From: Branchiostoma floridae
Taxonomy: Eukaryota > Chordata > Leptocardii > Amphioxiformes > Branchiostomatidae
Assembly (NCBI RefSeq): GCF_000003815.2
Contig: NC_049990.1
Coordinates: 11,481,301 to 11,545,300, forward strand
Length of the DNA stretch: 64,000 nucleotides
Direction of reading: 5' to 3'
Under the pieces are notes generated by a model, which worked only from the letters and a program-made list of their open reading frames with translations, was not told the DNA's origin and made no database searches. Shown piece after piece: positions 1 to 64,000 of this stretch. The position numbers and the translations under genes are program-made. Each line of letters begins with the position of its first letter. Position 1 is the stretch's first letter.

Positions 1-1116
1 GCTTGTTGTCTCCTGACTTCATCTTCAGGTATGTTTGGTCCACCTGTATATTTACAACAGGCTCTAACTTTATCCTTTTGTAAATTTTTAACAAAATTTT
101 AACATGGAATTATGAAAAACATCAAAATGGATGTGACATACTGCAATTCTATTCAAAGGCTGACCCTCAATCCAGCCTTTAAGATAACATGTAACACTTA
201 CAGATTTGTCTTGTGATTTTCATTGAAAAAACAAACAAACATCATAACACAGCTTACCTACAGTACCAACATACGAGAAGTTTGCAGGTCTTCTGCTCTC
301 TTTGTGCTTCTGGTAGGCTTCCAGTTCTTTCTGTCCTTCTGTTGATTTGAATATATAGAAGACAGACTGCATCATTGCATTGTGAAATACTTTTAACCTG
401 CAGCTGCTTGCAACTTTCAAATAACTTAACAAGGCTAAATTGAAGGTGAGACTAAGAGATTAAAGTGAAGACCTATTGTGCACATTTGAAATAATGTTGT
501 GATTTCTTTAATATTGTTATATAGTTTTTACACACAGAAAATGAAAAATGAAACTTAACACTTGTTTTAAAGATGGTTTGAATATCTTACGTTTTAAGAC
601 ACTCTGCCTTTTCTTCTCATTTGGTACCACCAAGGTGTAGCCGTCTCCTCTGGAAAAAAAATTAACCCCCAAAGATCAGTTGAGACATGAACGTCACAGT
701 TTCAACAACAAACGGAGTTACCGGTAATAGAAAAATTCTCCGTCAAATCATATAGCTTTAGATAGATATCAACATAATATTTGTCTTGAAAATGATTCAT
801 GACACTTGGCGTCTGAGTCTATGCATGATGACTTTCGAAACCTGTAATTTCGCTCACACCTTTTGAACCTTTCGTCGGGTATTGCGTTGCCATTTCCCTC
901 AGTCTGCTGACCAGTAGCCTCCTGGTGTCCAGTTCCTCCGGACACAGTTCTGTCCCTCGGTCTGGCCCCCTGTCCTATGTCTCGGTAGCTCGGTCCCTGG
1001 TTACCAGGCGCCCCCCTCCCCCTTCCTCTCCCCACACCGCGGCCAGGACTCGCCCCTTCCATACCCGGACGCTGTTGTTTAGCGTTCGTAGGCCGCACAG
1101 TGAACGATCGACTCAT
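1..1116 (-). CDS. EPSTI1: EPSTI1-like protein, 5' part (four exons, continues beyond left edge)
   Basis: Coding exons on the minus strand: 860-1116 (start ATG 1116-1114), 591-649, 258-338 and 1-43. Phases agree at every junction (2, 1, 1) and all introns are GT-AG. Exon 1 encodes an Arg/Gly-rich low-complexity head containing GRGVGRGRGRG. Exons 2-4 give YTLVVPNEKKRQSVLK, a Lys/Glu-rich helix with ELEAYQKHKESRRPANF, then GGPNIPEDEVRRQQ. This order matches the conserved start of vertebrate EPSTI1 (YTL..PN, a short basic helix, GG...EVRQ), which is recalled from memory, not searched. In mammals EPSTI1 is an interferon-induced coiled-coil protein linked to macrophage activation; its role in an invertebrate is unknown. 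The reading frame stays open upstream to an ATG at 1278, so a longer N-terminus is possible. I prefer 1116 because the RG-rich head starts shortly after it. Confidence 0.62.
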
Positions 1117-1205
1117 CTCAAACCTTTTGCGAGCCCCAGAAAGCGGAACAGAAACTCTGACGGGGCAGTTTCGGTGTAAAACTGGTTTGTTTACATCCAG
1201 GATGA

Positions 1206-1214
1206 CGCCATCTT
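1206..1214 (-). promoter_or_regulatory. YY1-type initiator motif upstream of the EPSTI1-like start
   Basis: The minus strand reads AAGATGGCG here, about 90 bases before the chosen start codon. This is the core of the YY1 site often found just downstream of metazoan transcription starts. The surrounding 900-1220 stretch is rich in G, C and CpG, as expected for a promoter. The position suggests that transcription begins near 1220-1280. Inference from motif and position only. Confidence 0.35.
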
Positions 1215-1279
1215 GAAAGTTTGGGAAAGTACCGAACACCCATAATGCACCGTACGGGTCAGCACAACAGGTGGCCAAC

Positions 1280-3560
1280 TGGGAGTGTCGGATTTCAGTG
1301 TTTTAAAAATCAAAAATCAAAAACGCCAAAAGAAAACCAGGATTTTATATTGGCTGTACTGTCAATACGGACAGGTTTCTGTTTTAAAACAAATATAATC
1401 TATGCGGGGAAAACTGAGAAGATAGGCCTAAAATTTTAGCAGTATCAGGCGGGACCAATACCATTTTGACTTTCATAAATATGCAATTTGTCCCTCTTAC
1501 TGTTAGTCTAAAGTTATCAAGCTATGCGGAAGGCTAACAAAGTACACTGGAGATCCTAGAAACAATTGCTGAATGGGAGAATTGGGCAAAACGTAGAGAT
1601 AAAAGTACATGTTTAATAGCAAGATACCATGACAACGCCCTTGCAATTTTGATCTCTGTCATAACTACACCCGGACTTGCATAAATCCAATCCGTTGCCT
1701 CACTAGTACATCTGTACCATAACAGCCGCCAAGCCACGTAGTGAATCGAACACGAATCGAACCGTTTTTATTTGCAGTTCGAAGTGTTCCGCGGTTCTTA
1801 GCAACGTCGTTGCTAAGGAAAGGCTTGTCGCGTGACAGTTGGATGAAATTTCACCCGACTTTAACAGCTCTTTTAAACCTACTTGGCGGCCATTTTACAA
1901 AGATTGCGTTATATGTACAGAAAGGGAACACCATGTGCTCTCTGTATAAACCGTTTTTGTGGGATTTTACGGCAATTTAAGTTAGTTTCATGGTCATATT
2001 TGTTACATAGTAAAATTAGCAAAAAGGCGGTGCCGTACGGGGCAAAAATTTCGACGAATTTCACATTGAGGGCATTTGCATTACGCCCTCGATTCTATCT
2101 TTAATGACTAGTGAATTAGATTTGTCGAATCTTCGACTACAAGTCATGTGAAGATCCTGTTGGTTTGAAATTTGGAAAGGTTAGGAAGTCCATGTATATC
2201 GGGGTCACCTTATCGACTGTTTTACGCGCAAATACTGCAAGTTGTTGGTGTAGCTAATTCGAGTACAGCTGGCTTTTTAACACAAGTTGCGGTACCGATG
2301 GACATTTCCGTTATTGTCAGAGGACGCACATAGAATAAAACAGTGTTGAGACGGACTGAATTAGCAAATGCTACATTGGTCTTACGACAATTAGGACGCA
2401 AATACGGCGGTGCGTGTCTGGCGCGGGCTCCGTAGAACTGGCGTTGACGCAAGGGAGGAAGCGTTCTTTTTTGAATGCCTTTGATGAGGTGCCCTCGCGC
2501 GATTGGGAAAAAAGCCCATTACTACCGCGAAATGGATAGCATGCCATATACCTAATGAAAGAAGAGAATTCGGACTATTCTGTGCACTAAATTTTCCGTT
2601 TGTTTTCAAATCTGTCACGAGGTAAAAAAAGCGTTGGAAATTGCACTAAAATCAACTGATTTCAGGTTATAAAATCAAATGGATACAGCAAGACAAATCT
2701 GCTAAAAATCCAAAGGAGTGAAGTGAGAAGCTTTAAAGTTGTATATGCGATGAAATGATGAATATAGATAGTTGTAAACTCAAGCAGCAAGCTTTCTTGC
2801 AAGTGGTCCCAACACCCGGGGGTCATGGAACGTAGAACTGTCCCAAAACGGCGCGCAGTTCGCTACGGCAGTCAGTTATAACTTTTGAAGTTAGATTTAT
2901 ATCATCTCGGATTGGCATATCAACTTGAAAGTTGGAATTTATATACGGGGGACCACTGTTAGCTTAGTTCCGGTCAAAGATTTGATATCTATGGGACGAA
3001 GACCTGTCCAGAGTCGATAATTACTGAAAAAGCAAATCGGGGGCGTTCTATTCTTGAGTCAAAATTATGACATGGCTTCGCGCGGATTGGCGGCATTTGC
3101 ATTACGCCCTCAAAATCTATGATGAGTCTTATACCGACAGAAACTACAATGTTTGCTCTTTCTTGTGGTCCCAAATTCCTGTTGGTTTGAAATCTACAAT
3201 AGGTAAAAAATATGAGGGGAAATTACACGAAAATCACGAGATTTCGGGCCGTATTTTTGACGGGAAAACGATACACTATCGATTCAAAAATCCGTAGACA
3301 TACCAAATGAGTCTAAAATATTGTAAATAACTTGAAATTAGTAAGATAAAAGGTTATGTACTCCTGCGATAAGCTTTCCTGTAGGGGGTGTTGACGCCCG
3401 TAGTCATAGAACGGACTACTTTCTCTCGCGGAAGGAAAATAAAAAAGCCTCGAACTCTCGACGTGGCGTGATAAGTCCAATCTGTTCAAGCCGCTGAATT
3501 CACAGTCCACACCGTCGCATCCGACCACACTGTCGCAATCGCCAACGTTTTGTTGTGCAG
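1280..3560. other. Intergenic region with diverged duplicated segments
   Basis: No coding exon is recognisable. Old duplications are visible: the 19-bp block at 2072-2090 recurs at 3093-3111, and a CCTGTTGGTTTGAAAT block at 2156-2171 recurs at 3178-3193 with nearly the same offset (about 1021). A segment at 2784-2832 resembles 3366-3413 (offset about 582). These look like remnants of a repeat family rather than genes. Nothing else is seen. Confidence 0.5.
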
Positions 3561-3561
3561 T

Positions 3562-3725
3562 ACCAAGTTCATACTCTCCAAGCAGAGGTTGAATCCCGCA
3601 GATATAAACGTTAGTAGTAGAAAAATTACACGGGCGCTCTTCCTACTACTAAAATTACACGGGCGCTCTTCCTACTACTACTATATCTGCGCGAGTCAAC
3701 CTCTGCTTGGAGAGCACCAAGTTCA
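3562..3725. mobile_element. Foldback/MITE element with 10-bp target-site duplication
   Basis: Perfect 19-bp inverted ends lie at 3574-3592 and 3696-3714 (CTCTCCAAGCAGAGGTTGA and its complement). A direct repeat ACCAAGTTCA flanks the element on both sides (3562-3571 and 3716-3725). Inside are a second inverted pair (GCAGATATA / TATATCTGC with TAGTAGTAG / CTACTACTA) and two tandem copies of a roughly 29-bp unit containing TTACACGGGCGCTCTTCC. There is no coding capacity, so it is non-autonomous. The superfamily is not assigned. Confidence 0.8.
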
Positions 3726-4480
3726 CACATCATGATCACGGTGGCCCAAAGTATAGATCGACCCTCAGCCTTCGATCTTCAGAAAGCCTACCCACATAGT
3801 AAATATCAATATGCATCTATAGCTAGTGCACGTGATTCTTGATTTATAATGACCACACATATCCGGAAATTCAAAACGCCGAGACTCGCACACACACACA
3901 CGCACGCGCAGGTAATAATCCACACTTGAACTGTGTCAACACTGCTACAATCAGCAGTTTGGTTTATTCGTACATAGAACCGTAAGTATGGCTGAGCAAT
4001 ACACTCTTACTTACAAAAAATGAACATGATCAATCTCAATAAAGGTGCAACAGTGAACAGTAGCAGCAACTGGCAGACATACTTCCAAAATATACGGCAA
4101 GGAACAGTACTGGTTCAGTCTTAGATCCAATCATAAGAAATTCTAGGCATCGTAGACTCATCCTGTTGTAATAAAGTGATGGCGTGTATTTTTCTCTTTT
4201 CTCTTCTTTTTTTTTAAACATTGAAAGTCTTTCGTGCACTTATGACTTTATACTAACTTTCTTATAAACGTACAAGACTCTTGTACGCATAGAAAATACC
4301 TTATCCCCTTTCCCTCTGCAATTCTACATAGTAAAAGCATTCTTTAATGTATTTTTTTCAATTTTACCTTACTATATATTTACATGTGGGTTTCCCCATA
4401 AAAGCCTCGTTTCTCCTTGCCGATTTCAAGAATGAAAATCTAGATCAATCAAATGATGATGAAATGACAGTCAGCGGCAG
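3726..4480. other. Intergenic, AT-rich, with a short CA/CG microsatellite
   Basis: Contains a (CA)n/(CG) tract around 3886-3909 and otherwise unremarkable AT-rich sequence. No gene is seen. Confidence 0.4.
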
Positions 4481-4489
4481 TTAAAAAAA

Positions 4490-4695
4490 ACAAGCCCTTT
4501 CCCATATCTTGTTTCCTATTGGACATCCAAAATTGCCTTCATCTCTTTTGTATTCATTTTAGGGTATAAAAACAGTTTGTTCCAGATCTCTTTCTTGCCA
4601 CTGACGAAAGATAGTGGATACTATCTGAAATGTCTGACCGTTTCCAAAACCATATCTAGTTACTTGAGTATGTAACTGCTTTTTGGAGCATCCTC
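4490..4695 (+). repeat. Interspersed retroelement-like repeat, copy 1 (hammerhead-like box)
   Basis: This is the same repeat as at 28965-29165 and 58375-58560, in the opposite orientation. The shared order is CCTATTGGACATC, a TATAAAA-containing stretch, then CTGACGA (4601-4607), a six-base-pair hairpin (AGATAG / CTATCT) and GAAA (4627-4630), followed by a conserved GTCTGACCGTTTCC block. CTGANGA plus hairpin plus GAAA is the helix-II side of a hammerhead ribozyme core. Hammerhead motifs are known in Penelope-like retroelements. No reverse transcriptase is present here. Confidence 0.6.
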
Positions 4696-4708
4696 GTAAT
4701 ATCGTTAT

Positions 4709-6049
4709 CTATGAATCAAACGTGACTCTTTTCTTGGCCTTGAGTCTGGTGACATCTAGCGGATCTCTGGTGTCCCACAGCTCGCCCCGCCTGTTGAAGG
4801 AGTCTCCGTAGCTGGTGCGGAAGGTCTGGTCGGGCAGCCCGTACACGTCCACCGTGTGGGGCCGTCTGACAGGGTCGCCGGGTGTCTGGGGCAGGGGCGC
4901 GGGGTTGGTGGGGTGAGCGTACTCCCAAGATGCCTCCTGAACAAGAAACAACACCACTTTCATTTCACAACTACACTTGCACATGCAAAGTAATTTCTTA
5001 CTCAATCTTTAACGATGACCGTTACGTGGTCAGTATAATGCTTATTCACATGTTGGCGTCGAAAGACAGATTTGCTTGCAATACTATCTCTTACTGCCAG
5101 AGGGCGCAAACATACGCAGAAAAAGTCAAAGTTTAAAAAAAAAATCTTAAACCAGACTGAACTCCTTTTTCCTCCGTCTAGACTTAACATCTCTGGTCAT
5201 CTCTTCCTAACGGTCCATCTCACCGATGAGGTTTAACCTCCTTGGTCTCAAAAACAGTAATTCTAGTGTAAATTGGAATATACAATACAAGTGAATATCG
5301 CCAGGGCTACCCCATGAACTGCCTCTGTATTAGAATGTGAACGGATACCTACCGTATGGATCACGTTCTTGAACGGGTTTTCCTTGTCATGGGTGTAGGG
5401 TGCTCTCAATGTGAACTCGGGAAGAAATCTGTAAGGATTAGATAACATGTTAAGATAAATGTCCCTTGTCTCATTTGTGAAACTCGATACATATTTTACA
5501 TGGATATGGGCAAACCATGAATGATTATGACCTACGGATGAGCTTTAGAAATAAAAACTGTCATTGACCCATATGTCGCCTATATTGTGGATTACTATAA
5601 GTGGCATGCATGGTATCATACACAAGTTTTGTCATATAGCCCCACCTGTAACTCTGGTGCAAGGGAGCTTCTTTCATCTGGTATGAGACCCGTCCGACCT
5701 GTCCGGGGTACAACCCTTCTACGGTTCTTCCGTATCTGTAATTACTGGAAATAAATCAAAACGAAATACAGTTAAATATGCGACTGATCAAAATATTAGT
5801 CACTAGTACTATCCCCTTTTTATATTGAAAGTAAAAACAAAGCTTACAATACCAGAAAAACCAAATAGAATCAATACCTTCAGTCCTGTTAACTACTGGC
5901 CGTAACGAAACGTAGACAAGAAAGAGTACTAATGCATGAAAAAAATCAACAGAAGGAAAATTGACCGTCACAAACTGCGCAACTCACCTAGGGGTTGGAT
6001 TCGCTACTGCAGATTTGAATTCCCTCAGTCGCGTTGTTGGGGCACTCAT
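4709..6049 (-). CDS. SPMIP3 (C1orf100)-like microtubule inner protein, 154 aa
   Basis: Four coding exons on the minus strand, 5988-6049, 5646-5744, 5353-5428 and 4709-4936, join in frame (62, 99, 76 and 228 nt) with GT-AG introns and end at TAG (4711-4709). The start is the only ATG in its exon, which begins after a TTTTGCAG acceptor at 6113. The protein opens TTRLREFKSAV, then GRTVEGLYPGQVGRVSY and FTLRAPYTHDKENPF, and ends in a basic tail, KAKKRVTFDS. The RLREF...GR.V.G.YPGQ..R block matches my recollection of human C1orf100 (SPMIP3), a protein inside sperm-flagellar microtubules. There is no signal peptide or membrane segment. Pro/Tyr/Arg-rich short motifs are typical of microtubule inner proteins. 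The identification rests on one block, so the gene structure is far surer than the name. Confidence 0.7.
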
Positions 6050-6565
6050 GTTGAGCTGATGTGTTCTTATTGCTTTGAAACTGTGACTGCAAACTGGCTA
6101 AGTTCTCAATATCTGCAAAACAGAGCGTACATTAGCAAGGATAAACAGCTAGGGTTGCCAGACCTCTCGTTGGCCTATTGAAATGTTTGTTTGTGATACC
6201 TTAGAAACAAGGGCCCATATGCCCTCAGGCGACAAGCAACATGTTACCGATATGTAGTCAAACCACCTGCCACCACATACTAACAATAGCTTTTCAAGAC
6301 TATTGGTTTTCTTTGCTCTGCGATAAAAAAAAATGCGCAAAATGATCGACGCTAAAACTTAAGTTTTAGATATTCAAAACATGCTTCAGACGGGATAAAC
6401 ACTTTTGTGAACAAAAATAGTAACAGAACAATGCATTAGCCAAGAGAGATGTTTACATAAACAAATACTGGCAACAAGATATCCTCACCATACCTAAATT
6501 TATAGATAGATACGACAGACTCTCTCCGTAGTGTATGGTTGTCTAGAATGAAATAAGCTTATTCG

Positions 6566-6581
6566 CCCCCCCCCCCCCCCC
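6566..6581. repeat. Poly-C tract
   Basis: Sixteen consecutive C in the first intron of the SPMIP3-like gene. Similar homopolymers occur near 21149, 31708, 48872 and 59222. Confidence 0.9.
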
Positions 6582-7384
6582 TCCTTTCTTGTGGAAGCCA
6601 TTCACAAATTACAATGTAAAACTGTTAAGAAGCCATTGGGAACCGTCCATGCAGTGACCTGTAATTGGATAAGTACACAAAGACTAGGTAATGATTATCT
6701 CCTGTATATCCTACTAGAAGAAACACCCAGAAATGGCCCCGAATATCCAACATAAAAACCGCTGGCCCCTTTTCAGGCAAATTGTGAATACACGAGCCGA
6801 CAAAGGAACTGGAGACCAATATTTCATGAGTATAATGATTAATAACAAGGCTTGAGACAAGTACTACATAATTGTGTTACGTGGTAATTCACATGGGACT
6901 CGCACATAAACGAACGTGTGTCTATCTACACATTGATTATAAAAATGGTCAAACTCGAGTGGCTATACGCTACTTATTCATGTCCCCATAGAAATTTAAG
7001 GGCTCTAGATTATGTTGACTCTAGTACTCGCATTTTGTGTTGAAGAGAGTTGAATTACTAGTCATACACGGTTTTACATGTACCATGTTGTCTTCGTGCG
7101 ATGCGACAAAATAGTACAGTAACGAGAGTTATAATCATGATATAAGTAAGGGAGAAAATCTCAAAAATGTTCCAAACACACTTGCTTTCGCTGTTGCAAA
7201 TGCAAAGAATATGAGGGTCAGTGGAAATATAGCGGGTGAGTTAGCCTGAAAATACTAGTACTGTGGATGCATATATGATAGGTTACCTGAAATAACGATA
7301 ACCCAAACCCTACTCTCAGTCAAAAGGCGGTGTATCTTTCCACACAATATACCTCAATTTAAAAAAAAAATATAGCCTGCTTAC

Positions 7385-7450
7385 CTCAGAATACTGTCTC
7401 AGACCTCCACTGATTTCCACGGCTTGTAATGCTGGCGTGTAGCGAACACC
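7385..7450 (-). other. Probable non-coding first exon of the SPMIP3-like gene
   Basis: A strong donor (TCTGAG then GTAAGC, junction 7385/7384 on the minus strand) lies about 1.3 kb upstream of the ATG exon, whose 5' end is a splice acceptor and so requires an upstream exon. The sequence just upstream (7450-7570) is CpG-rich and promoter-like. The upstream boundary of this exon is not determined. Confidence 0.35.
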
Positions 7451-8370
7451 GGAAGCATGTCACCTATAAACACACCGATGGGCGGTACCTAGTTACGGGA
7501 CGCTTAGCGCCATGGCGCCCTAGCAACGCAAACACCTGCCGAGATTACGTCGTCTGACAGGTATTACCGCCGTCGCTATGGGAGGGGTTTCAATAAGAAA
7601 TTCTCCAAAATTCTCCCACAGTTTGTATCTTAAACTGTTTTTATCATAATAGGGTTTTCATACACATGATAGTTTTGCATACATTGTCAAAAGCCCGTAC
7701 GATATGTTGTAGCCATGGCGGGTTTAATTACACGTACATGTATAGCTTCAGTACAATACAATACGAACGTGAGAAATGGCTATTGCTATGACCGAATTTT
7801 GATGGCGCGTTTTCTTGTTGTATCGGTATGCTTATTACAATACTTTTGTTTGTAAATGGATTAGAATAAACACCCACCTTCAATGCCTTCGTTTTGAAAT
7901 GAAAGAGGTAAAAGGGCACTAATGGTTTTAATGACCCGTGAGGTCTATTGAAAGGTGCACAGAAGAAGACGTAAAACACCTAACAGAGGCACCCACGGTC
8001 CACTTGCATTACTTTAAACAGTTGGTTGGCCCATTCAGGGGTTAAAAGCGTTCATTGGGAAGCTTTGGAGCGGGTGAAAGTGACGACAAAGGATTTCACT
8101 AGTACTAGTTGTAGGGTATTGCAATGAACATGCATATGATGTATTACTTTTGTGTAGATTCATGGGAGGGGTTAAGAGTAGAACCGGCAGGTGTCAATTA
8201 ATTATTCTAGGGAACCAATCAAAGAATAAAGAACGAATCATGAGAACTTAAATGTGTGTGTGTATGAACATATTTTCTTGCCTGATTTACTGTTTGTACC
8301 ATGTCTTATAAGCTTTCCATAGCTATTTTCTCCCCATCTATGCCCTCCACATTCTTTCTAGTCTGTCTTA

Positions 8371-8530
8371 GTGGGGTTGTGTGGCTCATTTGGTAGGGTG
8401 TTTGATTCATGGCCCAGGGGTTATTGGTTTGAATACGTTGATGTGCCACCAACTTTCCTCACTTCAATCAGGTGAAAATGAGTAGCGCTACCTAGCTTTG
8501 AATAGGACGTCAAATTGAGGTCCCATGTTT
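8371..8530 (+). mobile_element. tRNA-derived SINE fragment
   Basis: A tRNA-like head carries an A-box-like stretch, GTGGCTCATTTGGTAGGGTG (8381-8400), and a B-box-like GGTTTGAATAC (8426-8436). An unrelated body follows to about 8530. The rest of 7570-9060 shows no gene. Confidence 0.5.
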
Positions 8531-9067
8531 TTATTGGTATCACATGTTAGTGTAACATATAATGTATTCATAAGTTAGTGTCTACAACAACTTTATATGT
8601 ATTATGGATTAACTTGACTTTAAGTAACTGACACTACAAATAAGTTGGGACTTACCCCAAATTTTCAGCTGACTCAGTCAGCCTTGTTCACAGAATGGAC
8701 TCGTCTTCATTTGTTCAAATAAATAAAGGACACACTTCTTTTAACATTTCTTGTTCTTGAAACAAACAGCATTAAGTCTTGTAACAAACACTCAAAACAG
8801 TATTGCGTCATGTAATTCTGATATGCAGAGAGTTTATGACTGTATGCTGTATTTTCTTTCATGAGAACCTAAATCTAATAAATAGCAGTGGCTTTTGACA
8901 AACATCTACACTGTAGAAAAACAGGTATACCTATTTGGACACCATCAAGTATATTAAAATGTGACATCCAATGGCATTCTTGCTTCATGCTACTTTCTTG
9001 ACCTCATTGATCAAGCAGGTAAGGTTCCTTTGTCAGAGGTCTTCATTATCAAGTCCAATGTTCAAGG

Positions 9068-11129
9068 TCACTTCTTGTCTCCAGGTTTAGGAATATGTGA
9101 CAAAATGTGAGCCTTGAGTTTGGGCATGTTGACCTGTTCCTTCTTACACACGTGACATCTGAAAAAAAAGAGTTGAGGACAGTTGATGAAATAAAGAGTG
9201 TAAGGGACAAGTATATACATTCATATTAGCATGTAACTATGAAGGAGGAAAGAAATAAAAGATGAAAAAATTGCTGATTTGGCAGTTTCACGTAGTCAAA
9301 ATTAATCCAAGGAATCGTAAAAAAAAGAATGATTTTCTTCTTAATCTTATTTTCATCGTTTGTCAAAAAAAATTTATTTCTAAAGTACCTTACTTAAAAA
9401 AACTACAATTTTCAAAAGATTTAGAGCAAGTGAATAGAAAACTGTATAATACTAAAACTCATAGCTACATAGGTAACGTTACATGTATGTGCAGTATAAA
9501 AGGTACAAATGGATGAATAGCATTACCTAGTGGGATGCATACCTCATTGGGGGTTTGCCAAAAATGCCTACCTTAGTGGATCTTTCAAGCGTTCATTTCT
9601 TGATCCTTTGTCTGCTATTTTCCCTTCTTTTTCTAATTCTTCCATAACATCTGAAAATGAAAGATGGACATAATGGATTATTCCATTCATAAATCAAAGA
9701 AGGGGTGTCCTTTGTTAATATTGCCATCTATGTACTGTTCTAAACTTGCAATTTTTTCATCATGAAAAGTTCATTTGAACACCCCTACACCTGTTTAATG
9801 GATTAGCCCCAAGACATTTTATTCTTGCATACTGTAATTCTAGAAACTAAAAATACTTTAAATCTGAAACTCGGTGTCATTACTTCTGAAGTTTTGTTGT
9901 GACCTTGCCAAAATCACTAATGTGTCTTTCTTGTTTCACTACTGTACTACATAAAATCTGCAAGCGTGAATCTAGAATGCTGCTAAAGACTAGGAAAAGA
10001 CCCTATTTTCCAACAAATGTAGAATAAAATCATTGCAAAAGTGATGGAATTTACCGTACAGACCTGTAGAGTCTATGAAGTAGTCTGTTGTGAAGGAGTT
10101 CCAATGTTTCTTATGCTTCAAGCAGGGAGAGTCAAAATCTTGACTGATGACATGGAGATGTAAGTGACTGTAAGAGAAATGTAGATTGAACAGAATTATA
10201 TTAAGATATTCTTTGTGGATCCTAATATCAAGATTAACAGAACACCATCACATTTCAATTATTTGTTCCCCCTCCTAAATTTTTTTATATCCTTAGAATA
10301 TCCAACCCCTCCCCTTGTGAGATTATCTGACTGTATATTGACCAGTGTACTACAGAATACTTACTACTCACCTCATACTGGGGATGGCATGGTAGCCCAG
10401 GCGGAAGGACAGATGTTTGGCATCTTCTGTTCTGAAATGTTAGAAATCAAAACAATGCAAAAGATGAACATCAACAAAAACGTACTTTCATATGAAAGCT
10501 ATATTAGCTATAGTAATTTCACACAAATTTGCAGTGGTTTTATCTCAGTGTTTAAAAAAACAAACCTATGGCTTTAAGCCATTATGTAGACAATGCATAC
10601 ATGGGAGACATATTTGTCATGAAAAAGTCATGAAAATAAAACCACTAAGAAAGTTTCACAATTTACAGCACAACATACTGTACTTACTTGTCTATAAGCT
10701 CCTGTCCCTTCTTGTGCATGTGTTTGAGAAGGTCCAACTGTTTTGCTGACACAGCCTTTAGACTGGATATGTTCTCCTTAGGTAAAACTAACCAGTGGTA
10801 CCTGGCCTGAGGATGGAATAAGAATAAATACAATAACGTTAATCTTTTCAATGATCCAACTGCTCATGCACACACATAAACAAAACACATCTGTAACATA
10901 CAAATAAACACACACATACAAAGACACACACTTAGTGACGTACACACACACACACCAAGGAGCTTTTATAAAAGCTCCTTGCACACACACACAAACACGT
11001 GCACATACACACACGCGTACATGTGCACACACCTACCTACCTACCTAGTCCCTTGACCTCCAGGTCGTTGGGGGGACAAGGTAGACATGAAGATCGAGAG
11101 TTGCCTCCAGGTTCGTCTGTGCGCGCGCG

Positions 11130-11176
<47 letters not shown>

Positions 11177-11435
11177 AGACGAGACGAAAACAAAGACAAG
11201 AGTTGGTGACGTGCCCTTTGACCTGACAACAAACCTTTGGGTATTTATCCTTGATAATGACCACTTTATCGTCCGAGTCGACCTTCAGTGCGGGATCCTC
11301 CATGGATGACAGCAGGCCCATGCTCCAGTGACCTTTCTTGGCCGGTTGAGCCGCTGTTTTCGCAGCTCCATCGGCTAATTTTCGCTTTTGTGCGTTCATC
11401 ATCACAGAAAAGGCATTCCCTTTTGCCGCCATCAT
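9068..11435 (-). CDS. APTX: Aprataxin, short form (HIT domain plus C2H2 zinc finger), 217 aa
   Basis: Six coding exons on the minus strand: 11235-11435, 10688-10806, 10372-10431, 10064-10167, 9572-9650 and 9068-9158. They join in frame, with all GT-AG introns, to TGA at 9070-9068. APTX removes 5'-AMP from abortive DNA-ligation ends in nuclear single-strand break repair. Seen here: [20 protein letters not shown] at the start of the HIT domain, the catalytic histidine triad HLHLHVI in exon 4, then [18 protein letters not shown], and a C-terminal zinc finger CHVC-x12-H-x3-H in the last exon. The N-terminal FHA domain that binds XRCC1/XRCC4 in vertebrate APTX is absent, as in many invertebrate and yeast (Hnt3-like) forms. 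Exon 1 instead encodes a Lys/Ala-rich leader. Two in-frame ATGs (11435 and 11432) compete; the second has G at +4. Confidence 0.93.
10860..11036. repeat. CA-rich tract containing a 24-bp perfect palindrome
   Basis: This stretch of APTX intron 1 is dominated by (CA)n. A perfect self-complementary 24-mer sits inside it at 10957-10980 (AAGGAGCTTTTA followed directly by its complement, centred on TATA). Confidence 0.8.
11119..11174. repeat. (CG)n-(CA)n microsatellite, Z-DNA-prone
   Basis: Alternating purine-pyrimidine run: about 20 bases of CG repeat, then about 36 bases of AC repeat. It lies about 60 bases inside intron 1 of APTX, next to the exon 1 donor. Confidence 0.95.
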
Positions 11436-11439
11436 TATT

Positions 11440-12213
11440 GGAAGCAGCCACTATTTCATTGGGGGTGTGTGTGATATTTTGTTCATCATACTTTAATATT
11501 TTAGATATATAAAACTGTAATGATGTTAGTATAAATTCTTTCAATTAAATATTTGAATTATTTGATAATCATATCATTTTCTTTGTTGATAGAGAATGGG
11601 ATAGATTTACTATCAAAGCTGGTAGTTTTACCTAATGTTAAGTGAGGCGTGCCGAAAATGTAACAGGGTGTTTCATTGGCTGCTTTTGTGAAAAATGAGC
11701 CAATTAAGCAAGGCGTGACAAACAGGCTGTTGGACTGTTCAAAATGTCAGCTGAGAATGCGAAAAATTGCTGAAATCGCCAGTTCTGAGGTAAAATGCGC
11801 AGTTTCTGCTCTGTATGCGACCTTAATTTGATGATCAAGCATAAAACAATGATGCACATGTTTGTTTGCGTGAAAACTGGGGCTTATTACGTACGGAAAC
11901 GATTGGAAGGATATGTTTGGTTGTATGTTTTGATGGTGGTTATTTTGTGGTGTGGGAGGGGGGGCGGGGTAGAGGAGTTGGCAATTTATTGATTTTATTC
12001 ATGTCATCTAAAAATATGGACATGCTGATGTGAAGGGACAGTGGAGCATACAGAAATCTAGTCGTTGTGGAGTAAGGTGAATAATATCATTTTTTTATGG
12101 CTGTATATTTTTCACTATTGACAAGATTTTCCTGTCAATTAGATTTTTTGACCACTATTGTCAGGATGTTCCTGTCAATAGTATATTTTCGCACTGTTGG
12201 CAGGGATATTCTT
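11440..12213. other. Intergenic between APTX and the next element
   Basis: No open exon is recognisable. A possible donor (CTGAG then GTAAAA, 11790-11791 on the plus strand) could end a non-coding first exon of the downstream RCBTB gene, but nothing else supports it. Short imperfect repeats around 12110-12200 share CACTATTGACAGGAT-like words. Confidence 0.25.
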
Positions 12214-12855
12214 TTCATCAGGGGTGCCTAAGCATTTGCACGAACCCAATGAAATTCGTACGAATATTATGTGATACACACGAATCACTATGCGAAAACG
12301 CACGAATATTATGAAATTCGCACGAATCACTATGCAAAAACGCACGAATATTATGAAATTCGCACAAATCACTATGTGATTCACACGAACCTTATGAGAT
12401 TTGCACGATCCTTATGCGAAATTGCACAACCACTGCCGGGGTCACGTGACAGACGGAGCGGGATTTTCAAGATGGCGGCTTCGATCGGCGGCGACGGAAA
12501 ATACGATGTAACACGTTGAAATGAAGCAAAACAGTAGCTCACAGGCTATTAAATACATCTTTGCGACGGTAAATGTCCATTCCATACCTTGAAATATAAA
12601 TATCACGGGTAGAAACGCTCAAAATCATGCCTCCTCCCGGCCGCCGTTTTCGCATAAGGATCGTGCAAATCTCATAAGGTTCGTGTGAATCACATAGTGA
12701 TTCGTGCAAATTTCATAATATTTGTGTGTTTTTGCATAGTGATTCGTGCAAATTTCATAATATTCGTGCGTTTTTGCATAGTGATTCGTGTGTATCACAT
12801 AATATTCGTACGAATTTCATTGGGTTCGTGCAAATGCTTAGGCACCCCTGTTCAT
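12214..12855. mobile_element. 632-bp foldback transposon with about 204-bp inverted repeats
   Basis: Inverted arms span about 12219-12422 and 12648-12850, beginning CAGGGGTGCCTAAGCATTTG and ending with the complement. A 5-bp direct repeat TTCAT flanks the element (12214-12218, 12851-12855). Each arm is built from about 42-bp sub-repeats (CACGAATCACTATGC..., CGCACGAATATTATG...). The unique core (12423-12647) holds an E-box palindrome GTCACGTGAC at 12441-12450 and a YY1-type CAAGATGGCGGC at 12468-12479. No transposase is present. The CAGGGGTG end recalls hAT elements, but the duplication is 5 bp, not 8, so the class is open. Confidence 0.85.
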
Positions 12856-13002
12856 GATACCTTATTATCATCTATCGACCTGTATTATATTCATAACCAA
12901 GGTCATAACTCTGAGGATGATCCAGGTGCAAAATTAAGACTTCAATGCTGACTTCCTAAGCAAGAACGATTGATTGATTACTGAATGTATGCAAAACAAT
13001 TA

Positions 13003-13072
13003 ACCAGCGGGGTCTGAACCCCCGACCTTTGGAATGCTACACGAGCACTCTATGGTCTACCTTCTGCTGTTG
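13003..13072 (-). pseudogene. tRNA-like sequence (decayed tRNA or SINE head)
   Basis: The minus strand shows a T-arm with a 5-bp stem CGGGG/CCCCG around GTTCAGA, and an A-box-like GGTAGACCATAGAGTGC. Acceptor-stem halves AACAGC and GCTGGTT pair imperfectly. The anticodon arm is not convincing, so this is not a functional tRNA. Confidence 0.4.
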
Positions 13073-14286
13073 GCCATTTCATGTGCCTTTTTAAATGAAT
13101 ATACTACTGATTTGAAGGTATCCCTGTGCTTCCAGTCAACGACACTTTTAATTTTTTTAATTTCACAATTGGCATGATGTTCCTGTCAATGACTGGTATA
13201 GCTGCAGTGTTTTTTGTTAGCCAACTAGATTGACACTCTGAAAGTCTGAAAACTTCCTGCCAATCATATCCAAATGATATTACTTTATAAGCTGTCTGAA
13301 AAATTTGTCAATCTGTTCTACTGAAGCATACTGCTAGGTGGAGCTGCAAAGTCACAGAAGTATTTCTCTGTCCCTCTCCATCTCATCTCTGTCCATATAG
13401 CCAGTATAACCACTCTTCAGCCTGATCTATATAGCTGGTAAAATCACCCTGCGGCATAACACACCAGCTTCAAGTTCAAGACATGGCAGCAGCTATATTA
13501 TATTATACTGAACAACCTGTCACATAAAACCTTTGCACATCTGACTAGAAATGTTGTTTACACTAAAGCTATCTAGTCAGGATGCATCTACTGAACTTGA
13601 TGGCAATGAGTTGAACTTCTTATCAAATTGTCATGATCATAAGTGATCCATTATTAAACGAAATGAAAAAACAATATCAACAATATCAATATAAGTTTGG
13701 TTCTCATTGGTTCAATTAATTGGATGAAACCAGCTGCAGCTGTGTAACGTTACTGCAAAGCTGGTACAAAATTGCACTTGCAAATTATGTCGAAGGATGG
13801 TTATACATGAAATGTTTAATTGAACCGTTTAAATGCAACAAGGTACAAATATACCAGACATAACATAGAGGTCAGCATCTATTCCAGGCAGTAGTTTGTG
13901 CTGTGTAAGGTCAGTGTACATGTAATTGACCTCACTCCCGGGGTGCCAAATATCCCAAACTGCAAGCAGTTCAAATTTCTGTTAGGGGCCTGTTTGGGTT
14001 TGGAGACTTTGATTGGACTTTGCCATGTTTGGTAGATATGTACTTGTAGTTCATTGAACCAGGCAGTCCCACCGATTAAGGTAAAGGCTTGACTTTTATT
14101 TTCTTTGCGCTGTTTTGTCTTCATTAACAATGTACAGTAGCCATTCACTGCTGATTCAGTCTTTTTTTTCAGATTCAGATTATCATTTATAAGTTAAGCA
14201 GTTACCAACAGTTTTTCTACTGTCATGTATATAATATTACACTATGTGTCATAGAGTTTGACTTTGGGGCATAGACATTTCTGGTA

Positions 14287-14497
14287 TACTGTAATTCCTG
14301 ATTTTTTCAATTAACTGTAATGTTCACGGTTTTCACAGTAATGACTGTAACGTGAAATTATCATTACTGATAACAAATAATTCATAGCCTTTTTTTATGT
14401 GCACTTGCTGCGACAGTAAACATTTAGTTCCAAGAACAAGTTAAATTTTCTCAGACCGTGAAAGTTTGGTACCGAGAAGAAAAAGTGAATTACAGTA
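14287..14497. mobile_element. MITE with TACTGTAATTC ends, copy 1
   Basis: Inverted ends TACTGTAATTC (14287-14297) and GAATTACAGTA (14487-14497) bound a roughly 211-bp AT-rich body that can fold on itself. The ends fit a TA target duplication, as in Tc1/mariner-type MITEs. A second copy in opposite orientation lies at 27042-27240 and shares inner blocks (GGTACCAAACTTTCAC..., ATTATTTGTTATCAGT...). Confidence 0.7.
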
Positions 14498-15352
14498 TTG
14501 GTAGGCCATTACTAGTACTAGTGTAGCTTTAGATTTGTAAATTTTGTTATTTTCAAACTACTCTATGAATAAAGTGTACATCATAGTTATAGCAAAAATT
14601 GACTGACTTTTGGATTTGATAGATGCAGGTCTTCTTTCTTTTGATTAGCTCAAAATATAGTACTCTGTACACGGACAAATTTACTACTTGTATTTGAATG
14701 CCAGAGAATATCACCCCACTCAAGTTTCACATCGTTTTCACTCCAACCCACTTATGGTAGTCCAAGCCATTTATTTCCCGGAAGACTGTCCCACTTTAAA
14801 ATAGGGGTTGTTCTAATCAAATACAGTGTACATAAGTTATAATGTCATGCCACAGTTAATATGTTGTAACCCATCCTTTCTTCTGAATCAGTTGTATAAT
14901 TTGCTATCGTGTGCATAATGTTTGGTCATTTCTTGTAACAGAAATAAAGTACATGCGTATAGTAACTGTATACCTGTTTGTTCAGTTATAGGTGGACAGC
15001 GTGATAGGATAACCTGTGTTATATAGAGCCAGAGTTTTGTTTAGCATGGAAAGAATTTCAGCTACTGTAGTGACCTGCTTTAACCTCTTTCTTCCCAGGG
15101 CATTGACAGACTGCAATGTATATCATGTACAAATTGTAACAGACCTTTTCGGCTAAGAACATGTAAGGAGGCTTACATACCCTTTTCCATAAGGCAAAGG
15201 CAAGCTGTTTTGTTCTGAATTTTCAATTTCCTGTAATTCACGGAAAAAGCCATTTAATTTCATGTAAGTATATATATATATACATTGATTACTTTGTAAC
15301 CGATTATGATGACTTGAAGGATAATCAAACACTTGTATTCTTTGTTTTCCAG

Positions 15353-15474
15353 GTAGCACCGAGTGCAGTACAAATATCTTGCAAGAAAAACCTCTGTTGG
15401 TAGAGTGACAACCTTTTCGTTGTTGCTTGAACTATAGCAGATAAGAGCATAAAACTTTTTAAAAGAACATCACA
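15353..15474 (+). other. 5' UTR part of RCBTB exon preceding the ATG
   Basis: A strong acceptor (TTTGTTTTCCAG, ending at 15352) opens this exon, so an upstream non-coding exon must exist but was not located. The 122 bases before the ATG have no upstream ATG. Confidence 0.55.
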
Positions 15475-36878
<21,404 letters not shown>

Positions 36879-39800
36879 CAATGACAGGTACATGTAGGTT
36901 TGTTATCACTATTGGTGACAAGTTACAAAATAATCTATATCAACTATTTTTTGACAGAAATTATTCCAAAGCTTAGTTGAACAGTAATTATTAATTTTCA
37001 TGTATTGGTTTGGCCAGGGCTGTCCAACTAGCCTGTGGCTATTACAAAGGGGATCTCTGCTGACACAGACAAAGACAATACATTGTCAATTACAAATGGA
37101 ATTTGACATTGACAGGATAATAAGATACTGACATAAATTTTAGTAACAATATTCTTAGTAAGTGAAAAAACTGTATCTTCCAACACAAAAAGTTTTTACT
37201 GTCCAATACTGTCTTTGTCAAACAACCCACCGCTGCTTTGACATGACGTTTTGCAGATACTACAATTTTTGCGTCAGAATTATGGCCCTTCAATATAATT
37301 TTATTTTTGAGATTACAATAACTATACTGCATTTACTACCTGAGTTTTCTTACTTTGGAACCTTTGGTACAATGTGCATATTGATTACATTAATTGAATA
37401 TAACCAGTACGTGTCTAAACATGTTTTAGTTGAAAAGGCTGTACATTTAATGTAACAATTAAAGTAAGGTTTGCCTCCAGAAATGCACCTGCTACGATAG
37501 CCGTGGTTGTCAATGTTATTTATTGTGACAAGTGCGGTAGACCAGCGGTGTTTTAATCTTTGAGGCAGCCAGCTTCCATTAATTTTGTTCTTGCTCTTTT
37601 GACAAGCCAAGCATTCTTAATACTGTAGATGTCTGCTTGTTCATTTAGGGTATGTTTTGAAACATCCTGCTTGTGTAAATGAGGTCACTAACCTCAGTTG
37701 AAAGAATTGGTGAAAACATGTACATCTAGACAAGCATCAAATCAAGTACTATATATTAGCAGTGAGCAGGAAGTGCACATGTCCTGTTTATTGTACCGAT
37801 GCAAGTTTGCTAATGGTAACACTGTCAGATTCATTTTGGAAACCACTATAAAGCAGTCATCTTCTATAATTGAAGTGAAGCAACACTGCACCCCTACTTT
37901 CAATATATTAAAGACAAGTGTGTTGGTTTCTTTACATACAGTTTTTTTTCCAGGGACTCCTTATATACATAGGGCTGAGAGACTTCGTCCCTACAAAATC
38001 TATTTCTACACTGTTACTGTACTAATTTTAACGGAATGCTGTTTTCTTCCAGCTACCAGTAGGATAGAAAGGAGAGACAATCAGCAGTGACTTCAGAGGA
38101 TAGGAGATTGTTGGTCTACTGACTTCACAGAGACACAAAGTCAACAGAGACATTTTGGCCAACCTCATATGTGCCATATCTGCAATCCAAAATCTAAGCA
38201 TCTTCTGACTCTCTACAAATCACTTCTTTTGTGAAGGATATTGTGCTTGCATGTGCTACACTTTCATACTACAATGTACACATAAAGTAGCTGTTACAAC
38301 ACTTGCTAGTGTTTCCTAGACACTCAGCATTACATGATTGTATATTCCAAGAAATTTAATATAGATAGCAACATAGCAACATGGAACAAACATCTGTATC
38401 ATTATCGACTTTAGAGTTAAACAGATTTTACAGAGCAATCCTTTTAAATCAAGTTTTAAATTGCTGAGGATATATATATGAAAGTTAAAAGCCACAACTT
38501 CAAAGAACAAAATAGCCATCGGCAAAGCACAATTTGATCTTAGATACATGTAACTAGATTACATTGGCTTTTGCATGTTTTTTTTTTATATGCGTCACTG
38601 TAAAATGTAATAATTTAGGCCGTTATATAGGTTTGATGTCATAGGATTTTCAACCAGGCTGTTACAAAACCAACAGTTGACAAGGATCTAAGCGCCTTTT
38701 TGATAACAAGGCAGCTGAATTTTGTATGATGCCTGCATGGCTATCACTAGAAAACCTTCAGTTTGCAGTCATATTACAGTCGAACAATAAATGTGACCAA
38801 GCCCATGATGGAAATGAAGCTGAGTGAACCGTGAAAAGCTGGTCAGTCAACAAACTGTAGAAACAATGGTTTTGTTTTAGAAACCAAACGTTTTGATTAG
38901 CCACCACTGCAGACACCACCTGGTCATCATTTTTTTTTTCAATTTCATTGGTTTTCTGATGTTCAGTGGTTCCTCATTATTACCAGGTTCTGACAGCTGC
39001 CATATCCTGTCCACTGGCCTGCTTGTAAGTCCAAACTGATTTGATTATAATGATGACATCTTTCAGGTATCCCTAAACTGATGCAAATGTACAAAGAAAA
39101 AATTGGGCTAAAGACAACTTTAAAATCTAAGAGGTCAGGAAGGTTGAATTAATGACAGCAAACAGAATATGGTACTAATATACAATGAATACTTAATTTT
39201 TGTCATTTCACAATTCCTCTTCTGGAACACAAAAATTGATGTGCATGGATGTCATTCGTATAATTAAATCAGTGTTGTCTAATTTAAAAAAAAGCTGTGG
39301 TCTGCAATGGGCTTAAAATTTTGATAATCATTTAAAATGCTGGTATCTGCAAATTGCATTAAGTTTTTTTAATTTTGAAAATGTTCCCATTGATAATGTA
39401 TCCTTTTTTTAATACCAAGAATTTTGGAATGTAATAATAATTTTGTTTAGCTGGATAGATTGCTTGTACACTATAAGATTATTAGATGTTGTAAATTGCT
39501 AAATTCCTACTCAAGGACCTTGTCATTGTGTTTCTTGCACATTAGATTTGTGATATAGTGAACTGATAGCATTCTTCACACAGCCATGGATGTTTTACTG
39601 AGGAGATGATTGTCGTGAATGCTGTCATTACCTAGTTGGAATGTGACTAGATCATAGCTGTATCAGTCGTCTGTTTTCAATGCCTTTGTATCTTAAACCA
39701 CTAGTCAAGATGCTCGAATGAAAGTTGTTTTGCTTTATTTGGGAGCAAGTTGGTGAAATGTATTTTAAATTTAATTGGATGCAACATTTGTAAAAATCCA

Positions 39801-39900
39801 AAGGCAAACTAAAGGCAATAAACATCAACGAGTAAAATGTTGCTTTCTTGTCAAATACTCTTATTAGTATAAGAGGAAATTGAATAAATGTAGATATAAG
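36879..39900 (+). other. Probable RCBTB 3' UTR region with AATAAA signals
   Basis: No further coding exon is seen after the TGA. AATAAA occurs at 39817-39822 and 39883-39888, and these could end a long 3' UTR. A donor-like CAG/GTACAT just after the stop (36888) and an acceptor-like TTTTCTTCCAG near 38051 hint at a spliced 3' UTR. Not resolved. Confidence 0.3.
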
Positions 39901-40559
39901 ATTTAAAGCATTTCAATTGAAACAAGAAGTTTACTTCAGCATCTGTTTTTATAGCAGCAATACATACATACATGTAAGTGTGCAACACGATTTTGTTCCT
40001 TGTGGGACAGTTTATCATAGATTTTTATATTATTTCTATGACAATGACAACATGTATGGCACATGTTCTGCAGTTACCTTTAATCTCATTTTAGGGACAG
40101 CCTTGACTTTTCACAATATCTGGTATTCAGGCATTCGAGGACTCTGAAGAGGCATCCATGCTTTCATTGAGGCCTCTGCACTGGCAACCTGTGCAGTTAG
40201 GTTTTCTTCGTATAGTGACATGTCATGGTGAGCACCTGCCTCTTACACGCTACTTATCACGCTAATCACATCATTATAGTGAAGTTCCTTTGTCAAGTAA
40301 AACCAAACAACATATTCATCGTTATATATATAACACGACTTACCGTTTGGGTGTTCTGAATAAGAAGTATATCATTAGTTTTAATCATTTATATACATGT
40401 GACTAAAATAGCAATGTCTTTGTATTAGGAGCAACTGCTTGGACTTGGTTCTTAATGAGAAAAATACAATAAGAAGGCCGCGAGAATGGCATGATATCTG
40501 CCTGTTCAACTGCATTTTTTAGGAATGCTGATTTTCTTCTTTCAAACGGTGTTGGCTAG

Positions 40560-40665
40560 TTTGAACCCACCCTTAAACTGCCAAGCCCGGATATATCCGG
40601 CATAAAGATATATGCCCTATGTGCCGCATCCGGATATATCCAGGATACGGATAAAAATTCAGAAC
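40560..40665. repeat. Cluster of imperfect palindromes around GGATATATCC
   Basis: CCGGATATATCCGG, AGATATATGCCC and CCGGATATATCCAGG stand in a 70-bp stretch. They may be the end of a foldback element. Confidence 0.45.
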
Positions 40666-40889
40666 ACCTTGAGTTGTTCTCTTTCAAACTCTGAATAAAA
40701 ATGACCCATGCAGTTCCAAAAAAAAGTTAGTAGATGGCCCAAACATACACGACTTAATCTCCCCCCAAGCAGCTATCTACCACTAAACAAACCATGACCG
40801 TAGCAAGTCCGTAGCATGTCGAGAACACCGGAAATCAAAACCGGAATTTCCGTTGCAGTTCTTAAGAAAGTCTAGGGGGACCGAAATCT

Positions 40890-41060
40890 TGTTATTTCGT
40901 GGCCTCATCAAGACCTGCCCACATACCAAATATCAACACAATCCACCCGAGCATTCTCGAGATATCGTGTTCACTTACACGCACAGACAAACACACACAT
41001 TAATACACGCACACATACTAACGCATGCACGCGCTCACACAGATACACGTTCTTCAAAAC
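40890..41060. repeat. Dispersed repeat related to 29980-30960, plus CA microsatellite
   Basis: ACATACCAAATATCA, AACACAATCCAC and TTCTCGAGATATCGTGTTC follow the layout of the 150-bp unit in the RCBTB intron. A CA-rich tract follows at about 40980-41045. Confidence 0.55.
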
Positions 41061-41089
41061 ACAACTTTCTTGGGTACAACTAAACTTTA

Positions 41090-41590
41090 AAAGCGAAACT
41101 ACTTCAGGACACAAGAAACTAGTAACATGATATTGTTATCAGAGATGTCGATGTTAAACCGAACAGATGTTACACAAGAACTTGAAACTACTACGTGACA
41201 CAAGAAACTAGTATCGTGCACGGGCTAGGGGGGTATTAGCCATTATAGAGATGGCGATTTTAAACCGAACAGATGTTGCCCTTGAACTGGAAACTACTAC
41301 ATGACACAAGAAACTAGTATCGTGCACGGGCTAGCCGGGTCTTCGTCATTAGAGATGGCGATGTAAAACCGAACAGATGTTACACAAGAACTTGAAACTA
41401 CTACAGGACACAAGAAACTAGTATCGTGCACGGGCTAGCCGGGTATTCGACATTAGAGATGGTGATGTAAAAAAACCGAACGGATGTTACACAAGAACTT
41501 GAAACAACTACAGGACACAAGAAACTAGTAACGGGCTGGCGGGGTATTCGGCATTATTCGGCATTCGTCCTAAACTACTTTAAGACACAA
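41090..41590. repeat. Tandem repeat, about 105-bp unit, five copies
   Basis: GAAACTACT(A)..GGACACAAGAAACTAGTA starts near 41095, 41184, 41290, 41394 and 41501. Between them come GTGCACGGGCTAG and ACCGAACAGATGTTACAC. It lies about 1.1 kb upstream of the guanylate cyclase start. Confidence 0.9.
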
Positions 41591-42672
41591 GGAGCTAGAG
41601 ACGTTCAAGGTCTATAAGGATATATTAAAAAAATGCAAAGGCTTCAGGACAAGGATTACACTTTCCTAAGGGCTTATTCTATTGGCAAATAAGATATTGA
41701 TTATGACAGACAATACTATGGTACTGAACAGTGCTTCTACACAAAACACGACACAAATCGTTTTGTCGATTCCACAGGCGCACAGGCAACCGTATCTTCA
41801 AGCGAAATCTTTTTATAATACCGGTTTGAAATCTGCGAAGTCATTACATACTAGCCCCCGTTTGCTGAGATTTTGTAAGAGGATTTGATACTCTTCTTAG
41901 GTTGACTATCACCTGGGTAAATTATCCAGAACATTCCTGGTACAATGACATCAAATAGTACCATCTAGATATCATAATTATGGTCGGAAATCGGTATGTA
42001 ATGAGTATGCATACTTCCCATAATTTGTAAATAACAGAGCGCGGAAAGACATTATTGAATATTCTGTCCGGTAAATGACAGTTAGAGACCTGTAATATGC
42101 TGAAATTTCGTCTATCCAACTTTCAGTTCGAAATTCATATTGCTTATGTCATATCAAGTGTGTTTTGTTAATGTTACCAGATGTCCCAACCTTTAAATTT
42201 GATCTCCAAACGATCTTCGGTTCTACAGCGTCAATCCTATAATCTTAGGGCACGGCAGATGAAATTACATAGCGACCACTGACGACAATTTGCAAAGAAG
42301 ACTACTGAAGGACGTTGCTGACATGTACCGTGATACTTTTGATCTGTCCGGAAGAGTTGAAGCCTGATGCCATTTCTCTCCTTGGGGACTACAAACAAAA
42401 CGTATTATCATGAAAAGTTGCCTTCTAAGGTAGACGATGTGCATATTAAGCACAGTGAGCATATAGAAGACGTGTACACGGACCACACGTATGTGTGTTT
42501 GTCATCAGCCTGACTGTATCCCTCTTGTCATTGGCTCTGCTACGGACACGCCTCTTCTGGGATTGCCGCCATAGGAGGAACATTAACTGATCCGCCGCAT
42601 TCGGTCCAAGACTGTCTTAGCTGCCACTCTACTGCTCTGATGTAGCGACATTTGCAATAACAAAAACGTGAA

Positions 42673-45600
42673 ATGGCCTTTACAGTAAGGTTCCTGACTT
42701 TGCAATCGCTTTTGCCTCTGATGTGGACAATTCTATTTTCAATTCATACTGAAGCGGTAGAGAGTAAGAAAAATCTAACGGTGGTAGTGTTGGTGCCTTG
42801 GACCGGACCTTGGCCGATAGGGAAACGCATGGCCCCGGCGGCCGCCGTCGCCATCGACGATATCAACAACAACGACGCCATCCTGCCAGACTACCACATC
42901 GACTTCGTCTGGAGAGACACGGGATGCTCGGCCAGGGAAGGGACGGACGTCACCATGGAGCTGTACGACGAGTTACGGGCGGATCTTCGGGCCATCATAG
43001 GACCGGGCTGCGATGCCGTCTGCGGACCAATCGGTGAGTCCGAGAACCTTCCAGAAAAAGCTTTCGATTGCTCATTACAGTAATTACAGTGTGTCATCAC
43101 AAGACAGTCGACCACTGTTCATCGGCATTGTGCACTACTGAAATATTCCATGTTTGTGTCCAGTGTCATATCTCGTTGAAAAAAAGAAACACCAACTCAC
43201 TTCAACTGGTTCCTTCATTTATGAGTGAAAGTACAAATAACATTAAAGTATACGGGTCTTAACAATCAGTTGCCATGGCACAGGAATATGTTTGAAATCT
43301 GATATCAATTGCTGATGAGTTGCTTTAGATCGGATGGATGCAAGAATGAACAGTAAATGCTAGTAATCGCCAATCAGATTTGCCGGTGGCATAAGACAGT
43401 GTCAAAAGGACTTAAGTAGGCCACCTAGAATCTGCTGGCACTCAAATAGGGAGACGGCTTTACTGGTGACATAAGACATGTTGGATACTGTCTTGGCCTT
43501 TTTGATACCGCTTATGCCATCGGTAAATTTGATTGAAAATCAAATACCAGAACGTTAACGTTGATAATTGGTATCGTAGGTACACATTGCATTAGATGCA
43601 AATAGCAAAACAGCCAATGGCAGTTGTGGGGAGAGATATTGTCAAAGAACCTACCTTGCAAATCGTGTTCAGAGAACTTTTCAGAAGCTAACATATATAA
43701 GGGCCCACTGTGATAAAGTGTAGCTAGCAGGTCGAGTTCTAGAGAGGGTCCAGCTGTCCCTATCAAATTTGAATCTCTGTTTAGGGGACATACCTAATCT
43801 AAAATAAGCGCAGCGTATTTCATATTTGCTTTACAACTGTCTATGTATGCTTTTAAATCTTCGTGGATTTGAAGATATTTGCCACGAATATCCAGTGCCA
43901 GTGAAAATCAAAGAAAACGTTCTTCTCCGCTAAAATCCAAACTGTAATTTTTTTCCTGGGCGAAGCAGAGTTCATCACGTTAATAATAAATCAGTTTAGG
44001 TTTGTAGTTTATACTCCACGTTGTTTACTACTTGTTATAGACTTTGTGTGAACGTCGAATTCTATGTGACGGACATCTAAATACTTGTGTGGTGTAGAAA
44101 TACCATGAATTAGATAGGGTCAAGCGCATCAAAGTGAAAAGCAATTTTTACAAAACCTGGCATATCTACGAAAACCTTACATAGGCATGTGAGAGCGTGA
44201 CCTGGGGATGAAGACGTTACCCAGCTTGCGACCGATTGAGCTGTTTGAAGCGTTTCATCTCAAACGATAGCTCTAATAACGGGTTCCTGACAATGAAAGA
44301 TCAATTGATTTTCGGATTTGCACCTGTACAGGTGTTGGTATCATTAAAGGTCTATCACATGCTTCACACGATAAGTTCACGAAATGTATTCCTATGAAAG
44401 CCGTGGGCTCGATGTGTCCTCATGCTGAATTGTGACGGAAAACTCCGCTTGATAATTCTCATTCAATTATTTTTTTAAATAGCTTGGTAGTCCCATTCAA
44501 TTCTGTGGAATCGTTTGTAAAGAATGTGATTACGCATGTTGATTGAGCTCGGCTGGTTGCGCACGTGTAGGGGCACACATACACGTACAAACGCCTTTCA
44601 CTATACAGACCACTCGTCGTGCATGTCACAAAAGAACCTCGTTATCATGGTAATTACTTTCAAGCTCTTGTTAGGGTTTCGTCCTGTTTTCGTCAAATTG
44701 GCCGGCATAGGGCTATCTAGAAAAGATGTTGTTGAGTATAAGACGTGTAATGCGTTTCTTGATATATAATGGTTTTATTCAGTGAAGACATCAAAGGCAT
44801 GAAGACCCAATTTGCAACCTAACAGCAAACAAAATAAGACATATGTGACACAATCCTTAAATCAACTTTTTTTAAACTACCTGAAAAGGTTTGAGAGTCA
44901 TTGTTCGAATCTATATGTAGTTACAATGAAAATCTACTCGTGGTTTTGAGTTATGTCAAGATAACGGCTCCGTCAATAGTACTGTTTAATTGTCTCTTTT
45001 TTACAGTCTGATCTCATAATGTAGGAAAGAGTTTCTAAGCCTCTGTACATGTGTACATGCTTTCGGTGTACTGAACGATACGGTTACGCGTGTGTCCAGT
45101 GGCTTGTTAATTTTTGTTTGAACCTTTGTTTATTCATGAAAGCTCTAATCAACCTGTGGCTACGGTTCTCGTGGGCGGTTTTCTTTGCTATTTGTTTTAG
45201 GTAAAATTGGACATTTAATGTCGTTAGCAAGTTAAATCTATTTTACTTACTCAGAATTAGTTCCTCACGGGTGGCATAGGTATTACAAATATTCACAACA
45301 GTAAATAGAATCATCCAAATCATTGCAAATTCAAATAATGAGCCCCAAGCCAACGGAGAAGCCTCAGAAGACGATTGGGGTGAATGACAAAATGTGACAA
45401 GCTACATGCTGAAATGTAAGCCTTGGTGTATTCGCTTAAAATGACAAAAAATCATCAACAATGACAAAATAGATCAAGTAATCTACACGATATGTTAGTG
45501 CCATCGACGACATCGTGTAGCAATGCTTCGACATTTCCCTTATCTCGAACGTCTCTATTTCCATTTGTCAGCAGATGTAGTAGTGTGCCTCGGATTCTGA

Positions 45601-48600
45601 ATGATAAAAGTGTGCTCTGGTGCGCCCCATCCATGTCCTGATATGTAACTTTATTGCACAACAATTGTACGAGGTACAAAGTATGGAATCTACATAACTA
45701 CAGTGCTATAACTTAACTAAAGGCTAACTTCTAACTAATACAGGAGTTGTAGTATGGGATAAGTTTCTTACAATCATTGGTGACTTTTACAATCATTTGG
45801 GGAATGTCGAATGTCTAAACCTTCTTTGATATACTTTCCTATATCTGCCATGCAGGGATTGTCACATGTCATTATGTATTTGAATTTGCACTTCAGGTCC
45901 ATTTGAGTATGTTCGTAGTACTTAAGCTTTACGTTTAATGTTGAACTATGATAAGTGACTGTCTGATTTATGAAGTTGTCCTATAGTAGGTATGACACGG
46001 AGGAAATTAGATATTGATGAGAAATTAAGTTAAATCGCCCAATTGATTCCACTAATATATATAGAGTCTAATAAGCCTAATAAGGTGAGGTCACTCGTGG
46101 CTTATTGATTTACTGTCTACTACTGTCTCATCATCTCAAGGTTGTGTGTCTCGATCTTCACGGTTGCATGTTTTAGCCAAAAACGAAAAGGTTGCAGACA
46201 AAAAGTCTTTGCTGCAACAATCTTAAAAGGATACAATACTTTTCATACAAACCATAAGATTTTAAAGAGATATTTAGCTGCACCAGGTGATACCAGGCAA
46301 AGGTGAGATAAAATTATTGTAAGTTGTCATTTCTGAAAGTCATTTATTTGTTGATGGGACTTTTGCGGCTCAATGAGAATATGATTAAAATTTCATAGAA
46401 GATAGACTGTTGAATATGAATTGTATATGCACAAAACATACAAATATAGCAACCTTTTTCACGATATCCAGGAGTTTTAGCAGCCTCGTGGAACGTACCA
46501 GTCGTATCGTGGGGGTGTGCTTCGTCTCATCTCAGCAACAAGGACGAGTACCCGACATTCGCCAGAACAGTGGGACCCTTCACCAAGACTGGGGCCCTCT
46601 TCGTGTCTCTGCTCAAGCACTTCGGTGGGTCGTCGATTGATACATAAAATGGTAAGAAGATAATGTCGGAGAATAGGCAGGCACGACACTAAGTAAGTAA
46701 AGCACTAAGGAAAACAGAAAACCGAGAAGGGTAGAGAAAATTGTTTACCAAATTTTGTGGTGCTCAAACAGTTACACTAAGGGATAAATGATATGATAAG
46801 ACTCAAACGCTTTTTGAATATTGAGGTAATGGGTTGCGATAGCAGTCACTTCAATTTCTGATAGACATTCTGATTCATGCTTGTTGGTGATATCACAATT
46901 TCGTCAGGTCACGTGACCTTAGTGACTGGTCATTCGAACCCGAGGAAGGCTATCTTAGAGACAATCAGGAACTCGATTCTTCCTTGAGTCAGAATACAGT
47001 CAAATTATTAATTAGGAAAATCATACTTCCAATTTGACACTTAAAAAAAAGTTTAGTAACGAGGAAAATGGACCTTTTTAATTAACTAAACGCTAACAGC
47101 TAGATTGAACATCATGTAGGTTGGAGCAGGGCCGCCATCTTGGCTTCAACACAACAAGTATGGCAGACCACGTCACACGCAATCAAGTTGGCCCTGGAGG
47201 ATGACGGGATAACTGTCGCCTTCTTCCAGAGTTTCGACCCTTGGTACGAGCAGATGAGCGACCGTGAGAGGGCCATGCACCATGACGCTCTGGAGACTGC
47301 GAAGCAGAAGGCTAGAAGTAATCATTCCAACTTTCCTCATGCCTTTCTGTGGTAGTATAACGTCACTTTGAAAATAATTTCTGGTTGGCTGAGAGATTTT
47401 TGCCATGTTGTGTTTAGGGATTTTGTGTTGTCTATTTTACTGAGAGACAGAAAAATGTGGTTAAGATTAGTGTCAGAGGAGTAGATGCGCACGAAAATAA
47501 CTTCATCTGGTTGGTAGAATATAGGATATAGGAGAAATCTTGCCACTTTGGGGATTTTGTTCTCGCCGCAAAAGCGCCACCTACAACGGTCATATTTAGC
47601 GGCGAGGAGCAGAAGTTCAGTCAGAAGCTCTGAGGATCTAGGGAGGTGTCTGAGAGACGCTGAAACGTAAGCAAAGTGAGTAAAAATTGGTTGTTCACAG
47701 AATCACAGAAGATGCTCATATTATCATTTTCCTTCCCCAGTCCTTATCTTCTGTGCAGACGGCGGCGACGTGAGGGAGATGCTCTTGATGGCTGCGGACC
47801 TGGGGATCGTGAATGGCGACTACGTCTTCGTTGTCATCAACTTTGCTCCGGATGCCATGTTGGGAGAGAACACGTGGATGGGACGGGACGGAAGGGATGC
47901 GGACGCCAAGAAAGTTTTCAAGTAAAATTGTGTTTGTTTTTTTAAAATAAGAATTACGTGACGTAATTTGTAACATACAAAGTAAAATCAAGATGAAAGC
48001 TCCCTGGTGAAATTTACCTGACAACTTGGGGCTTTAACCAACTAGTATGGATGACAATCCTTACGTCATAGTCACGTGAGTGCAAACGCCCTATTGTTTG
48101 TTACTCCTCCCAGCGGACTGTTGAATGTCCACGTTCACACGCCGTTACTGGAGGACTGGGACATGCTCGAGCGGGAAGTCCGGTACCGTATGGCAGGGCC
48201 GCCGTTCAACCGTGGGATGCAACGATATGAAAAGGTATTAGGTATAGAGAGAACACAATACAGGTAGAGTTAAGAGTCAAGAATGATTATAGGATATGGA
48301 ATAGAGCCACTTATCCCATTGTTTTGGAACTGTAGAGGTGTTTTTGATGGACGCTTTGGAAGAGGATAACACACATGGGAGGGCGAATCTTTTGAGCACA
48401 TAGGTGGAGTTTAAGCAGGCATAATTATGGAATTTTCATAATTGTGTATTGTTCTATTGTTTTTTTTAAGATGTCGCATGTAACTGCGACAGCTACCTTT
48501 CCAGTTGCAGGAGTAACAAAATTACACAGAAAACACGGACACTGAAAATAACATACAATTCCTGTGTGTTCCAAAATAGGAAATTCATACTTGCAAGTGT

Positions 48601-51600
48601 CCACCAGATCTCTGTTCTTCTTCAAAATAACTGATGAACCGATTGCCCAGAACAGGTGACTTACCAATTTGTTTGATGACAGGTTGACGTGTACGCCGCC
48701 ATGTTGTATGACGCAGTGATGCTGTACGCCCTGGCGCTGGATGACGCGCTGAAGGAAGGGGAGTCTGACACGAACGGCGCCCGGGTTGCGCAACTCATGA
48801 CAGACAGGACCTTCGACGGTAACTTGTAGCCTCAGTTGCAGACTTCGAACGGGGCTGGCTTTTATCTTTTTTGGGGGGGGGGCGTGATTTTCAACATTAG
48901 CAAACTTCTTTCCACGGCAAAGCCAGTTCGAAGTGTGCCACGGAGGCTAGGTAACTCGTGCTTTATTGATGTGGATCAAAAACTAATATCAGTTTTATTC
49001 ACTTATATGATTTTAGGCGTCAGTGTTGTACAACTCATGACAGACAGGACGTTCGACGGTAACTCGTGCTTTATTGACGTGGATCCACAAAAATTATCAC
49101 TTTTGTAGTCACTTATATGCTCCCTTGAAAATCAGTTATGTCAACTGAAGGGACGACCCAAAAAAAAATAGATGGTTAAATAAATGAATATGATTTTAGG
49201 ACCTCAAATCAGATTCACAATGAAGTGTTTTTCATCTCTCAACACGATTTGTCATGTCACATGGCAAATTTTAACCTATCCACCACATTAGCCCAGCATT
49301 GAAATATTGACAAAAGGATAAAATAAAGATAAAAGCGGAAGAAGTAAAAGCTATAAAGTTTGAATATGCACGCAGGATATACGACTTGTTGTATTGCTAG
49401 TGATGGTATGTTTGTTTGTTTGTTTGTTTGTTTTACACAGGTATTGCAGGGAGTGTCTCCATAGATGAGTACGGAGACAGGAGCCCCAACTACGTCATTC
49501 AAAACCTGAAGGGTGATCGCTTTGAGGACATAGCCGAATTTGCGACGGCAAATAAGGTGTGTTTTCTATTTGTACTGTCCTTGTCAAAAAATCATTCGTC
49601 TTAGACTGATCTTTACATAAAATTGTACTTGTTTTTTTTTCTTTCATAAAGTGATTATGATAAAAGCGCCTTACAGGAGGAAATAACTCTAACTCATGGT
49701 TGTTGCATGGTTGACACCACAGTTAAAATTATGTCGTATGCCATTTGAGCCCATATGCTTGGGCAAATACCACAAACATTTTCCATGAAGTTTTACTAGT
49801 TTTATGGATAATAAAACAGACGAAGGATATACATTTTGACATCTGAGTGTATCATTCGTCTTAGACTGATCTTTACATAAAATTGTACTTGTTTTTTTTT
49901 TCATAAAGTGATTATGATAAAAGCGCCTTACAGGAGGAAATAACTCTAACTCATGGTTGTTGCATGGTTGACACCACAGTTAAAATTATGTCGTATGCCA
50001 TTTGAGCCCATATGCTTGGGCAAATACCACAAACATTCTCCATAAAGTTTTACTAGTTTTAAGGATAATAAAACAGACGAAGGATATACATTTTGACATC
50101 TGAGTGTAACAACGTAGGATAGAACATCTCACTGAAAACAAGAAGAAGACAAAGGCACGCACTGGCAAGTTTTAGCACCCAAAACCTACACTTTTCAATT
50201 GAAAGAGGCACTGATATTTAGGTACAAGGTGTCGTCTTTCTACAGCAGTTTGTTATTCGGGATAGTCATTGGTATTCTTATCACAGACTACATCTAGTCA
50301 TTTAGTCGAGACAGACCATTAGCGACATAGGAGCCGCCAAATGTTTCACATATTAAAGTAATTGAGGTCCCTACTAAAGGGGTAATCAGCTTCATGATTG
50401 TAAGCCCAATACGCCACGAAAAGCCACGATGTCCGTAATAAAGTTTCTTGCAGCGAATGATTACCACTTACGTTCAGTTTTTCCTGACTACCGTATGCGT
50501 AATGAAGTTATGAAACTCCTTGCAATCATAAGAACTCTTAGACTGGAACGTGCAGTACTTGTTGTATGTCTGAAGAAATTCATAATTTTACACTAGGCCA
50601 CAGTAAGTAAATTTTATGGATGACATCCTCTGCAGACGGCAAAAATAGTGAGATAGGGCAAAAAAAAACAAGATGGGTAAAAAAAACAAGATGGGTAAAA
50701 AAAACAAGATGGCTAAATTTTCCAAATATACGCACTATAAAACGTTAAAAAAAAAGAATCGAAGCGACGAAACATGGTATAACAGCCTACAAGCCAGGCA
50801 TTCGTTTCTGTATTCACGACGTGTACTAGTGTAGCAAAGGTGACATTAGTGTGGTAGACTGGTATCACTTACCAACATGGCAACAACACGCATGGCTTCC
50901 ATATTGGGGCCACTTTTACAACTATCTAACTAAACTTTTAGTTTCACTTCTATAACTACATTCATGGCTAACTGGCTAGTGTCACTTCTACAATTAAAAC
51001 CATTTAATAGCCTACAACACAACATATTTGCCCATTTTGGTACTTTCTCGTCATGTAGACCATCTCCGAAGGAAAACATAGTCTTGTTTTTTTCTTCTGA
51101 AATCAGGCAAAAATTAATGCACGCGGATGTCATCCATAAAATCTACTTGCTGTGGCCCTACGGAGAATGATTTTGAGAGATCTAAGGTCTAGCTTATATA
51201 ATTGAGGTACCTACCTACTAAAAGGTATAAATGATTATGTGACTGACGATAAATGATTATAGACCCATGCGCTACTAAAAGCCACACACCATGCCATTAA
51301 TGACATTGATTGCAGCGAATGATTGCTTTTTTGAACTTTTGATTTGACTGTCATGTGCATTATGAGGTAATGTAACTATTAAGTCAGCGATAAAGTGAGT
51401 CATGCTTTGAAACGCTTTAACGTACACATTAGTCTACTTAAATAATTCCATTAAGCGAAATCACAGTCTAGAATGTACAATTATGCAACAAGATGAGCTC
51501 AGAAAGGTTGAGTGGGATAAAATGAATAGAATACGTGTATTCATGCATGCAGAAATGGGTACATTTTCCAATATGTCTAGCTCATAAGCTTGAAAGTTTA

Positions 51601-54600
51601 TTATACACAATCAAGAAGAATATTGCTGCTGTTAAAAGGTTTAAAACAAACATGATTAATAAAAGAGATAAGAATGATGCAATATCGATGGTCTTAATTG
51701 TAACCAGAAGATGTGACGTAAGTGTGAACGGTTGGCTTAAGGTTGTCCTTCCCCACATACTATACTTAATTGTAACCGGTATGATGTAGAGGATTTCGTC
51801 TGCTTGCCAACTAAACAAAATCAAATCACCGAATCGCTGAGTCCTCTTCAGCTATGTGACCCTATCGCTTTCCACACGTGACGCCATTCACATATGACGT
51901 CAGCAATAGGTCAAAGGTTGTCGGGAGTCGATATCACCCCTTCCCAGTTGAAAGAAAGTTGGCGCGCCCTAAAAGAGAAAGCGTATACTAATGTCATGGA
52001 ATATTCCAAGATCAAAGAGAGTATAAAAACAAGTGCTTTTAAAAAAGCTGGCATTTTGCCAATGTTTGCGTGTGTGAACGTTTTTTTTCTAGTTATTAGA
52101 ATGTCATATAAATAGAACAGAGTAACTAAACCTGATATTGGCGCATGGAGAGATTCACATATGTGCCTGAATCTAGATCTAGACGCCACCTGTTAAAATT
52201 TGCGTGAACTGCAGCAAATTTCACTACACTGCCTGTTTTTGAGTGAGCTCTGTTGCGGGGCATTTTTAAGTTGTTTTTTTTTTTATTTTTATTTCTATTC
52301 GGCAAAACAACGAAGCGGCGAATCCGTTAACCAAAGAAATAAATTGGTGTGGCCAAATGGATGTAAAAATTAGTATTTTAATGGTGTAAAAAAGAAAAAA
52401 AAAATCTACCTCCCCGGATTCGAACCGGGTGATTGGTTTAGAATGCGTAAACTTTAACCACTGCGCCAGTGCGAACTTGTTGCAAAAATGCCTGTTTTAA
52501 CAGGTATAGAAATGTTTGGCATGAATTGAACAGGTCCGTTCATCTCAACATCACAACGGCCACTATTCTGGCCTCAGAGCATTTTGCCGCTAAGGCGGCA
52601 AAATGCAAAAAATTAAGAATCTATTGTTTGGTATACCATATTCTGTGACCAATCATTTGTTCAGCCTTCCAGGCCACTCAGATTCCATAACGAGGGCAAC
52701 TTTTTTGTCAATTTTTTTTTTATTCGCACGCTCGCATCAGTTTTTAGGTTGCCATCCACACAACCAAATCAACGTGGCCTAAATTACATGTATCAATGTT
52801 TCCGCCAGTCGCTAGATATGCGGGACGTGGACATAGTGTGGGCGGGTGGAAAGTCGGCTCCACCGATCGACAGTCCGGAGTGTGGCTGGGACAACGATCT
52901 CTGCGCCGACGATTCTTGTGAGTAATTTTTTTTCCATAATGGCTGTAAAGAAAACTTAATGAGCATTTGATACATCACTTTGAAATACGTACTGTATGTT
53001 CCTATGACGTATATGCTAAGTTAATAAAGACAAATATATGTATTGGATGTTAGGGATTAGATCCCAGAATTCAAAGACAAGATAACGAAAAACAAATGCT
53101 TCAATTCCCCAGTGATGACCTTTTTACAAGAGGCAAGATACAAAGGTACAACCTACACCTGTAGATGTATAATAAATACATTCTGGAATTTTTCCGCGCA
53201 TTGACAGCCAATAGAAAATACCACGCACATGAAAAGCCTGTATGAAAATCATCATGTGTTTGTGTTGATATCTCGAGGACTATGAGTACTCAGTTTTTTT
53301 AAAGAAAGTGATTCTGCCCACCAGANNNNNNNNNNNNNNNNNNNNNNNNNNNNNNNNNNNNNNNNNNNNNNNNNNNNNNNNNNNNNNNNNNNNNNNNNNN
53401 NNNNNNNNNNNNNNNNNNNNNNNNNTAAGTGTCGTTCTTTGTTACGTTACGTTTGTTTCAATTTTTCAGATCAGATTGCTTTGGGCGCAGTTGGTTCTGC
53501 CGTAGTATTTATCGCCCTGGCCACAACAGTCATATTCTTCTGGTACAGGTATGTGCATAGTGCTATACTCCCCGAGAGCACCGAACTACAGTTTGAAATG
53601 ATATTGTTGGATGTGTATGTATTTTATCAGTATATGCAGTGGTGAGTTTTCTTGAAGGATTTTAAAATTTAAAATGTGTCCACTCCAGTCAGCAGCACCA
53701 TTGTTGATGAAACACGTTGTCAATTACGTGCTTCTTCCAAAAGTCAATAACGATTTGGTTACAGGTGTGACATATTTCTTCATTGATTTGTTGGCTAAAC
53801 TGAATTACGACTTTCTTTATTCACAACTAACATCTATAAACAGCCAACGTTTCTGTGACCGTCTGTTACCTTCATCACTGCAGCTAGGGGGCGCTCCTAG
53901 ATGATGAAATTATTCACGGGTTTGGGTGCTACAGTGTCAACCTTTTCTGCTCACGGTATTTTCTTGCGTCGCTTTTGACACGACCAGGAGCTGTAAATAT
54001 GAAGCTGACCTTAACGATCGCAGCCTGTGGATGATCGATTATAGTGACATTGTCATCGAAACACACGGCCACGGGTCGACCCAAACGGACGTTGAGGTAA
54101 CGTAGAACCGGTAACCCAGAATAAGACAACACGCTCTCCAGTATGTTGCAGTCACTGAAACAAGCTTCTCGGCGTCAAAGTGTACAGTTTTTCTTTTCAC
54201 TTATCTACGATTTCTATAAAATGAAAAAAAAAAATAAAAGAAAAAAATGACTAAATTTACTTTTACTATTTAGAAACTTTTTATGAATTGTCACATTTCA
54301 CTACAAAAGTTGTTTCAGATAAATATCACAGAATGTCATTTGTTTTACTCGAATATATTTGCTACAATACAATAAGAGTATGACTATGTATGCAAATTTA
54401 TCAGAACAGTATTCTGCTCAAGTCCTAGCCCTATGCAGGAAACAATACTATTCACTACGATACCTTTGAACCCTTCAAAACCGGTTAAGGCCAAAGGGAT
54501 CGTATTGCGTTACTCAAGGGTAAATAACGGTTTAAAAAGATTAAGAAAATAGAAGATATAGACATTTTTGAAATGCAATTCATATGTGGCTTGGAAGGTG

Positions 54601-57600
54601 ATCTGCAGCATACTAATGCGCTTGTTGTGAGTACCTGCCCCCCTCCCCACCAAGTCATGAACACCCATGCATGTTTTCTTGGCAACACCGCTGTGGTTCG
54701 TGTCTCCCAAATCTCAGGAAGTGTATGCTCGAGCGGAATTTGACTGACCAGAGTCTTTGGATAGTCGATTACGCCGACATCGTCATGCCTGAACATCCCG
54801 TTGGTCATTCCTCTGTATCTCAGGTATGATTAAAGGCAGCCTAAGCAATGTTATAGAAATAAAAGTGGAAATAATCTGGATAAGGCAATCTGTATGAAAT
54901 TGATATCTACTGCATTGTATTCCCACATTTACATGCATTATTTCATACTTTGAGTGGTTAAAAAGGCGCAGAAACAAGCCGCACTAGGATTCCCTAAAAT
55001 TGAAACTCACAAAAATTAGGCCTTGAACTAGCGTCCTTGTGCCTTTGGGGCATCGAATTTTGGCTCCTTGAATGTTGGTATGGAATAGAGTTGCTTTATC
55101 TTATAATTAACTTTGATAATTGAAGTTCTGCAACCCTGACTCGGGCTAATATTGCTTGGGTTACCTTTAAGGCAGTTGTACTAAAGAGACATGTGCCTTC
55201 AAATGACACTTGTTGTTATTCGCTGGGCACCATTGTTTAACGTATGTGTTTGTACTGTAATTTCTAACAAAACAATTTGACTTGCCCAAGTTTTCAACTG
55301 TCCAGCTCCAGTCTTTGCCAAGCATAAGTTGCAGATAGTTTGTAGCAGCCCTCGTCACTGTTGAGGGATGGTTGATAGATACCGATGTCAGTGATGTCTC
55401 TTACTTTTCTTGCACGTTGAAAGTCTTCTTATTTCAGGGCAGTGCACGGGCAAGCAGTCAAGGTTCCCAAGTCACTGGAAGTAAGAATATGACTAAGAGC
55501 ATTGGTGGCCAAACTCACACGTCTAGTGGCAGCGGCACCACCACTGAGAACATATTCCACACCATCAAAAGTGGAAAAACTATCATCGGGAAATACAAGG
55601 TCAAGAAACAACCACATACATGTTGTATCTGTCCTATAACCTCCAAGCAGATTCTAGTAGTATATCTGAGGAGGAGTGAAGCCGGCCTAGAAGTGCGTAT
55701 GCAACCGGTGCCCGTCTGACTACATTTGGCCGACTATACTCCTTGGCTAGCTTTGATACTATCGTATGGCACCGTAGGATTTGCATGGATATTATCTGTC
55801 GTATACAATTTAATCTCTACAACTGGATATAATTCTGGACGCTACGAATGGCACACATCACACACACTGGAATGAACTGGCAGGACTAGCACAGTATGTA
55901 CTGGATACTACTGGAAACACTTGGAAGTATTAATCTCCGAATGCTATCCAGGTGTACGGATTTAATTGTCTAGGAATATTGTTATCATTGATTTTTTTTA
56001 ACCTTCTTCAATGACATGTAGTATATACATTGTTCCGACGGCTACAACGCCTTATATCAGTATTGTGCGAAGCTTTGTGTCGTTATTATGAATAAACAAT
56101 GACTACCATGTATCATTTTGCTTTTTGACAGATGTCATGTCATGTTGTAACGTTATGTTGAATACAGCATGTTGTTTTAAACATGGAAGGCATTATCACA
56201 TTATGCTATTACACAAACTGTATACATTTTGACAATATCCTTATTGCAACATAGTATCTACGGGCTAATGTTTCAGGGTAACATTGTGGCCATGAAGAAG
56301 ATAGAAAGGGAGAAGCTGGTGATCACACGAAAACACCTGACGGAGTTCAAACAGGTAAAGCATTTTATCGACTCCGGGTGTAGAGTCTTTATCATCTTTG
56401 GACGCCTGTCTGTGTTGCTCTGTGTCTGTAGTTATTTGAATGCACCAGTACTGTCAGAAGAGTGACATGAAGTTGATGGGACGATGGCCACATGCACCAA
56501 GGTCACACTTATCGCGAAGGTCAGCCGTACTCAGTAAACATGCCCGTAGCCAAGGTTTTGGTGTGTGTGTGTCGGGGGGGGGGGTTCTTTTTAATACTTG
56601 TGGGACCATCGAGCGCCGCAGGCGTGAGCTGCCTAGGGGGCTCCGGGGGCATGCTCCCCCACAAAAATTGAAATCTGACCCTCTGAAATGCCATTTCCTC
56701 CATTTTTACGGGCAAAATTCGCAGGCTAAGTTTAATGGAATTTCTATTAAAATACGCAAGGCCGTTGGCATAAGTCTTTGAGGCCAACTTCCCCGACCTA
56801 TTTATTACCATGTCCGACACCGAAGGCGCGAGGTGTCGCAATGGAGGTCGGGGAAATTTTGAAATCTGGATTCTCTGAAAAGCCATTTTCTGCACTTTCT
56901 GGAGCATATTTTTAAAGGCTTACTAAGATTGAATGAAATGTCCATCAGTGAAAAATGGAAATCAGTCATGCCTTCGAAAAACATCTTGGACATAAAAAAG
57001 TGGACCTTCGAGCGTGAAAAAGCGAACCCCCCGAACCCCCCTGGCTACGGGCATGGTAAATACCGGAGTGTTTAAACTTGCTCCGTAGAATCCCAAAACG
57101 GCAGGGAGTACAGTTCAGTTCAGTGGTAGAACCAGCCGTTAATCAGACATGGCAGTCCCAGTCTTGCGGCCTGGAAGAGGCGGGGAGATTTTGTCCTGAG
57201 TTTGAGTTTGCATTTCGCATTTAAGTTAACTCCTTATGCTGGTTGCTTTCGCTGTAGTGACAGGACGTGTCATGTTTTGCATTGGAAATTGCAAAATTGT
57301 TTTTTTTTTCAGATGAGGGACCTGCTCCATGAAAATGTCAACATCTTCGTAGGCGCTTGCATCTACCCACCCAGAATCTACCTCATCACTGCCTTCTGCT
57401 CCAAGGGAAGTCTACAGGTCAGTCAGAGAATCAGATATTCATAGATACGTAGTTTATGTAGTTGTCAATACTGCTATATGTCATTACACTTAATGTATAA
57501 TGTATGGCAGATTGTTCTCTACTTGATATACACGTACAAATAGCCATACAGTGTAACATAAAACTTAGATAAATAACAAAATAAACACGGATCTGTTTCA

Positions 57601-60600
57601 GGAATTGAGAACCTATAGGTAGTACTAATACCCTATTATTAGTATGGAAAAGTTTGTCTTTATTAAAACGTAATGTCGATCTTAAGGATGAATAAGACAA
57701 AATATGAATAATTCGTTTTTTGTAAGTAATATTAAAAGCACCGTTCGACATTGATTGGGAACGACCTACACTGCTGATCTTGAAGAAGGAGCATTGGCCA
57801 AATATACCTGATACTCACTGTCACTTGTCATCTTCACACAGTCCAGTATAATCTATGTATCTATCTAGTATCTATATCTCTCTCTATATATATACATATG
57901 ATTATATGTATATCAAACAAACTATATCACGTTACTTCACCGCAGGACGTCCTTGAGAACGATAGCATACAGATCGACAACAATTTTAAGATGTCGTTCG
58001 CTATGGATATCGCCAAGGTAACGTAATCTTGCATGGTGCACCAGTATTGTGTTCGTTCATATTGGTGGTGATTACAATGTCATGGAGTAGCTATTTTCCC
58101 CAAAGGCCAAATAAAGGTCAAATCCATTCCACACGGTGTCATCAAATCATTAATTCTGTGCTTTGCAAATCTGTAAAAATTATTCTAGGTCTCTTTATGA
58201 TCATGACAACACATATTAAGCCTTCCCCAGTCTGATAGAAGAAAGCATATGGCAGAGAGGGAATATGTGTGAGCTTGAAAGCTTGCAATTTACAACGGTG
58301 ACAATGCTTGAAATGACTTCAGGCTAATTGCCGCTTTACGTCGATCGAGTAGACATCCAGCATGATCCAGGTAATAAGATATGCCAAAAAGCAGTTATTG
58401 AATCAACTGGATATGATTTAGGAAACGATAAGACGTTTCAGATAGCATCCACTATCTTTCGTCAGTGACACTGAAGTGATCTTGGAGAACCGGGCCGGGT
58501 CTTTCATACCATAACTTTGAATGCAAAAGAGCTGAAGACAAATGGCCGCTTTACTGCATAGAACATCTGCAAGGAGATGTAGAGGAAAATAGCTACCCCC
58601 TCTGACATCATGCCCCCCTCCCCATCCCATTGCCGTCACGATTCACCGTGTTTCTACATCCAGGATCTCCTGGAAAATGACAGCATAAATCTTGACCAAT
58701 CCTTCAAGATGTCCATTGCTGTCGACATTGCTAAGGTGAGGGGTTATCAGACCAGTGATGGAACTCCTTTTGGGGTAGCCTGTGATCCAGTCGTGTTCGG
58801 CCTACGTCTCGATCTTTGATGACAATACTTTGTTTCGAAGGCTGAACACGACTGGAAACCAGGCACTTTTTGGGATCCATCCATGTTGTAAATTAGCAAT
58901 GTGCACTGATTATATCGACAGGTACAAAGGGAGATTCACGTAAGTATGCCGTTTGTCACTTTCTTGGATCCAATACTGTTATATACTGTCTTTATCTCTG
59001 TGTATACTGTAACAACCCAATGGCAATGCTATGTTCTTTGCACACTTAAAAAACTAACATTCTCGATCGAAATTGTTCACACCTTTATCAATTGGATAGG
59101 TAGACTTATGTAATTGATCGTATGTACCTTGTCTTATTTACGTTTACTTTTACGCTATACATCTTGTTTTAATGTGTACATTGAATTAATTGTTTTATAT
59201 TCATACCCACATCTTTTTTTTTGGGGGGGGGGCATTTTTCTGTACACTGTGCTTCTTTTGTATGAATACGTGTGAAAGAAAAAAAATGCCCTTGGATTTA
59301 TTTTTGTGTATTATACATGTATAAAGATACTTAAAATACGTGTTACCTTGATGCAATGCTTGTATGTATTGGTTAAGGGGATGGCCTTCCTGCACGGGAC
59401 GGTCATCGCTTCCCATGGCAGACTGAAGTCCTCGAACTGCGTGGTGGACAGTCGCTGGGTGGTCAAGGTGACAGACTACGGCATGGGCGACTTCAAGTGT
59501 GACCAGGATGACGCGGTTTGGGAGTCAGAACACGCTCGCTACACTGGTATGCAATGTGATTTTTGTTTATCTACAGGAACAATCTTTCACTAGATCTAGA
59601 CGTCACTAATTGATGTTTTCATCTCCCTTCATCCATCCATCCATCCATCCATCCATCCATCCATCCATCCATCCATCCATCCATCCATCCATCCATCCAT
59701 CCATCCATCCATCCATCCAATCATCCATCCATCCGTCCGTCCGTCCGTCCCTCCATCCATCCATCCATCCGTCCGTCCGTCCATCCATCCATCCATCCAT
59801 CCATCCATCCATCCATCCATCCATCCATACATACATACATACATACATACATACATACAAACATACATATCTACATGCATATCTATATTTATTGAGATTA
59901 CACATTTTATCACACCGCCCCAGACATGTTCTGGACTGCCCCAGAGCTGTTACGCTGTGCCGCCAATGGAAACTACGGTTCGCAGAAAGGCGACGTCTAC
60001 GGCTTTGGGATCATCCTGGCGGAGATCGCGCTCCGGAGCGGCCCCTACAGCGCACAGTCTGTCCTGGATCCGAAAGGTAAAATAACTCTCATAACATTAC
60101 CTATTATGCACATGATGGGCGACCTCGACTAACATACATATACCAGCTTGCTCGTGATGTGGGGTTGCGGATTGAGGGGTTAAAGAACGCTATGGGGGAC
60201 AGAGACGTTTGGAAGAGGAGGACCTGGTCCGGGCAAGTAGCCCGCGACGATGATGATGAGCATAACTTATGTGTCTACAGCAAATGAAAGAATGAAACAT
60301 ATTTTCTATGTTAAGCAATGAAGATGAATGTTAACCAGCAGTGCTAACGTTGGTGTTCTTTCTCGTGGCATGTTCCAAGAGCAAGTTAGTTGTCATCATG
60401 AGAGAAAGAAAGCTTTGAAAAAAATATTGAATTTAAATTAATTTGTATCAAAGGGTTTCATTTGTATTAACTGAAGTAGACTCTTCGAAGCTTACGCTAA
60501 AAGAGCTAACATGATATCCAGATTGAGGGCCAGTTTACGTTGCTTATCACCGACGGGACATTCATTTATTATAGAATATATTAATATTGTGCCAGTTATC

Positions 60601-63600
60601 AATGAAGAGTTGTGCGGATAGTTCATAGGTGATACAACTATAGTCGTTATATTGAATCGGACACGGCAGTACAGGTCATGGGGTCAATGGATGAGGCTAC
60701 TATTTCAGGAGAGGTGTTGCTTTTGGTCTATTAGTTTGTATTTTCCCAGTTGTGTATATATTCCTACTAGTCACGTTCACCGTATGCTTAGTCCAACTGG
60801 AAGTAATCAATGGACACACATAATTAAAACCTGATCTCCATATTGAATGACTAACAATCAAAAAAGGGATTTCTTGACATTTCACCGACATTGTGACATT
60901 AGTGAGCAAATTTTCGCTGCTGTTTCAACTCCAGGCATTATACAAGCTGTGAAGTTCGGCCAGGAGCCCGTGTACCGTCCCGTCGTGCCGCAGGACAGCT
61001 GTCTGCACGAGATGCACCGCCTGATGGAGTCCTGCTGGGCGGAGCTGCCCGACCGCCGGCCAAGCTTTCAGTCCATCATCTCATGGCTCAAAAAGATGAA
61101 CGGCGGAAAGTTAGTTTTGTTTATGGCCATATTCGCATAACCAGTAGATACTTGAACTGTTAGACTTACCATACTCTTAAGCAGTGACTGCCCACTAAAT
61201 AATTAGCCACATTTACAACAACAATACGACAGCCTGTGCTTCCATCTCTGTTTCTCTCTGTCTGTCTGTCTGTCTCTCTCTATACATATATGTATATATG
61301 CTATAATGTATGTGTGTTTGAATGCGCTTGTGTGTATAATCTAACATACAAACGAAAAAACGAAAACAAAAAGTAGTGTCACTAGAACTTTGATTGAGAA
61401 TTCAACAACTTGAAGGCACAGGGCAGAATTTTTAATCCTATACTTTATTCACACATATAACAAGTGATTGAAGATGATTATTTTAAACTAATACCTTCTG
61501 TCTCATGCTTGTATATAAGATGAGACCACTATTCTTTGAAAACTATTTGCTATGTATGCTACCAGGTTGATGACTGTGGTGGATAACATGTTCTCTATGA
61601 TGGAGAAGTACGCCTCTAACCTGGAGGAGCTGGTCCAGGAGCGAACACAGCAACTGGACGAAGAGAAGAGGAAGACAGACGAGCTGCTCTACCGAATGAT
61701 ACCGATGTAAGGATCCTAAACACTATCAACAAGGCAAATAAAAAAGAGAAAGAGATCTTTTGTTACGTTATATGTATTCATTGTGATAAAAATTTACGTT
61801 TTATGACTAGCTTTTTATAAACAATTGCAAACGCTACCAAATGACACCAAGGTAAGGATCTTAAACACTACTAACAAGACAAGTTAAACCACCTTTGTAA
61901 CAGAGAAGGAGATCTTTTGTTACGTTATCTGTATTCATTGTGATAAAAAATTACGTTTTATGACTTTTCATAAACAATTGCAAATGCTACCAAATTATAC
62001 CAAGGTAAGGATCCTAAACACTATCAAGACCAATTGAATCATCTTCGTAACAGAAAAAGACACCACTTGTTACGTTATCTGTATCCATTTTGAAAAAGAT
62101 TACGTCCTATGATTTCAAATTTCCTCCAAGCAATTGCAAACGTTACTGAATGCTACCATTGTAAGGATCCTAAACACTACCAAGGAGACCAATTGAACCA
62201 CCATTGTAACAGAGAAACAGATCATTTGTTGCGTTATATCTGTATCCATTTTATAAGAATTTGTGTTTTATGATTTACCATAAAAAACGTTATTGTTTTG
62301 ACTCCTGAATAGATGAAGCCACAGTATAGTTTATGCAGTTTCTCGTACATAACATGGAGATGGACATGATATACTCAGCAGGATGAAACGTACATATTGT
62401 ATGATACTAAAGGAACTGTGAGTTGAATATTTTGTTTGCTTATTTCTCTGAAAATAGTATTCATTTAATCAATGAGAATTATCTTAAAGGGACCGACTAT
62501 GATGTTGATATGATTGACGCTTCATTCAACAATAATCAGATACGATCATCTTCCTATCAACAGTTTTGTGGCCAACAAACTGAAGGTCGGTGAAACCATC
62601 GCACCCCAGACCTTCGAGTCCGTGACCGTGTACTTCAGCGACATCGTGGGGTTCACCAAACTGGCAGCTGCAAGCTCGCCGCTTCAGGTAGGGGTTCCTC
62701 TGTCATCAAGAAAGTAGACTAGAATTCAGTTACTTTTCTCTAATTTCTGGATTTAGGAAACCTATATGAAATGTAGTAATTATAGCCAAAAAGAAATTCG
62801 AAAGGGAACAAGCATAAAACTTAATGCTAAACACAAGAACAGTAAAGTCATCACAGATCAACTGACGAAGCTTATATTTGCTGATATTTTAAGATATGAT
62901 AAAGTCAAAGGGGTGCATGTTGATCGATACCAAACTTATGGTATGAACATTCTTATTTTCTTCAAAAGGTTGTCGACTTTCTGAATGACCTGTACACACT
63001 GTTTGACGGCGTCATCGAGAAGTATGATGTTTATAAGGTAAGGCAAGGACTGAGGTTGAGTATGTCCAGATAATAAGTATATTTTATTTAAAGAGATTGA
63101 TTAAGGGAGTAAATTAATCCAATGTAGTCACAAATACTGGAAGTTTACATTCATATACAATGTAGAAATACCATCTAAACGATATGTATAATTATATTAT
63201 ATGTATGTATCTTTTGTGTACCTATGGGTTTTAACCTGAAATAAAGAATAAAGAAGAAGAAGATATCATACAACGAAATCAAGTCATGCACATATATCAT
63301 CTCGTAAACAGTTGCATTATGCACACTATTCATGTTAACCGGTTAGACATGGGTATGCAGAGATTACTAAATATAATATTTCCCTATGTTTGTAATAAAC
63401 TTAAGACTAGGATGATTTAGGTTAATTCACTTAAGACTAGGATGCTAGAGGTGCAATATGAAAGAGATATAAACTTAGAACGACCCATTGCCGGCAGTAC
63501 GTTTGTGAATGATACGGCATTATTTCAATTCAATTCAAAAGTCCGTTTTTTTTTCTAAAATATTGTTCAGTTGTATATATTGAGTTTACTTTTTTCGCTC

Positions 63601-63839
63601 CAGGCACCTCTTTTGATGAGTAATGTACGGAATGTGCCTTTACGCTCCATGGCTGTTGTTTCAGGTTGAGACTATCGGTGACGCCTACATGGTGGCCTCT
63701 GGGCTGCCTGAGCTGAACGGGAACCGCCACGTCAGCGAGATCGCCACCATGGCGCTGGAACTTCTCTCCTGCCTCAAAAACTTCACCATACGTCATCTTC
63801 CACAGAAACAGCTCCAGCTGCGCTGTGGCTTCCATACAG
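42673..63839 (+). CDS. NPR-type receptor guanylate cyclase with duplicated alternative exons (3' end beyond window)
   Basis: Single-pass receptor that makes cGMP on peptide binding. Coding exons: 42673-43033, 46472-46624, 47120-47317, 47741-47921, 48114-48234, 48683-48818, 49441-49556, 52809-52917, 53470-53548, then 53988-54096 OR 54718-54823, 55438-55599, 56277-56354, 57313-57417, then 57946-58017 OR 58664-58735, 59378-59546, 59924-60076, 60935-61109, 61566-61706, 62564-62687, 62969-63037 and 63665-63839 (open, about 995 codons). Phases agree throughout. Order: signal peptide (about 1-27), ANF-receptor ligand domain (to about 455, ending with a CGWDNDLC cysteine loop), TM helix (about 461-484), pseudokinase ([13 protein letters not shown] replaces HRD; TDYG), dimerisation helix ([17 protein letters not shown]) and cyclase domain. 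The two metal-binding aspartates are in YFSDIVGFT (about D899) and ETIGDAYM (about D943). Closest family: vertebrate NPR1/NPR2. Confidence 0.95.
43034..46471. other. Intron 1 of the receptor guanylate cyclase
   Basis: 3.4 kb without a recognisable exon or clear transposon; AT-rich with only short chance frames. Confidence 0.5.
48951..49120 (+). repeat. Tandem 108-bp duplication containing a copy of the end of cyclase exon 6
   Basis: GTAACTCGTGCTTTATTGA.GTGGATC occurs at 48951 and 49059, each followed by a related AT-rich stretch ending CACTTATATG. Between them lies a copy of the end of exon 6 with its donor. Confidence 0.85.
49017..49058 (+). CDS. Putative 42-nt cassette mini-exon, copy of the exon 6 tail
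   Basis: Bounded by acceptor ATGATTTTAG (ending at 49016) and donor GACG/GTAACT (GT at 49059-49060). It enters and leaves in phase 1 like exon 6, so inclusion keeps the frame and adds 14 residues. It reads [14 protein letters not shown] against [14 protein letters not shown] at the end of exon 6 (48777-48818). Position: end of the ligand-binding domain. Transcription is not shown. Confidence 0.4.
49591..50108. repeat. Near-identical 260-bp tandem duplication in cyclase intron 7
   Basis: ATCATTCGTCTTAGACTGAT begins copies at 49591 and 49851. They continue nearly base for base through CATCTGAGTGTA, differing by a small indel in a T-run and a few substitutions. It is recent, or an assembly artefact of two haplotypes. 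Confidence 0.95.
50320..51400. repeat. Diverged duplicate segments in cyclase intron 7
   Basis: 50355-50520 and 51200-51375 share AATTGAGGT.CCTAC, AAAAGCCAC and TTGCAGCGAATGATT, in the same order. Between them, 50650-50715 holds three copies of a roughly 19-bp AAAAAACAAGATGGGTA unit. Confidence 0.65.
51874..51902. promoter_or_regulatory. E-box and palindromic CRE in cyclase intron 7
   Basis: CACGTG (about 51876) and a perfect cAMP-response element TGACGTCA (51895-51902) lie within 30 bases. A 73-codon frame of unknown meaning follows directly. Motif-only evidence. Confidence 0.3.
52405..52475 (-). pseudogene. tRNA-like sequence (SINE head)
   Basis: The minus strand has TGGCGCAGTGGTTAAA (A-box-like), a 5-bp anticodon-type stem GTTTA/TAAAC with a 7-base loop, and a T-arm CCCGG-TTCGAAT-CCGGG. 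Position 33 is G rather than T and the acceptor halves do not pair, so it is not a functional tRNA. It lies 330 bases before exon 8. Confidence 0.55.
53326..53425. other. Assembly gap, exactly 100 N
   Basis: Intron 8 of the guanylate cyclase, 44 bases before the transmembrane exon. Exons 8 and 9 still join in frame, so an additional duplicated exon could be hidden but none is required. Confidence 1.
53988..54096 (+). CDS. Alternative juxtamembrane exon 10a of the guanylate cyclase
   Basis: Acceptor CACGACCAG, donor GAG/GTAACG; enters phase 2, leaves phase 0 (109 nt). Encodes [20 protein letters not shown], then [16 protein letters not shown]. It corresponds to the segment between the TM helix and the kinase-homology core that in vertebrate NPR1 contains LWRVRWED. 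It aligns with exon 10b over [15 protein letters not shown] / [15 protein letters not shown] (10 of 15 identical); the tails differ. The divergence argues against an allelic duplicate. Confidence 0.85.
54718..54823 (+). CDS. Alternative juxtamembrane exon 10b of the guanylate cyclase
   Basis: Acceptor CCCAAATCTCAG, donor CAG/GTATGA; same phases as 10a (2 to 0), 106 nt. Encodes [20 protein letters not shown], then [15 protein letters not shown]. If spliced after 10a it is read out of frame and meets TGA at its tenth codon. If both are skipped, exon 9 to exon 11 is also frameshifted to an early stop. So exactly one of the pair can be used. Confidence 0.85.
55438..56115 (+). CDS. Exon 11 with possible intron-retained terminal form (truncated receptor)
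   Basis: Exon 11 (55438-55599) is a Ser/Gly/Thr-rich linker ending TIIGKYK, and it fits exon 12 (GNIVAMKK), as in NPR1 (YYKGNLVAVK). Its donor AAG/GTCAAG is weak (C at +3, A at +5). Read-through adds 39 codons from [12 protein letters not shown] to MQPVPV and stops at TGA 55717-55719, with AATAAA at 56091-56096 followed by a T/G-rich stretch. That would be a complete alternative last exon. The product would keep the ligand domain and TM helix but lack the pseudokinase and cyclase domains. Confidence 0.4.
56091..56096 (+). terminator. Candidate intronic polyadenylation signal
   Basis: AATAAA followed within 40-60 bases by TG-rich sequence (TGTCATGTCATGTTG). It lies between exons 11 and 12, downstream of the read-through stop codon. 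Confidence 0.4.
56534..57060. mobile_element. 517-bp TIR element in cyclase intron 12
   Basis: Ends CATGCCCGTAGCCA (56539) and TGGCTACGGGCATG (ending 57055) are perfect inverted repeats. A GTAAA direct repeat flanks them (56534-56538, 57056-57060). The interior has two related halves, each with TTGAAATCTG.....CTCTGAAA.GCCATTT. No transposase. Confidence 0.85.
57946..58017 (+). CDS. Alternative kinase-homology exon 14a of the guanylate cyclase
   Basis: Acceptor CTTCACCGCAG, donor AAG/GTAACG; 72 nt, phase 0 to 0. Encodes [18 protein letters not shown] then AMDIAK. It corresponds to the pseudokinase segment that in NPR1 reads DILENESITLDWMF. It is 17 of 24 residues identical to exon 14b. Confidence 0.85.
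58375..58560 (-). repeat. Interspersed retroelement-like repeat, copy 3 (hammerhead-like box)
   Basis: On the minus strand CTGACGA (58465-58459), the six-base-pair hairpin and GAAA (58439-58436) are conserved, followed by CGTCTTATCGTTTCC. It lies between the alternative exons 14a and 14b. Confidence 0.6.
58664..58735 (+). CDS. Alternative kinase-homology exon 14b of the guanylate cyclase
   Basis: Acceptor TTTCTACATCCAG, donor AAG/GTGAGG; 72 nt, phase 0 to 0. Encodes [18 protein letters not shown] then AVDIAK. Either copy fits between exon 13 (CSKGSLQ) and exon 15 (GMAFLHG). Using both would repeat 24 residues inside a folded kinase-like domain, so mutual exclusion is expected although the frame does not enforce it. 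Confidence 0.85.
58777..58865. mobile_element. Small hairpin element
   Basis: TAGCCTGTGATCCAGTCGTG, then TTCGGCC on the left, pair with GGCTGAACACGACTGG...CCAGGCA on the right. It follows exon 14b by 40 bases. Confidence 0.6.
59625..59872. repeat. (CATC)n / (CATA)n microsatellite
   Basis: About 200 bases of CATC repeats with CGTC variants, then about 40 bases of CATA. It fills most of intron 15 and ends about 50 bases before exon 16. Long frames on both strands are repeat artefacts. Confidence 0.97.
61694..62270 (+). repeat. Four tandem units (about 150 bp) starting at the end of cyclase exon 18 and copying its splice donor
   Basis: The unit begins with the last codons of exon 18 (CTACCGAATGATACCGAT) and its donor GTAAGGATCCTAAACACTA. 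Copies with the donor word GTAAGGATC lie at 61707, 61852, 62005 and 62161 (spacing 145, 153, 156). Each unit continues with TTGTTACGTTAT.TGTAT.CATT and CAATTGCAAA. Only the first is in the coding path; reading past it gives an immediate TAA. Confidence 0.92.
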
Positions 63840-64000
63840 GTTCGTTTTTATTAAATACTAATATACGGTTATGACCTGCCCTGAGGTCTATACGGTTTCC
63901 TATAACCACCGAATGAACAACCGAGTCCGCGTAGCGGATACACCGTTATAACACCGAAGGAAAGCGGGTCGTTAACGTTATTATCATAATTCATTTAGAC

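Follow-up and report, generated by a model that had tools for sequence, protein, structure and literature searches.

Exons 10a and 10b of a lancelet gene for an NPR-like receptor guanylate cyclase are, in all likelihood, genuine, old, and functional mutually exclusive exons, which probably allow the animal to exchange the link carrying the signal inward from the membrane. The gene lies in the window, i.e., the whole 64,000-nt stretch of Branchiostoma floridae DNA that was analysed, and its model matches protein record P0001, which starts in exon 4, at 755 of 770 residues. Pfam matches to the ANF_receptor, kinase homology, and cyclase domains are present in lancelet records P0001, P0002, and P0003 around a transmembrane helix that was read by eye, P0001 being without the N-terminus and some of the cyclase. 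Beyond the window end, an assembly gap conceals part of this domain in B. floridae. Human NPR1 (chain 9bcl_A) is matched by P0003 over 30-1077 with an E-value of 7.1e-221. Judged by such similarity, from which the record names also derive, the gene product is a particulate (receptor) guanylate cyclase of NPR-like type, which supports the placement of the pair in the juxtamembrane segment of such a cyclase. The gene and the features around the pair are the following:

42673..63839, + strand: receptor gene, exons 1 to 21, running on beyond the window end
52809..52917, + strand: exon 8, extracellular stem (gene model)
53470..53548, + strand: exon 9, transmembrane helix, ending in phase 2 (..TGG TAC AG), with the same junction in P0001-P0003
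53988..54096, + strand: exon 10a, juxtamembrane version a, 109 nt, AG/GT, phase 2 to 0; same type in hybrid P0003
54718..54823, + strand: exon 10b, juxtamembrane version b, 106 nt, AG/GT, phase 2 to 0; in P0001, same type in P0002
54745..54747, + strand: TGA reached in frame on inclusion of 10a together with 10b; it is the tenth 10b codon and lies 76 nt upstream of the exon's end
55438..55599, + strand: exon 11, serine/threonine-rich segment, in 3/3 lancelet records, aligning with the region that is phosphorylated in human NPR1

The coordinates, dinucleotides, lengths, and phases of the two exons were verified. They encode 36 and 35 residues, respectively, their similar lengths are both 1 mod 3, and their splice sites are compatible and keep the same reading frame. 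According to the BLOSUM62 score, the encoded proteins are clearly homologous (92 vs a shuffle mean of 18.6 and maximum of 40, z 18.2, with 0/5000 shuffles reaching 92). A juxtamembrane HMM, built in part from 10a and 10b themselves, recovers them at E-values of 9.6e-12 and 4.5e-12 among 2822 six-frame window segments of at least 15 residues. Since nothing else in these segments falls below 0.38, no third exon-10 copy was found in the window. A weak genome match on C1 (E 0.77) was also inspected and set aside, as its sequence appears to be an AT-rich chance hit.

As the preliminary description had claimed, inclusion of both exons brings TGA into frame at the tenth codon of 10b, and joining exon 9 straight to exon 11 shifts the frame and gives an early stop in exon 11. 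Because these stops lie far upstream of the remaining exon junctions, the transcripts would be removed by nonsense-mediated decay or a truncated receptor would be made. The stops are read directly from the sequence, and decay is the fate generally expected of transcripts with such early stops.

PMC3228551 recognizes mutually exclusive exons as internal neighbours that are homologous in sequence, agree in phase, and have similar lengths, and a human survey (PMC5740500) reports lengths not divisible by three for 60% of mutually exclusive clusters. Like the tandem exons treated there, 10a and 10b are adjacent, internal, homologous, in the same phase, and similar in length, and, as in that 60%, neither length is a multiple of three, which means that the frame is lost when both are included. 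The pair thus belongs by its sequence to a known class, and its alternative use in transcripts is predicted. It differs from the known pairs of these papers in being located in a receptor guanylate cyclase, with a second, in-frame pair in the same gene. No mutually exclusive exon pair in receptor cyclases was found described in searches of open-access full text, in line with the earlier statement that none was known for this family. As for mammals, PMC4249455 mentions splice forms GC-B2 and GC-B3 of GC-B/NPR2 (Tamura and Garbers 2003), GC-B2 having a 25-residue deletion in the intracellular kinase-homology region. That splicing resembles the lancelet case in affecting the intracellular kinase-homology region of a receptor of the same family; however, as described there, it removes or truncates sequence and yields dominant-negative receptors, whereas the lancelet pair exchanges homologous exons. 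Mammalian NPR2 records P0104 (FRPYRKLMLE) and P0112 (FRKLMLE) also differ by 3 residues at the transmembrane-juxtamembrane boundary, a position that coincides, by eye, with the codon split by the lancelet exon 9/10 intron. These two records are predictions from different species, and the difference between them is a minor one at the junction.

Each of the three lancelet records carries exactly one exon-10 version, between exon 9 and exon 11: type 10b in P0001 (B. floridae) and P0002 (B. lanceolatum), and type 10a in P0003 (a floridae x belcheri hybrid). All three are genome predictions and are cluster representatives among the 120 listed of 362 matches; P0003 is titled isoform X3, and its cluster comprises 8 sequences from one contig, that of B. 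lanceolatum comprising 3. Among these three records, no single species has both types, that of B. floridae having 10b. In PMC6071037, apparent differences among lancelet proteins are attributed to gene-prediction errors. A search for short lancelet fragments as transcript evidence returned 17 proteins, of which 5 were named and 0/5 were from lancelets (best identity 60%). At the protein level, the expected conservation in other lancelets is borne out, with the 10b type in two species and the 10a type in floridae DNA and the hybrid record.

Comparison of 10a with 10b gives pS 1.0 and pN 0.32 over 27 codons, i.e., silent sites are saturated and amino-acid sites conserved, and the 300 nt on either side retain no residual similarity. 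On these substitution patterns, purifying selection is maintaining both exons. Both also retain the family juxtamembrane residues: in 45 homologues, picked from the 120 listed of 362 matches and aligned, E is invariant, and Y, R, L, and W are each at least 90% conserved. Identity is higher for the same type across species (18/24) than between the types within B. floridae (13/24), and the type-diagnostic residues K/M, A/R, D/N, and R/Q (positions 4, 7, 8, and 12) are common to different species. The tree clusters 10b of two species with 99% bootstrap; it does not join the two 10a sequences, the hybrid one going with 10b at 60%.

The receptor gene has a second exon pair, 14a/14b, and a cassette exon, 8b, both additions to the preliminary description. 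The relevant features are:

53113..53145, + strand: exon 8b, in-frame cassette between exons 8 and 9, 33 nt, 11 residues
56277-56354, + strand: exon 12, pseudokinase (gene model)
57313-57417, + strand: exon 13, pseudokinase (gene model)
57946..58017, + strand: exon 14a, pseudokinase version a, 72 nt, phase 0-0; 24/24 identical in B. lanceolatum P0002
58664..58735, + strand: exon 14b, pseudokinase version b, 72 nt, phase 0-0; in P0001, same type in P0003
59378..59546, + strand: exon 15, pseudokinase (gene model), query for finding related loci
62969-63037, + strand: exon 20 (gene model)
63665-63839, + strand: exon 21 (gene model)

A counterpart of 8b is present in P0001 and P0003 and absent in P0002. 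Copies of exons within the window were sought by an exon-by-exon self-search for all exons other than 2, 4, 8b, 9, 16, 17, 20, and 21, and for these by an all-against-all ORF comparison (segments of at least 25 residues, best 60 matches), so that short or diverged copies of these eight exons may have escaped. At eleven related loci in the genome, exon 14 occurs once each; as a control for exon 10, these loci are weak. In contrast to 10a/10b, the 14a/14b lengths are divisible by three, and the frame is not enforced. This bears on the idea that the chief role of 10a/10b is on/off switching: regulated inclusion of both exons, or of neither, would send transcripts to decay and lower receptor levels, and the sequence difference would be minor. 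Both wrong outcomes do give early stops, and indivisible lengths are common in the human clusters cited above; however, 14a/14b is unable to act as such a switch, and because the diagnostic residues are shared across species, an idle difference between 10a and 10b is not expected. We consider this reading unlikely, although it is the best placed of the alternatives.

According to the splice sites, the two exons are unequal. The AG/GT dinucleotides are intact on both, which upholds part of the earlier judgement that both have good sites; the 10a polypyrimidine tract, however, is thin (6/11), and its donor (GTAACG) has no G at +5. The same G is absent in 7/17 other modelled donors of the gene (donors of either pair excluded), and the 10a sites fall in the lower part of the gene's own range and are not outliers. 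Of the two, 10b looks the likelier default. The somewhat weaker sites of 10a, together with the presence of 10b in the single B. floridae record, would also suit one member, most probably B. floridae 10a, being a relic or seldom used, with essentially one juxtamembrane version in that species. That is quite improbable, since 10a has no internal stop, its AG/GT sites are intact, its codons are under selection, it keeps the family motif, and its type is used in hybrid record P0003. That 10a and 10b occur in different transcripts owing to overlapping genes or an alternative promoter, for example, is very improbable: each is an internal exon, phases and flanking exons are common to the two, and three protein records link exon 9 to one version and then to exon 11.

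As for the mechanism of mutual exclusion (steric, U2/U12, or paired RNA structure), 10a and 10b are separated by a 621-nt intron with GT-AG sites. Pairing between introns finds no support: complementarity is no better than in 60 shuffles per pair (whole-intron duplex energies z 1.7, 0.3, and -0.2), although this is a weak test when the DNA of one species is used. The 10a and 14a donors both lack G at +5, and both introns begin with the identical GTAACGTA, a likeness that hints at a shared regulator for both choices. This 8-mer occurs 5 times on both window strands vs 1.17 expected, and one related locus has GTAACGCT following exon 14. In the three known records, a and b types occur in mixed combinations at exons 10 and 14, and joint control of 10a and 14a by way of the common donor sequence is speculation. 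Together, presence or absence of 8b, 10a/10b, and 14a/14b make eight isoforms possible. It is doubtful, however, that they form a combinatorial receptor of up to eight cyclases differing in stem, juxtamembrane link, and pseudokinase and tuned jointly by tissue.

The suggestion that exon choice could tune phosphorylation is less well supported. Alignment with human NPR1 places the clustered phosphorylation sites on constitutive exon 11, and most known GC-A/GC-B sites fall there as well. The exon 10 region, counted by hand on the alignment, takes in the disputed Ser-487 (GC-A) and the putative Ser-473 (GC-A)/Ser-489 (GC-B). Since 10a and 10b have tails with different serines and threonines (in all, 7 and 6 vs 5 and 5), the choice could still affect phosphorylation.

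With 10a and 10b as functional mutually exclusive exons, one transcript would take one exon 10, and both or neither would lead to a frameshift and a stop, so that the reading frame would guard the output of a choice that splicing factors presumably make at the unequal splice sites. The membrane-to-pseudokinase link would then be one of two sequences with a shared skeleton (a membrane-adjacent R followed by E, L, and W) and different flanking residues and tails. Most probably, the swap tunes the transfer of ligand-induced motion to the pseudokinase and the cyclase. In the same receptor, 14a/14b would vary the pseudokinase and cassette 8b the extracellular stem.

Signalling from ligand to cyclase in NPR-type receptors runs through the juxtamembrane segment and the pseudokinase, in a way that is incompletely understood. 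Here, the juxtamembrane segment has two natural versions, their types conserved across lancelet species, and the receptor apparently takes either one while staying the same elsewhere. The two versions offer a ready-made experiment on which juxtamembrane residues may vary and which must stay, and the natural pseudokinase swap in the same protein would add a test of whether the two parts work together.

The receptor guanylate cyclase gene was modelled with 21 exons (42673-63839), each tandem pair being counted once and cassette exon 8b left unnumbered. The public lancelet proteins used for comparison, P0001 (B. floridae), P0002 (B. lanceolatum) and P0003 (a hybrid record, B. floridae x Branchiostoma b..., the cut-short second name fitting belcheri), are gene predictions, a type of record on which PMC6071037 advises caution for lancelet proteins. 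With 8b, 10b and 14b included, the model equals P0001 at 755 of 770 residues from exon 4 to exon 21. The last 15 residues of P0001 are unrelated, probably because of an assembly gap in the cyclase domain, and a stop-bearing last coding exon is present at about 1352-1459 of L002, the sequence just past the window end. At about 48785-49115 the 3' end and donor of exon 6 are locally duplicated in the next intron, apparently recently (repeat near 49017-49058).

Features of the gene (forward strand, window coordinates unless L002 is named)
53113-53145: exon 8b, 33-nt in-frame cassette of the extracellular stem; P0001 and P0003 have a counterpart, P0002 lacks one
53988-54096: exon 10a, AG/GT borders, phase 2 in and phase 0 out, length 3n+1
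54718-54823: exon 10b, AG/GT borders, phase 2 in and phase 0 out, length 3n+1
57946-58017: exon 14a, 72 nt, phase 0 to 0
58664-58735: exon 14b, 72 nt, phase 0 to 0
L002 1-1092: assembly gap directly beyond the window, concealing part of the cyclase domain

The receptor reading frame is open only with exactly one exon 10. Inclusion of both exons gives EVYARAEFD*, and when both are skipped the frame likewise ends in a stop. The preliminary description had proposed a homologous tandem pair with the same phases and enforcement by frame, and the AG/GT borders, the phases and both stops are confirmed. The protein alignment of 10a with 10b scores 92, and none of 5000 shuffles exceeded 40; no third exon-10 copy was found within the window.

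Over the first 27 codons, pS between 10a and 10b equals 1.0 (saturated) and pN 0.32, a pairwise ratio that reflects joint constraint on the two exons and does not resolve its split between them. Differences by codon position number 8, 9, and 19, respectively, and the 300 nt flanking the exons on each side are no more similar than 200 shuffles. Saturated silent sites, low pN, and dissimilar flanks thus indicate that the duplication is old and that the copies are jointly constrained. Among 45 receptor cyclases picked from the best 120 of 362 matches, the exon-10 segment has an invariant Glu, as well as Y, R, L, and W conserved at 90% or more. The codon for Y lies in exon 9, and that for R spans the junction; Y, R, E, L, and W are retained with both 10a and 10b.

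Conservation in sister species is borne out at the protein level, with the 10b type in B. lanceolatum P0002 and the 10a type in hybrid P0003, which is taken as the belcheri copy because, across the part compared in the search, it matches the query at only 79% identity. In a 24-residue comparison, same-type pairs from different species share 18 residues and different-type pairs 12-14. In the tree, support is 99% for a group of the two 10b sequences and 81% for one of all the lancelet exons; the two 10a sequences are not joined, the hybrid 10a being placed with 10b at 60%. According to this topology, the duplication predates the floridae-lanceolatum split, dated to ~72 million years in PMC6305399 (interval 31.93-149.68 for the table node taken as this split). 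As for mean closeness to ten outgroups, the 10a sequences (0.38 and 0.36) are slightly nearer than the 10b sequences (0.35 and 0.35), a gap too small to assign the ancestral copy.

An all-against-all comparison of the reading frames of the window also brought up 14a/14b, a tandem pair in the pseudokinase with 17 of 24 residues identical (pS 1.04, pN 0.18). The B. lanceolatum segment is identical to 14a, P0001 has 14b, and hybrid P0003 is of the 14b type. Since 72 nt is a whole number of codons, the frame survives both inclusion of the two exons and omission of both, and this pair is therefore not frame-enforced. Two pairs and one cassette make eight proteins possible; the hybrid orthologue cluster has eight member sequences, one contig, and the label isoform X3, a match in number that is suggestive only.

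A search of the whole genome (513 Mb, 431 contigs) with exon 14-15 residues at E up to 1 gave at least 24 matches: 3 within the gene itself, 11 strong matches at other loci (E 5.3e-7 or better), and 10 weaker matches. For the 11 strong loci, ~9.9 kb around and upstream was taken, three of these stretches containing N (2321, 262, and 288 bases). A single exon-14 match (E <0.001) was present in all 11 and two matches in none. Borders were checked in 10, each having one 72-nt exon with a preceding AG (donors 9 GT and 1 GC); the remaining locus, L035 (G000:C15:1104800-1114700), was excluded because its exon-14 region is in two pieces (E 0.00035 and 0.71), which sets it apart from the other ten. 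The exon-10 control is weak, with one match (E <0.01) in 3 of 11 loci, two in none, and the other 8 uninformative. Searching the genome with exon 9-10a at E up to 1 returned four matches, namely the gene's own exon 9, 10a, and 10b, and one at 0.77, rejected as chance. One related locus resembling a receptor cyclase, L036 (G000:C12:11450500-11460400), has just one exon 14 and shares contig and strand with the present gene, about 80 kb upstream of its exon 15.

We infer that a splicing choice would pick one exon 10, with decay of wrong products assisting. The splice sites are GT-AG, and the introns around 10a/10b gave no indication of pairing with one another. Exon 10a combines a thin polypyrimidine tract with a donor that lacks G at +5, a base present in the 10b donor; this donor contrast recurs in 14a (without) and 14b (with). 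The introns after 10a (54097-54104) and 14a (58018-58025) both begin with GTAACGTA; of the gene's 210 donor pairs, no other shares its first 8 nt. However, G at +5 is absent in 7 of 17 other donors and GTAACGTA occurs 5 times in the window, somewhat above the 1.17 expected, both of which weigh against reading much into this likeness. At a guess, the b exons could be the default and the a exons could need help.

Mutually exclusive exons are well known as a kind; their location in a receptor cyclase is, as far as seen, new, and no description of such a pair in receptor guanylate cyclases was found in the open-access literature, judged mostly from titles and abstract openings. Since NCBI already lists isoform X3 of the hybrid orthologue, the splicing of this receptor may already sit in databases without a published description.

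Two mammalian NPR2 records (P0104 and P0112) show a PYR difference where the transmembrane and juxtamembrane parts meet; by eye, it falls on the codon that the exon 9/10 intron interrupts in lancelets. PMC3348905 reports seven phosphorylation sites for GC-A (487, 497, 500, 502, 506, 510, and 513) and six for GC-B (513-529), and calls the role of GC-A Ser-487 controversial. When residues are counted on P0003 aligned to human NPR1, Ser-487 and the putative Ser-473 (GC-A) / Ser-489 (GC-B), nine residues beyond the membrane, map to the exon 10 region. The earlier idea that the exon choice could tune phosphorylation is less well supported. Against it, the GC-A sites from 497 on align with exon 11, which is found in all three records, and the Ser-473/Ser-489 column has D in three of four lancelet exon-10 sequences and N in the other, with a serine two columns on in all four, so that 10a and 10b are no different there. 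In its favour, the tails of 10a and 10b are unlike in serines and threonines, and the swap may alter phosphorylation. A GCAP1-sensing switch of photoreceptor cyclase is placed in the juxtamembrane domain by PMC5023690, which makes this region regulatory in the wider family. Coupling would be a likelier target of the exon-10 swap than phosphorylation.
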